DNA of 64,000 nucleotides from an uncultured Ruminococcus sp. (GTDB lineage: Bacteria > Bacillota > Clostridia > Oscillospirales > Ruminococcaceae): positions 244,448 to 308,447 of the forward strand of contig CANQWR010000001.1 in the NCBI GenBank assembly GCA_947627625.1, given 5' to 3'. Both the position numbers and the translations under genes were made by a program. Below the pieces are notes generated by a model. The model did no database searches, was not told where the DNA came from, and was given only the letters and a program-made list of their open reading frames with translations. This document shows, in pieces, positions 1-64,000 of this stretch (its first letter is position 1; every line of letters begins with the position of its first letter).

Positions 1-258
1 ACAGTTTTCAATGCAGAGACACTTCTTGTCGGACTGACAGCAGGACTTATCGGAATAGGAGTTTCAATACTGCTGACGATCCCGATAAATGTAATAATCC
101 ACAACGTGACGAGTCTCGACACTCTCAAAGCACATCTCCCCGCAATAGGCGGAATAGTACTTGTGATAATAAGCATGGTACTCACACTAATAGCGGGAGT
201 TATACCGTCAAGAGTAGCGTCAAAGAAAGACCCCGTGGAGGCACTCCGCACAGAGTAA
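1..258 (+). CDS. ABC transporter permease (FtsX/MacB-like), C-terminal fragment
   Basis: The gene enters from the left edge in frame 1 and stops with TAA. The visible 85 residues hold two hydrophobic segments (around LLVGLTAGLIGIGVSILL and GGIVLVIISMVLTLIAGVIP) separated by a short loop, then the tail PSRVASKKDPVEALRTE. A last membrane helix followed by 'P..A...DPVEALR.E' is the hallmark end of FtsX-fold permeases that pair with MacB/LolD-type ATPases (family knowledge). The substrate cannot be judged because the rest lies outside the window. A terminator hairpin follows 33 bases downstream, so this is the last gene of its operon. Confidence 0.85.
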   Translation, partial: TVFNAETLLVGLTAGLIGIGVSILLTIPINVIIHNVTSLDTLKAHLPAIGGIVLVIISMVLTLIAGVIPSRVASKKDPVEALRTE

Positions 259-290
259 AATATTATAATATAAAATATAAAAACAAAAAA

Positions 291-317
291 ACTGCTGTTT
301 TCGGGACAGCAGTTTTT
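291..317. terminator. Rho-independent terminator, probably bidirectional
   Basis: The stem ACTGCTG / CAGCAGT closes a small loop, is preceded by an A-rich run and followed by seven T residues. It sits between the convergent permease fragment (plus) and mrp (minus), so it can end both transcripts. Confidence 0.85.
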
Positions 318-341
318 TTAATGTTCTTGAATTTTTTGGGA

Positions 342-1172
342 TTATTCGGAAATAATCTTCTCAACGGCACTGTCAAGCCAGTCGCCCTCAAAGAGTTCGA
401 TAGTACCGTTGTCGCACATTTTAGCAAGGTCGGGACAAATCGGTATTCTTGCAAGGACGGGTATACCGTACTTTTCGGCGATTTCCTCAAGGTGGCTCTC
501 ACCGAAAATATTTATCCTCTTTCCGCAGTCGGGACACTCGTAATAGCTCATATTTTCGATAATTCCCAGAATAGGAATATTCATAATCTGTGCCATTTTG
601 ACGGCTTTTTCCACTATCATTGAAACAAGCTCTTGCGGAGATGTGACTATCACAATTCCGTCAACGGGTATAGACTGAAAAACGGTCAGCGGAACGTCAC
701 CTGTTCCCGGGGGCATATCCACGAAAAGGCAGTCAATATCTTTCCAGATAACGTCCGTCCAGAACTGCTTTACAACTCCCGCAATAACAGGACCTCTCCA
801 GACAACGGGGTCTGATTCGTTCTCAACAAGCAGGTTTATTGACATTATGTCGGTACCCATTTTGCTCTTCTGTGGGAGTATGCCGAACTCACAGGCATCG
901 GCTTTTTGGTGTATGCCGAAAGCTTTCGGCACGGACGGTCCCGTTATATCAGCGTCAAGAATACCCGTCTGTTTGCCTGCCCTCTGTGCGGACACCGCAA
1001 GCATTGAGGAGACGAGAGTTTTTCCGACACCGCCCTTTCCGCTGACGATTCCGACAACTTTTTTTATACTGCTCATCTGATTAGGTTCTTCCAGAAAACT
1101 CTGTGGTTTGCTGTCACAGTTTCCCGCACTTGGGCATGATGAACAGTTCTGTGGATTACAAGATTCACTCAT
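342..1172 (-). CDS. mrp: Mrp/NBP35-family iron-sulfur cluster carrier ATPase
   Basis: A 276-residue P-loop ATPase of the Mrp/ApbC/NBP35 family, which holds and transfers Fe-S clusters to apoproteins in the cytosol (family knowledge). The deviant Walker A GKGGVGKT lies near residue 45, DADITGPS follows as the Walker A' region, and VDMPPGTGD is the Walker B region typical of Mrp. The cluster-binding CPDC pair is near residue 213. The N-terminus carries an extra cysteine-rich stretch (C-x4-C-x2-C-x5-C), as in NBP35-type members. AAGGAG lies just upstream of the ATG. It has its own promoter and appears monocistronic; the client proteins are unknown. Confidence 0.93.
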   Translation of the reverse strand: MSESCNPQNCSSCPSAGNCDSKPQSFLEEPNQMSSIKKVVGIVSGKGGVGKTLVSSMLAVSAQRAGKQTGILDADITGPSVPKAFGIHQKADACEFGILPQKSKMGTDIMSINLLVENESDPVVWRGPVIAGVVKQFWTDVIWKDIDCLFVDMPPGTGDVPLTVFQSIPVDGIVIVTSPQELVSMIVEKAVKMAQIMNIPILGIIENMSYYECPDCGKRINIFGESHLEEIAEKYGIPVLARIPICPDLAKMCDNGTIELFEGDWLDSAVEKIISE

Positions 1173-1208
1173 ATTTCAAAACTCCTTGAATTTATATTTT
1201 ACTACTCT

Positions 1209-1236
1209 ATTATACCACTTTTTATAAAAAAGTCAA
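1209..1236 (-). promoter_or_regulatory. Sigma-A promoter of mrp
   Basis: On the minus strand TTGACT, a 16-base spacer and a perfect TATAAT lie about 35 bases upstream of the mrp start. Confidence 0.75.
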
Positions 1237-1246
1237 CACATAAAAA

Positions 1247-2266
1247 TTATCTGTATTTGTAGACGGTTGCAGTCTCAAAGCCGTCAAGCAGAGTGTTCAT
1301 CTTGCTGAAAGCGAGCCCCGTCCCCTTTGCGACACAGTTTATGCAGTCCTTTGCGATACGGCACTCTATGCCGAGAGTACGCTTTATAAGCTGTGTGAGA
1401 CCGCCCAGCAACGCACCGCCACCCGTGAGGAGCAGCCCGTTGTCGTGAATATCGCCGACGAGTTCGGGAGGGGAGTCCTCAAGGACTTTTCTTATAGCCT
1501 CCATGATAATAAAAGTGTCGTCCTCAATAGCTTCAAACAGTTCGGTCTCACTCAAAAGGACTTGTGTCGGCAGACCTCTTAACAGACTTCTGCCCTTGAC
1601 CGCATATGTGACTTCACGGCTTGGGTCGTACAGATTGCACAGCTCTTTCTTGACTCTCTCGGCAGTCCTCTCGCCTATAAGCAGCTTGTACTTGTTCTGC
1701 ATATATTTTATTATAGAGCGGTCTATTGAGTTCCCCGCAGTTTTTATGGTGTGGGAAGTGACGACACCGTTCATTGAGACAATTGCAATATCCGTAGTAC
1801 CTCCGCCGATGTCCACAATCATGTGACCCCTTGCTTTTGTGATGTTCACTCCCGCACCAATCATAGCGGCGATTGGTTCCTGAATGAGATAGACCTGACG
1901 TGAACCCGCACTCTTTGCGGCTTCCACGACTGCTCTGCTCTCTATGTCCGTTATAAAGGACGGTATACAGATAATTATTCTTGGTTTTATAAGCTGGTGT
2001 CCCGTGACTTTCAGAATAAATTCACGTATCATACTCTGTGTCAGGTCGTCGTCGGAAATAACTCCCTCACTTATAGGTCTAACAACAGCTATGTGACTTG
2101 GGTTTCTGCCTATCATCTCATAAGCCTGACGACCTACCGCAATAACACGTTCCGTCCTGATATTGTAAGCAATTACGGACGGTTCACTCAGTACCACTCC
2201 CTTGTTACCCATAGTCATAACTATATTTGAAGTGCCAAGGTCTATACCTATATCAGTATTTGCCAT
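1247..2266 (-). CDS. mreB: MreB/Mbl-family actin-like cell shape protein
   Basis: A 339-residue bacterial actin homologue. The phosphate 1 loop GIDLGTSN is at residues 7-14, the phosphate 2 region MIVDIGGGTTDIAIVS is near 150, and the adenosine motif LLTGGGALLGGL is near 285, all in the MreB order. MreB-type filaments guide side-wall peptidoglycan synthesis under the membrane (family knowledge). The start ATG overlaps the recD2 stop in a TAATG junction, so it is translationally coupled to recD2. There is no mreC/mreD beside it, so this may be an Mbl/MreBH-like paralogue rather than the main MreB. Confidence 0.9.
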   Translation of the reverse strand: MANTDIGIDLGTSNIVMTMGNKGVVLSEPSVIAYNIRTERVIAVGRQAYEMIGRNPSHIAVVRPISEGVISDDDLTQSMIREFILKVTGHQLIKPRIIICIPSFITDIESRAVVEAAKSAGSRQVYLIQEPIAAMIGAGVNITKARGHMIVDIGGGTTDIAIVSMNGVVTSHTIKTAGNSIDRSIIKYMQNKYKLLIGERTAERVKKELCNLYDPSREVTYAVKGRSLLRGLPTQVLLSETELFEAIEDDTFIIMEAIRKVLEDSPPELVGDIHDNGLLLTGGGALLGGLTQLIKRTLGIECRIAKDCINCVAKGTGLAFSKMNTLLDGFETATVYKYR

Positions 2267-4488
2267 TATGTATCATCCCCTTCAGGCTTGTCCCCGATTG
2301 ACAGCATATCGCTCAGACAGGTATAGCGGTTTGTGGGACTTTCGTTGTCCACCATAAATTTTACCCTGTCCGCAGAGCCGACTATAACGAGGAGTTTTTT
2401 TGCTCTTGTCACGGCAGTATAGAGAAGATTTCTGTAAGAGAGTCTGTCAAAGCCCCTCTCCAAAGGAATGACCACCGCATCAAACTCACAGCCCTGACTT
2501 TTGTGTACGGTAATTGCGTAGGCGAGTTCTATCTGAAAAAGCTGTTCAAAGGAGTATTTTATACGTTTTCCGTCGAAATTCAGTGTTATTTCTTTGGAGT
2601 CGCTGTTGACGTACTCAACAGTTCCTATGTCGCCGTTGAATATACCCGTACCGCTCTCACCGCCGTCACGCACCCATTCAACATTGTAGTCATTTTTATT
2701 TTGCATAATTTTGTCGCCCTTGCGGAACGTGTAAGTTGCGTTACTGCACTCCTGTTTTGAGATGTGCGGAGGATTCAGACGGGCTTGCAGTAGTTTATTC
2801 AGCTCCACCGTACCCGTAGAACCCATTTTTGACGGAGTTATCACCTGTATATCGTTGATAGGGGAATAATTATAGGCTTTAGGGAGTCTCTCCGCAACAA
2901 GGTCTGATACGAGAGAAGCTGTATTTTCGGGGTTATCACGTCTCATTATGAAAAAATCGCTGTCTTTTCCGAGGAGTACGGGGTATTCTCCCGAAACTAT
3001 CCTGTGGGCATTTGTGACTATACTGCTGCCTTGGGACTGTCGGAATATCTCCGTCAGGTGTACCGTTTTGACAACCTTGCTCTTTATCATGTCACTCAGA
3101 ACGTCGCCTGCTCCGACGGAGGGCAACTGGTCACTGTCCCCGACCATTATAAGCTTACACTTTTCGGGAACGGCTTCCAGAAGAGAGGCAAAGAGGAGAG
3201 TGTCCACCATTGACATTTCGTCAATTATGAGAGCGTCACATTTGAGCGGGTTGTTTTCGTTGTGTGAAAATTCAAGGAGTCTCGTATCGTCGAACTTGGC
3301 ACCGAGCAGACGGTGAATAGTATTTGCGTCGTGACCCGTTATGTCCGAAATTCTCTTTGCAGCACGTCCTGTCGGGGCGACCACAAATACAGTCTCCTTT
3401 TTTTCTTTCAGTACGGATATTATTGCGTTGAGAGTAGTGGTCTTTCCCGTACCCGGACCGCCCGTCAGAATCATTACTCCGCCAGAGACAGCCGTCTTTA
3501 TCGCCTCACGCTGCATTTCGTTGTACTCTATATTTTTTGCAACGCCGTCATCGTCAATCAGTTTATCGCAGTCACAGTCGTCCTCCGTGGAAACTCCCGC
3601 AAGATTTTTTATCTTCCATGAAATAAAAAACTCCGCATCGAAGTACTTGGGCAGATATACATAACCCCTGTTGTTTTTGATATAACCGCACAGCTCCTTT
3701 TTTTCAAGAGCCTCTTTACAGCGTTTGCGAAATTCCTCCTCACTGATTTTGAGAAATTCCGTGCACTTCTCTATCAGGACATCGTACGGCAGACAGGTAT
3801 GTCCGTCCAAAGATTTTGAGTTAAGAGTTACGTCCGCCCCTGCAACTACACGCACATATGAATTTTTCGATATATCGAGTTCATCGGCGATTTTTTCGGC
3901 AAGTTCAAAGTCAACACCGATTTCCTCTCTGCACATCAGATAGGGATTTTTCTTTATCTCGTCAATAGACTCCGCACCGTATGAGAGGTAGACTTTCATT
4001 GCAACACCCGGTTTTATGCCGTATTTTGCGAGAAAAGAGGTGAGATTTTTCAAAGAGAGAAGTTTTTTCATTTCTTTTTGTATTTCGGTACACTTTTCCT
4101 TTGACATACCGCTTATTTTTATGAGCATTTCGGGGTGGTTTTCCATTACGTCAAAAGTTTTTTCTCCGAAACGTGAGACTATTTTCTGTGCGAGAGAACC
4201 GCCTATTCCCTTTATAGCTCCCGAGGAGAGATATTTTTCTATATTCTCAGCCGTCTTTGGAAGCTGTTTGTCACAGTACTCCGCTTTGAATTGAACATCA
4301 TATTTCGGGTGATTGACATAGTGTCCGTGTACGGAGAGAAGCTCCCCGACATCAACTTTTCCGAGTTCCCCGACGACAACTATTGAATCGTCATCGGACT
4401 TTATCTCAATTATTCTGTAGGCGTTCTTATCATTTTTGTAAATTACCTTTTCAACAACGCCCTCAATATTAAGAATTTCATTTTCCAA
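2266..4488 (-). CDS. recD2: RecD2-type ATP-dependent DNA helicase
   Basis: A 740-residue superfamily 1B helicase. The N-terminus has an OB-like segment and helix-hairpin-helix-rich DNA-binding region (GAIKGIGGSLAQKI), then Walker A GGPGTGKTTT near residue 345, the DEMSMVD Walker B box, the GDSDQLPSVGAGDVL motif III and the C-terminal motif VHKSQGCEFD...YTAVTRAK. This is the domain order and length of RecD2, the RecBC-independent 5'-3' helicase linked to recombination and repair in Firmicutes (family knowledge). It is the first gene of a two-gene unit with mreB, from a promoter overlapping the end of the next gene upstream. Confidence 0.93.
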   Translation of the reverse strand: MENEILNIEGVVEKVIYKNDKNAYRIIEIKSDDDSIVVVGELGKVDVGELLSVHGHYVNHPKYDVQFKAEYCDKQLPKTAENIEKYLSSGAIKGIGGSLAQKIVSRFGEKTFDVMENHPEMLIKISGMSKEKCTEIQKEMKKLLSLKNLTSFLAKYGIKPGVAMKVYLSYGAESIDEIKKNPYLMCREEIGVDFELAEKIADELDISKNSYVRVVAGADVTLNSKSLDGHTCLPYDVLIEKCTEFLKISEEEFRKRCKEALEKKELCGYIKNNRGYVYLPKYFDAEFFISWKIKNLAGVSTEDDCDCDKLIDDDGVAKNIEYNEMQREAIKTAVSGGVMILTGGPGTGKTTTLNAIISVLKEKKETVFVVAPTGRAAKRISDITGHDANTIHRLLGAKFDDTRLLEFSHNENNPLKCDALIIDEMSMVDTLLFASLLEAVPEKCKLIMVGDSDQLPSVGAGDVLSDMIKSKVVKTVHLTEIFRQSQGSSIVTNAHRIVSGEYPVLLGKDSDFFIMRRDNPENTASLVSDLVAERLPKAYNYSPINDIQVITPSKMGSTGTVELNKLLQARLNPPHISKQECSNATYTFRKGDKIMQNKNDYNVEWVRDGGESGTGIFNGDIGTVEYVNSDSKEITLNFDGKRIKYSFEQLFQIELAYAITVHKSQGCEFDAVVIPLERGFDRLSYRNLLYTAVTRAKKLLVIVGSADRVKFMVDNESPTNRYTCLSDMLSIGDKPEGDDT

Positions 4489-4520
4489 TCATATTCCTCT
4501 TTTCATTCTTTTATATTATC

Positions 4521-4549
4521 ATTATACTACAAATTCTCCCCGATTGCAA
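4521..4549 (-). promoter_or_regulatory. Promoter of recD2-mreB
   Basis: Minus-strand TTGCAA, 17-base spacer, TATAAT. The -35 lies inside the 3' end of the upstream 113-residue ORF and transcription would start about 20-30 bases before recD2. Confidence 0.6.
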
Positions 4550-4868
4550 ATATTTTCAGCAGTATTTTTTCAAGTTCGGCGTGAGAAATTATAACAGTGT
4601 CGGGGTTGTCACGGCAGAACTGTCTGCAAAGACCGAGTTGGGAGTCACTTGCGGAGTAGTCCACTATTATCAGACGTGAGCGGCCGCCCGACTTCAAAGC
4701 GAGCTGTTCAAGACGCTGTTGAAAAAAACTGTCCCTTTCAAACACAGGCAGAACCGTAACATATGCGGGTGTACTCTTTTTGCAAGGCAGTCTGAAAAAG
4801 ACGTTTACTATCTCTATTATAGCTATAACAGCCATTATCACACCTGCGGTTATAAGAATGCTGTCCAT
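4527..4868 (-). CDS. Small membrane-anchored protein of unknown function
   Basis: A 113-residue protein with one N-terminal membrane helix (residues about 4-25, ILITAGVIMAVIAIIEIVNVFF) and a cytosolic-looking domain of about 85 residues. The domain alternates short strands and helices (YVTVLPVFERDSFFQQRL, RLIIVDYSASDSQLGLCRQF, DTVIISHAELEKIL), like a small Rossmann-type fold. No family is recognised. It sits 89 bases downstream of the MATE gene stop on the same strand and the recD2 promoter overlaps its end. Confidence 0.6.
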   Translation of the reverse strand: MDSILITAGVIMAVIAIIEIVNVFFRLPCKKSTPAYVTVLPVFERDSFFQQRLEQLALKSGGRSRLIIVDYSASDSQLGLCRQFCRDNPDTVIISHAELEKILLKIFAIGENL

Positions 4869-4957
4869 AATCCCTGTTCACTCCTCTGAAATGTTGCTTT
4901 TATATTACTACATTATATTCGGAAATCATGAAAAGGGTTACAGGTTTAGAATTTCTT

Positions 4958-6325
4958 TCAGGTCTTTGTCTTTGCGTACTTCTTTTTGGACTTTTTCAGG
5001 ACTATCACGAATGTTATAAATTCTGCGATAAAAGTCATGCTCCAGGATATTATATATGATACATATATACTGCTGAGAGTGTGGTACTGCGGCATCTGAA
5101 AAATAGTCCTTATCCAGAAAATCCTGAATCCGCACACTCCCGCAACGCTTATTATCATAGGCACGAGTGACGAACCTATTCCACGGAGCATTCCCGTTGC
5201 AACGTCCATAAGACCGCACATGAAGTAGGGAATAAGTATGTAAGCCATTCTTATCATGCCGTACTCTATCGACTCGGGCGAATCGGTTATATATATTGAC
5301 AGAAGCGGTCTGCCGAAAATGTATCCAATTCCACCCATTGCAAAGCCTGTCACAAATACACACGCAAGGCATATTATCATAATTTTTTTAATTCTGTCGA
5401 ATTTTCCCGAACCGTGATTTTGTCCCGTGAAGTTCATAGCGGTCTGACTTACGGAGTTCATAGAGGTGTAGACAAATCCCTCGATATTCTGTGCAGCGGA
5501 GTTTCCTGCCACGACAACAGAGCCGAAAGAGTTCACGGAGGACTGTATAATTACATTTGAGATTGAAAAGAGTGAACTCTGAATGCCTGCCGGGAGACCT
5601 ATCTGTGTCATTCTTATCAGAGGTCTCTTATAAAACCGCATTTTTTTGAGTTCAAGTTTACAGGAGTTTTTGCGAATCATAAGAGAGCGTACTGTCAGAA
5701 TTGCGGATATAGTCTGTGATATGGACGTTGCAAGTGCCACTCCCGCCACGTTCATATTGACAACTCTGACAAAAAACAAATTCAGTATCACGTTTACAAC
5801 TCCCGAAATTGTCAGGTATATCAGAGGACTTTTAGTGTCTCCTGCCGCACGAAGTATAGCCGAACCGAAATTGTACAGCATACTTGAAGTTATTCCCGCA
5901 AAGTAGACTTTCATATAAGTTGCGGACAGGTCTATTACGTCTTCAGGGGTGTCCATTGCCTTGAGGACGGGTTCAGTCACTAATATGCCTATAACAGTAA
6001 GAATTACTCCGCACACAAAGGCTGTCGGGATTGCTGTGTGTACGGTTTTTTGGACTTCCTCGTCCTTTCCCGCACCGAGACCGTGTGCCACTGTAACGCC
6101 CACTCCCACAGACAGACCTATAAAAAAATTTACAAGAAGATTTATAACGGCAGTCGTGTCGCCGACAGCCGCAACGGATATACTTCCGCAGAATCTTCCC
6201 ACAACTATAAGGTCTGCCGCATTGAAAAGGAGCTGGAGTATACCCGTTAGTATGACGGGTATTGTGTAAAGTATGATTTTTTTCAGCAGAGGACCTTCTG
6301 TCAGGTCAGTAGATTTTTCAGCCAT
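4958..6325 (-). CDS. MATE-family multidrug/sodium antiporter
   Basis: A polytopic membrane protein of 455 residues with about twelve hydrophobic segments in two related halves. It starts with the MATE-like DLTEGPLLKKIILYTIPVILTGILQLLFNAADLIVVGRFCG, matching the NorM/DinF-type N-terminus of clostridial MATE proteins that export drugs or metabolites by cation antiport (family knowledge). The ORF track opens 12 codons earlier, but GGGGAGAG precedes the internal ATG at 6325 (MAEKSTD), so that start is preferred. The substrate is not readable from sequence. The gene has its own strong promoter, divergent from bioY. Confidence 0.9.
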   Translation of the reverse strand: MAEKSTDLTEGPLLKKIILYTIPVILTGILQLLFNAADLIVVGRFCGSISVAAVGDTTAVINLLVNFFIGLSVGVGVTVAHGLGAGKDEEVQKTVHTAIPTAFVCGVILTVIGILVTEPVLKAMDTPEDVIDLSATYMKVYFAGITSSMLYNFGSAILRAAGDTKSPLIYLTISGVVNVILNLFFVRVVNMNVAGVALATSISQTISAILTVRSLMIRKNSCKLELKKMRFYKRPLIRMTQIGLPAGIQSSLFSISNVIIQSSVNSFGSVVVAGNSAAQNIEGFVYTSMNSVSQTAMNFTGQNHGSGKFDRIKKIMIICLACVFVTGFAMGGIGYIFGRPLLSIYITDSPESIEYGMIRMAYILIPYFMCGLMDVATGMLRGIGSSLVPMIISVAGVCGFRIFWIRTIFQMPQYHTLSSIYVSYIISWSMTFIAEFITFVIVLKKSKKKYAKTKT

Positions 6326-6366
6326 ATATACTATCTCTCCCCATATTAAAATATTCTGCAAGATAT

Positions 6367-6395
6367 ATTATATTACTGTTTGTGTGATTTGTCAA
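6367..6395 (-). promoter_or_regulatory. Sigma-A promoter of the MATE gene
   Basis: Minus-strand TTGACA, 17-base spacer, TATAAT, 42 bases upstream of the start. It is back to back with the bioY control region. Confidence 0.8.
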
Positions 6396-6418
6396 CAAGG
6401 GAGAAAAATTATATTTCT

Positions 6419-6450
6419 ATGTAAACTTTATTTCAGAAAAAGGTTGACAT
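6419..6450 (+). promoter_or_regulatory. Probable BirA (biotin repressor) operator
   Basis: The half-sites ATGTAAACT and GGTTGACAT form an inverted repeat (7 of 9 positions pair) separated by 14 bases. This resembles the known BirA box, TGTAAAC-N14/16-GTTTACA. The right half contains the bioY -35 hexamer, so a bound repressor would block the promoter. BirA binding is inferred from position and similarity. Confidence 0.65.
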
Positions 6451-6472
6451 TTTGTTTTTGGTGTGATATAAT
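6444..6472 (+). promoter_or_regulatory. Sigma-A promoter of bioY
   Basis: Perfect TTGACA, 17-base spacer, TGa extension and perfect TATAAT, 35 bases before the bioY start. Confidence 0.88.
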
Positions 6473-6506
6473 ATCTGATGTAATAAATTTACAGGAGGAA
6501 TTTAAT

Positions 6507-7076
6507 ATGAAAAACACAGTGACACAGAATAAAAAATCACGTTTCACGACAAGGGAACTCGCTTTGACAGCTATGATGTCCGTATTTATAGCGGTCTGTT
6601 CGTGGATAAGTGTACCCATAGGACCTGTGCCGTTCACAATGCAGACGTTCGCAGTATTCTGCACTCTTAGTCTCTTGGGAGGCTGTAAAGGCTTTTTCTC
6701 GGTAGTGGTGTACATACTCATGGGAGCAGTCGGACTGCCTGTCTTTTCGGGTTTCAAAGGCGGACTGAGTGTCCTTATGGGAGTGACAGGCGGTTACATA
6801 TCGGGATTTGTCCTGATGGCACTTGTATATTGGTTTGGGGAGAAAATTTCGGGAGGAAATTTTTTTGTCGGGATAATATCAATGATTTTCGGGATATTAG
6901 TCCTCTACACATTCGGAACGTTCTGGTTTATGAAAGTCTACCTCTCCGAAATCGGTTCTGTACGGCTGTCTTCGGCAATGGCAAAGTGCGTACTGCCCTT
7001 TATAATTCCCGACCTCATTAAAATGGCACTCGCCGTTGTCCTGACACAGAGAGTGAAAAAATACGTCAGAATATGA
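6507..7076 (+). CDS. bioY: BioY biotin transporter (ECF S-component)
   Basis: A 189-residue membrane protein with about six hydrophobic segments. The N-terminal half has the BioY signatures ISVPIGPVPFTMQTFAVF and GLPVFSGFKGGLSVLMGVTGGYISGF, which bind biotin within the membrane S-component (family knowledge). BioY imports biotin, usually with a shared EcfA/EcfT energizing module, not found here. The ORF track begins far upstream at 6273, but AGGAGG precedes the ATG at 6507 and the upstream part is the promoter region, so 6507 is the start. A BirA-like operator over the promoter fits biotin-repressed expression. Confidence 0.94.
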   Translation: MKNTVTQNKKSRFTTRELALTAMMSVFIAVCSWISVPIGPVPFTMQTFAVFCTLSLLGGCKGFFSVVVYILMGAVGLPVFSGFKGGLSVLMGVTGGYISGFVLMALVYWFGEKISGGNFFVGIISMIFGILVLYTFGTFWFMKVYLSEIGSVRLSSAMAKCVLPFIIPDLIKMALAVVLTQRVKKYVRI

Positions 7077-7129
7077 CACTGATTTGCAGTTTTCTCCGAT
7101 ATATATTTTAATTTTGTCCGCTGTTCCGC

Positions 7130-7158
7130 TTGACGTGCGAAAAAAACAGTGATATAAT
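7130..7158 (+). promoter_or_regulatory. Sigma-A promoter of the AraC-type regulator
   Basis: TTGACG, 17-base spacer, TGa extension, TATAAT, about 60 bases before the regulator start. Confidence 0.8.
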
Positions 7159-7216
7159 AGAATATAGTATAATATATAATCAACTTGCGTATATCAAATG
7201 CAATGGAGAGATTGAC

Positions 7217-7963
7217 ATGAGTGAAAATTCAGAAAAAAATTTGTCGGAACATTTATTTTCAGAGCGTGAGGAGGATTTTGAACACAGTTCTTTTGACAGA
7301 GAACTTGCCTTTTGCAACAGCATTTGTTCGGGAAATATGGAACTTGTTGAGGTCTTTATGGAACCTCTTTGCAGTGAGGGCTGTGGAACTCTGAGTGAAA
7401 ATCCTATTCAGAATCTGAAATATCACCTTGTTGTGATAACGGCACTGATAGCAAGGTACTGCATAAACGGCGGAATGACCCCCGAAGAAGCTTACAGTAT
7501 CAGCGATTTCTACATTATGAAAGCGGACAGGTGTCTCGATGAGGACAGTCTGAGAGTTCTGCACAGGGAGATGATAGAGGACTACACAGGAAGAATGCGT
7601 AAGATAAGGCTGAACGGAGTGTATTCAAAGCAGGTCATTCGTGTGATAGACTACATGACGGCACATTTACACAGCAAAGTAACACTCGATGATGTAGCCG
7701 AACGTCTCAGGCTTAGTCCGTCTTATCTGTCAAGACTTTTCAAGTCCGAAACGGGTATGAATTTCAGCAGTTACCTGAACAAGCTGAAAATACAGGAAGC
7801 GTCCTCGCTCCTCATGCACACGCACTATACAGACCTTGAAATAGCAAATATTCTCGGTTTCAGCTCACAGAGTTATTTTATAAAAATTTTCAGGCAGTAC
7901 ATGGGAGTGACACCGAGGGAGTACAAGGAGAAGTACCACATACTTGAATTTACGGGGGAGTAA
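7217..7963 (+). CDS. AraC-family transcriptional regulator
   Basis: A 248-residue protein. The C-terminal hundred residues are a two-helix-turn-helix AraC DNA-binding domain (KVTLDDVAERLRLSPSYLSRLFKSETGMNFSSYLNKLKIQEA, then YTDLEIANILGFSSQSYFIKIFRQYMGVTPREYKEKY). The N-terminal half contains NPIQNLKYHLVVITALIARYCINGGMTPEEAYSISDFYI, a sensor-like block common in clostridial AraC proteins with unknown ligand. The ATG at 7217 follows GGAGAG; the longer TTG start in the ORF track begins inside the promoter and is rejected. The next gene downstream is the GH9/GH16 enzyme, which makes control of fibre degradation conceivable but unproven. Confidence 0.9.
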   Translation: MSENSEKNLSEHLFSEREEDFEHSSFDRELAFCNSICSGNMELVEVFMEPLCSEGCGTLSENPIQNLKYHLVVITALIARYCINGGMTPEEAYSISDFYIMKADRCLDEDSLRVLHREMIEDYTGRMRKIRLNGVYSKQVIRVIDYMTAHLHSKVTLDDVAERLRLSPSYLSRLFKSETGMNFSSYLNKLKIQEASSLLMHTHYTDLEIANILGFSSQSYFIKIFRQYMGVTPREYKEKYHILEFTGE

Positions 7964-8026
7964 TATCTTATATGTCATAATTTTACTGTTTTTGTCATAA
8001 AGTTTGTATACTTTCCTCAGATTTGG

Positions 8027-8035
8027 TGATATAAT
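8027..8035 (+). promoter_or_regulatory. Extended -10 promoter upstream of the GH9-GH16 gene
   Basis: TGaTATAAT has a perfect -10 with the TGn extension but no good -35 at normal spacing. It precedes hairpin repeat copy A, so the repeat would be transcribed as leader of the enzyme gene. Confidence 0.5.
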
Positions 8036-8060
8036 TGTGTACAATATATGAATTTAAGGT

Positions 8061-8352
8061 GCAGGGGGACTAATCCTTGAACTCCCGTTGGGGATGTTGC
8101 TACCCCATCAGGACGACAGGGGATAGGGGACTTTGCCCCTTGACCCCGTCGGGGGAGATTTGAAAATGGGGACACCCCAAGCCCCGCCCCCGAACCCCCA
8201 ATTTTGAAACAACAGACTGTGAATATAAGAGGTAGGGGACTTCGTCCCCGTCGGGGGTTGCACCCCCAAACCCCCGCTATGAGTATAAGGGGCAGGGGGC
8301 TTCGCCCCTTGACCCCGCCGGGGGTTGGAAACCCCCAGACCCCCAATTTTGA
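8061..8352 (+). repeat. GC-rich hairpin repeat, copy A (degenerate, multi-unit)
   Basis: About 290 bases of the G-run/C-run hairpin family fill the gap between the AraC gene and the GH9-GH16 gene. Units such as GGGGGCTTCGCCCC and AACCCCC(G/A)..GGGGGTT recur, with TTTTGAAACAACA appearing twice. It is more diverged than the other copies and seems to contain at least three tandem partial units. ORFs called across it are translations of the repeat, not genes. Confidence 0.8.
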
Positions 8353-8404
8353 AACAACAATAAAGTTTAATAAATTAAATCAAATCAAGAAAGAGGTTTT
8401 TCTT

Positions 8405-11400
8405 ATGCACAAAAATAAAAAACGTCTCGTGTCCGCTCTTACGGGACTTGCAATGATGGTTTCCTCAATGCCGTTTGTGACAGCTCCCGTCTTTGCGGAA
8501 ACAGGCAAGAACATCATCACAAATTCCACATTCGAAAACGGTTCAACCGACTGGGGTGTATACAAAGAGAGTGGCGGACTGTGTTCGCTCTCAACCGAGG
8601 ACGGAAAACTCGCTCTCACGGTCAGCAATGTCGGACAGGTAAACTATGCGGTTCAGATGTTCTATGACATAGTTCCGCTCTATCAGAACGGTGTCTACCG
8701 TCTGAAATTTGACATATCCGCAACAGTTCCCCGCTATGTTGAAGCTATGATTCAGCAGAACGGCGGTACATATCAGGCTTACACTTGGAAAGGCATTGAC
8801 GTTACAACAGAACCGCAGACAATTGACTACGAGTTCACGATGGAGGAGGAGTCCGACATCATGGCAAAGTTCTGTTTCAACTGTGGTTTGCAGGAAAAGG
8901 ACGGGGAGCTGTCCGAGCATAAAATCTATCTTGACAACGTGTCACTTGAACTTGTTGACGACAGTCAGGTTGACTACTCATCAACGAGACCCTATGTACC
9001 TCCCATAAATATAAATCAGGTGGGTTACAAGCCCGACGGCAAAAAGACCGCTGTTATCCGTCAGACACCCAATATTGACGGCACTGTTAACGCCCATGTT
9101 GTCAATGCGGACACAAAAGAAGTGGTCTACAGTGCCCCAATAGGCAGTGCTGTTGAAAATACGTCGGCAGGCGAGACGGATTTCCTTTTTGATTTTTCGG
9201 AAGTAAAGACTGTCGGAAAGTACTATATACAGTGCGACGGCATTGAGGACACCTCCTATACTTTTGAGATTTCGGACAATATCTATTCAAATCTCCTTGA
9301 CGACTCCGTCAGAATGCTCTATTTACAGAGATGTGGTGTAGAGGTAGAGGACGAGACTTTCGGACACAAGCCCTGCCACGACAGCATAGCTACAATTTAC
9401 GGCACAAGTCAGCAGATTGAAGTGAACGGTGGCTGGCACGATGCGGGAGACTACGGCAGATATGTAGTTCCCGCTGCAAAAGCTGTCGCAGACCTGATGT
9501 ACGCATACTTGGAAAATCCCGAACTTTACAGTGACAATATCGGTATCCCCGAGAGCAGTAACGGCGTTGCGGACGTTCTTGACGAGGCACGTTTTGAACT
9601 TGAGTGGATGCTCAAAATGCAGAACAAGGACAGCGGTGGTGTGTACCACAAGGTAAGCTGTGCGACTTTCCCCGGCTATGTAATGCCCGAGGAGGAGACA
9701 AAACCGCTTATCGTAATGCCTGAGACTACAACTTCTACTGCCGATTTCGCAGCGTCCATGGCACTTGCGTATGAAGTTTACAAGGATATAGATGCAGATT
9801 TTGCAAATAAATGTCTCTCCGCTGCCAAAAAGGCTTACGATTGGGCAAAACAGAACCCGAACGAGCTTTATCTTGAAAATCCTGCCGATATTTCAACAGG
9901 TGCATACGAGGACAAGAGTGCAACAGACGAGATTTACTGGGCAAGTATACAGCTTTATCGTGCAACGGGCGACACGTCTTATATTTCGGACGTATCGAGT
10001 GCTATAAAAGGTCTTGACTGGGCGACAGTGGGCGACTACGGCAATATAGCTATACTCACAATGAAAAACGCTGACAAGGAGTCTACACTTTACAAAAATG
10101 CTCTCTCTGCCGTTATCAAGCAGGCTGACGACTTTACAGCTATATCGCAGATAATGCCCTATGGAGTATCTCAGACAAAGTACAACTGGGGCAGTAACAT
10201 GACGATCGCAAATTCAGGTATTATACTCGGTCTTGCTTACAAGCTGACGGGCGATTCAAAATATCTGACTTCTGCAGATGCACAGCTTGACTACCTCCTC
10301 GGCGTGAACCCTGTCGGCACTTGCTTTGTGACAGGTTACGGCACGGTTTCACCGCAGACTCCCCACCACAGACCTTCTATGGCGAAAGACACCGCTATGA
10401 AGGGAATGCTTGTCGGCGGTGTGAACTCCGCACTTGAAGACAGTGCCGCAAAGGCTTACTGCCGTGACTTACCGCCCGCACTGTGCTATGTGGACAACAG
10501 CGAGAGTTATTCCACAAATGAAATAACTATTTACTGGAACTCTCCTCTTACATATCTCCTCTCACTGACGGATTCTCCCGACGGAGGAAGTTCAGACCCC
10601 GAACCCCCTGTAACGACAGAACCCTCACAGGGTGAGGGCAGTGAGACCACTACATCGACAAATACTACGGTTTCCTCCGATGTCACTAACCCGGACGGCT
10701 ATCTTTGGGGTGATGCGAACTGTGACGGTTCAGTGACGATTGCGGATTCAGTTGCAATTCTCCAGTACCTTGCAAACGAGGACGAGTACAAACTCTCCGA
10801 CAAGGGAATGCTTCAGGCGGACGTAAACCTGAACGGAAATGGCGTGAACACGGAAGACGCTCTTGCTATACAGAAACTTGATGCAAAAGTCATAGACAAA
10901 CTTCCCGAGTCATATCTTGACGGAGACACTCTCGCAACTACCACAACTGTCGGGGAGACTGAAAATACAACTCCCGAAACTACTTCAACTACGACTGCAC
11001 AGCAGGTGACTGAAAATAACGGTATCAAAGATTACGGCACTCCCATGAACGCAAATGCAACGGCTGTTGAGGATTTCAGAGACGGCAGTTCCTCTCTCTT
11101 CTTTGCCTCTGACGGCTGGACTAACGGCAACCCGTTCGACTGTGGTTGGTACAAACAGAACACTTCTCTCGACAACAATATGCTCAGTCTCACGATTGAC
11201 AAGGACTACACAGGACAGTATAATTACTCCGGTGCTGAATACAGGACAAACGACCACTACAGCTATGGTTACTATGAAACTTCCATGCAGGCTATAAAGA
11301 ACAACGGAGTTGTCTCCTCGTTCTTTACCTACACAGGACCGTCTGAGGACAATCCTTGGGACGAAATTGATATAGAAATTCTCGGCAAGGACACCACAAA

Positions 11401-11692
11401 GGTGCAGTTCAACTACTACACGAACGGTGTCGGCAACCACGAATTTATGTATGACCTCGGCTTTGACGCTTCCGAAGGTTTCCACACCTACGGCTTTGAC
11501 TGGCAGCCCGACCACATAGCTTGGTTCATTGACGGCAAAGAGGTCTACAGGGCTACAGAGAACATCCCCTCAACTCCGGGCAGAATCATGATGAACACAT
11601 GGAACGGTATAGGTGTTGACGAGTGGCTGAATCCGTTTGACGGAAATACTCCCCTCACCGCACACTACCAGTGGGTAACATATAATAAATAA
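8405..11692 (+). CDS. Cellulosomal GH9 endoglucanase - dockerin - GH16 glucanase
   Basis: A secreted, two-enzyme protein of 1095 residues. Residues 1-31 are a signal peptide ending VFA. Residues 35-185 resemble a CBM4 carbohydrate-binding module; 200-290 are the Ig-like domain that precedes GH9 (ININQVGYKPDGKK); about 291-735 are the GH9 barrel with DAGDYG (346-351), HHRPS near 653 and the acid NEITIYW near 704. A Ser/Thr linker leads to a type I dockerin (about 766-835, two DxNxDG-type calcium loops). After a Thr-rich linker, 888-1095 form a GH16 lichenase-type domain with the catalytic DEIDIEI. It should cleave cellulose and mixed-linkage beta-glucan on the cellulosome. The ATG at 8405 follows AAAGAGG; the longer ORF reads back into a repeat. 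Confidence 0.95.
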   Translation: MHKNKKRLVSALTGLAMMVSSMPFVTAPVFAETGKNIITNSTFENGSTDWGVYKESGGLCSLSTEDGKLALTVSNVGQVNYAVQMFYDIVPLYQNGVYRLKFDISATVPRYVEAMIQQNGGTYQAYTWKGIDVTTEPQTIDYEFTMEEESDIMAKFCFNCGLQEKDGELSEHKIYLDNVSLELVDDSQVDYSSTRPYVPPININQVGYKPDGKKTAVIRQTPNIDGTVNAHVVNADTKEVVYSAPIGSAVENTSAGETDFLFDFSEVKTVGKYYIQCDGIEDTSYTFEISDNIYSNLLDDSVRMLYLQRCGVEVEDETFGHKPCHDSIATIYGTSQQIEVNGGWHDAGDYGRYVVPAAKAVADLMYAYLENPELYSDNIGIPESSNGVADVLDEARFELEWMLKMQNKDSGGVYHKVSCATFPGYVMPEEETKPLIVMPETTTSTADFAASMALAYEVYKDIDADFANKCLSAAKKAYDWAKQNPNELYLENPADISTGAYEDKSATDEIYWASIQLYRATGDTSYISDVSSAIKGLDWATVGDYGNIAILTMKNADKESTLYKNALSAVIKQADDFTAISQIMPYGVSQTKYNWGSNMTIANSGIILGLAYKLTGDSKYLTSADAQLDYLLGVNPVGTCFVTGYGTVSPQTPHHRPSMAKDTAMKGMLVGGVNSALEDSAAKAYCRDLPPALCYVDNSESYSTNEITIYWNSPLTYLLSLTDSPDGGSSDPEPPVTTEPSQGEGSETTTSTNTTVSSDVTNPDGYLWGDANCDGSVTIADSVAILQYLANEDEYKLSDKGMLQADVNLNGNGVNTEDALAIQKLDAKVIDKLPESYLDGDTLATTTTVGETENTTPETTSTTTAQQVTENNGIKDYGTPMNANATAVEDFRDGSSSLFFASDGWTNGNPFDCGWYKQNTSLDNNMLSLTIDKDYTGQYNYSGAEYRTNDHYSYGYYETSMQAIKNNGVVSSFFTYTGPSEDNPWDEIDIEILGKDTTKVQFNYYTNGVGNHEFMYDLGFDASEGFHTYGFDWQPDHIAWFIDGKEVYRATENIPSTPGRIMMNTWNGIGVDEWLNPFDGNTPLTAHYQWVTYNK

Positions 11693-11734
11693 AATTAGCC
11701 ATACAGTATTTTTTTACCAATCCCTTCAATAAAA

Positions 11735-11771
11735 GGCACACGTCTGATTAAAAGACGTGTGCCGATTTTTT
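11735..11771 (+). terminator. Rho-independent terminator after the GH9-GH16 gene
   Basis: A strong stem, GGCACACGTCT / AGACGTGTGCC, is followed by a T-rich run. It ends the enzyme transcript before the convergent minus-strand gene. Confidence 0.88.
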
Positions 11772-11780
11772 ATTTTTTAA

Positions 11781-12116
11781 TTATAATAATTTTAATAACT
11801 CTATTTTTTCACAGTACAGGTCTGTACAAGCACCCTGTTCAAAGGTGGAGATGTGAAAACTGCAATCCTCCTCAAACCCACGCCCTCTGTAGTCTTCTAT
11901 CAGAAACCCCGAAAAAAAGCCGTTTATGCAGTCAAATTCGACGCAGCCTCTGACGTTGTGGAGATACAGCTTTACTTTTTTATTCCCACTCAAATTTTCA
12001 AGAATCATATCAATGTCGTAGATATATTTTGAATTTATATAGTCATATGATTTTTTGAAGTGGAGTTCCTCAATATTTCCGAACTCCCACAGTTCTATAT
12101 TTTCTGATTCAGACAT
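11781..12116 (-). CDS. Unknown acidic protein, coupled to the fructokinase-type gene
   Basis: A 111-residue cytosolic protein with no signal peptide or membrane helix. It is rich in acidic and aromatic residues (ELWEFGNIEELHFKKSYDYINSKYIYDIDMILENL) and has four cysteines in the second half. No family is recognised. Its ATG lies inside the 3' end of the kinase gene (22-base overlap), so it is probably cotranscribed and coupled to it. It ends close to the terminator shared with the GH9-GH16 gene. Its role cannot be assigned. Confidence 0.55.
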   Translation of the reverse strand: MSESENIELWEFGNIEELHFKKSYDYINSKYIYDIDMILENLSGNKKVKLYLHNVRGCVEFDCINGFFSGFLIEDYRGRGFEEDCSFHISTFEQGACTDLYCEKIELLKLL

Positions 12117-13030
12117 CTGACTAACTCCCCCGTGCTTTCAAAAAGTTTATCAATCAAATCTCTTTCGGCAAGCCCCTCCGAAAAGGCAGTCGCCGAACCG
12201 CAAGCCGTACCAAGTCTTAGAGCGTGTTCAAAACCCTGCGGAATACCTGCGATAAAGCCTGCGAGCATGGAGTCCCCTGCACCGACCGAATTTTTGACAG
12301 TGCCTTTCAATGCACCGCAAATGTAACGCCTGCCGTCCTCCGTGACAAGGACAGAACCGTCACCAGCCATTGAGACAAGCACATTTTTCGCACCCATTTT
12401 TTGCAGTTCAAGGGCGTGTTCAAAAATTTCGCTCCCATTTTCTGCGGACAGCTTCCTGCCGAAAATATCGCCCAATTCGTGAATATTGGGCTTTATGACG
12501 AGTGGTCTGTATTTCAGAGTTTTCAGGAGCAGATTTTTTTCGGCGTCCACGGCAAAATTTATCCCCCTGCCCGACAGCTTGCGGAGTATCTGTTCGTATA
12601 TGTCGGACGGCAGACTGTCGGGAATACTCCCCGCTATTGTGAGAGTGTCACCTGATTTCAGATTGTCGAGTTTCTCAAACAGCTTTGAGAGCGATTCGCT
12701 GTCAATCTGCGGACCTCTGCCGTTTATTTCGGTCTCCTCTGCGGACTTTATTTTGACGTTTATCCTTGAGTAGCCGTTTTTCAGGTGTATAAAATCTGTC
12801 TCCGCACCCATTTCCTGCACGCCTTTTTCTATTGCTTCACCCGTAAATCCTGCGACAAAGCCGAGAGCTTTTGACTTCACGCCAAGCCTTGCGAGTACGA
12901 CAGAAATATTTATGCCCTTGCCGCCAAAGTAAATATTTTCTTTTTCACAGCGGTTCACCACGCCGAGAGATATTTTGTCAATATTTATAACGTAGTCCAC
13001 AGCCGGGTTGAAAGTGAGAGTGTAAATCAT
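12095..13030 (-). CDS. fruK: PfkB-family 1-phosphofructokinase / tagatose-6-phosphate kinase
   Basis: A 311-residue sugar kinase of the ribokinase/PfkB fold. The start MIYTLTFNPAVDYVI is the conserved strand of 1-phosphofructokinases, FGGKGINISVVLARLG is the sugar-binding GGKGxN segment near residue 38, and GAGDSMLAGFIAG near 250 holds the catalytic Asp and anion hole. FruK makes fructose-1,6-bisphosphate from fructose-1-phosphate; LacC acts on tagatose-6-phosphate, and sequence alone does not separate them well. AGGAGGA precedes the ATG at 13030; the ORF extension upstream is rejected. No PTS or DeoR gene lies beside it. Confidence 0.88.
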   Translation of the reverse strand: MIYTLTFNPAVDYVINIDKISLGVVNRCEKENIYFGGKGINISVVLARLGVKSKALGFVAGFTGEAIEKGVQEMGAETDFIHLKNGYSRINVKIKSAEETEINGRGPQIDSESLSKLFEKLDNLKSGDTLTIAGSIPDSLPSDIYEQILRKLSGRGINFAVDAEKNLLLKTLKYRPLVIKPNIHELGDIFGRKLSAENGSEIFEHALELQKMGAKNVLVSMAGDGSVLVTEDGRRYICGALKGTVKNSVGAGDSMLAGFIAGIPQGFEHALRLGTACGSATAFSEGLAERDLIDKLFESTGELVRCLNQKI

Positions 13031-13068
13031 GAAAAGTCCTCCTGTCTGAATATCGGGCTTCTTTAGAT

Positions 13069-13262
13069 GAACGATAGGGGACAGGGGTTTTGTGTACAAC
13101 ACGCCCGTTTCCCATCTTTTCCCTGTTTACATCATGGGGGGTTCGGGGGGATACTTCCCCCCGACGGGGGTTTGGGGGCAGAGCCCCCAATGGGGGTTCA
13201 GGGGGCAAAGCCCCCTGCCTCCTATCGTTCTAACAGGGGTTCAGGGGGCGAAATTCTCCGTC
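13069..13262 (-). repeat. GC-rich hairpin repeat, copy B (with partial second unit)
   Basis: The core 13132-13235 is the family consensus in reverse orientation (CATGGGGGGTTCGGGGGG ... CTCCTATCGTT), followed by a partial unit to 13262. A short plus-oriented start, AACGATAGGGGACAGGGG, at 13069 suggests two nested units. It lies between the fruK promoter and gene, so it is probably transcribed in the fruK leader. Confidence 0.85.
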
Positions 13263-13325
13263 ACCCACAAGTCTAAATAAAATTTAATTGCACAAGAAGC
13301 CCGTTTCAATAGTTTTATATAAATT

Positions 13326-13354
13326 ATTATACCATATAGAACCCGATTTTTCAA
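13326..13354 (-). promoter_or_regulatory. Sigma-A promoter of fruK with a long leader
   Basis: Minus-strand TTGAAA, 17-base spacer, TATAAT. The start codon is about 290 bases downstream with repeat copy B in between. Confidence 0.7.
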
Positions 13355-13447
13355 TATGATTATGAATAATCTCGGCTTGTGATGTTAAAATATCTTTGTT
13401 GAATTTGTGCAAAGTGACGAAAATTTGCGGTCGGCAGTGAAATATAC

Positions 13448-13477
13448 TTGACATATTGCCTTGTAACATGATATACT
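13448..13477 (+). promoter_or_regulatory. Sigma-A promoter of the PepSY-repeat gene
   Basis: TTGACA, 18-base spacer, TGa extension and TATACT, 58 bases upstream of the start codon. Confidence 0.72.
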
Positions 13478-13534
13478 TGCTGTGTAGCGTGTATCTATAC
13501 TGCTATTTCACATCTGAAAAAAGGAGGAAGTCAT

Positions 13535-14683
13535 ATGGCAAATTTATCTAACGGAAAGAAAATAGCTATCGGGGGAATTTCAGTCGTGGCGGTCGCAGGG
13601 ATTGTTTGCGGAGTGCTGAAAAGTTCACTGATAAGCAAGGCGGAGGCGAGTGAGATTGCACTCGGTGACGCAGGTCTCAGTGAGGGGGAAGTCACCGCTC
13701 TCAGGACCAAGCTCGATTTTGACGACGGACATTTTCAGTATGACGTTGATTTTTACAGCAACGGCATAGAGTACGAGTACACCATACAGGCAAAGGACGG
13801 GGGAGTTATTTCAAGGGACGTTGACGGCGGCAATTTCGTTCAGCGTGAGACCCCGTCTCAGAATACACAGCAGGAGACTTCACCCGAATCTTCAGAAGTT
13901 CCGAGTGATTTTTCGTCACAGGACAGTCAGGCGGAGAGCGTTCCGAATGAGACACCCGTTTCGGAAGCACCTGTTCAGTCCGATATACAGTCGGGGGAGA
14001 TAACTCTTGAAAACGCAAAAGAAATAGCTCTCAAAGACGCAGGGCTTGCGGAGTCGGACGTTACTTTTACAAAGCAGAAGTCCGACATAGATAACGGCGT
14101 GTCAATCTATGATATAGAGTTTGTGACGGCGGACACAGAATATGACTACGAAATAAACGCTCTTGACGGCACTGTCTATGAAAAGAGTACCGAGGGCATA
14201 CAAGGAGCGGGTACAAATAATCAGCAGTCTGGGGAGATAACTCTTGAAAACGCAAAAGAAATAGCTCTCAAAGACGCAGGACTTGCAGAGACGGACGTTA
14301 CTTTTATAAAGCAGAAGTTCGATATAGATAACGGCGTGTCGGTCTATGACATAGAGTTTGTGACGGCGGACACAGAATATGACTACGAAATAAACGCTCT
14401 TGACGGTACGGTTTATGAGAAGAGTACCGAGAGCATACAGGGAGCGGGTGCAAATAATCAGCAGTCGGGGGAGATTACTCTTGACGATGCCAAGGCAATT
14501 GCACTCTCCGATGCGGGACTTGCCGAGACTGACGTTACTTTCACAAAGCAGGATATTGACAGAGATGACGGACGGACACAGTACGAGATAGAATTTTACT
14601 ACGATCAGACCGAATATGAGTACACCATTGACGCTGTGACAGGGGATATACTGGAGCGTGACACCGATTCCCACAACATATAA
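13535..14683 (+). CDS. Membrane-anchored protein with four PepSY domains
   Basis: A 382-residue protein with one N-terminal membrane helix (IAIGGISVVAVAGIVCGVL, about 10-29) and an acidic exterior. Four PepSY units follow, each starting with an (S)EIAL/AKEIALxDAGLxE helix and ending in a YDYEIxALDGTVxE strand: about 37-95, then 153-231, 232-310 and 311-382. A Ser/Gln/Glu/Pro linker (about 105-150) separates the first. PepSY domains are found on secreted peptidases and surface proteins, where inhibition of proteases is proposed (family knowledge). AGGAGG precedes the ATG. Units two and three are nearly identical at DNA level. The partner is unknown. Confidence 0.88.
   Translation: MANLSNGKKIAIGGISVVAVAGIVCGVLKSSLISKAEASEIALGDAGLSEGEVTALRTKLDFDDGHFQYDVDFYSNGIEYEYTIQAKDGGVISRDVDGGNFVQRETPSQNTQQETSPESSEVPSDFSSQDSQAESVPNETPVSEAPVQSDIQSGEITLENAKEIALKDAGLAESDVTFTKQKSDIDNGVSIYDIEFVTADTEYDYEINALDGTVYEKSTEGIQGAGTNNQQSGEITLENAKEIALKDAGLAETDVTFIKQKFDIDNGVSVYDIEFVTADTEYDYEINALDGTVYEKSTESIQGAGANNQQSGEITLDDAKAIALSDAGLAETDVTFTKQDIDRDDGRTQYEIEFYYDQTEYEYTIDAVTGDILERDTDSHNI
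13991..14680 (+). repeat. Tandem 237-base coding repeat in the PepSY gene
   Basis: Units start at 13991, 14228 and 14465, a period of exactly 237 bases (79 codons). The first two are almost identical; the third shares the start (TCGGGGGAGAT.ACTCTTGA) but diverges. This indicates recent duplication within the gene. Confidence 0.92.
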
Positions 14684-14692
14684 ATAAAATAA

Positions 14693-14724
14693 AAAATGCA
14701 CGTCTTTAAGGCGTGCATTTTTTA
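14693..14724. terminator. Terminator between convergent genes
   Basis: ATGCACGTC / GGCGTGCAT stem around TTTAA, with A-run before and T-run after. It can end the PepSY transcript and the minus-strand signalling operon. Confidence 0.85.
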
Positions 14725-14730
14725 TCGGAA

Positions 14731-14907
14731 TCAATATGCAGTTATTATATTCTCCACATATTTTTTCATATCCTCTTTCGAGTCAACAGCGTGAGTACCG
14801 CTGACTATCTGCCATTTCTCCGCTTCGGAGAGAGAATTAAATTTGTACATTGCCTCCGTATTCATTGCAAGAGCGGTACGGAAGTTTACGGGAATTTCAA
14901 AATTCAT
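14731..14907 (-). CDS. Small protein of 58 residues, YdeI/OmdA-like
   Basis: This ORF is below the length cut-off of the track. It reads MNFEIPVNFRTALAMNTEAMYKF..LSEAEKWQIVSGTHAVDSKEDMKKYVENI, a helical pattern resembling the small bacteriocin-protection YdeI/OmdA-associated domain of Firmicutes (F..L....K..I..G.H...S..EM..YV). The similarity is from memory and function is not established. AGAGGAT precedes the start, which overlaps the stop of the upstream 39-codon ORF (TAATG). It ends just before the terminator and is probably the last gene of the signalling operon. Confidence 0.7.
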   Translation of the reverse strand: MNFEIPVNFRTALAMNTEAMYKFNSLSEAEKWQIVSGTHAVDSKEDMKKYVENIITAY

Positions 14908-15026
14908 TACATATCCTCTCTGACAAAGCCGTCCTCAGAACTGTCATCGGGACTGCTTGCGGAGTTCTTTACAGAACTGTCGTCGTCACGTCTTGAAGGC
15001 TGATTTTGTTTTTTCTTTTTTGACAT
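14907..15026 (-). CDS. Very small charged protein (39 residues)
   Basis: A short ORF not in the track: MSKKKKQNQPSRRDDDSSVKN followed by a Ser/Asp-rich tail ending EDM. It is strongly charged and likely disordered, with a lysine-rich start and acidic end. GGGGGTGAGAG is a convincing ribosome binding site, and its stop overlaps the next start (TAATG). It lies 93 bases downstream of the HD-GYP gene with no terminator between. No function can be proposed. Confidence 0.55.
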   Translation of the reverse strand: MSKKKKQNQPSRRDDDSSVKNSASSPDDSSEDGFVREDM

Positions 15027-15119
15027 ACTCTCACCCCCTGTACTATTCTGTGAAAATAGACCGCAATTATACGGGGCGTGAGAGAAAAAGTCCGTGGAAA
15101 ATTTTGTAAAAAGAAAAAA

Positions 15120-16145
15120 TCAGTCTCTTCTTATTTTGTCAATACAAGCGTTGAATACGTTCAGAATTTTCGGGTTGAACACTCCGCACTCGTTATTTGT
15201 TATCATGTTCACAGCCTTTTCGTGGGTGAACGCCGCCTTGTATACTCTCGGAGAAGTGAGAGCGTCATAGACATCAGCCACCGCCACGACTTGCGACCAT
15301 ATTGTAATTTCGTCCCCCTTAAGACCGTCGGGATAACCTCTGCCGTCCCATCTCTCGTGGTGATGACGGCAAATGTCGTAACTGTAGTTATAAATATCGT
15401 TGTCGATAATATCGGGGATTTCGGAGAGAATTTCACAGCCCTTTGTCGTGTGGGACTTCATTATCTCAAACTCCTCTTTTGTGAGACGACCGGGTTTTTG
15501 GAGAATGTTGTCGGGAATAGAAATTTTTCCGACATCGTGGAGTACTGAAGCCATAACTATCTTGTCGATTTCAGACCTCAGTTTGTGGTATTCGGGGTAC
15601 ATATCACAGACGGCAGTCATAAGTATTTTGGTCAGACCCCTTATCCGCTTGACGTGTTCGCCCGACTCACAATCCCTGAACTCTATAAGCGTGGCGAGAG
15701 TCTCCACCATTGAGAGATTCATCGCACTAAGACGTTCCACCTGCTCATTGACTATCTCTTCAAGGTCATTACGGTGACGGTACAGCTCTATAATATTTCC
15801 AACTCTGCACTGGACAAAATTTATAAAATATGGCTTTGTGATTACGTCAACAGCACCAAGTTTATAGGGTTTCATAAGTTTGTCCTGCTGATTTTCGCCC
15901 GTGATGATAAAGACGGGAATGTGGACTATCTTTCCGCTCTCGTTCATCTTTTCGAGGACCTCTATTCCGTCCATGACAGGCATGGTCAGATCGAGGAGAA
16001 CAGCCGATATCTTCTGACTGTCGATAATTTTAAGGGCTTCGAGACCATTTTCGGCTTCCAGCACATTGTAGGAGTCCTCAAAGGCGAATCTCAGAGTGTC
16101 TCTGTTTATCTCGTTGTCATCTACGACCAAAATTGTTTCACGCAT
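15120..16145 (-). CDS. Response regulator with HD-GYP c-di-GMP phosphodiesterase domain
   Basis: A 341-residue RpfG-type regulator. Residues 3-120 are a receiver domain (LVVDDNEINRD acidic pocket, LLDLTMPVMDG with the phospho-acceptor Asp near 52, FIITG, and the KP pair). Residues about 150-335 are HD-GYP: ASVLHDVGKISIPDNILQKPGRLTKEE and HHERWDGRGYPDGLKG keep the metal ligands and GYP motif, so cyclic-di-GMP hydrolysis is expected (family knowledge). It is the distal part of the operon and a probable output for the Hpt protein immediately upstream (40-base gap). Confidence 0.93.
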   Translation of the reverse strand: MRETILVVDDNEINRDTLRFAFEDSYNVLEAENGLEALKIIDSQKISAVLLDLTMPVMDGIEVLEKMNESGKIVHIPVFIITGENQQDKLMKPYKLGAVDVITKPYFINFVQCRVGNIIELYRHRNDLEEIVNEQVERLSAMNLSMVETLATLIEFRDCESGEHVKRIRGLTKILMTAVCDMYPEYHKLRSEIDKIVMASVLHDVGKISIPDNILQKPGRLTKEEFEIMKSHTTKGCEILSEIPDIIDNDIYNYSYDICRHHHERWDGRGYPDGLKGDEITIWSQVVAVADVYDALTSPRVYKAAFTHEKAVNMITNNECGVFNPKILNVFNACIDKIRRD

Positions 16146-16185
16146 TCATATACCTCCATATTTTATAAGTGCCGGATTTTGCGAG

Positions 16186-16536
16186 TCACTTGTATTTTTT
16201 TATGCAGTCGAGAATTTTTTCCTGAACGGGGAGAGTGTCCGACATAATCTGTTTTGCGGCAGAGAAGTCGCCCGAACGTATTGCGGACACAACTCCGTCA
16301 TAGCCCTTGAAAAGGGGAGTGAGGGAGAGATTTCCCGTAACGCCTTTGAGGGTGTGGGCATTTTTTTCAGCCTGTTCAAAGTCACCGCTGTCTATAAAAG
16401 ACATAACTTCGGTGCTTTCGGCGTTTGCGACAAATTTTCCGAGCATTCTCTCATAGAATGCGGAGTTGTTCATAAATCTTGCGAGTGCCTCATCTGTGTT
16501 GACACCCATTTCCTTGAGTTCGGTTAAAAGACTCAT
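16186..16536 (-). CDS. Stand-alone Hpt phosphotransfer protein
   Basis: A 116-residue four-helix Hpt protein. The phospho-accepting histidine is in FEQAEKNAHTLKGVTGNLSLTPLF, the classic H-x-LKG-xxxNLG-like motif. Hpt proteins move phosphate from the receiver of a hybrid kinase to another receiver (family knowledge). The ORF track starts 16 codons earlier, but AAGGAGGATTCAAA directly precedes the ATG at 16536. It lies between the hybrid kinase (which overlaps the longer ORF) and the HD-GYP regulator, the expected place for a relay intermediate. Confidence 0.92.
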   Translation of the reverse strand: MSLLTELKEMGVNTDEALARFMNNSAFYERMLGKFVANAESTEVMSFIDSGDFEQAEKNAHTLKGVTGNLSLTPLFKGYDGVVSAIRSGDFSAAKQIMSDTLPVQEKILDCIKKYK

Positions 16537-16561
16537 TTTGAATCCTCCTTGTGTAGTGTAA

Positions 16562-19189
16562 TTAGTTATTATTTTTCTCATCACTGAGATATTTCCTCAG
16601 AACATCGAAAAGGTCTTCAATGTTCAGTGGTTTTGCTATGTGGTCATTCATACCGCTTTCAATAGCGAGTTTTCTGTCCTCATTGAAAGCGTTTGCAGTC
16701 ATTGCGACTATCGGTATTTTGGAAGCGTCAGGGTTGGGAAGTTTCCTTATAGCCCTTGTGGCATCGTAACCGTTCATTATGGGCATTTGAACGTCCATAA
16801 GAATGAGGTCATAGTCACCTTTTCTGAAATTCTCCATTTTTTCAACGGCAATAGTACCGTCTTCGGCGGTGTCAACGACAAATCCGCTCTCTGTCAGTAT
16901 CTCCTGAGCAATTTCACGGTTCAGTTCGTTGTCCTCCACAAGGAGAATTTTCTTTCCGCTCATTGACTCGTCACTGACAGGCAGTATCGCATTTTCGACT
17001 TCGGGATCAGGCTTGCCTATTGCCGAGAGTAGAGTACTCCTGAGTGTGGAGAGGAAAATAGGCTTGTTACAGAACGCCGTCACACCCGCTTCACGGGCTT
17101 CCTCTTCAATATTTGTCCAGTCGTAAGCGGTGAGAATAATTATCGGTGCGTTGTCCCCAATGACCTTTCTTATCTGTCGGACCGTCTCCACGCCGTTGAG
17201 GTCGGGGAGTTGCCAGTCTACGATATAGGCGTCAAAAGCGTCAGCGAGTTCAAAGGACTGCTTTGCGTGCAGGACAGCCTCTTTTCCCGAGAGAGTCCAG
17301 TTTGCACGCATACCGAGCTGTACAAGCATTTTCGTGACACTGTCACAGATAGTGTAGTCATCGTCCACAACAAGGGCGTGGAGACCTTCAAGTTCCTTAA
17401 TTATCTCCACTTTTTTACGCTCTGTCTGTAGACGCATATCGAGTTTTATGACGTACTCCGTACCCTTGCCCTGTTCACTGAAAACTTCGATACTTCCGCC
17501 CATCATGTCGATTGTATTTTTAGCGATAGCCATTCCGAGACCCGTTCCCTGAATACCGCTCACCGTGGACGTATTTTCACGCTCAAACGGTTCAAAGACG
17601 TGCTTTACAAACTCCTTGCTCATACCTATACCCGTGTCTTTCACACGTATTTCGTACGTCGCATAGCCGTCGGGAGCACCGTTCAGCTGTTTGAATACGA
17701 GTGTCACGGAACCGCCCGAGGGAGTAAATTTTATGGCATTGCTTATAAGGTTAAGCAGAACCTGATTCAGATGGAGTTTGTCACAGAAAACATCTTCGTC
17801 TATTACGTCTATAGTGTCGATAAAGAAATTCAGCTGTTTTGCCTGAATCTGACTCTGCATTATATTTCGGAGGTCGTGGAGAATATCGGGCAGACTGCAC
17901 TCTATCTCCTCTATATCGACACGTCCGCTCTCTATACGGCTCATGTCGAGAATGTCGTTTATCAGACTTAAAAGATGATTGCTTGACGAGAGTATTTTGG
18001 ACAGGTAGTCCTTTACACGCTCTTTGTTGTCGATATTTGTTGCAGCGAGAGTGGTGTAACCTATAATTGCGTTCATGGGAGTGCGTATATCGTGGGACAT
18101 ATTCGACAGGAACATAGTCTTTGCACGCTCCGCATTTTCGGCTTTAATAAGACGCTCTTCAAGAACAGCTTTTTCGAGTGTGGACGATGCGTTGTGTATT
18201 GTCCACATCAGATATACTATCATCACAACGGCTTCCGTCAGGAGCAGAAAAATGCACACTTTCCTTATATTGTGGACATTTGCGAAAATTTCCCTTTCGG
18301 GCACGGACATACAGATAGTCCAGTTTTCGGGCTTTTTCATTCCGGACTCTTCGTCTTCAACGACTTTCATAGGTTCATAATACAAATAAAGATATTCGTC
18401 GATAGTAGTCGACTTGAAAACAGTTATACCCGATTGTCCCGCAAGAAGTTTACTGCGGAACTCATCCTCACTGTCGCCTTTTTTCACTTTCCTGTACATG
18501 AAGTCTTTCAGATTTCCGAGAGAATTGTGAAAAGTGTCCATGAGAAAATCGCCCGTATTTCTGTCCACAATGTAGAAACAAGCCTCATTGTTGTAGTACA
18601 TATCATCCAGATTCAGACTTTTTGGGAGTGAAGCGAGGTCGGTGGAGGAGAAGAGCATAGCGACAGTCTCACCGTTTTTTACGACGGGCATATAGTGTCT
18701 TATGACGAGCCTGCCGTCGTTGAAAATACTCTCTGTCCTGCCTGTTATTATCTCACCCTTTTCTATCTCTGTCTCAAAGGAAATTTTTCCCGAAACGTCG
18801 CTTATCGTCTCAGGGGAAATATTTTTGGGAGATATTAAAATATCGTCGGGCAGCAGGAGAAAAATATCGGTAGTCGGAGTGAGTTTGTTGTACTGTTCCA
18901 TAATCGGCTGGACATTTTCGGGTTCAAAATCGTTTTCAATTGCGAGAACGTCCGCAACAGATGACAGCAGCTGACTGTCACGGTTTATTTTTGAACTTAT
19001 GTCGTTTGTGACGGACTTCATTATCTCCTGTGTTCTTTCAAGGGAACGCCGTTCCGTGAGAGTGTTTATGCGGAAATAGGAGAGAACCATTACCACGGTT
19101 GTCACCAGTATCACAACAAGAGCTGCAATGACATTCTTTTCCCTCAGTTTACTCTTCTCTTTTATATTGACTGTTTTTTGTTCATTCAT
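16562..19189 (-). CDS. Membrane hybrid sensor histidine kinase with two receiver domains
   Basis: An 875-residue protein. A first membrane helix (about 18-40) and a second (about 310-335) bracket an extracytoplasmic dCache-like sensor. HisKA follows with FLSNMSHDIRTPMNAIIGYT (phospho-His near 370), then HATPase_c with N, G1 (DTGIGMS) and G2 (GTGLGMAI) boxes to about 590. Two receivers come next: the first with ALVVDDDYTICD and YIVDWQLPDLNG (about 605-730), the second with ILLVEDNELNREIAQEIL and ILMDVQMPIMNGYDATRAIR (about 750-868). It should autophosphorylate and pass phosphate to its receivers and on to the Hpt protein encoded next. The ligand is unknown. Confidence 0.94.
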   Translation of the reverse strand: MNEQKTVNIKEKSKLREKNVIAALVVILVTTVVMVLSYFRINTLTERRSLERTQEIMKSVTNDISSKINRDSQLLSSVADVLAIENDFEPENVQPIMEQYNKLTPTTDIFLLLPDDILISPKNISPETISDVSGKISFETEIEKGEIITGRTESIFNDGRLVIRHYMPVVKNGETVAMLFSSTDLASLPKSLNLDDMYYNNEACFYIVDRNTGDFLMDTFHNSLGNLKDFMYRKVKKGDSEDEFRSKLLAGQSGITVFKSTTIDEYLYLYYEPMKVVEDEESGMKKPENWTICMSVPEREIFANVHNIRKVCIFLLLTEAVVMIVYLMWTIHNASSTLEKAVLEERLIKAENAERAKTMFLSNMSHDIRTPMNAIIGYTTLAATNIDNKERVKDYLSKILSSSNHLLSLINDILDMSRIESGRVDIEEIECSLPDILHDLRNIMQSQIQAKQLNFFIDTIDVIDEDVFCDKLHLNQVLLNLISNAIKFTPSGGSVTLVFKQLNGAPDGYATYEIRVKDTGIGMSKEFVKHVFEPFERENTSTVSGIQGTGLGMAIAKNTIDMMGGSIEVFSEQGKGTEYVIKLDMRLQTERKKVEIIKELEGLHALVVDDDYTICDSVTKMLVQLGMRANWTLSGKEAVLHAKQSFELADAFDAYIVDWQLPDLNGVETVRQIRKVIGDNAPIIILTAYDWTNIEEEAREAGVTAFCNKPIFLSTLRSTLLSAIGKPDPEVENAILPVSDESMSGKKILLVEDNELNREIAQEILTESGFVVDTAEDGTIAVEKMENFRKGDYDLILMDVQMPIMNGYDATRAIRKLPNPDASKIPIVAMTANAFNEDRKLAIESGMNDHIAKPLNIEDLFDVLRKYLSDEKNNN

Positions 19190-19273
19190 GCAGACCCCTC
19201 CTTATACTGCCGAAACCTCCAATATAATTATAGCGGTATATTGGACAGATGTCAAGGGGAAATTGCAATATAT

Positions 19274-22200
19274 TTATTTTATATGTGACTCCTGCACAAA
19301 TCGTCTTATGGTATCCGACACCTCTTTCGGTATGGGAGTGGGTTCAAATACGGGACGGTTTATATAATAGCCCTGTAGGAGGTCTACACCGCATTTTATG
19401 ACGGTTTTCAGCTCACTCTCTGTCTCGACACCCTCAGCAAGAACGAGTATATTTTTGGGCTTTACAAGTTTTACAAGATTGCTGATTATAGTCCTCCTGC
19501 TGATGTCTTTGTCGCAACCGCTTATTATTGACCTGTCTATTTTTATAATATTGGGGTTCATAGTTATCAGGGCGTACTCACTGTTATAGCCCGTACCGAA
19601 GTCGTCAAGGGCAGTCAGAGCGTTCCACTTCTTGACACGTTCAAGTTTGAGTTTGCTGTAGTCCTCGTTGACGTTCTCACTCTCCAGTATTTCAAGTACA
19701 ACATTTTGGAGAAGTTCGGGGTATAGCGATTCCACTATGTCAATGTCACTCTGTTCAAGAATGCAGTTTGATATGGAGTTTATAAATATATGTGCATCGT
19801 GAGGGATTCTGCCCTCATCGATTTGCTTTTTGAAGTCGCTGAGAGCCTTTGTCCACGTCAGACGCTCTATTTCGTACAGTTTCGCACCCGTCTTTGCTAT
19901 TCGGAGAAGTTCAAGAGGGGATTGGAGTACGGTTGACTGCGGACGCATAAGAGCCTCATAGCCGAAAATGTCGCCCGTCTTTACGGACACAATTGAGTGA
20001 AAAGCGTACCTTATACTGCACTCGTCAATAATTCTGTTCATCTCCTCAACGCCGTTTATGAGAACGGAGTCCTTAGCATAGGCACTCATGTCAAATTCAG
20101 CCATTTCGCCCTTTGTGGAGTGCTTTATCGTGTACATTGCGAAATCTGCGTACTTCATGAGCATTTCATATGATTCGGAGTTGTCGGGATACCACGCTAT
20201 ACCACCGCTTGCCCTGATCTTGAAGTGTGTGCCGTCCGCAAGCAGACAGTAAGTGTGAGCCATCTTTTCACGGACTTCATTTATAACTTTTCTCACATCG
20301 TCCTTTGAGGCAAATCCCCACAGACAGATATTAAATTCGTCACCCGAAAGGCGTGAGACTATACCGCCGTAATTCTGAAAGGCTTTTAGGGTAGTGGCAG
20401 CAGTTTTTATATAGTCGTCACCGAAATCGTGACCGTAAGTGTCGTTTACATATTTGAGATTGTCAAGGTCGAGCATTATAAAAGCCGTGACACCGAGTTT
20501 TTCGGGGTCTCTGAAAAGCGATTCGAGTTCCCTGTAGTAAGCGTGCCTGTTCAGCAGACCTGTTATGCTGTCGTAGTCACGTTCGTACTCTATACGCTTT
20601 TTCTCCATGACCGTGCTTGTAACGTCCTGCAAAATGCCGATACTCTTGTTATTGTTGTGTACGAGACTTAGTTTCATCCAGACGGTAGTGCCGTCCTCCT
20701 GATTTATACTGTACTCCCTGACATAGTCCGTCTGTGAGTCAACGGGGATTTTTTCGATACTGTCAGCTATGACCTGCCTTGTCTCTTCGGCGATTATGTT
20801 GTCAAGGAAGGACTGCCTGCTCATGACAACGTCCTCGTTGGGCTGGATAGGGAAATTCAGGAGTTTCAGCAGACTCTGTCCGACAAAAACGCTGTCATCG
20901 AGACTGTCGTACATAAAAGTACCAATGCCTATATCGGACATTCTTATCATTTTTGATACCTGTGAGGAGAAGTTCTGCACATTTATCTGTAGTTGAGTTA
21001 TAGCATCGGTCATCTTGTCGAGTTCATAAATATTTGAGGGTTCAAATTTTATGACTTCACTGTACTCACGGCTTGAGTTCATAATTTTTATTGCCGACGA
21101 AATAGGAGCGACAATTTTTCTGCTGCTTAAAATAATTACTATAAAACTTCCTACTATTGATATGATTGCCGACATTATGAGTATATTTACAAGAAAGTCC
21201 ATAGGTTTCAGGACACTCGCCCTGTCGGCAACTGAAATCAGAGCCCATTTTTCGTCCGAATAGGGACTGTTGTCGTTGTATAGATTTATGTACTGTATAC
21301 TTCCCGCCGAACTTATATTTGATTTGAGGTCAAAGGAATAAACGCCCTCCTCAATTTTTTCGGCAGATTTGAGAGTTGTCTCGTTCTCGACAAGTCTGTT
21401 AAAAGATATACCCGAGTGCATTATTATGTCGAAATAGTCCGAACCCGCAGGGCTTTTTCCGAGGACGTAACAGGCGGTCTCACTCAAAAAATCGTTCACG
21501 GGCAGGTGTTCAAGAATATTGTTTTCCGTCAGACCAATTCCGAGTACGCCGTAGACCGTGCCGTCGTCGAAAATCAGCGGAACTGTGTACTTCATACTGT
21601 CGGAAGCACTTTTTGTCACCTGAGAAAAATCGCTCCAATAGCCGAGGTCATTGAGAGAGAGGTCGGGATTCTGCTCTGCATTTTGGATAGTCCTGTAGTA
21701 GTAGTCATAATTTTTGGTGTCGGAGGGGTCGGATTCAAAGTGCAAAGTCCAGCCCGAGTCGAGAATTATTCCGAGATTTTGCGATATGGACGAAAAGCCC
21801 GTCTCCATAAGCAAATCGCTGTACCCCGCATCGGTCTTTGTGTCGAGGTCACGCAGATAGAGAGCCGCTTTTGAGTTGGTCTTTCCGCCCTCATCGTCGT
21901 AGAGACTACCCGTCTCAAGCATTATGTAGACATCATTTGCCATACTTCTGCGGAGGAGGTTCACGAGACTGTCCACGGAGGATTCAACAATATCTTTATT
22001 TAATTGTTTATTCGTCTTTATGTCGGAAATGTCGAGACCATCTTTTTTGAGTACTTTGTCCACGATAGAATTTACCTTTTCGGCAGTCTCATTGACAGCA
22101 GGGATTTTCAGCTGAAATTCATTTTCGATATAATTTTTTCTGTTCTCAGTCTTTTCTATCAGGGTGTTATAGGCGTACTGCCTTATATAAGTAAATTCTC

Positions 22201-22351
22201 CGCCTGCAATCAGGACGGAGAAAAAAGTTGCAAGCTGAAACAGGACGAGAAACAGCATTGGCAGGAGCAGTCTGAAAATCAGCTTTGATTTTCTCTTGTT
22301 TTTTCTCTTTGATTTTTTATCTTCTGACGGCAAATTCAGGTTTTCAGCCAT
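19274..22351 (-). CDS. Membrane sensor with PAS, GGDEF and EAL domains
   Basis: A 1025-residue receptor. The N-terminus is Lys/Arg-rich, then a membrane helix (about 27-50), a large extracytoplasmic dCache-like region to about 380, and a second helix (about 385-408). A PAS-like domain (about 460-570, ending with the EYSINQEDGTTVWMKLSLVH strand pattern) precedes GGDEF (about 585-745) whose signature is RLSGDEF, with Ser for the first Gly. The EAL domain (about 765-1015) keeps EALMRP, FGTGY and EGVETESE. It probably makes and/or degrades cyclic-di-GMP; SGDEF variants are often active but this is not certain. It follows the binding-protein gene by 18 bases. Confidence 0.93.
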   Translation of the reverse strand: MAENLNLPSEDKKSKRKNKRKSKLIFRLLLPMLFLVLFQLATFFSVLIAGGEFTYIRQYAYNTLIEKTENRKNYIENEFQLKIPAVNETAEKVNSIVDKVLKKDGLDISDIKTNKQLNKDIVESSVDSLVNLLRRSMANDVYIMLETGSLYDDEGGKTNSKAALYLRDLDTKTDAGYSDLLMETGFSSISQNLGIILDSGWTLHFESDPSDTKNYDYYYRTIQNAEQNPDLSLNDLGYWSDFSQVTKSASDSMKYTVPLIFDDGTVYGVLGIGLTENNILEHLPVNDFLSETACYVLGKSPAGSDYFDIIMHSGISFNRLVENETTLKSAEKIEEGVYSFDLKSNISSAGSIQYINLYNDNSPYSDEKWALISVADRASVLKPMDFLVNILIMSAIISIVGSFIVIILSSRKIVAPISSAIKIMNSSREYSEVIKFEPSNIYELDKMTDAITQLQINVQNFSSQVSKMIRMSDIGIGTFMYDSLDDSVFVGQSLLKLLNFPIQPNEDVVMSRQSFLDNIIAEETRQVIADSIEKIPVDSQTDYVREYSINQEDGTTVWMKLSLVHNNNKSIGILQDVTSTVMEKKRIEYERDYDSITGLLNRHAYYRELESLFRDPEKLGVTAFIMLDLDNLKYVNDTYGHDFGDDYIKTAATTLKAFQNYGGIVSRLSGDEFNICLWGFASKDDVRKVINEVREKMAHTYCLLADGTHFKIRASGGIAWYPDNSESYEMLMKYADFAMYTIKHSTKGEMAEFDMSAYAKDSVLINGVEEMNRIIDECSIRYAFHSIVSVKTGDIFGYEALMRPQSTVLQSPLELLRIAKTGAKLYEIERLTWTKALSDFKKQIDEGRIPHDAHIFINSISNCILEQSDIDIVESLYPELLQNVVLEILESENVNEDYSKLKLERVKKWNALTALDDFGTGYNSEYALITMNPNIIKIDRSIISGCDKDISRRTIISNLVKLVKPKNILVLAEGVETESELKTVIKCGVDLLQGYYINRPVFEPTPIPKEVSDTIRRFVQESHIK

Positions 22352-22369
22352 GTAAACACCCCATCTCCA

Positions 22370-23875
22370 TTATGACACCGACACGGCAGATTCAAGTCCC
22401 GAGACAAATCCATCATACCATGTGTCAAATGCACTGTCCGAAATGTAGTCGCTCACGGCAGTGTCACGGCTCTCACCCGAAGCTATTTTCTGTGAGACCT
22501 CCTCACGGGCACTCACGGCAGTATCCTGAATGTAGTTGCCGAGAAAATCTCTCGCCTCAGAGGACTTGTCAAAGGGTTTCTGAGTGTAGAGGTTGTAGGA
22601 ATTTATCTCCGAGACAGCGGTCTCCATAGCGGAGAGGACTATATTATTCTCCTCCGAGTTTTCACCCGACTGGAAAGTACCCGAAATTGCGGACAGGTCG
22701 TTTGCATCCTTCTTGACAGGCAGATAGCCGGAGTTCACGGAAAACTCTATATTTCTCTCCTTTTCTGTTACCCATTTCAAGAAAGTCGCACAGGCTCTCT
22801 CTTTTTTCTCATTCGATTTCACGACAGCCATTCCCGCACCCTGCTGGACTACATAGGGTTCGGTGTTCTCAAAATTCGGAACGGGGAGGACAAGAGCGTC
22901 AATAGGGTGGGTGGACTCGTCATTTATGGTCACGGAGTCGGGGAAGTAGGAGGCACCAGTAGTTGAGCAGACCATTGCAATTATAGCACCGATTTTTGTG
23001 TCATCACTCCTGAAACGGCTCTGTGCAAAGTAACAGCCCTTTACATAGGGGACATAGTAGCAGTCCCAAAGCCGTCTCATAACATCTTTGTCGGTGTTCA
23101 TAACAGTCTCGTCGCCCTCTTGTGTGAAAAATTCAAGTCCCAACTGCCTTGCACCCACTATGACATAATTTGCAACGGAGTCACGTCCGAAAAAGGCTTT
23201 ACCGTCATCGGGAATATCGGGAGTGAGAGCGTCCGTGTACTGATAGTACTTTTCGGCAGTTTCCGCAAGCCCCTCCCAAGTGGACATTGAGTTCACGGAG
23301 ACATTTTCGGAGTCGGCAAACTCCTGCCAGTCAGTGACGTTCAACATCATAATTTCTGTACTCTTTGCGGTCGGGAAAATTTTCAGTTCATCAGCACCGT
23401 TGAACCTGCCCTCTTCAAGATAGCCGTCAATATACTCACCCAGTTCGTCTTCCGTGAAGTATTCGGACAGGTCAACAATACAACCCATTTTGTCGGCAAT
23501 ATATGCAGTTTCGGCGTACGATGCGAACATATCGGGAGGAGTCTCCGCTCCAACATCTCCTTTGAGAGACGCAATTATACTGTCAGCGAGGTCGGCGATA
23601 GTACCCTTGCTTCTTGCCTCGGCTACTATGCCTTGCTGATGACCGACAGTCTCATTAAATTCAACTATCATGTTGTCGAAATTTTCCTGCTGTACGCCGT
23701 TGTAGTAATGCCATATAGTTATATTTGCGATGTCGTCCGCACTTTTGCTGTCGCTTTTTACTTCACTCTCACTCGAAGACTGCTGTGTATCGGAGGCACA
23801 GCCGCAGAGGGACATACCCATACACAGGGCAAGAGTTGCCGAGATAGTTTTAATTATATTTGATTTAATAGCCAT
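22370..23875 (-). CDS. Extracellular solute-binding lipoprotein heading a signalling operon
   Basis: A 501-residue family 1-type solute-binding protein. The lipobox LCGCASD near residue 25 follows a hydrophobic signal segment, giving a lipid-anchored protein outside the membrane. The body shows the sugar-binding-protein pattern (ITIWHYYNGVQQENFDNMIVEFNET at the mature N-terminus; ASYAETAYIADKMGCIVDLSEYF; GAGMAVVKSNEKKERACATFLKWVTE). Such proteins normally feed ABC importers, but no permease or ATPase is nearby; the next gene is a GGDEF-EAL receptor. A sensing rather than uptake role is inferred. The ATG at 23875 follows GGGGTG; the ORF's earlier start is rejected. Confidence 0.9.
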   Translation of the reverse strand: MAIKSNIIKTISATLALCMGMSLCGCASDTQQSSSESEVKSDSKSADDIANITIWHYYNGVQQENFDNMIVEFNETVGHQQGIVAEARSKGTIADLADSIIASLKGDVGAETPPDMFASYAETAYIADKMGCIVDLSEYFTEDELGEYIDGYLEEGRFNGADELKIFPTAKSTEIMMLNVTDWQEFADSENVSVNSMSTWEGLAETAEKYYQYTDALTPDIPDDGKAFFGRDSVANYVIVGARQLGLEFFTQEGDETVMNTDKDVMRRLWDCYYVPYVKGCYFAQSRFRSDDTKIGAIIAMVCSTTGASYFPDSVTINDESTHPIDALVLPVPNFENTEPYVVQQGAGMAVVKSNEKKERACATFLKWVTEKERNIEFSVNSGYLPVKKDANDLSAISGTFQSGENSEENNIVLSAMETAVSEINSYNLYTQKPFDKSSEARDFLGNYIQDTAVSAREEVSQKIASGESRDTAVSDYISDSAFDTWYDGFVSGLESAVSVS

Positions 23876-23980
23876 TTTATTAACACCCCACAACATTTTG
23901 TTGTTTATCCGTAAATTGATTTAGTTTAATTTAATTATTTCATTACTAATCGGAGACTTTGTCGCCTGTTACCCTATTAT

Positions 23981-24009
23981 ATTATACATTATGGGAGAAT
24001 TTTTTGCAA
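23981..24009 (-). promoter_or_regulatory. Promoter of the solute-binding/c-di-GMP signalling operon
   Basis: Minus-strand TTGCAA, 17-base spacer, perfect TATAAT, about 105 bases before the start codon. No other promoter-like sequence was seen within the operon. Confidence 0.65.
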
Positions 24010-24225
24010 GCGGGAGCAGAGACTTCTATATATTCAATAAAAAAAGAGGAAAATTTTATACATTATACACAAAAATCCGCAGAACTATCTCCACGGATTT
24101 TGATATTGGGATTTATTAGATTTATTAAAAAATTCAGAAATTGGGGGACTTCTCTGTGTAAGTTTTTATTATGGAGATTTCGGAGGACATTCCCTCGGAC
24201 TTCAAAATCACAACGTTAGACCATC

Positions 24226-24395
24226 GTGGAGGGCGGGGGAACACGTTCCCCCCTGAACTTTTGTTAAGGGCTTTGCCCCAACTCCCCGTTAGGACGATAG
24301 GAGGCAGGGGGCGTTGCCCCCTGAACCCCCATTGGGGGCTCTGCCCCCAAACCCCCGTCGTGGGGAAGAATCCCCCCGAACCCCCCATGATAGTC
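24226..24395 (+). repeat. GC-rich hairpin repeat, copy C
   Basis: A near-consensus unit (GACGATAGGAGGCAGGGGGCGTTGCCCCCTGAACCC... ending CCCCCCATGATAG) is preceded by a degenerate unit with GGGGGAACACGTTCCCCC and GGGCTTTGCCC hairpins. It lies just beyond the thiC stop and upstream of the signalling operon promoter, in the gap 23876-24403. The rest of that gap is AT-rich promoter DNA with no other feature seen. Confidence 0.9.
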
Positions 24396-24403
24396 TCACT
24401 ATA

Positions 24404-25717
24404 TCACTTCTCGGAGCAAAATTCCACCTTTTCACCGTTCAAAATCATATTTGTAGTCCTCACAGCACACATTTTTCCGCACATGGAGCAGGTGTGACGC
24501 TCCGATATGGGAGTGCTTTCGTAGTACGCACGGGCTTTTTCGGGGTCTATGCAAATTTTGAACATCTCCTCCCAGTCGAGAGCGTGACGGGCTTCAGCCA
24601 TGGCGTTATCGGCGTCTTTGGCGTGGGGTACGCCCTTTGCAATGTCGGCAGCGTGTGCGGCTATCTTGCTTGCCATTATACCCTCTTTCACGTCATCGAC
24701 ATCGGGCAGTCGGAGGTGTTCGGCGGGGGTGACATAGCAAAGGAAGTCCGCACCGCTTGCCGCTGCGATTGCTCCACCTATTGCGGAAGTTATGTGGTCA
24801 TAACCGGGAGCAATATCTGTCACGAGAGGTCCTAAAACGTAAAAAGGAGCGTTGTGACAGATACGTTTCTGGAGTTTCATATTTGCGGCGATTTCATTCA
24901 TAGCCATGTGTCCGGGACCTTCAACCATCACCTGTACATCTTTTGCCCACGCTCTTTCGGTCAGCGCACCGAGTTCAATGAGTTCGGAGACCTGACCCGC
25001 ATCTGTGGCATCGTCTATACAGCCGGGGCGGAGTGCGTCCCCAAGGCTTATTGTCACATCGTATTCACGGAGAATTTCAAGCACTTCATCATAGTGTTCA
25101 TAGAAAGGATTTTCGTTGCCCGTCATCATCATCCACGCAAAGAGCAGAGAACCTCCACGTGACACGATATTCATTTTTCGCTTGTCACGCATAAGGGCTT
25201 CAACGGCACGCCTGTTTATGCCAGCGTGAATGGTCATGAAGTCCACACCCTCTTCAGCGTGAGCCCTAACGACTTTCAGGAAGTCCTCAGCGGAAATTTC
25301 AAGCAAGTCCTTTTCGAGATAGCCTATAGCGTCGTACATGGGGACAGTGCCAATCATAACGGGAGATTTTTCAACAAGCTGTGTGCGGAAAGTGTTGGTT
25401 TTGCCGTAGTTGCTCAAATCCATGATAGCCTCTGCACCGAATTTTATAGCCATATCGACTTTCTGCATTTCAACATCGTAGTCTTTGACATCTCCCGAAA
25501 TACCGAGGTTGACGTTAATTTTAGTCCTCATGCGTGAACCAATGCCTTCGGGGGATATGGACTTGTGTCTGATATTGCACGGTATACAGACTTCTCCCTT
25601 TGCGACAAGTTCACGGAGTTCCTGTCCGCTTATGTACTCTTTTTGTGCGACAATTTTCATTTCGGGAGTGATAATGCCCTTTTTTGCCGCCTCCATTTGT
25701 GTAGCGTATTCTCTCAT
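24404..25717 (-). CDS. thiC: Phosphomethylpyrimidine synthase ThiC
   Basis: A 437-residue radical-SAM-type enzyme that rearranges aminoimidazole ribotide into HMP-phosphate, the pyrimidine half of thiamine. The motifs [35 protein letters not shown] and [11 protein letters not shown] are classic ThiC. The C-terminal CSMCGKMC is the C-x2-C-x4-C [4Fe-4S] site. The length is that of the short bacterial form without the N-terminal ThiC-associated domain. Its ATG overlaps the thiED stop (ATGA), so it is the coupled last gene of the thiamine operon, under the TPP riboswitch far upstream. Confidence 0.96.
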
Positions 25718-27192
25718 AAAACAGCTCTCTTTCCTATAATATTTTTTAACATATCAAACTGCGTTGACAAAAAATTCTCACCACAGAATTTATGGTCAAG
25801 CATACCTTTGCCCCTGCCCAGATTAAGACCCGATTCAAGACAGGTATTTATAAATTTTTTAGCTTTGTCAGCCGAAGTATACAAGTCGTACCCCAGAGCA
25901 AAATTTGACGCTATTGCACTCGACATTGTACAGCCTGTGCCGTGAGTGTTGGGGTTGTCAATTCTTTTACCCTCTAACCAAAAATATTTTCCGTCATTTT
26001 GGTAAATCAAATCGTCCGCACTGTCTTCAAGGTGACCGCCCTTGACAAGCACGTCACAGCCGTATTTTTCGGCGATAATCTTTGCGGACTCCTGCATATC
26101 TTTCAGACCGTTGATTTTTATACCCGTTATGAGTTCGGTTTCGGGGATATTGGGCGTTACGAGTCTTGCAACGGGGAAGAGCAGATTTTTTACTTTTTCG
26201 TAAGCCTGTTTGTTACTCAAATCCGCACCGCTTGTCGCAACGGCAACGGGGTCAACGACTATATTATCAGCTTTCCAATATTTCAGCCTGTCTGCAATTA
26301 TTTCGGCAGTTTCGGCACTTGAAATCATACCGATTTTCACGGCATCGGGTCTTACGTCACCGAAAACCATGTCGATTTGCTCAGCGACAAATTCGGGTGG
26401 GACGTCGTGTATTGCGGAGACACCTGTTGTGTTTTGAGCCGTGAGAGCCGTTATAGCACTCATAGCGTAGACACCGTGTACCTGCATAGTCTTTATGTCA
26501 GCCTGTATGCCTGCACCGCCTGAGCAGTCACTTCCCGCAATAGTCAGGGCAGTTCTTGTATTGTAGACCTTATCCCACGTTTCAGCGAGTTCCCTTGTAG
26601 CTGTGTACGGGTTGTCTGCACCGAAAACCGCTGACACCACAGCAATTCCCCTGTTACCACAGCCACGCAGTTCCCACATATTATTTTTAGTGATACCGCC
26701 TATTGCAACGGCAGGGATTCGCACACTCCTGCATATTTCCCGCAAATCATCGGGAGTAATTCTCACGGCGTTTTTTTTGGTAGGGGAGGGGAAAACTGCT
26801 CCCACGCCGATATAATCCGCACCTTGTTTTTCAGCTTTCAGTGCCTGCTCAACCGTTTTAGCGGTAGCACCTATAATAAAAGCCGTATCAGTATTAGCAC
26901 GTATTTCGGCGACAGAATCGTCCTCCAATCCGACGTGAACACCGTCCGCACCGATTAGTTTTGCGGCTTTCCAGTCGTCATTAACTATCAGTTTCACGCC
27001 GTGCCTGTGGCATATGGGAACGAGTTCGGAGGCGATTTTTGCGAGTTCCTCCGTACTGATATTTTTTTCACGGAGCTGTATCATAGTCGCACCGCCCTGT
27101 ATAGCGAGTTCAACGTGCAACTTCATGTCTTTCCCCTTCAGGCACTCCCTGTCGGTTATAGCGTAAATTTTCAGTTCATCGGGATTTCTCAC
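25714..27192 (-). CDS. thiED: ThiE-ThiD fusion: thiamine phosphate synthase and HMP(-P) kinase
   Basis: A 492-residue bifunctional protein. Residues 1-210 are Thi[47 protein letters not shown] and [13 protein letters not shown] are the substrate-binding segments. Residues about 217-490 are Thi[55 protein letters not shown] and the [16 protein letters not shown] anion hole. It phosphorylates HMP-P and joins HMP-PP with the thiazole phosphate. In order it overlaps both thiC (ATGA) and the preceding thiE-like gene. GGGGAA before the ATG at 27192 is a modest ribosome site. Fusions in this order occur in other bacteria. Confidence 0.94.
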
Positions 27193-27781
27193 TTGTTTCA
27201 GCCCCCTTTCTCAGTCTTTCTATATATTCAACAGGATCTCCGCAAGTCATAAAGCCGCTCATAACACAGGCACCGTCCGCACCCGCTTTTACAATCTGAC
27301 TTATATTTTCGGGACTTATTCCCCCTATGGCATACACGGGAATTTTCACCGCATTGCAGACCCGTTTCAGGAAATCAAGCCCACGGGGGGCGAGACCTTT
27401 TTTGCAGTCCGTTTCAAAAATATGACCTGCTATGACGTAATTCACGCCCATTTTTTCGGCTTCCACGGCTTCATTGACGGAGTGGACCGAGACACCTGCA
27501 AATCTGGCGGAATCAATATCTTTCGGGTTGATACTCCGTAACGCAGGCATTGTCATATGAACATCGCTGAACCTGTCAAAACTCCTGTACATACTGCACG
27601 GTACGCCGTATCTGTTGCCTGTTTCAAGTATTTCGGACGCTGTTCTGATATAGTCCTCATAACTGCAATCTTTATCACGGAATATTATTCTGTCGGGCTT
27701 TGCGGACGCTATTTTTTCTATTCTTGTCAGAAAATCCTCTTTGCAGGACTTCCTGTCCGTGACACAAATTATCTTAAACAT
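27176..27781 (-). CDS. ThiE/TenI-like protein (thiamine phosphate synthase paralogue)
   Basis: A protein of about 201 residues with the ThiE/TenI barrel pattern: FKIICVTDRK, RIIFRDKDCSYEDY (where ThiE has QLREKD), VSVHSVNEAVEAEKMGVNYVIAGHIFETDCKKGLAPRGLDFL and IPVYAIGGISPENI. The GHIFETxxKxGLAPRGL segment is closer to TenI-type thiazole tautomerases than to true ThiE (family knowledge). A complete ThiE is fused in the next gene, so a TenI-like role in preparing the thiazole is the better guess. The ATG at 27781 is preferred over 27793 because the family starts there; it overlaps the thiH end. Confidence 0.82.
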   Translation of the reverse strand: MFKIICVTDRKSCKEDFLTRIEKIASAKPDRIIFRDKDCSYEDYIRTASEILETGNRYGVPCSMYRSFDRFSDVHMTMPALRSINPKDIDSARFAGVSVHSVNEAVEAEKMGVNYVIAGHIFETDCKKGLAPRGLDFLKRVCNAVKIPVYAIGGISPENISQIVKAGADGACVMSGFMTCGDPVEYIERLRKGAETSEKSR

Positions 27782-29027
27782 AGAGATAGTCATTCAGCAC
27801 GGGCTGTAAACCCTCACCGGACATATCGTCGTACATCTTCTGAAAACTCCGTGAGTCGTTTATCTCAAACTGCTCGTCACCCTCTGCCGAACTGTTCCCC
27901 TTTCCTGTGTATTTGCTCTCGTGGTCGCCTATGCCTGTTGAAACTCCTGCTGAAACTTTTGTCGCACAGATTTTTACAATGCCGTTTCTGAAATCCTCAC
28001 TCTCTCTTGAAGAGACTGTTATACCCGCAAACGGCAGAAAAATCCTGTACGCACAGAGAATCTGACAGAGCTGTTTTTCCCCGACATCAAGCGGATTTAT
28101 ATTGCCGTTGTTGATGATAGGGCGGAGACGTGGACAGGACAGGGAAATTTCGGCGTGCGGGTATTTTCTTTGCAGATAAAAAGCGTGGAGAGCTGTTGCG
28201 AGTGCATCTTTGCGGAAGTCCGATAGACCTAAAAGTGCAGAAAACGCAACACCTCTCATACCGCCCATAAGAGCACGCTCCTGAGCTTCAAACCTGTACG
28301 GAAAGACACGCTTGTGACCTGCAAGGTGGAGAGTTTCGTACTTGTCGGAGTTGTAAGTCTCCTGAAAGACCGTCACATAGTCCGCACCGCACTCGTGGAG
28401 ATACTTGTACTCTTCAGTGTTTACGGGGTAAATTTCAAGTCCGACCATTCTGAAATATTTTCGTGCGAGTTTGCAGGCTTCACCTATATATTCAACGTCA
28501 CTCTTTGCACGGCTTTCACCAGTCAGAATTAAAATTTCCTCCATACCGCTTTTAGCTATGACCTGCATTTCGTGTTCAATCTGTTCTGGGGAGAGTTTCA
28601 TACGGCGTATGTGGTTGTACCTGTTGAAACCGCAGTACACGCAGTAATTTTCGCAGTAGTTTGCGATATACAGGGGAGTGAAAATATATACAGTGTTCCC
28701 GAAATGTTTTCTTGTTTCAAGCCTTGCCTTTTCAGCCATTTTTTCAAGAAAAGGCTGACCGGCAGGGGAGAGGAGTGCCTTAAAATCTTCAACGGAGCAG
28801 GTGTCGTGCTGTAGAGCCCTCAAAACATCTTTAGACGTGTAAATACTGTAGTCATAATCTGAGACCTGCTCCAGAACTTTCTGCATAATATCGGACTTTA
28901 TCTGCTCCATGCCGTCCATGTACTCCATGTGATTTGTACGGCTTGCGGGGTTGTTTTCAAGCTCGTGCTTTTTTTTCAGGGCACTCTCAGAAAGCCCGTC
29001 CGGATCTATAAAATAATTATTCTCCAC
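27774..29027 (-). CDS. thiH: 2-iminoacetate synthase ThiH (tyrosine lyase)
   Basis: A 417-residue radical SAM enzyme that splits tyrosine into dehydroglycine and p-cresol, supplying the glycine part of the thiazole without oxygen. The cluster motif C-ENY-C-VY-C lies near residue 128, preceded by VYIFTPLYIANYCENYC, and GMEEILILTGESR, ADYVTVFQETYN and SCPRLRP follow, all ThiH-like. Use of ThiH instead of the oxidase ThiO fits an anaerobe. It overlaps the preceding unknown gene by 11 bases and the following thiE-like gene slightly. Confidence 0.94.
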   Translation of the reverse strand: MENNYFIDPDGLSESALKKKHELENNPASRTNHMEYMDGMEQIKSDIMQKVLEQVSDYDYSIYTSKDVLRALQHDTCSVEDFKALLSPAGQPFLEKMAEKARLETRKHFGNTVYIFTPLYIANYCENYCVYCGFNRYNHIRRMKLSPEQIEHEMQVIAKSGMEEILILTGESRAKSDVEYIGEACKLARKYFRMVGLEIYPVNTEEYKYLHECGADYVTVFQETYNSDKYETLHLAGHKRVFPYRFEAQERALMGGMRGVAFSALLGLSDFRKDALATALHAFYLQRKYPHAEISLSCPRLRPIINNGNINPLDVGEKQLCQILCAYRIFLPFAGITVSSRESEDFRNGIVKICATKVSAGVSTGIGDHESKYTGKGNSSAEGDEQFEINDSRSFQKMYDDMSGEGLQPVLNDYLYV

Positions 29028-29403
29028 TTTTTTCGCCCTCTTTGTAAATTATATTCTCAAAAAATCTGTAGGCATCGGAGTTTTCAAACTCCTCGCAGAT
29101 TTTCAGGATTTTGTCCCTGCTGTATTCTCCGCCTATGAACCAGCTCCAGAGAAGTTCATAAATTTTGTCCTCACGCTCATCGACAAAAAATTTGCAAGCC
29201 TTTTCATCGGGTTCGTTGGTGCTACAGTCCATATCTTCACTGTATCTTGCACAGTCCTCACAGGTAAATTGCGGAGGTGTCAGGTATTGGCAATTTTCCT
29301 CTGCCTTGGTGACAAAGTGGAATGCGGGGAGACTGCACACGCCGTACCCCTCCGTACCTGTTTTCCAATATTTTTCGCAGTCCTTGCATTTGAGTTCTAT
29401 CAT
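29017..29403 (-). CDS. Cysteine-rich unknown protein inside the thiamine operon
   Basis: A 128-residue protein with paired cysteines: C-KD-C at the start (IELKCKDCEKYW), CSLP, NCQYL, then FTCEDCARYSEDMDC and KACKFF in the middle. The second half is acidic and helical with no cysteines (ELLWSWFIGGEYSRDKILKICEEFENSD has one). The repeated C-x2-C pattern suggests zinc or Fe-S binding; no named family is recognised. It lies 15 bases after thiG and overlaps thiH by 11 bases, so it is cotranslated with the thiazole enzymes. A role at the ThiG-ThiH step is inference only. Confidence 0.78.
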   Translation of the reverse strand: MIELKCKDCEKYWKTGTEGYGVCSLPAFHFVTKAEENCQYLTPPQFTCEDCARYSEDMDCSTNEPDEKACKFFVDEREDKIYELLWSWFIGGEYSRDKILKICEEFENSDAYRFFENIIYKEGEKSGE

Positions 29404-29418
29404 AGTCTTCCCCCTTGC

Positions 29419-30192
29419 TTAGTCGTGCAGAAAACCAGTGAGCGTGTCGGACGGCGAACCTCCACGCATGAGTACTCTTCCCAGACCGGACAGATACGCC
29501 TTTCTGCCTGCCTCAACAGCCTGTCTGAACGCCTCAGCCATAACAGGCAAGTCTCCTGCTGTGGCAAGGGCGGTGTTGCACATGACGGCAGCCGCACCCA
29601 TTTCCATAGCCTCACAAGCCTGTGACGGTCTTCCTATGCCCGCATCGACTATTATGGGCAAGTCGATTTCGTCTATGAGAATTTGTATGAAATCCTTTGT
29701 GGCAAGTCCCTTGTTTGAGCCTATGGGGGACGCAAGCGGCATTACGGAGACTGCTCCCGCATTGACCAGATCCCTTGCGGTGTTCAGATCGGGGTACATA
29801 TACGGCATTACAAGAAAACCCTCTTTAGCGAGAATTTCCGTAGCCTTTACAGTTTCCGCATTGTCGGGGAGCAGGTATTTTGTGTCACGCATTATCTCTA
29901 TTTTCACGAAGTCCCCGCAACCGAGTTCCCTTGCAAGGCGTGCTATTCTGACCGCCTCCTGTGCATTTCTTGCACCCGAAGTGTTCGGGAGCAGGGTAAC
30001 GCCCTTTGGAATGAAGTCGAGAATATTTTCGTGTTCTTTTGTGTTTGCACGTCGCACGGAGAGAGTTATTATCTCCGCACCCGCATATTTTACGGCAGAT
30101 TCTATCAGGGTCAGGGAGTACTTTCCCGAACCAAGTATAAATCTTGAATTGAACTCGTGACCGCCTATCACGAGTTTGTCGCTGTTTTGCAT
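29419..30192 (-). CDS. thiG: Thiazole synthase ThiG
   Basis: A 257-residue TIM-barrel enzyme that builds the thiazole phosphate from deoxyxylulose phosphate, dehydroglycine and sulfur on ThiS. The start [21 protein letters not shown], the Schiff-base region VKIEIMRD, the phosphate loops [14 protein letters not shown] and [29 protein letters not shown] are diagnostic. It follows thiS by about 50 bases. AGGAG precedes the start. The long plus-strand ORF 29438-30160 is its antisense shadow. Confidence 0.96.
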
Positions 30193-30244
30193 AAAGGTCT
30201 CCTCCCGAAAAAATTAAATTAGATTAAATTAAATTAAAATAATA

Positions 30245-30439
30245 TTAACCTCCACCCATGAACATGACTATCTCTATGCAGTCTCCGTCACGGACTACAG
30301 TGCTGTCGTAATCGCATTTTGAGACTATTTTTTCGTTCAGCTCAACTGCGACACGCTCCCTTTCGTAGCCGTTTTCAAGGACGATCTCAGCGACAGTTTT
30401 ACCGTCTGCCTGACAGTTCTCTCCGTTTACTCTGACCAT
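30245..30439 (-). CDS. thiS: Sulfur carrier protein ThiS
   Basis: A 64-residue ubiquitin-like protein: MVRVNGENCQADGKTVAEIVLENG ... VAVELNEKIVSKCDYDSTVVRDGDCIEIVMFMGGG. The C-terminal GG (here GGG) is the site adenylated and converted to thiocarboxylate for thiazole synthesis. The ORF track starts 24 codons earlier, inside the riboswitch terminator, while GGAGGTG sits just before the ATG at 30439. It is the first gene after the TPP riboswitch. No thiF, which normally adenylates ThiS, is present in this operon. Confidence 0.93.
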   Translation of the reverse strand: MVRVNGENCQADGKTVAEIVLENGYERERVAVELNEKIVSKCDYDSTVVRDGDCIEIVMFMGGG

Positions 30440-30476
30440 ATATTTCACCTCCGTGTTTTTTCTCGGACACAGGACA

Positions 30477-30509
30477 CAAAAATCGGAGCTGTTTGGAAAA
30501 AACAGCTCC
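30477..30509 (-). terminator. Riboswitch-controlled intrinsic terminator
   Basis: Minus-strand GGAGCTGTTT / AAACAGCTCC stem followed by GATTTTTG lies between the TPP aptamer and thiS. This is the expected expression platform: ligand binding favours termination. Confidence 0.82.
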
Positions 30510-30537
30510 ACGAAAAAATTTTTTCTTGAAATGGTTC

Positions 30538-30626
30538 TGTTTTCCCTGCGTTGGCATTATCCAAATCAGGTAAAAAGGGTCGAGAGCTGAAGCTCTCCTC
30601 TCAGCCTGAAACACAAGCTCCCCGAA
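30538..30626 (-). promoter_or_regulatory. TPP riboswitch (THI element)
   Basis: The minus strand reads GGGGAGCTTG...CAGGCTGAGAGGAG...CTCGACCC...ACCTGATTTGGATAATGCCAACGCAGGGAAAAC. CTGAGA, ACCTGAT and GGATAATGCCAACGCAGGGAA are the conserved pyrimidine and pyrophosphate sensor cores of the THI box. It controls the seven-gene thiamine operon through the adjacent terminator. Confidence 0.97.
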
Positions 30627-30655
30627 CAATCCGGATTTTGTAAATTACGGTAAAT

Positions 30656-30684
30656 ATTATAGCACATTTTTCACAGTCTGTCAA
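30656..30684 (-). promoter_or_regulatory. Sigma-A promoter of the thiamine operon
   Basis: Minus-strand perfect TTGACA, 17-base spacer, perfect TATAAT, about 30 bases upstream of the TPP aptamer. Confidence 0.88.
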
Positions 30685-30741
30685 GGTGTGAAGAGTGCAT
30701 AAAAAACGCACATTATTTTTGTGTATCATGACAAAAAATAT

Positions 30742-31251
30742 TCACGGTTCGCACTCAACGGCTCTGCCAAGTCGCAAACTCTCCCGACAGTCAAGATACC
30801 TTTGGTTTGAACTTCCTCTGAATTTTGTGTTCCAACTCTTGAGTTTTATGACGAACTCCCCATCTATCAGAAAATCGGTCACGGCGAGGAGTTTCCCCCA
30901 ACCGTCTTTGTCCATATTTTCATAAAGCTCCTCAAATTTATAGCCGGTGTAGGTGACGACATTCAGCCCCATTGATTTTATTTTTTCCCCCAGAACGGCG
31001 AGAGATTCAGCCTGACAGAACGGTTCGCCGCCACTGAAAGTCACGCCATCGAGGAGAGGATTTGATTTGATTTTTTTAATAAGACGTTCTCCCGTGACGA
31101 CATATCCCCCGTCAAAATCGTGAGTTTGCGGGTTGTGACAGCCCTTGCAGTTGTGCGGACAGCCCTGAGTAAAGATAGTGAACCTTATCCCCGGACCGTC
31201 CACAATTGAGTCATTTATAGTCCCGGCTATTCTGATTGAAATTTCTCTCAT
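30742..31251 (-). CDS. nrdG: Anaerobic ribonucleotide reductase activating protein NrdG
   Basis: A 169-residue radical SAM activase that puts the glycyl radical on NrdD. The motif C-PHN-C-KG-C (TQGCPHNCKGCHNPQTH, near residue 30) binds the [4Fe-4S] cluster, DGPGIRFTIF precedes it and VTFSGGEPFCQAESL is the SAM-binding GGEP. Its ATG overlaps the nrdD stop (ATGA), so it is coupled. Cells using this pair make dNTPs under strict anaerobiosis. Confidence 0.95.
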   Translation of the reverse strand: MREISIRIAGTINDSIVDGPGIRFTIFTQGCPHNCKGCHNPQTHDFDGGYVVTGERLIKKIKSNPLLDGVTFSGGEPFCQAESLAVLGEKIKSMGLNVVTYTGYKFEELYENMDKDGWGKLLAVTDFLIDGEFVIKLKSWNTKFRGSSNQRYLDCRESLRLGRAVECEP

Positions 31252-33524
31252 AGTGTGCGTTCAGCCCTGTCGCCATCTGCATCGGGACAGCAAGTTGCAC
31301 GGCGTATTCTGTCAAAAGCCACGTTTTCATAGTGTTCACGTCTTCCGCAGTAGGGACAGGTGTCCCCTATGATACCCGTGTAACCGCAGCATGGGTCACG
31401 GTCAACGGGGTGGTTTATAGCCCCGTAGCCTATGCCCGACTCTTTCATACAGCGTACAATCTTCTCAAAGGCGTCGAGATTTTGGAGAGGGTCTCCGTCG
31501 AGTTCAATATAGCTTATGTGACCCGCATTTGTGAGTTCATGATAGGGAGCTTCTATTTTGATTTTCTCAAACGCACTTATGGGGTAGTACACAGGCACAT
31601 GGAAAGAATTTGTATAATAGTCACGGTCTGTGACACCCTCTATTATGCCGTACCTCTTCTTGTCCATGCGGACAAATCTTCCCGATAGACCCTCCGCAGG
31701 TGTTGCAAGGAGTGAGAAGTTGAGACCTGTCCTTGCGGACTCCTCATCAAGTCTCTTACGCATAGCGGTTATTATTTCAAGACCGAGTTCACGGGCTTCT
31801 TCACTCTCACCGTGGTGTGAACCTATGAGAGCTTTGAGAGCTTCCGCAAGACCTATGAACCCGACGGAGAGCGTACCGTGTTTGAGAATTTCGCCTATAG
31901 TGTCATCATAGGAGAGTTTGTCCGAGTCAATCCAGATACCCTGTCCCATGAGGAACGGGAAGTTTTTGACTTTTTTCTGTGACTGTATACGGAACCTGTG
32001 CATAAGCTGATCTATACACAAGTCCATCATCTCATCAAGTCTGTCAAAGAACATACCGACATTGTGGTCGGACTCTATAGCTATTCGGGGGAGGTTTATT
32101 GAAGTGAAGCTTAAATTTCCCCTGCCCGTCACTATTTGTCTTGACTTGTCGTAATTGTTGCTGATAACTCTTGTCCTGCACCCCATATAGGCTATTTCGG
32201 TGTCGGGACAACCCTCTTTGTAGTACTGCAAATTGTAGGGAGCGTCTATAAAAGAAAAATTCGGGAAGAGTCTCTTTGCGGAGACTCTGCAAGCAAGTCT
32301 GAACAAATCATAATTGGGGTCTTCGGGATTGTAATTGACACCCTCTTTTATCTTGAAAATGTGAATCGGGAAGATAGGAGTTTCACCGTTGCCGAGACCC
32401 GCTTCCTGTGCGAGGAGTACATTTTTTATGACCATTCTGCCTTCGGGGGAGGTGTCCGTGCCGTAATTTATTGAGCTAAAAGGAGTCTGTGCCCCTGCAC
32501 GGCTGTTCATGGTGTTGAGATTGTGAATAAGAGCTTCCATAGCCTGATAAGCAGCCCTGTCGGTTTCCTTTTCGGCATTTTTGAGTGCGAATTTCTGAAT
32601 TTTCACAGCGGTCTCACTGTCCGTGTAGTTCAGCAGAAATTGGAGTTCCTTTTCCTGATAGCCGTTGTTGTTTGCTAAAACGGGTTTCAGACCGTATTTT
32701 TCATAAATTTCTTTTCTGATATTTTCGGCAGTACCGTCAGGAGCATTGCACATCAGGGACAACGCCCTTGCTATATTTTGGGTGTATCTGTGGTCGTAGG
32801 TCTTTTTTATGCCCTCCGACATTGCATAATCGAAAGTCGGGATACTCTGACCGCCGTGCTGGTCGTTCTGGTTGGACTGTATAGCGATACAGGCGAGAGC
32901 GGAGTAACTTGAAATATCGTTTGGTTCACGCAGATAGCCGTGACCCGTTGAGAAGCCGTTGTGGAATAGTTTTGTCAAATCTATCTGGGAGCAGGTAGTT
33001 GTCAGGGTGTAGAAATCGAGGTCGTGAATATGAATGTCGCCCTCACGGTGAGCCTTGGCGTGTTTTGGGTCGAGGACGTACATCTCGTAATACTCTTTTG
33101 CGGAGACAGAGCCGTATTTGAGCATAGTACCCATAGCTGTGTCACCGTCTATATTGGCGTTCTCACGCTTTATATCGCTGTCTTTTGCGGAACTGAAAGT
33201 CAGCTCATTGAGTACGCACATCAGATTTGTCTTCATCTCTCTTGAGCGTGTACGTTCGTATCTGTACAATATATAAGCCTTTGCGGTGCGGGCGTGACCA
33301 TTTTCAATCAGAGTTTTTTCAACAAGGTCCTGAATTTCCTCTACAGTGGGAATTTTGTCGGGGTGTATTTTTTCATAGGTTTTGCAGACTTCCACCGCCA
33401 CGTCCATAGCGGTGTTGAAATCGGAACCGCCGCAGGACTGTGCGGACTTGAAAACGGCGTTTGCGATTTTTTCTATATTGAACGGCACTTTTCTGCCGTC
33501 TCTCTTTATTATATGTATTATCAT
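31248..33524 (-). CDS. nrdD: Anaerobic ribonucleoside-triphosphate reductase NrdD, odd C-terminus
   Basis: A 758-residue class III reductase. An ATP-cone lies at about 1-90 (MIIHIIKRDGRKVPFNIEKIANAV), then the catalytic barrel with GDIHIHDLDFY, CIAIQSNQNDQHGGQS, NTMNSRAGAQTPFSSINYGTD and NLSFTSINLPRIA. The zinc site is near the end (DPCCGYTGIIGDTCPYCGRRE). The tail after FDRIRR reads ATCCPDADGDRAERTL and lacks the glycyl-radical motif (R-x-x-GYL) expected there; see findings. GGAGGTATGTCT precedes the ATG at 33524, so the 36-codon ORF extension is rejected. Cotranscribed with nrdG. Confidence 0.92.
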   Translation of the reverse strand: MIIHIIKRDGRKVPFNIEKIANAVFKSAQSCGGSDFNTAMDVAVEVCKTYEKIHPDKIPTVEEIQDLVEKTLIENGHARTAKAYILYRYERTRSREMKTNLMCVLNELTFSSAKDSDIKRENANIDGDTAMGTMLKYGSVSAKEYYEMYVLDPKHAKAHREGDIHIHDLDFYTLTTTCSQIDLTKLFHNGFSTGHGYLREPNDISSYSALACIAIQSNQNDQHGGQSIPTFDYAMSEGIKKTYDHRYTQNIARALSLMCNAPDGTAENIRKEIYEKYGLKPVLANNNGYQEKELQFLLNYTDSETAVKIQKFALKNAEKETDRAAYQAMEALIHNLNTMNSRAGAQTPFSSINYGTDTSPEGRMVIKNVLLAQEAGLGNGETPIFPIHIFKIKEGVNYNPEDPNYDLFRLACRVSAKRLFPNFSFIDAPYNLQYYKEGCPDTEIAYMGCRTRVISNNYDKSRQIVTGRGNLSFTSINLPRIAIESDHNVGMFFDRLDEMMDLCIDQLMHRFRIQSQKKVKNFPFLMGQGIWIDSDKLSYDDTIGEILKHGTLSVGFIGLAEALKALIGSHHGESEEARELGLEIITAMRKRLDEESARTGLNFSLLATPAEGLSGRFVRMDKKRYGIIEGVTDRDYYTNSFHVPVYYPISAFEKIKIEAPYHELTNAGHISYIELDGDPLQNLDAFEKIVRCMKESGIGYGAINHPVDRDPCCGYTGIIGDTCPYCGRREHYENVAFDRIRRATCCPDADGDRAERTL

Positions 33525-33539
33525 AGACATACCTCCGTA

Positions 33540-33555
33540 ACACAATATATAGTGA
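33540..33555 (-). promoter_or_regulatory. NrdR-box-like palindrome in the nrdD leader
   Basis: ACACAATATATAGTGA matches the NrdR box pattern ACACwATATATwGTGT at most positions. It lies between the promoter and the nrdD ribosome site. NrdR control is usual for nrd operons; only one good box is seen in position. Confidence 0.5.
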
Positions 33556-33578
33556 TGAAAATGACCCGTGCATATATT

Positions 33579-33607
33579 AGTATAGACCATATTTTCTCTG
33601 TTGTCAA
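33579..33607 (-). promoter_or_regulatory. Sigma-A promoter of nrdD-nrdG
   Basis: Minus-strand TTGACA, 17-base spacer, TATACT. The -35 overlaps an AT-rich inverted repeat, TCAATTGTATATATGCACAATTGA (33605-33628), half of which (CAATTGTGCATATA) recurs at 33647 and could bind a regulator. Confidence 0.75.
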
Positions 33608-33714
33608 TTGTATATATGCACAATTGAAACAAAAATAAAAGGGGTACAATTGTGCATATAGACCGATAATTGTTTTAAGAATTGAGTTTTTGGCTATATT
33701 TCGTAAAACGAGTT

Positions 33715-33754
33715 AAAAAATTAGACACACCACTATATATAGTGATGTGTCTAA
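33715..33754 (-). terminator. Terminator of the SGNH gene with an embedded NrdR-like core
   Basis: Minus-strand TTAGACACA-CACTATATATAGTG-TGTGTCTAA forms one long stem and is followed by TTTTTT, five bases after the SGNH stop. The centre CACTATATATAGTG also resembles an NrdR box, but the hairpin with T-run explains it better. Confidence 0.8.
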
Positions 33755-33758
33755 TAAA

Positions 33759-34640
33759 CTACACGGTGTGAGTCTGTATATATCCGACAATCTGCTTGTA
33801 ACCGTCAGCCGAAAGGGAGAGGGTTTCATAGGACCAGAATTTTTCGTCGAGAATACCGCTGTCGTTTTTGAGTGTGGAATTTGTGTCAATGCAGAACACT
33901 CCGAGACTGTCCGCAAGGGAGAGAAGTTTTTGGTTGTATTCGTCTATGAGAGCATTTGTGGCGGTTTCGGTGTCGTATATCAGTGGGGGCAGGAGCATGA
34001 CATATATTTTCATTGACGGCAGAGCCGAGTGGAGTTCGGTGACGAGAGTTCTGACGGAATTTATCATGTCGTCTGTTGCGGACGAACCTACGTCCGAGCC
34101 GAGCATTAGGTAGAGAATTTCGGGCTTTTTTATTTTGACAGTGTCATAGACGGTGACAGTGCCGTAACTGCTCTCAACCTTTGCGGACGTGCAGTTTACG
34201 GCGTTCAGGTCTGAACTTGTGAAAACGTCCTTGAAAGAGCCGTAAGACATCATCTTGTTCAGTGTGGAGTCCGTGACGAGACAGCAGTTTTCAAAGTATT
34301 CGGCATCAACGGCAGGGGATTCGGGAATAGGGTTTGAGACCGTGACGGGAACTTGACCGTCTCCGCTGTCCTCCGTCTGTGTGGACTGTGAATTTTCGGT
34401 GGCCGTCGCAACGGGGGAGGTGTTCACGGTCGATTCGGTGACAATGGTGTCCTGAAACTCATTTTTGAAGAAGTCCTCATTTATGTTCACGGTAATCATG
34501 TAGAGGAAAAAACAGGCTGTGAACGAGAGTAGGAAAATTGTGAACATCACTCCAAATCTGAAACGCATTTTCGGTCTGAAGCGTTTTTTCCCCGAGGACT
34601 TTTTGAGATTTCTCCTCTTTTTTTGGATATTTTTTTGCAT
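33759..34640 (-). CDS. Membrane-anchored SGNH/GDSL-hydrolase-like protein
   Basis: A 293-residue protein with a very basic N-terminus (KKRRNLKKSSGKKRFRPKMRFRF), one membrane helix (about 31-52) and an exterior Thr/Ser/Gln-rich linker to about 105. The domain that follows has the SGNH layout: LVTDSTLNKMMSYG in place of GDS, ILYLMLGSDVG as a later block and LSLSADGYKQIVGYI at the end, where active members usually have a D-x-x-H. The expected catalytic His is not visible, so activity is doubtful. Such proteins modify cell-surface glycans (family knowledge). The ATG at 34640 lies a proper distance after GGAG; the first ATG is too close. Confidence 0.78.
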   Translation of the reverse strand: MQKNIQKKRRNLKKSSGKKRFRPKMRFRFGVMFTIFLLSFTACFFLYMITVNINEDFFKNEFQDTIVTESTVNTSPVATATENSQSTQTEDSGDGQVPVTVSNPIPESPAVDAEYFENCCLVTDSTLNKMMSYGSFKDVFTSSDLNAVNCTSAKVESSYGTVTVYDTVKIKKPEILYLMLGSDVGSSATDDMINSVRTLVTELHSALPSMKIYVMLLPPLIYDTETATNALIDEYNQKLLSLADSLGVFCIDTNSTLKNDSGILDEKFWSYETLSLSADGYKQIVGYIQTHTV

Positions 34641-34696
34641 AACGATCATCTCCGCAGACTATATTACAGTAAGAAAAATAAAAACAAGGCAATTAT

Positions 34697-34725
34697 ATTA
34701 TACCTTTTTTTCTGAAAATTTGCAA
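34697..34725 (-). promoter_or_regulatory. Promoter of the SGNH gene
   Basis: Minus-strand TTGCAA, 17-base spacer, TATAAT, about 55 bases upstream of the start codon. Confidence 0.6.
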
Positions 34726-34847
34726 GTGTTTTTGGGACAATAAAATTTTGCGATTTGGACTTATTGTTGATTATGCACAATAAAACGTCTCGTATTTTCC
34801 GGAAAAGCGGAGAAAAAACGGCGTTTCGGGGTAGGGGAGAGGTGAAT

Positions 34848-34949
34848 TTTTGTGCATTGTGTACAAAAGCCGTATTTCACGGAACAGTCTTTTCGGGAAC
34901 GGTCATTATATCGGGGAGTGCAGTAAATTTTGTGCAATTAAGTACAAAA
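34848..34949 (+). promoter_or_regulatory. Two imperfect palindromes upstream of kptA-nadE
   Basis: TTTTGTGCATTGTGTACAAAA (34848-34868) and TTTTGTGCAATTAAGTACAAAA (34928-34949) share the arms TTTTGTGCA and GTACAAAA and begin 80 bases apart. The second ends six bases before the -35. They look like a paired operator; the regulator is unknown. The rest of gap 34641-35053 holds only promoters and AT-rich DNA. Confidence 0.5.
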
Positions 34950-34955
34950 TAGATA

Positions 34956-34984
34956 TTGACACCCGTTCGGATATGTGATATTAT
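34956..34984 (+). promoter_or_regulatory. Sigma-A promoter of the kptA-nadE operon
   Basis: Perfect TTGACA, 17-base spacer, TGa extension and TATTAT, 70 bases before the kptA start. Confidence 0.8.
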
Positions 34985-35053
34985 ATAAAAAAGCCGTTTT
35001 CTGCACACGGGCAGAAGCGTGTGTGCCTGAATGGGGAGTGGGAGGCGATAGGC

Positions 35054-35632
35054 GTGAGCAAAAATAGTGTGAGTGAGAACGAGAGACTCGGCAGATTTAT
35101 CTCCCTTGTCTTACGTCATAAACCCGAGACAATCGGTCTGAAACTGGACAAAAACGGCTGGGCGGACTGCGGGGAACTTATCAACGGCATAAACAGGACT
35201 GGAAAATATTATATAAATTCCGATATTCTGGACGAGATAGTCCGCACAAACAACAAAAAACGCTACAGTTTCAGTGAGGACGGAAAGCGTATAAGGGCAA
35301 ATCAGGGACACTCCGTGAGAGTGGACGTAGAGCTGAAAGAGTGCAGACCGCCCGAATTTCTCTACCACGGCACAGCGGAGAGGTCTCTTGAAGCGATACT
35401 CAGAGAGGGTCTGAAACCCATGAGCAGGCTTTATGTCCACCTGTCGCCCGATATTGAGACGGCTTTGAACGTCGGGAAACGCCACGGAAAGCCTGTTGTG
35501 CTGAGGATAGATGCGGGGGAGATGTACCTGTCGGGGGACTATAAATTTTTTCTGTCCGAGAACGGCGTGTGGCTTGCGGAGATTGTCCCGCCCGAGTACA
35601 TAAATTTGGCGGACACCGACAAGAAACAGTAA
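35054..35632 (+). CDS. kptA: RNA 2'-phosphotransferase KptA/Tpt1
   Basis: A 192-residue enzyme that removes an internal 2'-phosphate from RNA by transferring it to NAD+ (family knowledge). The N-terminal winged-helix part has LGRFISLVLRHKPETIGLKLDKNGWADCGELI, including the catalytic Arg-His; the C-terminal ADP-ribosyltransferase-like part has RANQGHS, FLYHGTAERSLEAILREGLKPMSRLYVHLS and PVVLRIDA. The start is GTG at 35054 after GGAGGCGATA; the ATG in the ORF track at 35021 has no ribosome site. It leads an operon with NAD synthetase, whose product it uses. Confidence 0.92.
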   Translation: MSKNSVSENERLGRFISLVLRHKPETIGLKLDKNGWADCGELINGINRTGKYYINSDILDEIVRTNNKKRYSFSEDGKRIRANQGHSVRVDVELKECRPPEFLYHGTAERSLEAILREGLKPMSRLYVHLSPDIETALNVGKRHGKPVVLRIDAGEMYLSGDYKFFLSENGVWLAEIVPPEYINLADTDKKQ

Positions 35633-35668
35633 ATTAAATTAAAAAATAAAAAAACAAAAATAAGACGA

Positions 35669-37624
35669 ATGGAGAATGAAAAAATCACTATGAAAGACGG
35701 TTTTGTAAAAATAGCCTGTGTCTCACCGGAGCTAAGAGTTGCGGACTGCGACCACAACAGCGGAGTGATAATAAAGGCGATAGAGAGTGCATACAAAAGG
35801 GGAGTAAAGATAGTCTGTTTTCCCGAATTGTCAATAACGGGCTACACTTGCGGAGACCTGTTCATGCAGGACTCTCTTGTGAGGTCTGCCTGTGAGAGCC
35901 TGATAAGGATAGCGGAGGAGACCGCCGACATGGATATAGTGTCGATAGTGGGATTGCCGTTCTGCTTTATGAATAAATTATATAACTGTGGTGCGGTAGT
36001 GTGTCACGGTGAAGTGTTGGGGATAGTCCCGAAAAGGCATATACCCTCTTACGGGGAATTTTACGAGACAAGGCACTTTGCGGAGGGCATATATGACGTT
36101 TCGGATATAATACTTCTCAACGGGAATGTGTGTACTTTCGGCATGAATCAGTTGTTCAGCTGTATAGGCTATGATATGCTGACTTTCGGCATAGAGATCT
36201 GTGAAGATTTATGGGTAGGTGACACGCCGTCCGTGAAACTTGCACAGAGGGGAGCAAATATAATATTCAATCTGTCGGCGAGTGATGAAGTCATAGGCAA
36301 AGCGGAGTACAGGAGGACTATAGTAAACGCAAAGTCGGGAAGTCTCTGCTGTGCTTACGCCTATTGCAGTGCGGGAATAGGGGAGTCCACACAGGATATG
36401 GTCTTTTCTGGACACAATATTATTTCCGAGGACGGTTCAATTATGGCACAGTCCGAACTGTTCACAAATTCGATGACAGTCGCCGATATAGATGTCGGGA
36501 AAATATGTTCGGAGAGACGAAAGAGAAACACTTTCAGATGTGATGATTCGGATTGTGCGGTCAGTAACTTTGAACTCTGTATATCTTACACAAGGCTTGA
36601 CAGGAAGTTTCCGCAGACACCTTTTGTGCCGTCTGATTCGGGAGACCTGAAAAACAGGTGCGGAGAGATACTGAAAATGCAGTCTGTGGGGCTTATGACA
36701 AGGCTGAGACACATAAACTGCACAAATGCCGTCATAGGGCTGTCGGGAGGGCTTGACTCCACTCTCGCCCTGATAGTGACAGTACACGCCTTTGATATGC
36801 TCGGTCTTGACAGAAACGGCATACACGCTGTCACAATGCCGTGTTTCGGTACAACGGACAGGACTTACAAAAACGCCTGCCGTCTTGCGGAGGTATACGG
36901 TGCGACACTGGAAGAGGTCAATATCCGTGAGAGTGTGAATATTCACTTCCGTGACATAGGACAAAACCCCGATGTACACGATGTCACCTATGAAAACTCA
37001 CAGGCAAGGGAGCGTACACAGGTGCTTATGGATACGGCAAACAAATTAGGCGGTATAGTCATTGGCACGGGCGATTTGTCTGAACTCGCTCTCGGCTGGG
37101 CTACTTACAACGGAGACCATATGTCCATGTACGCCGTAAATGCGTCAGTGCCAAAGACACTGGTCAAATGGCTTGTCAGTCACGAGGCTGAAAATTCGGG
37201 CGGTGAGCTTGAAACCGTACTGCAAAGTGTCCTTGAAACGCCTGTCAGCCCCGAACTCCTCCCGCCGGACGAAAACGGTCTGATTTCACAGAAAACAGAG
37301 GACATAGTGGGACCTTATGAATTGCACGATTTTTTCCTGTACTATATGGTGAGATTTGGTTTTTCACCGTCAAAAATATTCAGAATGGCGTGCCTGTCGT
37401 TTGATGGGAAGTACACAGCGGAGACGGTAATGAAGTGGCTGAAAAATTTCTACAGGAGATTTTTCACACAGCAGTTCAAACGCTCCTGCCTGCCCGACTG
37501 CCCGAAAGTGGGAAGTGTGACGCTGTCACCGAGGGGAGACTGGAGAATGCCGAGTGACGCTTGCTATGGAGTGTGGCTCAAGGAACTGGAGCAGGCAGAG
37601 AAATATCTTGTGGGGAATTTCTGA
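35669..37624 (+). CDS. nadE: Glutamine-dependent NAD+ synthetase
   Basis: A protein of 651 residues with two domains. The first 280 residues are a nitrilase-type glutaminase with catalytic Glu (CFPELSITG), Lys (IVPKRHIPSYGEFYE) and Cys (FGIEICEDLW). From about 330 on is the ATP-pyrophosphatase synthetase with VIGLSGGLDSTLALIV, NKLGGIVIGTGDLSELALGWATYNGDHMSMYAVNASVPKTLV. It converts nicotinate adenine dinucleotide to NAD+. The second ATG at 35690 (MKDGFVK) matches the usual family start and is an alternative. It follows kptA by 36 bases in the same direction. Confidence 0.95.
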   Translation: MENEKITMKDGFVKIACVSPELRVADCDHNSGVIIKAIESAYKRGVKIVCFPELSITGYTCGDLFMQDSLVRSACESLIRIAEETADMDIVSIVGLPFCFMNKLYNCGAVVCHGEVLGIVPKRHIPSYGEFYETRHFAEGIYDVSDIILLNGNVCTFGMNQLFSCIGYDMLTFGIEICEDLWVGDTPSVKLAQRGANIIFNLSASDEVIGKAEYRRTIVNAKSGSLCCAYAYCSAGIGESTQDMVFSGHNIISEDGSIMAQSELFTNSMTVADIDVGKICSERRKRNTFRCDDSDCAVSNFELCISYTRLDRKFPQTPFVPSDSGDLKNRCGEILKMQSVGLMTRLRHINCTNAVIGLSGGLDSTLALIVTVHAFDMLGLDRNGIHAVTMPCFGTTDRTYKNACRLAEVYGATLEEVNIRESVNIHFRDIGQNPDVHDVTYENSQARERTQVLMDTANKLGGIVIGTGDLSELALGWATYNGDHMSMYAVNASVPKTLVKWLVSHEAENSGGELETVLQSVLETPVSPELLPPDENGLISQKTEDIVGPYELHDFFLYYMVRFGFSPSKIFRMACLSFDGKYTAETVMKWLKNFYRRFFTQQFKRSCLPDCPKVGSVTLSPRGDWRMPSDACYGVWLKELEQAEKYLVGNF

Positions 37625-37647
37625 AATTTTGGAGTGAGTGAGTAACT

Positions 37648-37968
37648 ATGATATGCGGAATGTGCGGAAGGCGTATGAAAATAGGCAAATTCAGTATCAT
37701 GGGAACTGGTTCTGTGAGAGTTTTGTGGAGTGAGGGCGACAGGACTGTCGGGGAGACCTACAAGACGGACACAACGGGTTTTTTCTGTGAGAACTGCGGT
37801 ATAATAGTGGGAGTTTTTCTGGGAGTAAAGCAGGTCGGTTTTACTTCGGACTACAATTCCGATATAGATGACGGGATAGATATACTCCCGAAAAAACGCT
37901 GTCCCGACTGCGACACGGAGCTTGACATAGACTATCCGAGATGTCCCGAGTGCGGATATGTCTTTTAG
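37648..37968 (+). CDS. Zinc-ribbon protein of unknown function
   Basis: A 106-residue protein with three cysteine-pair knuckles: MICGMCGRRMKIG at the start, FFCENCGIIVG in the middle and RCPDCDTELDIDYPRCPECGYVF at the end. These are zinc-ribbon halves, suggesting two small zinc-bound folds. No catalytic motif is seen. The ATG lies 20 bases after the nadE stop, preceded by GGAGTGAGTGAG. Its place between nadE and a PIN/NYN-like gene suggests a nucleic-acid-linked role, but that is inference. Confidence 0.75.
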   Translation: MICGMCGRRMKIGKFSIMGTGSVRVLWSEGDRTVGETYKTDTTGFFCENCGIIVGVFLGVKQVGFTSDYNSDIDDGIDILPKKRCPDCDTELDIDYPRCPECGYVF

Positions 37969-38017
37969 CCGGGGTTGGGGGAAGTAATAATTAAATTAAA
38001 AACGGAGGTGAAAAAGT

Positions 38018-38635
38018 ATGCCTGATAAGAACAGCAACAACAAGAAAAAGAGGAGATATTTTCTGATAGACTACGAAAACGTAAAGACTGCGGGTTTTGA
38101 GGGTATAGAACTCCTTGAAAAGACAGACAGTGTGATAATATTCTACAGTCAGAATGCGGACAAGCTGACGTTCGATATGCACGAGAAGATTCTCCGCACA
38201 AAGGCGAAAATAGACTATTTCATGCTTGAGACAATCGGACAGAATGCACTTGATTTTCAGCTGTCATCGTACATAGGTTACATAATAGGAAAAAAGCACA
38301 AGTGCGAGTGCTGTATAGTCAGCAACGACAGAGGGTTTGAGAACGTCCGAAATTTCTGGAGAAAGAGGGGCGTGAGGGTAAAACTGATACCGAACATAAT
38401 GAGGTGCATAAATGCTGTGGACGTAAAGAAGTCCGCAATAAAAAACGCTCTCACGGAGGCTTCTTTTGAGGAGGAGGACGCAAAATTTGTGTCGGAACTC
38501 GTGTGGGACGCTCTGAAAGACGAGGATATAACAGTCATACAGATGAAACGCAATATAAACAGAGACCTTTGCAAGAAGTTCGGAAACGAAAAGACAAAGG
38601 GCATATATGCCGTAATAAAACAATTTTTGAAGTAA
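38018..38635 (+). CDS. PIN/NYN-like domain protein (probable RNase)
   Basis: A 205-residue protein. After a basic start (DKNSNNKKKRRY) the domain opens with FLIDYENVKTAGFEGIELL, with the first acidic pair of NYN/PIN folds; DFQLSSYIGYIIGKKHKCECCIVSNDRGFENVRNFWRKRGVRVKLI provides the next acidic residues (DFQ, SNDRGF). The C-terminal third is helical. Proteins of this kind are predicted metal-dependent RNases (family knowledge). ACGGAGGTG precedes the ATG. Being in an operon with the RNA-end enzyme KptA supports RNA processing, but the target is unknown. Confidence 0.82.
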   Translation: MPDKNSNNKKKRRYFLIDYENVKTAGFEGIELLEKTDSVIIFYSQNADKLTFDMHEKILRTKAKIDYFMLETIGQNALDFQLSSYIGYIIGKKHKCECCIVSNDRGFENVRNFWRKRGVRVKLIPNIMRCINAVDVKKSAIKNALTEASFEEEDAKFVSELVWDALKDEDITVIQMKRNINRDLCKKFGNEKTKGIYAVIKQFLK

Positions 38636-38675
38636 TGAAGTAATATTAAGTAATAAACAGGGAGGCAACAGTATT

Positions 38676-39332
38676 ATGACTTACAAGGAGAGTTTCATAA
38701 AATTTATGGAGGAGTGCGGTGTACTCACTTTCGGAGACTTCACTCTCAAAAGCGGAAGAAAAGCACCGTATTTTATAAACTGCGGAAATTACAAGACGGG
38801 TTCTCAGCTTGCGAGACTTGGCGAGTATTATGCGGAGTGCATTCACGAGAACAATATCCCGACAGACGTTCTTTTCGGTCCTGCCTACAAGGGAATACCG
38901 CTTGCTGTGTCGGCGGTCATAGCACTGAGCAACAAGTACGGTCTTGACAATATTTCTTACTGTTTTGACAGAAAAGAGGTCAAAGACCACGGCGAGGGCG
39001 GAGCATTTGTCGGAAAGAGCCTCAAAGACGGCGACAGAGTTATAATAATTGACGATGTTATGACGTCGGGAAAGGCTCTGAGGGAGTCTCTTCCTAAAAT
39101 AAAATCTGTCGCAGACGTAAATATAACGGGAATGGTCATAACAGTTGACAGAATGGAAAAGGGTACGTCGGAGCTGTCGGCAGTACAGGAGGTAAAGCGT
39201 GACTTTGGCGTGACGGTCTATTCGATAGTGACTATGGAGGACATAATAAATGCTATAAAAGACGGTCTTGTCGGGGGAAAACAGTACCTTGACAGTATGC
39301 TTGCTTACAGAGAGAAATACGGAGTGAAATAA
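38676..39332 (+). CDS. pyrE: Orotate phosphoribosyltransferase PyrE
   Basis: A 218-residue enzyme joining orotate to PRPP to give OMP in pyrimidine synthesis. The N-terminus FGDFTLKSGRKAPYFINCGNYKTG is the orotate-binding region, DVLFGPAYKGIPLAVSAVIAL and YCFDRKEVKDHGEGG are the flexible loop segments, and RVIIIDDVMTSGKALRES is the PRPP-binding motif. GGGAGGCAAC precedes the ATG. Other pyr genes are not adjacent; it lies 40 bases after the PIN-like gene and just before endonuclease V. Confidence 0.96.
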   Translation: MTYKESFIKFMEECGVLTFGDFTLKSGRKAPYFINCGNYKTGSQLARLGEYYAECIHENNIPTDVLFGPAYKGIPLAVSAVIALSNKYGLDNISYCFDRKEVKDHGEGGAFVGKSLKDGDRVIIIDDVMTSGKALRESLPKIKSVADVNITGMVITVDRMEKGTSELSAVQEVKRDFGVTVYSIVTMEDIINAIKDGLVGGKQYLDSMLAYREKYGVK

Positions 39333-39344
39333 AAATTTTTAATC

Positions 39345-40028
39345 ATGGACAGGGAGCAGGAATTTCTTGAGATACAGAATAATTTGAGAGAGAAAATAGT
39401 CCTCCGTGACAGCTTTGAAAAGTCGGAGATAAGGACTGTCGCAGGCGTGGACCTTGCATATTGGACGGACGAAAATGGTTCGGAGAGAGCAGTCTGCTGT
39501 ATAGTGGTGCTGGACTACAAAACGCATGAAGTCATAGAAAAAAAGCAGTACAGCGATGTTATAACAGTGCCGTATGTGGCGGGATTTCTTGCGTTCAGGG
39601 AGTTACCGCTTGTGCTGAAGACTGCACAAATGCTTGAAAATTCCCCCGATTTGTATATGTTTGACGGCAACGGCTATCTTCACCCGAGACACATGGGCAT
39701 AGCCACACACGCTTCAATAGTTCTCAAAAAGCCTTCAATAGGAGTTGCAAAGACGTATTACAAAGTCAGGAATACGGACTACAGACAGCCCGAAAATTTT
39801 TCGGGTGCTTTTACGGATATAATCATAGACGGGGAAGTCTATGGGAGGGCTTTGAGGACTATTGAAAACGTAAAGCCTGTTTTTGTGTCGGTGGGGAGCG
39901 GAATCAGTATAGAGACAGCTACGGAGACAGTGCTTGATTTTGTTGATAGTGGAAGTCACATACCAATCCCGACAAGGCTTGCGGATTTGGAAACGCACGT
40001 TGCAAGGGGATTTCTTTGCAAGAAATAG
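39345..40028 (+). CDS. nfi: Endonuclease V (deoxyinosine-specific)
   Basis: A 227-residue repair nuclease that cuts near deoxyinosine in DNA (some members cut inosine RNA). TVAGVDLAYW holds the first catalytic Asp, YVAGFLAFRELPLVL is the Y-wedge region (PYVPGFL in most), and LYMFDGNGYLHPRHMGIATHASIVL includes the second acidic residue and the conserved HPR. Its start is 12 bases after the pyrE stop, without a strong ribosome site. It ends the operon, 8 bases before hairpin repeat copy D. Confidence 0.92.
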   Translation: MDREQEFLEIQNNLREKIVLRDSFEKSEIRTVAGVDLAYWTDENGSERAVCCIVVLDYKTHEVIEKKQYSDVITVPYVAGFLAFRELPLVLKTAQMLENSPDLYMFDGNGYLHPRHMGIATHASIVLKKPSIGVAKTYYKVRNTDYRQPENFSGAFTDIIIDGEVYGRALRTIENVKPVFVSVGSGISIETATETVLDFVDSGSHIPIPTRLADLETHVARGFLCKK

Positions 40029-40035
40029 CTTTTGT

Positions 40036-40112
40036 TCAAAACGATAGGTGGCAGGGGGCTTTGCCCCCAGACCCCCGCCGGAGGGAAGAATCCCCCGATC
40101 TCCCATGATTGT
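40036..40112 (+). repeat. GC-rich hairpin repeat, copy D (short)
   Basis: AACGATAGGTGGCAGGGGGCTTTGCCCCCAGACCCCCGCC.. ends with CCCATGATTG. The middle GGGGGCTCTGCCCCC hairpin is missing, so this is a deletion form of the family. Confidence 0.85.
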
Positions 40113-40125
40113 TCACACAGAGAGA

Positions 40126-40143
40126 ACGATTGAGTGGGAATAA
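40126..40143 (+). other. guaA-3'-end-like sequence, possible attachment core
   Basis: ACGATTGAGTGGGAATAA encodes TIEWE-stop, the conserved end of GMP synthase. No guaA gene is here. The 3' end of guaA is a known integration site for tyrosine-recombinase elements, which leave a core copy at the far end. Downstream GGCAAC words and a perfect palindrome CTGTTATCATGATAACAG (40183-40200) fit a recombination region. Confidence 0.45.
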
Positions 40144-40267
40144 TAAAAATGCTTGCTGAAACGGCGTAGATACGTCAATTTTGCTGTTATCATGATAACA
40201 GTGGCAACGATTTGGCAACATTTCCCGATTATCGGCAACAGTATGAAAATATTTGTCTGAAAAGATA

Positions 40268-40308
40268 AGAGCTATCTGATTTGCATTTGAATCGGGTAGC
40301 TCTTTTTG
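40268..40308. terminator. Terminator-like hairpin beside the SIMPL gene
   Basis: AGAGCTATCTGATT / AATCGGGTAGCTCT stem with T-run on the plus side. It begins two bases beyond the SIMPL stop (minus), so it may end that operon and block readthrough from the left. Confidence 0.65.
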
Positions 40309-40309
40309 T

Positions 40310-40942
40310 TTATTCTATTATCCATTCCACGTCAACGTGTTCATATTCGGTAATCAGAGGGGCTTGAAGTCTGTTTGATTTTGAACAAGAATGTATTTCA
40401 CCCAATTTATGTGGAAACTCATCATAATAATCTTTTTCTTCGGAGTCATAATTGTTATATCGTTCACCTGCATTCAATGTTTTTATACCAACAACTTTCT
40501 GTCCCATTACAGATGCAAGCATTTCTGCCTTTTTCTTTGAGTCAAGAACGGCTTCTTTAAGAAGTTGTTCGTGAACCTCTAACATATTCGTTAGCTTAAA
40601 AGAAATATCCATATCAACCTTTAATTGGTTTTCTTTTATTATTTCTGATAACCTGTTAATCACATTCATATCAAAGGGCATTCTTAATTCAATTTCTCTT
40701 TCGGCACTGATTTCCAACTTGTCATCATACATATCCTGTGATATATCGGCATTCGACATATGAATCAAATTGATGTCTATTCCTTGCTTTTCAAGTAAAT
40801 CAAGGAATAAATCACACTGTGACATAGATGTTTCGATTGCCTGAGCCGTATCATCTTCCCAAGCCTTAAAACTCAGCTTAATGTACATAATATCACAAGT
40901 AAATTCTTTTCTTGCCTTGCCAACTACTTTAAGTGTTCCCAT
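40310..40942 (-). CDS. SIMPL-domain protein (DUF541)
   Basis: A 210-residue protein with the SIMPL/DUF541 pattern: LKVVGKARKEFTCDIMYIKLSFKAWEDD at the start, QCDLFLDLLEKQGIDINLIH, then EISAEREIELRMPFDMNVINRLSEII and AVLDSKKKAEMLASVMGQKVVGIKTLNAGE. The domain occurs in periplasmic and cytosolic proteins with no firm biochemical role. There is no signal peptide, so it should stay in the cytosol. Its first base is shared with the stop of the XRE gene, so it is coupled. Base composition is AT-richer than the core genes around it. Confidence 0.82.
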   Translation of the reverse strand: MGTLKVVGKARKEFTCDIMYIKLSFKAWEDDTAQAIETSMSQCDLFLDLLEKQGIDINLIHMSNADISQDMYDDKLEISAEREIELRMPFDMNVINRLSEIIKENQLKVDMDISFKLTNMLEVHEQLLKEAVLDSKKKAEMLASVMGQKVVGIKTLNAGERYNNYDSEEKDYYDEFPHKLGEIHSCSKSNRLQAPLITEYEHVDVEWIIE

Positions 40943-41433
40943 TATGATTCCTCCTTTACTATCTTCAAAGCTTTTTCATTCTGTTCTGCCTCTGACTTTG
41001 GGTAGTTGTACCTCCACTGGTCATACTCCTCACGGCTGATTTCCCCGTTGCGATATTTCTGCACTATTTCTTCCCACGGTTCAAGCAGACCTGTCATCTT
41101 CGCAAAATTTGAGCCGTTTTGTCTGTTAATGCGAATGCAGATTTCGCCGTCCAGACGGTCAATTTTGAATCCATACAAGTCCTCTAATGCAAATAATGTG
41201 TGCATCAGTCCTGTATAGCTGTCAATATTTGGCACATTCAAAGCTTCAGTCGATACATCAAGTGCATTGGCAAGCAGTGCCACGAGATCCGCTTTGGGTA
41301 CTCTTGAACCGGATTCATACTGTGCCATACGAATATCAGCCGTCCGTTCCGAAAACCCGACTTGCAAGCCTAAAAATTTCTGTGTCATACCTCTCAGGTT
41401 TCGGATAAACCTGATTCTTTCACCAATTGCCAT
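40942..41433 (-). CDS. XRE-family helix-turn-helix regulator
   Basis: A 163-residue protein. Residues about 3-65 are a lambda-repressor-type HTH (IGERIRFIRNLRGMTQKFLGLQVGFSERTADIRMAQYESGSRVPKADLVALLANALDVS). The rest, ending WEEIVQKYRNGEISREEYDQWRYNYPKSE, is a tail seen in regulators on clostridial conjugative and mobilizable elements (from memory). GGAGGATAGAATT precedes the ATG at 41433, so the longer ORF start is rejected. It is transcribed from a strong promoter with a very short leader, coupled to the SIMPL gene. Probably cargo or control gene of a decayed element. Confidence 0.88.
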   Translation of the reverse strand: MAIGERIRFIRNLRGMTQKFLGLQVGFSERTADIRMAQYESGSRVPKADLVALLANALDVSTEALNVPNIDSYTGLMHTLFALEDLYGFKIDRLDGEICIRINRQNGSNFAKMTGLLEPWEEIVQKYRNGEISREEYDQWRYNYPKSEAEQNEKALKIVKEES

Positions 41434-41449
41434 AATTCTATCCTCCATT

Positions 41450-41479
41450 ATTATAGCATATCCGCTTAGTATTTGTCAA
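41450..41479 (-). promoter_or_regulatory. Sigma-A promoter of XRE-SIMPL
   Basis: Minus-strand TTGACA, 18-base spacer, TATAAT. The -10 is within 20 bases of the start codon's ribosome site. Confidence 0.78.
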
Positions 41480-41495
41480 GAAGGAGATACTCATA

Positions 41496-41642
41496 ATGAC
41501 AGATAAAAATTTTATGAGAGTAGAAGATGTTGCCGGAGAACTTGATGTTTCCAAATCGTATGCCTATAAGGTTGTGCAAAGACTGAATAAGGAACCGGAA
41601 GATATGGGATACATCACAATTTCAGGCAGAATCAACAGGTAG
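41496..41642 (+). pseudogene. Excisionase-like HTH protein, cut short by a stop
   Basis: A 48-codon ORF with AAGGAGATA before its ATG: NFMRVEDVAGELDVSKSYAYKVVQRLNKEPEDMGYITISGRINR. This is the MerR/Xis-like helix-turn-helix common near integrases on clostridial elements, which normally continues NRKYF... . Here TAG replaces the next codon (AGG TAG TAC), so it looks truncated by a stop or a junction. It is divergent from the XRE gene. Confidence 0.7.
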
Positions 41643-41792
41643 TACTCTCTCAAAAGAACCTACCTTCACACACATCCCATCCGGAAAGTACTCATTGTAT
41701 ACACCAGCTCCATATGAGCGTTCACAAGATCTTCTTGCTGTTGATACATCAAACTCTTTCCCACATTGACTACATACTTTCACTGAAATCAC
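41622..41792 (-). pseudogene. Zinc-finger protein fragment
   Basis: A minus-strand reading frame of 56 codons from GTG gives VCSQCGKEFDVSTARRSCERSYGAGVYNEYFPDGMCVKVG. The C-x2-C followed by FDV..AR and YG.GVYN.Y.PDG pattern is a zinc-finger segment seen in mobile-element proteins (from memory). The second cysteine pair expected after DG(x)VC is lost and the end runs into the excisionase-like ORF, so this is a remnant joined at about 41665. Confidence 0.5.
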
Positions 41793-41865
41793 GTCCTATC
41801 AAATATTTTGAACTGCTTTCGTTTTATCACAAAGAGAAAAAAGTGTCAATAAAAAACATTGAAAT

Positions 41866-42530
41866 TTGTTTGATATGTATAAAAATTGTGAAAATGTTAC
41901 AAAAAGTTCTAATAAAATTACCTTGTTGAGATTAGATAAAGAAATTTTTCTTGCACAACAAGAGTATGAAAACTCTCCCGGATTTATGCAAACGGTTTCA
42001 ATGCCTGAACTGTATGAAATGGTTTATTCCGGTAAACCGCCAATTATTGAGCATTTTCTCTATCCGGGAACATATCTGTTCGTTGGCACACCGAAGAAAG
42101 TCGGGAAAAATCTCATGATGGCTCAGATTGCCTATCATGTCAGTTCCGGAATACCAATGTGGAACTATTCCGTCCGCAAGGGTACGGTGCTGTACCTCGC
42201 TTTAGAGGACGATTACCGCCGATTGCAGGAGCGTCTTTACAGAATGTTTGGCACGGAAACAGCGTCAAATCTTTTCTTTTCAGTTGCTTCAAAATCTCTG
42301 AATGACGGCTTGCTTGAACAGCTTGGTGCATTCCTCGAAAATCGCCCTGATACCGGTCCGGTGATTATTGATACATTACAAAAAGTGATACTTATAGTTA
42401 TGCAAGAGATTATGACATTATCGCCGGACTGAAAGCGTTTGCGGACAGAACGGGTATCTGCCTGATACTTGTTCACCACACCCGAAAACAGAAGTCTGAC
42501 GACAATTTCGACAGGATTTCGGGGACAAAT
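41866..42530 (+). pseudogene. RepA-like AAA ATPase, frameshifted and truncated
   Basis: The first frame (41866-42432) has PGTYLFVGTPKKVGKNLMMAQIAYHVSSG (Walker A with TPKKVGKN), VLYLALEDDYRRLQERLYRMFG and PVIIDTLQK. It then shifts: the next frame continues DTYSYA.DYDIIAGLKAFADRTGICLILVHHTRKQKSDDNFDRISGTN, exactly the RepA/DnaB-like ATPase order. One or two codons' worth of bases are missing at about 42383. The end, where GTNGL.G should follow, is replaced by unrelated sequence. It is a dead replication/mobilization helicase. Confidence 0.85.
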
Positions 42531-42555
42531 GCTAATATATCAGAATTTGTTTTAT

Positions 42556-43392
42556 TTACCGTATATTCTCTATCCATGAAAAGAATTTATCCAATGTTTG
42601 GTATTCACGCCTGTCCTCAAGGAACATTCCTGCCGTGTACCATGAGTGTGTATTTTTCTTGTCGGCTACAGAATAGAGCTCACACTTTATTCCCAAATTC
42701 TTTGCTTTTTTATAGAATTTTTCGGCACATGAATACTCAATCAACCCATCATGCTTGCTCTGAATCAGTAACATTGGAATATGACTCTTTTTCATTAAAA
42801 AACACGGTTCTCCGTGCATTCTGTTATAACCTCTTGCAAACAATTGGTTCAAAAGAATTTTTACAGCAAGCGATTGCTTTCCGGAAAAGCTGTACGGTCC
42901 GCCTACTCCAATAAATCCAATTATATTTGAAACGTCAATGTTTGCTTGTTTTTGAATCTCCCTGCAGTAACAAAGAATAGATGATAAATGAGCTCCGGCA
43001 GATGGACCGGACACAATCACTTTTGAAGTATTAATTCCCATTTCATTCAGAAAAGTAATCGCTCTCTTATATCCATTACATATATCTTCAATTTGACTTG
43101 GATACTTATTCTTAGGTGAAAGTCTATATCCGAGTGAGACGAACCGATAACCTGCCTTTGCAACGCACTGTCCTACAAAGTCAAAATAATCCGGTGAACC
43201 TGCGTTCCATCCTCCACCATGTACCCAGATTATGATTTTATCATTTGAAATTTTTTTAGGTTCATAAAACAAAAAATATTGTTCTTTACTATCTCCAAAA
43301 GATATCTTTAATGGCTTGAATATTTTTTTCACCTTGGCCATTTTTTTGTATAATCCCCAATAACTGAAGCTCTCTCGTATAAAATCTATCAT
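42556..43392 (-). CDS. Alpha/beta hydrolase, esterase-like
   Basis: A 278-residue cytosolic hydrolase. VHGGGWNAGSPDYFDF is the HGGG oxyanion motif, VSGPSAGAHLSSILCY the nucleophile elbow (G-x-S-x-G as GPSAG), with the acid probably in SKHDGLIEYS and the base in NTHSWY. This is the BD-FAE/hormone-sensitive-lipase-like family acting on small esters, possibly acetyl or feruloyl groups (inference). It is intact, with GAGG before the ATG, but AT-rich and flanked on both sides by dead mobile genes, so it appears to be cargo acquired by transfer. Confidence 0.85.
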   Translation of the reverse strand: MIDFIRESFSYWGLYKKMAKVKKIFKPLKISFGDSKEQYFLFYEPKKISNDKIIIWVHGGGWNAGSPDYFDFVGQCVAKAGYRFVSLGYRLSPKNKYPSQIEDICNGYKRAITFLNEMGINTSKVIVSGPSAGAHLSSILCYCREIQKQANIDVSNIIGFIGVGGPYSFSGKQSLAVKILLNQLFARGYNRMHGEPCFLMKKSHIPMLLIQSKHDGLIEYSCAEKFYKKAKNLGIKCELYSVADKKNTHSWYTAGMFLEDRREYQTLDKFFSWIENIR

Positions 43393-43511
43393 CGTTTTTT
43401 CCTCTGTAAATTTTGATTTGTAGTGTATCTCTCTACATAACTATACCATACAAGGTGATAAACGTCAACCCTTTGAAAAGGGAAAAAAACATTTTTACTT
43501 TGTTCATATGA

Positions 43512-43805
43512 CACACCGCTGTTTATGCTCTGCGTGAGCAGTACGACAAATGTGAAAAAGAGCGGAGTGAACTGTGTCAAAGAAGTATGGAGAGGTCTGG
43601 AAGAATCAACGAATTCACTCGCAGAAATTCAGATTTGCAGAGGACGGTTGACATTCTGACGGAGTTTATTGACTTGCTGAAACGCTTTGAAATTCAGAAG
43701 TACGCTGAAATCAAACGGGTTCAAGAGTACGTTCACAGTCAGAAAGAACAGAAAGTACAACAGCGGTACGCCACCAAAAATAAAAAATCGTGGAGACTGG
43801 AATAA
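43512..43805 (+). pseudogene. Relaxase (MobA/MobL-like) C-terminal fragment
   Basis: The open frame starts after a TGA at about 43509 and reads AVYALREQYDKCEKERSELCQRSMERSGRINEFTRRNSDLQRTVDILTEFIDLLKRFEIQKYAEIKRVQEY, a coiled-coil tail like those ending clostridial relaxases/mobilization proteins. The catalytic N-terminal part is missing. The ORF track shows only the part from an internal ATG. Directly after it AGGAGG and a 12-codon ORF (MFTLIDILAKI) mark where the next gene of the element has been cut. Confidence 0.65.
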
Positions 43806-43830
43806 CAGGAGGAAAATATGTTTACTTTGA

Positions 43831-43859
43831 TTGACATATTAGCAAAAATATAGTATAAT
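43831..43859 (+). promoter_or_regulatory. Sigma-A promoter of the 547-residue unknown gene
   Basis: Perfect TTGACA, 17-base spacer and TATAAT, 43 bases before the start. It overlaps the cut-off ORF that follows the relaxase fragment. Confidence 0.85.
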
Positions 43860-43901
43860 ATAAATATAGTGTGTTATTGCTTAGACTAAAGGAGTGAAAC
43901 C

Positions 43902-45545
43902 ATGGATAATAATACAATAGAAGTCAAAGTCACTTCGATAGAAACGGTTGCCCGTACTGATTTTGATGCTGTTATATATGACCTTTATAAGCAGATTGAG
44001 TTGCTTTCAAGTCAGGCTGATGAGTGGGATTATCTGATTGCTGTCGCATCGGGTATTTTGTGTGGTATGCTGGATATACTGTGGGTCGGAGATTTCAGCC
44101 TTGATAATGGCAGAACTTTTGCAAGCGATAAAGTTGACGGTTTTGTAGAAAAAACTGCGAATATACTCGGCTTTAAGGGCGATAACTTGCAAGGTGCGGT
44201 TAAGTTTTTAGAGGAAAAATTCCCCATACCAAGCGACGGCAATACACCTGATTTTGGCGGAGGATTACAGCATCATCTACGTGATTTCGGACACCACCCG
44301 ACAATTGCAGGACTTGCTTTTTCCATACTGACACAGTTTACAGGAATGTCATATGGTACGGACGTGAACGGACTATTCAGGATTGTACCCGTCCATGACA
44401 GGAGCAGGGCTTTTATAGGTACAGATATTCCCGACAAAATTTTCAACGGAACTGTTGTATGGTTTTTCCACCTTGTCAGCGATATGGCAGGTTCGAGCAG
44501 TACGGCAGGTATCACAGGCGGTACAGGTATTCCGGGACCGATTTTGTCACTTGCAAAAGAATTATCTGCATTGCCTTTTTTCAAAAACATGAAAATAGGT
44601 GATAATCAGTTGTCTGTTTTTCTGTCAAAGATATTTAATGGAACATTGTTTGCTCGGTACGATGAGAACGGGAAAATTCTCAAAGATACTGTCATCAAAT
44701 TTGACTTGCGTGGGGAGTTGGGTGCTGTTGCCGAACTTGGAAAACAGGCACTGCCTGTCATTGCAAATGACTGCATTGTAAGAAGTTTTTATTTTATCAG
44801 ACGATTTGCCGTTTATCTGAAAAATCTGAAATGCTTGTCTATGGAAGATACCCGCCTGAAAAATATTGACCGGGATAGTGTGAAACCTTTTGGAAACCCG
44901 ACTATCACGAGAATGATTACTATCTCAAGTGCGGTCTTCTCTGCTGTTGATATTGCAGAAGCAGTTATGTCACAGAAATATTTTGTTGCTGTGAATTATG
45001 TTGGTGTCGGAAAATTTGCTGTTGCGATTGGCAGTGAAATCACGGGTTATCTGAAAGTGCGTGATGTAAAGCGTATAAAAGAGATGTATGAAAACATAAA
45101 GCGGAATACTTTCACAGAAACAGATAATAACATTTATAAAAGAATCGGTGATGGTGTGGATATAGGGAAATTCGGACTTACATTAGAGCAGACAGAGGTA
45201 TTGTATAGCCTTGAAATGTATAAAACTATAAGCGATATAAACAAAGGAGGTCTGAAATCCCAGCTTAAAGCAAAATGGTTTAACGAATGGAAAAATTATA
45301 TGGAAACAGGTTTTTCTTCTTTTGTCGGAGATAAAAATGCTGTCCTTCATTGGTATACGGTAAAAGAACTTCACAGAATTGTTGCGGAAAATTCCCCTGA
45401 AAAACCGTGGTTCAGGCTTGTATTACTGGAAGCAATGCTTTTTGAGCCTTACTACCCTCTGAGTTTTGAAGTTGATAAAAAAGGCAATCAAGTACCAAAT
45501 ACAAAGTATAAAGAACTGCAAAAACTCCTTTTTCAATATTGGTGA
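43902..45545 (+). CDS. Large unknown protein in the accessory island
   Basis: A 547-residue protein with AAGGAGTGAAACC before its ATG and its own promoter. No family is recognised. Several moderately hydrophobic stretches occur (LIAVASGILCGMLDILWVGDF near 45, TIAGLAFSILTQFTGMSYG near 130, GTVVWFFHLVSDMAGSSSTAGITGGTGIPGPILSL near 180-220, ITISSAVFSAVDIAEAV near 345), suggesting membrane contact. A Gly/His motif LQHHLRDFGHHPTIAG is striking. The C-terminal half is helical and charged. Its 3' end overlaps the convergent Gly-rich ORF by 134 bases. It is AT-rich and probably foreign cargo. Confidence 0.72.
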   Translation: MDNNTIEVKVTSIETVARTDFDAVIYDLYKQIELLSSQADEWDYLIAVASGILCGMLDILWVGDFSLDNGRTFASDKVDGFVEKTANILGFKGDNLQGAVKFLEEKFPIPSDGNTPDFGGGLQHHLRDFGHHPTIAGLAFSILTQFTGMSYGTDVNGLFRIVPVHDRSRAFIGTDIPDKIFNGTVVWFFHLVSDMAGSSSTAGITGGTGIPGPILSLAKELSALPFFKNMKIGDNQLSVFLSKIFNGTLFARYDENGKILKDTVIKFDLRGELGAVAELGKQALPVIANDCIVRSFYFIRRFAVYLKNLKCLSMEDTRLKNIDRDSVKPFGNPTITRMITISSAVFSAVDIAEAVMSQKYFVAVNYVGVGKFAVAIGSEITGYLKVRDVKRIKEMYENIKRNTFTETDNNIYKRIGDGVDIGKFGLTLEQTEVLYSLEMYKTISDINKGGLKSQLKAKWFNEWKNYMETGFSSFVGDKNAVLHWYTVKELHRIVAENSPEKPWFRLVLLEAMLFEPYYPLSFEVDKKGNQVPNTKYKELQKLLFQYW

Positions 45546-46050
45546 TATTCTGAACATACTGCTCATATACCGTGTTGGAGTATTCAATATCGTGTTCATC
45601 GTTCAGGAATATCTCCCGAACGGAAACCATTAGCTTAGCTGATTGCAGTATTGTGTCCTTTTTACCTAAAATTCCAGCTGCACCAACTGCACCGCCAACT
45701 CCGACACCGACACCAAGTCCGAGTACTGCACCACCGCCTACGATTGCCATAGTACCGCCCGCCATACCCAATCCGCCTGCTGCAATAGCTCCGCCACCGA
45801 GGTATGCAAGACAGGCACTTGTCAACGCTGCTCCGCTAAGACCTGCAAAATTCGAGCCGACAAGAGCCGTTGCGATTGCAGGGGCAAAAGCTCCCGCCGT
45901 AGCGACTGTCAGAATTGTAATTCCTGCCGTTATTATAGTACCCGTCAGAATATTTTTCATGACTTCATTCAGCTCAAATATAACTTTGTTGTAGCATTTC
46001 CTAAGCCTTGCGATATAGCCTTTTTTATAGAAACTCTCCGTAAAGAACAA
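45412..46050 (-). CDS. Glycine-rich hydrophobic protein, probably truncated
   Basis: A reading frame of 212 codons from a TTG start with no ribosome site. It contains a long Gly/Ala-rich hydrophobic region (TGTIITAGITILTVATAGAFAPAIATALVG ... LAYLGGGAIAAGGLGMAGGTMAIVGGGAVLGLGVGVGVGGAVGAAG), like a membrane-inserting or pore-like hairpin. The in-frame sequence before the start (GYSESEGDKFLELFFTESFYKKGY) also looks coding and opens only at a stop near 46078, so the N-terminus is lost. The end runs antisense through the 547-residue gene, suggesting a cut C-terminus. Function unknown. Confidence 0.5.
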   Translation of the reverse strand: MFFTESFYKKGYIARLRKCYNKVIFELNEVMKNILTGTIITAGITILTVATAGAFAPAIATALVGSNFAGLSGAALTSACLAYLGGGAIAAGGLGMAGGTMAIVGGGAVLGLGVGVGVGGAVGAAGILGKKDTILQSAKLMVSVREIFLNDEHDIEYSNTVYEQYVQNITNIEKGVFAVLYTLYLVLDCLFYQLQNSEGSKAQKALLPVIQA

Positions 46051-46092
46051 TTCAAGAAATTTATCGCCTTCCGATTCACTGTAGCCGAAAAG

Positions 46093-46271
46093 GACTTGTA
46101 GACCTCAGACTTAAAGCCGATGTTGCTGATAAAGAGGAGAAAAAACAGCTAAAAGAGCAAATCAAGAATACCGAAGAAGCAGTTGAGGTTATGAAAATTG
46201 CTATGAAAAGTATGAATAAGTTCAACAGCTCATTTGCTTTGGGTGAATTTTCCGGCAATCATCATCAGTAA
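46093..46271 (+). pseudogene. 3' fragment of a coding sequence of the decayed element
   Basis: The plus-strand frame reads VDLRLKADVADKEEKKQLKEQIKNTEEAVEVMKIAMKSMNKFNSSFALGEFSGNHHQ-stop, a charged helical C-terminus. There is no start or ribosome site; the join with the Gly-rich frame is at about 46085-46092. The parent gene is not identified. GGCAAC words like those near 40200 follow at 46278 and 46290. Confidence 0.5.
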
Positions 46272-46384
46272 TTTTTGGCAACACACCGGCAACAAAAATC
46301 AGATACTCCAAATCTGACAGACAACCGAGATAATTGAGATACCATAAGCGATAAAACTTAACTTGAACCGATTAAGATTGCAGT

Positions 46385-46446
46385 TCAAGGAGCGAGGGCA
46401 GTTGTCCTTTGAACTCCCACTGATGACTTTGCCCCAAAACCACGGT
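46385..46446 (+). repeat. GC-rich hairpin repeat, copy E (strongly degenerate)
   Basis: AAGGAGCGAGGGCAGTTGTCCTTTGAACTCCCACTGATGACTTTGCCCCAAAACCACGG keeps the order of the family but most G/C runs are eroded. The rest of gap 46272-46520 is AT-rich with no gene seen. Confidence 0.5.
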
Positions 46447-46523
46447 GCGGACTATCTTGAACTCGCCGACATATCGTAATTAAAAAAAATAAAATTAAAA
46501 AAATAAAAAATATATCACATTGC

Positions 46524-46552
46524 TTGACTTTTCCGAAAAACTGTGGTATAAT
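46524..46552 (+). promoter_or_regulatory. Promoter of tRNA-Leu
   Basis: TTGACT, 17-base spacer, TATAAT, about 110 bases before the mature tRNA, giving a long 5' leader. Confidence 0.7.
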
Positions 46553-46667
46553 TGCAGAGGTGGGTTTGTGGGGAATCCGTCCCACAATTGCCGTCTGTGG
46601 CGTATGTGCAGTTTTTTTGGGAAAGTCGGCAGAGTGATATGTCGCTTTTGGAGGAGTAGTAACATTT

Positions 46668-46751
46668 GCCGCCGTGGTGGAATAGGCAGACACAAGAGAC
46701 TTAAAATCTCTCGGTAGAAATATCGTACCGGTTCAAGTCCGGTCGGCGGCA
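46668..46751 (+). tRNA. tRNA-Leu (anticodon UAA)
   Basis: A class II tRNA: acceptor arms GCCGCCG / CGGCGGC with discriminator A, D-arm GTGGTGGAATAGGCAGACAC, anticodon stem AGAGA/TCTCT with loop CTTAAAA (anticodon TAA), a long variable arm and T-arm CCGGTTCAAGTCCGG. No CCA is encoded. It reads UUA codons. The decayed mobile region ends about 400 bases upstream. Confidence 0.96.
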
Positions 46752-46758
46752 CTGAAAA

Positions 46759-46801
46759 CAGCGTGTCGGGGTTTAAGACCCGACACGCTGTAATTTTTTT
46801 T
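46759..46801 (+). terminator. Terminator after tRNA-Leu
   Basis: CAGCGTGTCGGG / CCCGACACGCTG, a 12-base-pair stem, followed by AATTTTTTTT. Confidence 0.92.
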
Positions 46802-46883
46802 GATATAATACTCAATCTGCCGAAAGGATACGCAAAACTATACAGGCTTGTATCATATCGGGATTTTTATTGCAGATAACTTG

Positions 46884-47147
46884 TCAGGACTTCTGTTCGG
46901 CATCATACGCCTCACGGACTGCCCTTGCAAGCTGGTCCGCACAAGAAGTCTGTCTGCGACCGCAAATCACTCCCGAGAGTTTCTGTGCAATCTGTTCGAC
47001 AGTCCAGCCCTCAATGAGAAGCGGGATAGCTTTCAGGTTTCCGTTACAGCCCCCCGTGAACTTCACATTGTGTACAACGTCCCCGTCCAAATCCATGCTT
47101 ATCACCTGCGAACAGGTGTCCTTAGTTTTGTAATCGTAGTGGAACAT
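46884..47147 (-). CDS. TSCPD-domain protein (TIGR03905-like)
   Basis: An 87-residue protein: MFHYDYKTKDTCSQVISMDLDGDVVHNVKFTGGCNGNLKAIPLLIEGWTVEQIAQKLSGVICGRRQTSCADQLARAV. The motif GGC-x-GN..AI..L..G and the later TSCADQL are the TSCPD signature, a domain also found at the end of B12-dependent ribonucleotide reductases, where its cysteines may bind metal (family knowledge). The stand-alone form has no fixed role. GGAGGTGCTTTG precedes the ATG, which overlaps the peroxidase stop in TGATG, so the two are coupled. Confidence 0.88.
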   Translation of the reverse strand: MFHYDYKTKDTCSQVISMDLDGDVVHNVKFTGGCNGNLKAIPLLIEGWTVEQIAQKLSGVICGRRQTSCADQLARAVREAYDAEQKS

Positions 47148-47685
47148 CAAAGCACCTCCTCAATTTTTTCTTTTACTTTTTCAAGAGACTCGGTAGGCTC
47201 AAAGCGTGCGACAATTTCGCCGTTGCGGTCAATCAGGAACTTTGTGAAGTTCCACTTTATATTGCCGTTGTTTTTGTAGTCTCTGTCCATTTTTTTCACA
47301 ATCGGTTTGAGAATGAGTCCCATCGGACCCGAAAAACCGTCAAAAGTGGTGTTGGCGGTCAGATATTTGTAGAGCGGAACGGCATTTTCACCGTTCACAT
47401 CGATTTTTGCGAACTGCGGAAAAGTTATGCCGTAGCGACCCGTGCAAAAGCTGTGTATCTCCTCATCACTGCCGGGAGCCTGCTCCCCGAACTGGTTGCA
47501 CGGGAAGTCGAGAATTTCCAGACCGTCTTTTGGTGAAGCTCATATATGTCCTGAAGCTCATCATACTGCGGAGTAAAGCCACAGCCCGTTGCGGTGTTTA
47601 CAATCAGGAGAACTTTTCCCTTGTAATTTTCAAGGGAGACCTCCTCCCCGTCCTGTGTTTTGACTTTGAAATCATAAATACTCAT
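47147..47685 (-). pseudogene. Glutathione peroxidase-family gene with a one-base frameshift
   Basis: The two track ORFs 47425-47766 and 47147-47398 are halves of one gene. The first half begins MSIYDFKVKTQDGEEVSLENYKGKVLLIVNTATGCGFTPQYDELQDIYELHQK (ATG at 47685 after GGAGGG) with a catalytic Cys, not selenocysteine. It then leaves frame at a CACCAAAAGACGG run: one more A would restore KDGLEILDFPCNQFGEQAPGSDEEIHSFCTGRYGITFPQFAKIDVNGENAVPLYKYL. Either a real inactivation or a sequencing error in the A-run. The product would reduce peroxides with thioredoxin. The TSCPD gene follows in TGATG overlap. Confidence 0.9.
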
Positions 47686-47737
47686 GACAGATACCCTCCT
47701 GTTTTTCGGAATTTTACCGTACAGTGTCCATATTTCA

Positions 47738-47766
47738 AGTGTATCAGCACTTTTGTTACCTGTCAA
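47738..47766 (-). promoter_or_regulatory. Promoter of the peroxidase-TSCPD unit
   Basis: Minus-strand TTGACA, 17-base spacer, TACACT, about 50 bases before the start. Confidence 0.6.
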
Positions 47767-47828
47767 GAATTTCGGAAAAAATTTACAAATTATTCATAAT
47801 TATTTATTTATAATTAAATTATAAACAA

Positions 47829-48443
47829 TTAAATAAAACTTGTGGAGATACGCTCCTCCTTTTCGGGAAGACCAAATTTCTCCCTGCCGAGTTCGATACT
47901 CCGCATAAGGAAAGTCATATTTCTCGCAAGCACACGCATAGTCTGTTTGCCCTCGCCGTCCATTTCCGCTTCACCCTGAATACGTCCGTGAATGCTGTTC
48001 CAGTACTGACTTGAAACAACAGGCATATTTGCAATTGTGAAATACTTGTTCAGCTCGTCAAAAGTTGCGGAACAGCCGCCCCTCCTTGCACAGACGACAC
48101 TTGCCCCGACTTTCATAGTCTTGTCGAATTTTGTGCTGTAGAAAAGCCTGTCAAGGAGTGCAATAAGCGTGGCGTTTGCGGAGGCGTAGTAGACGGGACT
48201 CGCAACAACAAGACCGTCCGCACGCTCAAATTTCGGTGCGATTTCGTTCACAGCGTCCTCAAAGACGCACTTTCCGCTCTCGGCACACTTTCCGCACGCA
48301 ATACAGCCTCTTATTGCCTGATTGCCGACCGTCACGGTCTCGTACTCAACGCCCTCCTGTGCAAAGACCTGCTCCATCTCTTTAAGTGCAATACTCGTGT
48401 TGCCCTCAGGATGCGGACTGCCGTTGATGATTAAAACTCTCAT
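47829..48443 (-). CDS. Flavodoxin-fold NAD(P)H-dependent FMN reductase
   Basis: A 204-residue protein with the flavodoxin-like start MRVLIINGSPHPEGNTSIALKEM (phosphate-binding loop), a C-x2-C-x5-C iron-sulfur-like insertion (RGCIACGKCAESGKCVF) and DGLVVASPVYYASANATLIALLDRLFY for flavin binding. This is the iron-sulfur flavoprotein / NADPH-dependent FMN reductase group of anaerobes, thought to move electrons or detoxify oxygen species (family knowledge). The ATG at 48443 is used because the extension in the track has no family match. It has its own promoter. Confidence 0.9.
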   Translation of the reverse strand: MRVLIINGSPHPEGNTSIALKEMEQVFAQEGVEYETVTVGNQAIRGCIACGKCAESGKCVFEDAVNEIAPKFERADGLVVASPVYYASANATLIALLDRLFYSTKFDKTMKVGASVVCARRGGCSATFDELNKYFTIANMPVVSSQYWNSIHGRIQGEAEMDGEGKQTMRVLARNMTFLMRSIELGREKFGLPEKEERISTSFI

Positions 48444-48511
48444 ACCATCATATCCTCTCTGAAAATTTTTGAGATTTGCTCCTCTGCGGAGCAATTTATA
48501 ATACACTTCTA

Positions 48512-48540
48512 ATTCTACCACAATATGCAGAAAATGTCAA
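48512..48540 (-). promoter_or_regulatory. Promoter of the flavodoxin-fold reductase
   Basis: Minus-strand TTGACA, 17-base spacer, TAGAAT. It lies just downstream of the CDF gene end. Confidence 0.65.
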
Positions 48541-48554
48541 CACAAATCCAACTC

Positions 48555-49718
48555 TCAGAACACACGGTCAAAAGTGACCGAAATACCGCAATTTATGCCG
48601 TTTTCCGCAATGGCGTTTTCAATAATAGAGTGCAGTTCTTTTTCCGAAAACTTCACGTCATCGGGGACAGATAAGTCAAATATTAAAACATTCTCCGCAC
48701 CGTGGGAGACAAGTCTCAGGTCGTGAAAAGACAGACGGCTGTCCGTCTCCGTCAGCACATCTTCAAGTATTTTACGGCAGTATTCCGTCATTTCGTCATC
48801 GGTTGCAACGGGGTCCATGTGGATTGAAATATCAATATTCAGGTCTTTTTTTATCTGACGTTCAATGCGGTCCGTGTGTTCGTGGACGCTCACAAAACTT
48901 TCCGAACTGTCAAATTCAGCGTGACAGCTCCCGATTATCTTTGCAGGACCGTAAGTGTGTATCATAATGTCGTGTACACCTAAAACTTTTTCGTCACTAC
49001 AGACAATTTCCCTGATTTGACTGATAATTTCGGGACTGACCGCCTTTCCGAGTATATCGTCAACAGTCGTCCTAATAATGTCAAAACCCGATTTGACAAT
49101 CATAATTGACACAAACGCCCCTGCAATGCCGTCAAAGGGGAGCGGAAAGAAGTGGGAGAGGATAACCGAGACGAGCGTTGCAGAAGTGGAAAAAGCGTCA
49201 TTACGGCTGTCCTCTGCGGTCGCAAGAAGCACCTGCGAATTTATTTTTTCGCCGAGAATGGTGTTAAAGCTGTACATTCTGAACTTTATAAAAATCGACA
49301 CAAGGAGTATCGCCACAACTGCAATGTTCATTTCGACACTTACGGGGGAGAATATTTTTTCTGCCGAATTTTTCAGCAACTCCAGTCCCATTGAAAAAAT
49401 TGCGACCGAAATCACGAGTGACGTGAGATATTCAGCCCTTCCGTGACCATAGGGGTGCGTTTTGTCGGCGGGTTTTGATGCCATTCTGCACCCCAACAGC
49501 GTAACTATGCAGTTGGCACAGTCGGAGAGATTGTTGAAAGCGTCCGAACATACGGACACCGAACCTGAAAATATGCCCGTGAAAATTTTTACAAAAAACA
49601 GGAACAGATTGCAGAATATTCCCGAAACACCGCTGAGAAAACCGTATTCAGAGCGAACCTGCGGATCATTCACATTGTCGGGATTTTTTATAAAACGTCT
49701 TATCAGGTATTTTTCCAT
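48555..49718 (-). CDS. Cation diffusion facilitator (CDF) metal efflux transporter
   Basis: A 387-residue protein with six membrane helices in the first 220 residues and a cytosolic ferredoxin-like tail. The metal site residues appear in SVCSDAFNNLSDCANCIVTLLG (helix 2) and ATAEDSRNDAFSTSATLVSVIL (helix 5), with HPYGHGRAEYLTSL in the loop between helices 2 and 3. Such transporters export Zn, Mn or Fe in exchange for protons (family knowledge); the metal is not clear from these motifs. The C-terminal domain (about 220-387) includes MTEYCRKILED and an extra segment ending in a second alpha/beta unit, so it is longer than the minimal form. Confidence 0.92.
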   Translation of the reverse strand: MEKYLIRRFIKNPDNVNDPQVRSEYGFLSGVSGIFCNLFLFFVKIFTGIFSGSVSVCSDAFNNLSDCANCIVTLLGCRMASKPADKTHPYGHGRAEYLTSLVISVAIFSMGLELLKNSAEKIFSPVSVEMNIAVVAILLVSIFIKFRMYSFNTILGEKINSQVLLATAEDSRNDAFSTSATLVSVILSHFFPLPFDGIAGAFVSIMIVKSGFDIIRTTVDDILGKAVSPEIISQIREIVCSDEKVLGVHDIMIHTYGPAKIIGSCHAEFDSSESFVSVHEHTDRIERQIKKDLNIDISIHMDPVATDDEMTEYCRKILEDVLTETDSRLSFHDLRLVSHGAENVLIFDLSVPDDVKFSEKELHSIIENAIAENGINCGISVTFDRVF

Positions 49719-49769
49719 GTTGTTCTCCTAATGTTAAATAAATTAGATAAATTAGAAATTTAGTTTGGA

Positions 49770-49868
49770 ACGATTAGGGGCAGGGGGCTTTGCCCCTGAA
49801 CCCCCATTGGGGGCTCTGCCCCCAAACCCCCGTCGGGGGGAAGAATCCCCCCGAACCCCCCATGATGG
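49770..49868 (+). repeat. GC-rich hairpin repeat, copy F (near consensus)
   Basis: AACGATTAGGGGCAGGGGGCTTTGCCCCTGAACCC, then the GGGGGCTCTGCCCCC hairpin, GTCGGGGGGAAGAATCCCCCCG and the end CCCCCCATGATGG. It is the most compact full-length copy and lies upstream of the CDF gene. Confidence 0.93.
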
Positions 49869-49964
49869 TAACAAGACTAAGTACCATAACAAGAGTATTC
49901 CCCACCGACAGAGTTTGATATTTCTGAAATTATAAACCGCACAAGCAACTTGTGCGGTATTTCT

Positions 49965-50390
49965 TCATTTTATGTTCATTTCAGCCATTTTATTCTTTAT
50001 CGCCGTAAGCCCCTCGGCAGGCTCTGTAAGACCTCCGACCGCTTTGTCCATCGGGCAGATGTCGTTTTTCATGCGGTTTTGTATCTCCCCGACAAGCGTG
50101 CCATAGTAAGCGGTTATGCCGTGCTTTTGGAGCATTTGCAGTCCGTCCTCACTCATGACTTCCGCATAGACTTCCGAGACATTGAGTATCACATAAAGCA
50201 TTGCGGTGGCTTTCCCGACTATTTTGTCGGACGCACAAAATCCCGTGAAATCAATATCGCTCTCAATAAAGCCGACAAGCGGTTTTACGCCCGTCTCACG
50301 GCTTGTGTACATCGAATTTCCGTCACATAGCACACAGGAATAGCCGTTTTTGTGCATTTCGTCAACCGCCCTGATAGTGTCACTTTTCAT
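49965..50390 (-). CDS. DUF1893 protein
   Basis: A 141-residue protein: MKSDTIRAVDEMHKNGYSCVLCDGNSMYTSRETGVKPLVGFIESDIDFTGFCASDKIVGKATAMLYVILNVSEVYAEVMSEDGLQMLQKHGITAYYGTLVGEIQNRMKNDICPMDKAV. This is the DUF1893 pattern (CVLC.G...Y.S...GV.PL, DK.VGKA.A.LYV, NR....CPME.AV). The fold is related to cytidine-deaminase-like proteins but catalytic function is unknown. The ATG at 50390 lies inside the end of the ECF gene (11-base overlap), so the two are coupled and may act on the same nutrient. Confidence 0.88.
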   Translation of the reverse strand: MKSDTIRAVDEMHKNGYSCVLCDGNSMYTSRETGVKPLVGFIESDIDFTGFCASDKIVGKATAMLYVILNVSEVYAEVMSEDGLQMLQKHGITAYYGTLVGEIQNRMKNDICPMDKAVGGLTEPAEGLTAIKNKMAEMNIK

Positions 50391-50940
50391 AGTTTTTTGC
50401 ACTCTCAACATGGTAAATTACAAGCGGAATAAGAGTCCACTGGAGAACAAGTCCGAAAAGACCTGCGGAAATACTCGTCCAGATGACCGCAATATTCATG
50501 GGGTTTCCGAACGCATAAACTGCGACAAGAATAGCCATTGCACGCACTGCACGTCCTGCAATCTGTGCAATCAGGACTTTTGCGACAGTCGGAATTTTAC
50601 TGTCTCTGAGAAGTCCCGAAACAAGACCGTAACCGCAAAGCTCAACCATCATAAACGGCAACATTGCAACATTCGGCATACCTGTCAGGGCGAAACTCGC
50701 AAGAGGTCCTAAAAGACCCGAGACTGCTCCCGCATAGGGACCCGCAAGAAGTCCGACAAGAATAATCGGCAGGTGCATGGGCAGAAAAGTCTCCCCGAGA
50801 GACGTACCCATTCCCGACACTGCACCGATAACGTGGAAAATCTGCGGTACTGCGACTGCCCCGATAATTGCAAGGACAGCCGAAACTGTCTGCACTTTGA
50901 AAGACAGACGTGGTTTTGAAATTGCTGTTGAATTGGTCAT
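50380..50940 (-). CDS. ECF transporter S-component (substrate unknown)
   Basis: A 186-residue membrane protein with about six hydrophobic segments. LPMHLPIILVGLLAGPYAGAVSGLLGPLASFALTGMPNVAMLPFMMVELCGYGLVSGLL is the S-component pattern in which a short (M)H..P..L.G...G...G...G loop binds the ligand and the AxxxA-like helix docks to EcfT. It should import a vitamin or related compound using a shared EcfAAT module encoded elsewhere. No riboswitch is seen upstream, so the substrate remains open. Coupled to the DUF1893 gene. Confidence 0.86.
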   Translation of the reverse strand: MTNSTAISKPRLSFKVQTVSAVLAIIGAVAVPQIFHVIGAVSGMGTSLGETFLPMHLPIILVGLLAGPYAGAVSGLLGPLASFALTGMPNVAMLPFMMVELCGYGLVSGLLRDSKIPTVAKVLIAQIAGRAVRAMAILVAVYAFGNPMNIAVIWTSISAGLFGLVLQWTLIPLVIYHVESAKNYEK

Positions 50941-51001
50941 AAATATTCCTCCCGATTTTTAATTTTTTTAATTCTTAATTTTTGATATATTTAATTGATA
51001 T

Positions 51002-51457
51002 TTACAGCAGTATGTATTCCCGACTATCACCCTCTTTGCAGTAGTAAAATTCACTCAGACTGTCATTTTCAAAGATGTCAAGCATAGTCTCCATGTCCTT
51101 TGCAAGGTCGTATTCTGAGAGCCTGTCCCTCTCAATCCAGAAAACCTCTCCCTCGTCCGAAGAACGCAGATTTCCGTGGAATTTGTCCGCACGGTAAAGA
51201 AACACCACATACCTTGCACCGCTGTCTGTCGGGAACTGCTTTACTCCGCACAGCACTGGATTTTCGACGGTATAGCCCGTTTCCTCCCGAACCTCCCGTA
51301 TAACCGAACCCGTGAAGGACTCCCCCTCCTCAACGTGACCTCCCGGAAAAGCTATTCCCGACCACGCCACATTTTTACGCTCCTGCACCAGAACACGCCC
51401 ATTGCCGTCACTCACCATGCACATATTAGTAAAAATAGCCTGCTCCAAACGAATCAC
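51002..51457 (-). CDS. NUDIX hydrolase
   Basis: A 151-residue enzyme with the complete Nudix box GGHVEEGESFTGSVIREVREETGY (G-x5-E-x7-R-E-x2-E-E) around residue 38. The start LEQAIFTNMCMVSDGNGRVLVQERKNVAWSGIAFPGGHVE resembles 8-oxo-dGTP diphosphatases (MutT/YvcI type), which sanitise nucleotide pools (family knowledge). The exact substrate is uncertain. It starts with ATG after AGAGGTGATTCG, from its own promoter. Confidence 0.92.
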   Translation of the reverse strand: MIRLEQAIFTNMCMVSDGNGRVLVQERKNVAWSGIAFPGGHVEEGESFTGSVIREVREETGYTVENPVLCGVKQFPTDSGARYVVFLYRADKFHGNLRSSDEGEVFWIERDRLSEYDLAKDMETMLDIFENDSLSEFYYCKEGDSREYILL

Positions 51458-51487
51458 CTCTTCTGAAAAAATATCCCTGCTCTGTAT

Positions 51488-51516
51488 ATTTTAACACATT
51501 ATCAAAGATTTGTCAA
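51488..51516 (-). promoter_or_regulatory. Promoter of the NUDIX gene
   Basis: Minus-strand TTGACA, 17-base spacer, TAAAAT. Confidence 0.65.
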
Positions 51517-51534
51517 GACGTACCTTATTAAAAT

Positions 51535-51575
51535 CAAAAAAGGCAGACACTAAGGAATAAAGCGTCTGCCTTGCG
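51535..51575 (-). terminator. Terminator of the LRR-dockerin gene
   Basis: Minus-strand AAGGCAGACGC ... GTGTCTGCCTT stem with loop TTTATTCCTTA, followed by TTTTTTGATTTT. It lies about 95 bases downstream of the stop. Confidence 0.85.
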
Positions 51576-51670
51576 GGACATCCGACTGTCCCCCTGCTCA
51601 AATATTTACAGCATAGTCTCCGTCGGAAAATGTGCAGAATCCGACTAAAAGTCTGCTTGGGTTTAGCGTT

Positions 51671-54600
51671 TTACTTGCCGAGAAGTTTCTGTCTCATAGC
51701 TATCATGTCGAACGAGTCAACTGCTCCGTCGTCGTTCAAATCCATGTTTGCGGGGATTATACCCGTGGCGGACTTTTTGAGAAGCCACGACTGAAGTTTA
51801 ACGGCGTCCGCAACGGAGACGATAGTATTTCCGTCTATGTCGCCGGGGACATTTCTTGCAAGTTGACGGGCTTCAAGGTCAAAGTCATTTATGTCGCAGA
51901 ACTCAATCTTGTTAGCCGTAGCGTACTCCTCAACAGTCGAACCCGTCTCACCGACGAGAATAAAGTCGCCGTTCACCTTGTTGTTGACAAATCCGACACA
52001 CTTGCCTCCCATCTTGGGATTTCCCTGAATAATCAGCTCATAGAGCACCGTGCAGTTGTTGAAAGCACCGTTTCCAAGCTCGGTGAGACTGTGTGAATCG
52101 CCCGACTGGAAAGTCACATTTCTCAGAGAGCTACAGCCGTCAAATGCGTTCGTCTGAACTTTGTCGACGTTCAGAACAGCGTCTTCAAGAAACTCGCTGT
52201 TTGCAAACGCCTTTGAACCTATAGTTGTTGCGACAATGTCGATAGATTTGAGTGAATTGCAGTTTGCAAATGAACCCGAATCAATGAGTTGTGCGTTGTT
52301 TATCTTGACGTTCACAAGTCCCGAACCGCTGAAGGCATTTGCACCTATATTCACCATTTCGGATATATCAATGTCCTCCAGTGACGAACAGTTTGTGAAA
52401 GCATTTTTCGGTATTTCGGCAACGTCTGTCATAGTCACGTCTTTGAGACTTGCACAGCCCGAAAACATACCGTCCGTGAGTGCACCCACATCGGCTTTGT
52501 CTATGCTTGCACAGTTCATGAATATATTTGAACCGCTCAGAACCGTGTGGACATCGGCGGGAATGACTTCAAGAGAAATGCAGTCCTTGAAAGCAGCGGC
52601 GTTTATCTCCTCGGCGATTACGGAGGAATTTTCGTCATTCATATCTTTCAGCATCTTCAGGAGTGCGTCACCCTCAAATGCGTTAGCCTTTATGTTCTTT
52701 GCATTTGTCGTCAGGTACTCAAGGCTCGGGCAGTTCTGGAACATCTTGCTTGTGATTATAGTACCCTCATAAACGGCATCGCTCAGCACGGGGCAGTTTG
52801 CAAAGACTCCCGAACCTATTGAGAATTTTGCAACGTTGTCGGAGAGTATTCTTGCAAAGGACAGATTTGCACAGTCCGAAAAAGCATTATTTCCGATAAC
52901 CACGGTTCCGCCCGCCATACCCGTCAGGTCGACGGCAGTCACACCGCTGTTTTTGAACGCATTGTCACCTATAGTTGAAATATCGCCCGTTATTGAGAAC
53001 TTAAGCTCGGAGCAGTTCAGGAACGAATTTTTGCCGTAGTCCTCCGCTTTCAGGTTGTTCTCGGCACTTGAAATTTTCTTAAGGGACGTGCAGTTTGAAA
53101 AAGCGTCGTCCTCAACTATGAGAATTTCCTCAAGGTCAAGCTCCTCAAGGGACGAACAGCCCGAAAAAGTCTTGTTGCTGACAACGGTAACGTTCTTGAA
53201 ATCGCCGTTTTCGGTCTTGATAGTTTTGAGAGACGAACAGCCGTTAAAGAAACCGTTCGGGGTCTTGTTCGGGAACTCAACGAGGAATTTCGCATCTATA
53301 GTTATGGTCTCCGCACCCGAACAGTTCTGGAATACGAAACCGTCCGACTTGTTGGACTTTGTAGGTGCGGTATTGCCGTACTGATTGGAGAGAAGAGTTA
53401 TCTCTTTCATAGCCGAACAGCCGTCAAGAGCGTAGTTTCCGACAATTTCGCACTTTCCGACGTTCAGTGTCGTCATTGCGGAACAGTTTTTGAAAGAGCT
53501 CGGGAAGATGTAGAGTGCAGACGGAATGTCGACTGTCTTAAGCTCGGTGCAGTCCGCAAAGGTACTTCCACCGCCGCTCATTTTATTTTCCTCTTCAAGG
53601 TCAAGCTCTTTCTGTACTATAATTCCACGCTCATTCGCCTCATCGTCCTCCGTACCGCCTATGTAGACAGCATTCGGGAACTTTGCCTGCTGAAGTTTCT
53701 TACAGCCCGCATAAGCACTCGGTTCAATAATAACCACATTGGCGAACTCCGTCTCAAGCATACTCTCGCACTTTGAAAAAGCCTTGCTTCCTATTGTTAA
53801 AATATTTTCACCGTCGGCACTGCCGCTGAAACTCAGTTTAGTGAGAGAGGTACAGTTTTCAAACGTGCTGTCGGGTATAATCGTTATGGACTGCGGCAAA
53901 TCGCACTGTATAAGGCTTGTACAGTTTGAGAAGACACCGTCGCCGAAACCGTAACCCTCTTTGGTCTTGGGGTCAACGGCAACCCAGTCGCCGACAGTCT
54001 CGGGGATTTCATCAACCTTTTTCAGAGACGTACAGCCTTGGAACGCACCTCCGCCCAGACATATCAGAATGTCGTTGAATTTTATGTCGTTGAGTGCCGT
54101 ACAGCCTTTGAAACCCTCTTTGTCGATTGCAAGCAGGGAACTTCCACAGGTCAGGGAAGTCACGCTCGTACAGCCGCTGAAAGCACCAATTCCGATTGTG
54201 GTAACGTTGTCGGCAACGTCAACACTCTCTATTGAAGTGCAGTCCGCATAAGCCTTTTCCTCCACAACAAGCGGTTCATAACCGCTTATGTCGTCGCCGT
54301 AGCTCGTCATGAAAAGCGGAGCGGACACGGCTGAACCCTGAAAGGCACTCTTGCCAATTGTGTGTATAAGCTCGGGGTGGGCGAACTCTATATTCGTCAG
54401 CTTTGTCTTGGAGCAGAGGTTCTCGGGAATGACGGGCATTTCGTTCTGTACGGAGAGAGTTTTAAGACCGCTGTCGGAGAAAACGCCCTTGCCGACATAC
54501 AAAACGGACTCGGGAATTGTTATGTCCGTTATGTACTCGCACTTTGCAAATACACTGTCACCGATATATTTTACACCGTCGAGATTTATCGTTTTGAGAT

Positions 54601-55111
54601 AGGAGTCCTTAAAAGAATCTTTGTGAAGATATTCTACTCTCCAGTTAATGTCTATGCCCTCATTGTTTATGAAAGCCTCGACTTGCGGATCTTTGTCAAG
54701 TTCAACAGAGAGGTCAACGTCAATGACGTTCTCGTTGGCTTTTGTGATACCTACGACATATTCCGTCAGTACAGGCTCTTTTTCGCCTAAGAGATTGACT
54801 TCCACCTTGTAAATACCGTAATCGTACTTGCCGTCCTCCGACTTCCAGACATACACGTTTTTCTTGTCGTCGGGGTCGGGCAGTATCGGAACAGCCGTAA
54901 ATTTGGTCGTATATCTTGAAGTGTCCGCAAATTCGTAGCTGTAGAGACCCGCATTAAAGCCTGGTTCGGGAACTACAGTCTCATCGGCGGCAAAAGCTGT
55001 CACATAGGAACTGCTTTTTACGTCGGTTTTCTTGGCAGAATTCCCCCCGCTTACTACAGATGTTCCCATTACACAGAGAACAGCGAGTATTCCCGCAATC
55101 ACTTTTTTCAT
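51671..55111 (-). CDS. Secreted LRR_5 (BspA-like) repeat protein with C-terminal dockerin
   Basis: A 1146-residue exported protein. The signal peptide MKKVIAGILAVLCVMGTSVVSG is followed by about 150 residues of unknown fold (YSYEFADTSRYTTKFTAVPILPDPDDKKNVYVWKSE). From about 165 to 1040 come some thirty BspA-type leucine-rich repeats with the core 'AF.(N/G)C(S/T)SL..(I/V)...' (KAFSKCESMLE, NAFSNCTSL, GAFNNCTVL). The last 60 residues are a type I dockerin: VPGDIDGNTIVSVADAVKLQSWLLKK and MDLNDDGAVDSFDMIAMRQKLLG, with two calcium loops. It is thus likely to be held on the cellulosome or cell surface and to bind a substrate or host/plant surface. The ATG at 55111 follows GAGGGG. Confidence 0.94.
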   Translation of the reverse strand: MKKVIAGILAVLCVMGTSVVSGGNSAKKTDVKSSSYVTAFAADETVVPEPGFNAGLYSYEFADTSRYTTKFTAVPILPDPDDKKNVYVWKSEDGKYDYGIYKVEVNLLGEKEPVLTEYVVGITKANENVIDVDLSVELDKDPQVEAFINNEGIDINWRVEYLHKDSFKDSYLKTINLDGVKYIGDSVFAKCEYITDITIPESVLYVGKGVFSDSGLKTLSVQNEMPVIPENLCSKTKLTNIEFAHPELIHTIGKSAFQGSAVSAPLFMTSYGDDISGYEPLVVEEKAYADCTSIESVDVADNVTTIGIGAFSGCTSVTSLTCGSSLLAIDKEGFKGCTALNDIKFNDILICLGGGAFQGCTSLKKVDEIPETVGDWVAVDPKTKEGYGFGDGVFSNCTSLIQCDLPQSITIIPDSTFENCTSLTKLSFSGSADGENILTIGSKAFSKCESMLETEFANVVIIEPSAYAGCKKLQQAKFPNAVYIGGTEDDEANERGIIVQKELDLEEENKMSGGGSTFADCTELKTVDIPSALYIFPSSFKNCSAMTTLNVGKCEIVGNYALDGCSAMKEITLLSNQYGNTAPTKSNKSDGFVFQNCSGAETITIDAKFLVEFPNKTPNGFFNGCSSLKTIKTENGDFKNVTVVSNKTFSGCSSLEELDLEEILIVEDDAFSNCTSLKKISSAENNLKAEDYGKNSFLNCSELKFSITGDISTIGDNAFKNSGVTAVDLTGMAGGTVVIGNNAFSDCANLSFARILSDNVAKFSIGSGVFANCPVLSDAVYEGTIITSKMFQNCPSLEYLTTNAKNIKANAFEGDALLKMLKDMNDENSSVIAEEINAAAFKDCISLEVIPADVHTVLSGSNIFMNCASIDKADVGALTDGMFSGCASLKDVTMTDVAEIPKNAFTNCSSLEDIDISEMVNIGANAFSGSGLVNVKINNAQLIDSGSFANCNSLKSIDIVATTIGSKAFANSEFLEDAVLNVDKVQTNAFDGCSSLRNVTFQSGDSHSLTELGNGAFNNCTVLYELIIQGNPKMGGKCVGFVNNKVNGDFILVGETGSTVEEYATANKIEFCDINDFDLEARQLARNVPGDIDGNTIVSVADAVKLQSWLLKKSATGIIPANMDLNDDGAVDSFDMIAMRQKLLGK

Positions 55112-55192
55112 AATACAAACATTCCCCTCATATAAGTTATATAAAATTTGTACTTTCCCTATTACATAAGACATATAACAGGACATGTAAAT

Positions 55193-55221
55193 ATTATATC
55201 ATGTTCATGGCAAAAAGTCAA
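55193..55221 (-). promoter_or_regulatory. Sigma-A promoter of the LRR-dockerin gene
   Basis: Minus-strand TTGACT, 17-base spacer, TGa extension, perfect TATAAT, about 80 bases upstream of the start. Confidence 0.8.
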
Positions 55222-55311
55222 TAGTGTGCGGAAACGAACATATTTTTTCGTATATATGCACAATATCTTCTGCATATTTTTGTTATAATCTGACACTTTT
55301 GCGTTAATATC

Positions 55312-55524
55312 ATGAGGTCGGGAGGACTTCGCCCATAAACCCCCGATTAGAGACAGTTGTCCTATGAACTCCAATTGGGGAGACGTTGCCGCCAAACCCG
55401 TCAGAACGATTAGGGGGACAAGTCTCCTGTCCTTAGACGTTCTCTCTGTGGGAATAATCATGGGGGGTTCGGGGGGATTCTTCCCCCCGACGGGGGTTTG
55501 GGGGGCAAAGCCCCCCACAAAGCA
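55312..55524 (-). repeat. GC-rich hairpin repeat, copy G (mosaic)
   Basis: The right part is consensus in reverse (CATGGGGGGTTCGGGGGGATTCTTCCCCCCGACGGGGGTTTGGGGGGCAAAGCCCCCC); the left part is a decayed forward unit (GAGGTCGGGAGGACTTCGCCCATAAACCCCCG ... AACGATTAGGGGGACAAG). It fills the gap between the divergent LRR-dockerin and recJ genes. Confidence 0.88.
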
Positions 55525-55557
55525 ACTCCCCCACTCGAAATTCCGTATAAACTGCTA

Positions 55558-55586
55558 TTGACAAAAAGAAAAAAATGTGATAGACT
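55558..55586 (+). promoter_or_regulatory. Sigma-A promoter of recJ
   Basis: TTGACA, 17-base spacer, TGa extension, TAGACT, about 100 bases upstream of the ATG. Confidence 0.65.
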
Positions 55587-55689
55587 TATACTACACAGGC
55601 TGGTTGCGAGAATATCACACTCTGTCAGCCGTAATTTAATTTATTTAATCCAATATTTACAAATTATTACATTTTCGGGGAGCGTTTCA

Positions 55690-57738
55690 ATGAAAAACTG
55701 GGAAATAAAAAAATCAGACAGGGAGACTGCATCTGCAATTATGTCTGCCTGCGGAGTGTCCTCTCTGACCGCCTCCGTACTCTCTGCAAGGGGGTACAAG
55801 TCTCCTGAGGAAGCTGTCGGAAGTCTCGAATGCAATGCCCTTTCAGACCCGTTTCTTATAAAGGACATGGACAGGGCGGTGAAGGCTATAGAGGAAGCCG
55901 TACAGGAACAGAAAAAAATATGTATCTACGGCGACTACGACTGTGACGGCATTATGTCGTCATTTATACTATATTCATATCTGAGTGAAGCAGTCGGGGC
56001 GGACGTTGAATACTATATTCCCGAGCGTTCGGAGGGGTACGGTCTCAACACGGGTGCAGTCGACAAATTAAAAGAGAGGGGGATTGAATTTATAATAACA
56101 GTCGACAACGGCATAACTGCCGTCAAGGAAGCGGAATATATATACTCTCTCGGCATGAAACTCGTCATAACCGACCACCACCAACAGCTTGATGTCCTGC
56201 CGAAAGCGGAAGCGGTTGTTGACCCGCACCGCCACGACTGTGAATCGCCGTACAAATTTTCCTGTGGAGCAGTTGTCGCTCTCAAACTGGTCTGTGCAAT
56301 GGAGGGGGGAGACTATACCCTCGTTCTTGAGCAGTTCGGAGACCTCGCCTGTATTGCCACTGTTGCGGACGTGGTGAGCATAACGGGTGAGAACAAGTTC
56401 ATAGTCTCAAACGGTCTGAAACTGATAGAGAACAGCGACCGTCCCGCAATTGTCGCACTGAAAGAGGTGAGCAGTCTGACGGGAAAGAAAATCGACTCCT
56501 CGTCAGTCGGTTTCAGGATAGGACCGAGAATAAATGCGTCGGGGAGACTTGGTTCTGCTATGACTGCAATGAAACTTCTGACGTGTCAGACGGTTGAGGA
56601 GGCTATGAAGTATGCGGACGAAATGGAACTTCTGAACACCGAGCGAAAGAACATGGAAAACACAATCGTAAAAGAAATATACAAAATGGCTGACGAAAAT
56701 CCCGAAATCGTCAGGGGGCGTGTCATATTTGTGTGCGGGAAGGGCTGGCATCACGGAATAATAGGAATAGTCGCATCGAGAATTGTTGAAAAGTTCGGCA
56801 AGCCCTGTTTCATAGCCTCGGAGGAAAACGGAGAGGTCAGAGGTTCTGCACGCTCTTTCGGGAGTTTCTCCGTTGCACATTGCCTGAAATACTGTGCGGA
56901 CACCCTTGAAAAATTCGGCGGTCACGCAGGAGCAGGCGGTTTCACAATAAAGCAGGGTATGACGGAGGATTTCCACAAAATGCTCGAAAAGTACGCCCTT
57001 GAAAACCACCGCATTATGCCGTTTATGTCGCTGTGTGCGGACACGTCCGTATCGCCCGCAGAGCTGAACGTCAAGACTATTTCCGATTTGGACGTTCTAA
57101 AACCCTTTGGTGTCGACAATGAAGAACCCCTCTTTGCGGTACAGGGTGCGGAAGTCCTTGAAATTGTACCCTTGCAAGCGGGAAACCACACAAAGCTGAA
57201 AGTTAAATTCGGAGACGTGTACGCCACTGCACTTGCCTTTGGAGTGTCTCCCGAAGAGATACCCGTGAAGCGTGGGGACAGGTGCGACATGATTGTGAGA
57301 CTGGAGCTGAATGAGTTCAGGGGGAATGTCTCCGTGTCGGTCTACATATCGGACATACGTCCGCAGGGTTTCAGACAGGACAAATATTTTGCGGGTCTCA
57401 TATCGTTTGAGGCTTTCATGAGGGGTGAGGAACTGCCCGAGAGTTACTACCCCGCAATGCTGCCGTCAAGGGAGGACGCAATGACGGTCTACAGGAACAT
57501 TCCGAAACAGGGTATATGTGTTGACAGTCTCTATATAATGCTCGCAAGTGAGAGAATGAATTACTGCCGTTTCAGCGTGATAATCGAGACTTTCAGACAG
57601 CTCGGTCTCGTTGAGATGTCGGGCGGACTCAGTTTCATAAAGAAAATTGAGACAAGCGGGAAGTCGGACTTATTTTCCGCACCAATTCTCCGCTCTCTGA
57701 TTGAAAAGACCGAAAAGACCGAAAAGACAGAAAAATAA
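55690..57738 (+). CDS. recJ: Single-stranded-DNA exonuclease RecJ
   Basis: A 682-residue DHH-family 5'-3' exonuclease for recombination and repair. The metal motifs are ICIYGDYDCDGIMSSFILYSYL (near 80), FIITVDNGITA, LVITDHHQ (the DHH) and DVVSITGENKFIV; GGHAGAGGFTIK near 415 is the DHHA1 domain. An OB-fold follows and a C-terminal extension of about 100 residues ends in EKTEKTEKTEK. The ORF track begins in repeat copy G; the ATG at 55690 after TTCGGGGAGCG is the supported start. Confidence 0.94.
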   Translation: MKNWEIKKSDRETASAIMSACGVSSLTASVLSARGYKSPEEAVGSLECNALSDPFLIKDMDRAVKAIEEAVQEQKKICIYGDYDCDGIMSSFILYSYLSEAVGADVEYYIPERSEGYGLNTGAVDKLKERGIEFIITVDNGITAVKEAEYIYSLGMKLVITDHHQQLDVLPKAEAVVDPHRHDCESPYKFSCGAVVALKLVCAMEGGDYTLVLEQFGDLACIATVADVVSITGENKFIVSNGLKLIENSDRPAIVALKEVSSLTGKKIDSSSVGFRIGPRINASGRLGSAMTAMKLLTCQTVEEAMKYADEMELLNTERKNMENTIVKEIYKMADENPEIVRGRVIFVCGKGWHHGIIGIVASRIVEKFGKPCFIASEENGEVRGSARSFGSFSVAHCLKYCADTLEKFGGHAGAGGFTIKQGMTEDFHKMLEKYALENHRIMPFMSLCADTSVSPAELNVKTISDLDVLKPFGVDNEEPLFAVQGAEVLEIVPLQAGNHTKLKVKFGDVYATALAFGVSPEEIPVKRGDRCDMIVRLELNEFRGNVSVSVYISDIRPQGFRQDKYFAGLISFEAFMRGEELPESYYPAMLPSREDAMTVYRNIPKQGICVDSLYIMLASERMNYCRFSVIIETFRQLGLVEMSGGLSFIKKIETSGKSDLFSAPILRSLIEKTEKTEKTEK

Positions 57739-57919
57739 AAAAACAATATCGGAAAACATATGGGAGAAAAAACAGGAGTGGTTTAATATTTTTTAGTTTA
57801 ATAAATGATCTGAAATAATCTAAATAATTTAATATAAAATAAAAATAAGGACATTGAATTATTCGGTTTCTGATATTTCTCCACTCCCGCAACAAGACTG
57901 CTTCAAGGAGGTATTAAGT

Positions 57920-60193
57920 ATGAATAATGAGATGAATACGGTTGGAAACAAGTCCGATAATTTTGACCCCGCTTTGGCTGAAAAACTGCTGGAGACGCTC
58001 CCCGACTACGATTCTGACTGTACTATTGACAGGATAATCCATAAAATTATTACCTGTGACAAGCAATACGACCTGAGCAAGATTATTTCCGCATACGAAT
58101 TTGCGGAAAAGGCTCACAGAGGACAAAAACGCTCTTCGGGACAAGACTATATAATTCATCCGCTTGCAGTTGCGGGGATTCTCCTTGATTTCTGTATGGA
58201 TACCGACACTATCTGTGCGGCTTTACTGCACGATGTCGTTGAGGACACTCCCGCCACTTTTGACGACCTGAAAAAGCGTTTCGGACAGGACGTTGCAATG
58301 CTCGTTGACGGTGTCACAAAACTGAGTAAAATTCCCGCCATAACGAAAGAGCAGATGCAGGCGGAGAACGTCAGGAAGATGGTCCTTGCGATGTTCAATG
58401 ACGTGAGAGTAATAATAATAAAACTCGCTGACCGTCTCCACAATATGCGTACACTGAAATACCGTCCCCCCGAAAAGCGAATTTACACGGCAACGGAGAC
58501 TATGGAAATATACGTCCCGATATGCAGGAGATTCGGCATAAAAGCCGTAAAAGAGGAGCTTGAAGACCTGTCGCTGAGGATTCTCGACCCCTACGCCTAT
58601 ATCGAACTCGAAAAAATCATGGAGAGCCGCAAGGAAGAGAGAGAGGCTTTTATTGAGACCATAAAGAAACGTATAGAGAAGGGGTGCAGTACCTTTGAGT
58701 TCAAAGAACCGCCCGTCATAGACGGAAGAGTCAAGAGCATATACAGTATGTACAGCAAGATATACAATCTCGGAAAGAGTATTGACCAGATTTATGACAA
58801 GTACGCCGTGAGGGTGATAGTCTCCACAAAACAGGAGTGTTACAACGTTCTGGGAATTGTACACGATATGTTCCAGCCGCTCCCGAACCGTTTCAAGGAC
58901 TACATCTCAACACCTAAGCCGAACGGCTACCAGTCTCTCCACACGACCGTTCTCGGGGAGGAGGGCATACCGTTTGAGGTACAGATAAGGACTATGGATA
59001 TGCACTTTACCGCCGAATACGGTGTCGCAGCACACTGGAAGTACAAAGAGGGCGGAAAAGGCGGTGACGGCATGGAAAAACGCATGATGTGGGTGAGACA
59101 GGTCATAGAGGCACAGCAGAGTGCGGACGACGTTGAGGAGATAGTAAACGCCATAAAGACAGAGGCTATAGAGGAAATTTTTGTTATGACTCCGAAGGGA
59201 ATGACTATTTCCCTGCCTGTCGGGGCAAACGTCATAGATTTTGCGTACAAGATACACACGGAAGTCGGACACAGGACTATAGGTGCGAAAGTGGACGGAA
59301 AGATAGTCCCGCTTGACTACAAGTTGCAAATGGGACAGATTTGCGAAATCCTGACCGCAAGGGAGAGAGACAGAGGTCCGAGCCGTGACTGGCTGAATAT
59401 AGTCAAGACAAACGAAGCACGTTCAAAAATACGTTCGTGGTACAAGAGGGAAAAGCGTGAGGAGAATATAGCGGAGGGCAAAAAGTCCCTACAGAGGGCG
59501 TTCAAGAGATACAGAATAAATCTCGATGAATCGCAGTACACGGAGTTCCTCCACGATGATTTTCACAGACACAACTGTGCAACTCTTGACGATTTCTATG
59601 CGTCAATAGGCTATGGCGGAGTGTCGCTGAACAAGATTATTCCACGTCTCAAAGACAAGTACGACAAGGAGTACGGTGTCAGTGAGGGACAGGAGACTCT
59701 TCACCTTATAAAGCCGAAATCTCCCCATGTGGACGGAATAGTCCTCGACAGGGAGAACAACATAGCTATAAAATACGCAGCCTGTTGCAATCCGCTCCCG
59801 GGGGACGAAATAGTCGGATTTATAACAAGGGGACACGGGCTGTCCGTCCACACCACGAAGTGCAGAAATTATCTGTCGGCACTCCAGAGAAATGATCCGG
59901 CAGAATTGCAGAGGTGGACACACGATATACAGTGGACCGATGAGCAGAATATACCTCTACAGACGGAGTTCACGGTGACAGCGACAGACCGTGTGGGACT
60001 GGTATACGACATAACTTCCGTACTCACAGCTTCACACATACCGATAGTACACTCTTCCTCCAGAAACTTAAAGAGCGGGAACGCATCATTTGACGCTGCA
60101 ATAATAATTTCGGGTACGGAACAGCTTGAAAAACTGTTTGAGAAGATAAGAAAAGTGGACGGAGTAATATCGGTCGAGAGGTCAAAAAAATAA
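57920..60193 (+). CDS. relA: Bifunctional (p)ppGpp synthetase/hydrolase RelA/SpoT
   Basis: A 757-residue Rel protein that makes and degrades the stringent-response alarmone. The HD hydrolase domain has AHRGQKRSSGQDYIIHPLAVAGIL and ALLHDVVEDT; the synthetase domain has RVKSIYSMYSKI and DKYAVRVIV...DYISTPKPNGYQSLHTTV; then a TGS domain (IFVMTPKGMTISLPVGANVIDFAYKIHTEVG), a zinc-finger-type region (KYAACCNPLPGDEIVGFITRGHGLSVHTTKC) and an ACT domain at the end. AAGGAGGT precedes the ATG at 57920; the ORF's earlier start is rejected. It lies about 180 bases downstream of recJ. Confidence 0.96.
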   Translation: MNNEMNTVGNKSDNFDPALAEKLLETLPDYDSDCTIDRIIHKIITCDKQYDLSKIISAYEFAEKAHRGQKRSSGQDYIIHPLAVAGILLDFCMDTDTICAALLHDVVEDTPATFDDLKKRFGQDVAMLVDGVTKLSKIPAITKEQMQAENVRKMVLAMFNDVRVIIIKLADRLHNMRTLKYRPPEKRIYTATETMEIYVPICRRFGIKAVKEELEDLSLRILDPYAYIELEKIMESRKEEREAFIETIKKRIEKGCSTFEFKEPPVIDGRVKSIYSMYSKIYNLGKSIDQIYDKYAVRVIVSTKQECYNVLGIVHDMFQPLPNRFKDYISTPKPNGYQSLHTTVLGEEGIPFEVQIRTMDMHFTAEYGVAAHWKYKEGGKGGDGMEKRMMWVRQVIEAQQSADDVEEIVNAIKTEAIEEIFVMTPKGMTISLPVGANVIDFAYKIHTEVGHRTIGAKVDGKIVPLDYKLQMGQICEILTARERDRGPSRDWLNIVKTNEARSKIRSWYKREKREENIAEGKKSLQRAFKRYRINLDESQYTEFLHDDFHRHNCATLDDFYASIGYGGVSLNKIIPRLKDKYDKEYGVSEGQETLHLIKPKSPHVDGIVLDRENNIAIKYAACCNPLPGDEIVGFITRGHGLSVHTTKCRNYLSALQRNDPAELQRWTHDIQWTDEQNIPLQTEFTVTATDRVGLVYDITSVLTASHIPIVHSSSRNLKSGNASFDAAIIISGTEQLEKLFEKIRKVDGVISVERSKK

Positions 60194-60211
60194 TGGACTA
60201 TTTATAGCGGA

Positions 60212-60346
60212 CTATTTGGGGGGCTATGCCCCCCAAGCCCCCCGTGAACGATAGGAGGCAGGGGGCTTTGCCCCCTGAACCCCCATTGGGGGCTCTGCCC
60301 CCAAACCCCCGTCGGGGGGAAGAATCCCCCCGAACCCCCCATGATA
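60212..60346 (+). repeat. GC-rich hairpin repeat, copy H (consensus plus extra hairpin)
   Basis: A leading hairpin TTGGGGGGCTATGCCCCCCAA (60217-60237) is followed by the full consensus from GAACGATAGGAGGCAGGGGGCTTTGCCCCC to CCCCCCATGATAG. It lies between relA and the MBL gene, both plus strand. Confidence 0.93.
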
Positions 60347-60404
60347 GAAACAAGAATTTATACGAACCCTAATCGTTCCTAATTAAACACAAAGGGAGAA
60401 TTTT

Positions 60405-61034
60405 ATGGATATATTTACAATACAACTCGGCGGACTTATGGCAAACTGCCACATAGTCCGCACATCGCCTGACACCTGTGTTGCTCTCGATATCGGCGGT
60501 GACAGCGATTTTTTTCTGAAATTTTTAGAACGTGAAAATCTGAAACTCAGCAAGATACTCCTGACACACGGTCATTTTGACCATATGTGCGGTGCGGAGG
60601 CTGTGAGACTTGCAACGGGTGCGGAGGTATTTGTGCATGAAAATGATGCAGATATGTTAAGCAGCCCCGAAAAGTCCCTCTATTCGGATATAAGGGCGGG
60701 GAAATTCTGCCCTGTCACGGAGTTCTCAACTCTCAAAGACGATGACACCATAAAAGACGGTGAACTGTCTTTTCAGGTTCTGCACACCCCCGGACACTCG
60801 GAGGGCAGCGTGTGTTATCTGTGCGATGACAGAATTTTTTCGGGCGATACTTTTTTCAGAGGGTCAATAGGACGAACGGATTTTATGGGGAGCAGTGTTC
60901 CCGATATGAAAAAATCTCTCCGCAAAATCAACTCTCTTGACGGCGATTTCAGAATTTACACAGGTCACGGCGAGAGTACAACTCTTGAATACGAGAGAAA
61001 AAACAACCCCTATATATTGGAATACGGTGCTTAA
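60405..61034 (+). CDS. Metallo-beta-lactamase-fold hydrolase (glyoxalase II-like)
   Basis: A 209-residue enzyme. The metal motif THGHFDHMCGAE (H-x-H-x-D-H) is near residue 55; LHTPGHSEGSVCYLCDDRIFSGDTFFRGSIGRTDF supplies the third His and bridging Asp, and YTGHGEST the last His. It is close to hydroxyacylglutathione-hydrolase-like proteins common next to Rel in Firmicutes (family knowledge), probably a thioester hydrolase. AAAGGGAGAATTTT precedes the ATG. The stop is one base before the hemZ start. Confidence 0.92.
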   Translation: MDIFTIQLGGLMANCHIVRTSPDTCVALDIGGDSDFFLKFLERENLKLSKILLTHGHFDHMCGAEAVRLATGAEVFVHENDADMLSSPEKSLYSDIRAGKFCPVTEFSTLKDDDTIKDGELSFQVLHTPGHSEGSVCYLCDDRIFSGDTFFRGSIGRTDFMGSSVPDMKKSLRKINSLDGDFRIYTGHGESTTLEYERKNNPYILEYGA

Positions 61035-61035
61035 A

Positions 61036-62532
61036 ATGGTTGACAAAAACAAAATGCCGATTGTTTTGGTCGGCAATTATTCTTCAAAATACGAAATCGA
61101 GTCTATTTGTAAATTATTTTTCAATACGGCGAGATTCAGGTTTTCAAGTGACGTAAACGACGCACAGGGCGAGAGTTATATTTTGGCAAGTACTGCTGTT
61201 GAAAGTGAAATTCTCCTGACAGCTGAAATACGTCTTGACGGCGATACTCCCGAAAGACAGATAAAAACAATGTCTGTCAAGACGAAAAAAGACGATATTG
61301 AACTTGAATTATGCCGTCTTGTTTATCACATACTTTGCAGAAAAACAGGTATCAGACCGCCGTGGGGGCTTATGACGGGAATACGTCCTGTCAAAAAAGT
61401 AAAAGACCTTGTTTGCAGAGGACTTGACAGAGAGAGTGTCGGGAATTATTTCAGAGATAAATATGAAGTTTCGGAGGAAAAATTTTCCATAGCGTACAGG
61501 ACAGCTTTGAACCAGATACCTATTTTAGAGAACTTGGACGGAAATTCCGTGAGTTTATACATATCAATACCGTTTTGTCCGTCAAGGTGCAGTTACTGTT
61601 CGTTCGTGTCGCACTCCGTCACAATGAAGTCCGCCGTGAAACTTATTCCCGAATACGTCTCCGCACTTTGCAGGGAACTCGAAATAACAGGCGAACTTGT
61701 CAGCGAAAACGGTCTTAAAGTGGAGACTGTCTACTTTGGCGGGGGTACACCTGTTGCAATATCCGCAGAACAGATAAAAATTTTAATGGAGTGCGTTGAA
61801 AAAATTTTTGACCTGACTAATCTCAAAGAGTACGACTTTGAAGCGGGCAGACCTGACGCTTTTACGGAGGAGAAGCTCAGAGTTGTAAAAAATTTTGGCG
61901 TGACGAGAATTTCCGTCAATCCGCAGACTCTCAACAATGAGGTGCTTAAAACTATAGGCAGACACCACACCGCTGAAGACACTCTTAAAGCCTTTGAACT
62001 TGCGAGAAAAGTCGGTTTCAAAAATATAAATATGGACCTGATAGCAGGACTTCCAAATGACACAGCGGAGAGTTTCGGGAGTACCCTTGAAAAAATACTC
62101 ACGCTGTCACCAGAGAGTATAACAGTCCACACCCTCACACTCAAACGCTCTTCTGAACTGTTTCAGACAGGCAGTACGGGAAATCCTGCTTCTGAAATGG
62201 TAGGCTACAGTATCGGCAGGCTTATAGATTCGGGCTATGAACCCTATTATATGTACTGTCAGAAAAACACTGTCGAAAATCTTGAAAATATAGGTTACGC
62301 AAAAAAGGGCTGTGAAAGTCTTTACAACATTTTTATAATGGACGAAATTCAGACCATAATAGGAGCAGGTTGCGGTGCCTCCACAAAAATGGTTTTCCCG
62401 GACGGCATGATTCGGAGATTCCACAATCACAAGTACCCATATGAATATATCACACGTTTCGACGAGCTTATGCAGAGAAAAGAGGAGATTTCCGAATGCC
62501 TGAAAAAAATAAATTCTATGAGACTGAAATAA
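61036..62532 (+). CDS. hemZ: HemZ-type coproporphyrinogen dehydrogenase-like radical SAM protein
   Basis: A 498-residue radical SAM enzyme. The N-terminal 170 residues are the HemZ-specific extension (ending CRKTGIRPPWGLMTGIRPVKKV); the motif FCPSRCSYCSF (C-x3-C-x2-C) near residue 180 binds the [4Fe-4S] cluster; VYFGGGTPVAIS, RISVNPQTLNNEVL and MDLIAGLPNDTAESF follow, as in HemN relatives. It may oxidise coproporphyrinogen III or act as a haem-related paralogue. The ATG at 61036 follows the MBL stop directly, so it is coupled. The longer ORF start reads inside the MBL gene. Confidence 0.92.
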   Translation: MVDKNKMPIVLVGNYSSKYEIESICKLFFNTARFRFSSDVNDAQGESYILASTAVESEILLTAEIRLDGDTPERQIKTMSVKTKKDDIELELCRLVYHILCRKTGIRPPWGLMTGIRPVKKVKDLVCRGLDRESVGNYFRDKYEVSEEKFSIAYRTALNQIPILENLDGNSVSLYISIPFCPSRCSYCSFVSHSVTMKSAVKLIPEYVSALCRELEITGELVSENGLKVETVYFGGGTPVAISAEQIKILMECVEKIFDLTNLKEYDFEAGRPDAFTEEKLRVVKNFGVTRISVNPQTLNNEVLKTIGRHHTAEDTLKAFELARKVGFKNINMDLIAGLPNDTAESFGSTLEKILTLSPESITVHTLTLKRSSELFQTGSTGNPASEMVGYSIGRLIDSGYEPYYMYCQKNTVENLENIGYAKKGCESLYNIFIMDEIQTIIGAGCGASTKMVFPDGMIRRFHNHKYPYEYITRFDELMQRKEEISECLKKINSMRLK

Positions 62533-63839
62533 CAGGGCTCAGTTCAGACGGAGCAGGCGTGTGCCGAGTGGAGAATATGGCTGTCTTTGTACCCGATACG
62601 GCTGTGGGGGACAAAATCAGAGTGAAGATAGTGAAAGTCCTGAAAAACTACGCCTACGGGATAGTTGACGAAATTTTAGTGCCGTCTGTGGATAGGGAGG
62701 AACGTCCCTGCAAAGTCTGCAAAAAGTGCGGAGGTTGCGTTTACAGGCATATTTCCTATAAAGCGGAGTGCCGTGCAAAAGATGACATTATCAAAAATGC
62801 GTTCAGGAGAATAGGCGGTCTGAACCCCGTCTTTGAGGAGTTTATCCCCGCCGAAAATCCCGAACACTACAGGAATAAAGTTATACTTCCTTTCGGCAGG
62901 AGGGAAAACGGTCTTGCGGAATGCGGTTTTTTCGCACCGAGAAGTCACAGGATAATCCCAATGGACAGCTGCAGTCTGCAACCCTGTATATTTGACGATA
63001 TTGTAAATTATATTAAAAACAGTCCGCAGATGTACGGAATAAAAATTTACAATGAAGAAACTCACACAGGCTGGCTTAGAAATCTTTATATCAGACAGGG
63101 CTTTCACAGCGGTGAGATAATGGTCTGCTTTGTGGTGACAGGCGAAAAGACAAATCCCCACTTCAGAAATATGGTCAGGGGACTTGTTGACAAGTTCACT
63201 GATATAAAGAGCGTGGTACTCAATATAAATCCCGACAATACAAATGTAGTACTCGGCAAAAAGTGCGTGACACTGTTCGGCAGCGACACTATAGAAGACA
63301 CCATGTGCGGAAATAGGATTCAAATTTCACCTCTGTCTTTTTATCAGGTGAACACTGTGCAGGCTGAAAAGCTGTACGGAAAAGCCCTTGAGTACGCCTC
63401 CCCTGACATAAATGACACTGTTGCAGACCTCTATTGCGGAACGGGTACAATAGGGCTCTCAATGGCAAATCATGTGAAAAAAGTCGTTGGGGTGGAGATA
63501 GTCCCCGAAGCTGTCGAAAACGCTCGCACAAACGCACAGTTAAATAATATATCAAATGCCGCATTTTACACGGGCGACGCAAAAGATTTCCCCGATAACG
63601 CCGATATTGTAGTTCTCGACCCTCCCAGAAAGGGCTGTTCGGAGGAGACTCTCATTTCAGTCAAAAATATCAACCCGAAAAAAATAGTCATGATTTCCTG
63701 CAATCCCGCTACTGCCTCTCGTGACGCAAAATGGCTTTCACAAAACGGCTACAACGTCGAAAAAGTCTGTGGTGTCGACCTTTTCCCGTCAACTAAACAC
63801 GTTGAGTGCGTGGTGCTGATGTCACGGAACGAGAGTTGA
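62496..63839 (+). CDS. rlmD: 23S rRNA (uracil-5-)-methyltransferase, RlmD/RumA family
   Basis: A 447-residue SAM-dependent enzyme making 5-methyluridine in 23S rRNA. The N-terminus is a TRAM domain (ETEITGLSSDGAGVCRVENMAVFVPDTAVGDKIRVKIVKV), then a [4Fe-4S] cysteine group CKVCKKCGGCVYRH, the methyltransferase motif VADLYCGTGTIGLSMA near 310, DPPRKGC and the catalytic MISCNPAT near 400. Firmicute members may modify two sites (RlmCD type), so the exact uridine is open. Its ATG, after AGAGGAGATTTCCGA, lies 37 bases inside the hemZ end. Confidence 0.94.
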   Translation: MPEKNKFYETEITGLSSDGAGVCRVENMAVFVPDTAVGDKIRVKIVKVLKNYAYGIVDEILVPSVDREERPCKVCKKCGGCVYRHISYKAECRAKDDIIKNAFRRIGGLNPVFEEFIPAENPEHYRNKVILPFGRRENGLAECGFFAPRSHRIIPMDSCSLQPCIFDDIVNYIKNSPQMYGIKIYNEETHTGWLRNLYIRQGFHSGEIMVCFVVTGEKTNPHFRNMVRGLVDKFTDIKSVVLNINPDNTNVVLGKKCVTLFGSDTIEDTMCGNRIQISPLSFYQVNTVQAEKLYGKALEYASPDINDTVADLYCGTGTIGLSMANHVKKVVGVEIVPEAVENARTNAQLNNISNAAFYTGDAKDFPDNADIVVLDPPRKGCSEETLISVKNINPKKIVMISCNPATASRDAKWLSQNGYNVEKVCGVDLFPSTKHVECVVLMSRNES

Positions 63840-63909
63840 AAAGCCCAGTTTTTAGGAAGCAATGGAATTAGTCTTTACGGCTGGTGTATGTATCATAACG
63901 GGGAAAAAC

Positions 63910-63936
63910 CAATACTGTCGCTGTATTGAGTTTTTT
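63910..63936 (+). terminator. Terminator of the MBL-hemZ-rlmD operon
   Basis: CAATAC / GTATTG stem around TGTCGCT, followed by AG and a T-run. Confidence 0.75.
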
Positions 63937-64000
63937 ATATTTTTGTTTTTTATTTTTCTTGTTTTTGTTTTTTTTTTTTTTTTTTTATTTTTTTTTTTTT
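63937..64000. other. T-rich low-complexity tract at the window edge
   Basis: From the terminator to the last base the plus strand is almost pure T with occasional A, G or C (longest run over 20). No gene is present. It may be a contig-end sequencing artefact. Confidence 0.8.

Follow-up and report, generated by a model that had tools for sequence, protein, structure and literature searches.

The window, a stretch of 64,000 nucleotides from an uncultured Ruminococcus genome, encodes on its minus strand a class III ribonucleotide reductase, NrdD, and its activase, NrdG, in the following arrangement:

30742..31251, minus strand: nrdG, radical-SAM activase (TIGR02491, 138 bits, cut-off 126)
about 31248..33530, minus strand: nrdD, class III ribonucleotide reductase body (ORF translation and curated profiles)
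31248..31298, minus strand: substitute end of nrdD, 16 codons (ATCCPDADGDRAERTL) plus stop, versus 28 codons in the genus

The nrdD frame is undisrupted over about 760 codons, lies 30 kb from the contig end and overlaps the adjoining gene of its cognate activase, nrdG, by 4 nt (ATGA). The body contains an ATP cone, a barrel with the radical-cysteine motif MGCRTRV and a zinc-site region, and its profile scores (PF13597, 643 bits; PF03477, 84 bits; PRK07111, 1121 bits) identify both the NrdD barrel and the ATP cone; the matches to PRK07111 and TIGR02487, like that of NrdG to TIGR02491, all exceed the curated cut-offs. The PF13597 match covers positions 1–538 of 562, and the PRK07111 match runs to model position 719 of 746.

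Altered C terminus of NrdD

The C-terminal domain of class III reductases has been described as the carrier of the radical. In the window, the C terminus of NrdD reads ...CPYCGRREHYENVAFDRIRR followed by ATCCPDADGDRAERTL and a stop, directly after the zinc site and FDRIRR. These 16 residues after RIRR (51 nt, 31298..31248) are unrelated to the 28-residue tail that they replace, which in the genus is ITGYLVGTLDRFNNGKRAEEHDRVKHxV. The first-pass annotation had noted the lack of a glycyl-radical motif, and this is borne out, as a (T/C)GYL loop is not encoded in any frame of the 51 nt 3′ of RIRR. Scored against the genus tail ITGYLVGTLDRFNNGKRAEEHDRVKHNV (self score 150), the three frames reach 20, 11 and 12, values equalled by 6%, 82% and 69% of shuffled sequences, respectively. 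We rejected a frameshift that would restore the tail, as no frame beats shuffled sequence, and the stretch LLSRCRWRQG, previously read as a faint remnant of the tail, is a chance resemblance by the same measure. A codon-by-codon reading of the end as an eroded tail with point changes of TGYL found no support in the alignment.

Among 120 Ruminococcus genomes, the NrdD end is visible in 95, and 94 of these carry the normal tail or a near copy; the alignment with close relatives that had been proposed as a check thus singles out the window as the sole tail-less member. Its NrdD is otherwise ~88–93% identical to those of the genus. The body shows pN of ~0.085 and pS of ~0.74 against relatives, similar to intact pairs, a rough measure with synonymous sites near saturation and, if the loss in this lineage was very recent, one uninformative on function after tail loss.

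A second nrdD or a reductase of class I or II, also suggested as something to look for, was not found: PF02867, which covers classes I and II, has zero matches in the window genome (an 87%-complete assembly); in 31 near-complete relatives from the genus, and in three genomes discussed below (G255, G186 and G268), no match reaches the cut-off. NrdD therefore appears to be the sole ribonucleotide reductase of this genome; another could possibly sit in the missing 13% of the assembly, although the genus lacks one.

Thiamine genes follow nrdDG, headed by a TPP riboswitch (RF00059, 71.5 bits, window 30525-30634, minus strand). Within the region 25714-27793, the ORF at 25714-27192 (minus strand) reads by eye as a fused thiamine-phosphate synthase and hydroxymethylpyrimidine kinase, and a second ORF at 27176-27793 (minus strand), thiE-like by eye, adjoins it.

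A stand-alone NrdD-type radical protein

The search for separate ‘spare part’ proteins, recommended in the first-pass annotation, led to a small glycyl-radical protein in the same genome:

G000:C4:92243-92521, outside the window and unlinked to nrdD: 92-aa stand-alone NrdD-type radical protein, residues 59-90 matching PF13597 positions 533-562

Besides NrdD, it alone in the genome matches PF13597, over exactly those profile positions that NrdD lacks. The protein joins a small N-terminal domain to the missing C-terminal piece of NrdD, its end reading FDRIRRITGYLVGTLDRFNNGKRAEEHDRVKHTV / FADVPFDRIRRITGYLVGTLDRFNNGKRAEEHDRVKHTV, with G67 as the radical glycine; in build it corresponds to the autonomous glycyl radical cofactors (GrcA/YfiD-like), small free-standing copies of the radical segment found in an enzyme family of the same genome. 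The motif can be aligned to the radical loop of the Prevotella copri NrdD (8p23; E 4e-8). The protein matches PF13597 only, not the formate-lyase Gly_radical family PF01228; judged by sequence, it falls outside the GrcA family and is GrcA-like only in its proposed role. Across 66 aligned stand-alone homologues, R-x-x-RITGYLVGT is invariant, as are the tail residues K, E, R, V and H.

Of 35 genus relatives, at least 26 have an orthologue, with 66–81% identity. Nearly all of these also keep an intact NrdD, so the ancestral role of the small protein in the genus was probably repair. In the window genome, a rubrerythrin gene follows the 92-aa gene and a gene for a Crp/FNR-type regulator diverges from it; at genus loci of the stand-alone gene, rubrerythrin is next in 26 of 28 and the regulator is divergent in 23 of 28. 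Further relatives are spread across many Clostridia (80 of 586 loci kept). A single-chain model of the Ruminococcus flavefaciens homologue predicts a confident beta-alpha-beta-beta N-terminal domain (pLDDT ~82) and a radical tail of low confidence (pLDDT ~55); a low-confidence tail in the lone chain is what one would expect if this part has to dock into NrdD. A fold search with the small protein returned nothing significant (best E 0.25, HPF/YfiA-like), and no dedicated Pfam, NCBIfam or PHROG model for the radical subunit was found.

Many genus genomes, with no example found in the window genome, also encode a type-2 paralogue, ~40% identical, in which the radical loop is replaced (RITGYLVGT to RSADYLVNS; for example, G002:C35:201495-201755 (L069) and G035:C1:380691-380951 (L073)). 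We considered this paralogue as a second spare part and rejected it, since it lacks the glycine; with RSADYLVNS it would be unable to carry a glycyl radical, and it is possibly a regulator or decoy.

Recurrence in Clostridia and phages

In a sample of 157 genomes of the order, window included and counted by hand from tables, a stand-alone radical part accompanies all 28 tail-less NrdDs, as opposed to 10 of 41 intact NrdDs (Fisher 3.5e-11) and 0 of 87 genomes without this NrdD type. The 28 cases comprise 24 of an operon type, namely 23 adjacent pairs of nrdD and the radical gene plus G223, where the pair is split across contig ends, and 4 unlinked cases, namely the window, G255, G186 and G268. 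In the operon type, nrdD has a different tail, for example CPRCGRREGEGVSVEKLRELRRQYPNMPHFCGCE, and is followed by a short ORF with GVGFERIRRITGYLVGTLDRFNNGKRAEERDRVKHSV and then, where seen, by nrdG. More than one stand-alone NrdD radical ORF is present in some operon-type genomes, which have two or three, each of 51-81 codons (L225 and L226 in G211, L224 in G166, L201 in G147 and L208 in G207). The stand-alone proteins of the other unlinked cases are of the same type as in the window genome; the NrdDs end in HAVATERVERIKL in G255 and in HAVSSERVARIKA in G186. The new tails vary by lineage (ATCCPDADG..., HAVATERVERIKL, SERICRIRPEKKGDL) and share no common loop. G227, a congener of G255, encodes an intact NrdD together with a spare part and is presumed to be the intermediate.

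A sample of the class added one further tail-less NrdD, in G403, with the radical part adjacent. Four genomes of this sample with distant NrdDs and no match to the radical query (G393, G438, G418 and G342) were considered as counter-examples and rejected, since each does have a tail, of divergent sequence (RVTGYLS). In G364, NrdD survives only as broken pieces and the radical part is absent, consistent with a pseudogene.

Viral contigs contain 293 stretches that encode relatives of the small protein; among the best 80 of these, the proteins are mostly stand-alone, roughly 85–130 codons long, with the same kind of N-terminal domain. Such stand-alone radical proteins are common in the viral contigs L229-L308, many without nrdD in the stretch read. 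On six contigs (L253, L262, L269, L270, L271 and L275, with L269 and L270 nearly the same), a tail-less NrdD has the stand-alone gene close by; viral origin was checked for L262 and L270 only, and both have neighbours of phage families. Phages may therefore supply spare parts for the host NrdD, by analogy with Y06I of phage T4 for formate-lyase.

In a tree of 59 NrdD bodies, built with the tail columns excluded, the window NrdD nests among members of the genus whose NrdD is intact. On this tree, 6 changes of the intact label are required, and the starred branches force as many; the tail was lost several times. Pairs that share the tail-less state have dN/dS of 0.028–0.083, and purifying selection on these NrdD bodies therefore continued without the tail.

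A proposed two-polypeptide reductase

We propose, with a probability of roughly 85%, that in this Ruminococcus two polypeptides make up the class III reductase, the NrdD body and the separate 92-aa protein with the glycyl radical. From NrdD, which has lost the radical loop, would come the ATP cone, the active-site cysteine within its barrel, and the zinc portion of the C-terminal domain; the radical glycine, G67, would be on the small protein. NrdG would activate this glycine, and the loop of the small protein would then insert into the NrdD barrel and generate the thiyl radical on the NrdD cysteine. The radical glycine of the P. copri NrdD, Gly711, lies at a loop tip inside the barrel beside the initiator cysteine, after the zinc module (PMC11226230); the split point here is placed by the sequences between zinc module and radical loop. 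In E. coli, PflB G734A regains formate production in vivo when GrcA acts in trans (PMC12338860), a rescue of a glycine-less enzyme that shows the principle, by analogy, for a related enzyme. Most likely, the small protein began in the genus as a spare part replacing an O2-cleaved NrdD tail; later, in the window lineage, the covalent tail would have become dispensable and then eroded, turning the spare part into an obligatory subunit. Against this reading stand the single 87%-complete assembly available for the window species and the lack of linkage between nrdD and the small gene here.

The missing tail could instead reflect a local sequencing or assembly fault in a gene whose true copy has the normal tail and exists alongside a genus-wide spare part. 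The single metagenome-type assembly and the 94 tailed ends among 95 in the genus would suit such a fault, but no frame beats shuffles, so single-base errors cannot explain the absence; the ORF is also tidy, as are its stop and ATGA overlap, it sits 30 kb inside the contig, and G255, G186 and G268 are in the same tail-less state. We consider a fault unlikely, and with it the small insertion or deletion or sequence error that the first-pass annotation had entertained, as no frame resembles the tail and the layout recurs in independent genomes. The other option raised there, a truly altered enzyme that could not carry a normal glycyl radical, gains support from the presence of the spare part in this genome and from the recurrence of tail-less NrdD with a stand-alone part in other genera, families and phages. 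That nrdD is a recent pseudogene, with dNTPs coming from another enzyme or from salvage, is very unlikely: loss of a catalytic residue normally means decay and the genome is incomplete, but the ORF is undisrupted, PF02867 is missing here and, above cut-off, in the near-complete relatives, and other tail-less NrdDs evolve at dN/dS 0.03–0.08.

Two further explanations would leave the window NrdD without the small protein as its partner. The latter might be a repair part for intact reductases only, or serve another glycyl radical enzyme, and be present by coincidence, as the many genus members with both intact NrdD and the small protein could suggest. This is highly improbable, given that its motif is of the NrdD and not the pyruvate formate-lyase type, that formate-lyase has its own separate RVSGYAV part and that co-occurrence with tail-less NrdD is 28 of 28. 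Non-glycine relatives of glycyl radical enzymes, such as the aminoacyl radical enzymes (AAREs), do exist (PMC11528403), and another residue of the new NrdD tail could in principle be the radical site, independently of the small protein; but the new tails differ between lineages without a shared loop, a stand-alone GYL part is always present, and the loop is missing from NrdD rather than retained with its glycine substituted as in AAREs, so we give this explanation hardly any weight.

Beyond the window, we think it probable that class III reductases with a separate radical subunit are widespread and have evolved repeatedly in gut Clostridia and phages, an NrdD spare-part system having replaced the covalent tail in many lineages, with subunit replacement after O2 damage built in. 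Neither a split NrdD nor a spare part for NrdD turned up in the open-licence full-text literature. Current annotation calls tail-less NrdDs that would be functional complete and misses the radical subunit.

GrcA (YfiD) replaces the O2-cleaved radical tail of pyruvate formate-lyase. Like E. coli GrcA and phage T4 Y06I, the 92-aa protein is small and repeats the C-terminal segment that bears the radical in a glycyl radical enzyme, would be activated by the activase of its target and would complement an enzyme without its own glycine; the family also occurs in both bacteria and phages, here beside an O2-stress gene. Unlike them, its proposed target is a ribonucleotide reductase, it has RITGYLVGT instead of RVSGYAV and no PF01228 match, and the covalent tail appears to have been replaced permanently in several lineages. 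YfiD and Y06I are the only validated spare parts, with parts for other enzymes a matter of speculation (PMC8683613); a trans-acting NrdD radical subunit would answer the question, posed there, of spare parts beyond pyruvate formate-lyase. It would also trace a path from spare part to obligatory subunit, and could provide a two-piece system for examining how the radical of an essential enzyme is installed and how O2 damage to it is repaired.

The ATP cone, barrel, radical cysteine motif, zinc-site region and adjacent NrdG are shared with the canonical NrdD/NrdG systems of T4, P. copri (8p23) and Thermotoga maritima, from which the window enzyme differs in that the radical loop and C-terminal tail are off NrdD and encoded separately. 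Two polypeptides also make up a reductase of Pseudomonas aeruginosa (PMC4520616), but this split enzyme is of another class, class II, and has no glycyl radical. Phage nrdD genes likewise occur in pieces, split by introns, inteins and homing endonucleases (PMC3653736; Jug phages, PMC12363816). Those splits are mostly ascribed to introns, inteins and endonuclease genes, whereas here the pieces are unlinked or lie almost end to end, and the small one can possess an N-terminal domain of its own. In the Jug phages, there was no evidence of splicing between the 230-aa and 91-aa nrdD pieces (PMC12363816), which could be a case of separate-radical NrdD.

The pyruvate formate-lyase of the window genome is split as well, into a 707-aa body without RVSGY, an 87-aa ORF and then an 82-aa RVSGYAV ORF:

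G000:C4:24211-27021 (L311 1712-4522): split pyruvate formate-lyase, with genus loci L312-L341

In all genus genomes with a close match, the formate-lyase radical part is a separate RVSGYAV ORF of 79-110 aa, and in some a small ORF (..SLMSGGSGHVNV..CQPTE..) lies between body and radical ORF. We did not find this split in the open-licence literature. As it extends throughout the genus, a radical on a separate polypeptide is a habit of the lineage and not the oddity of a single gene.
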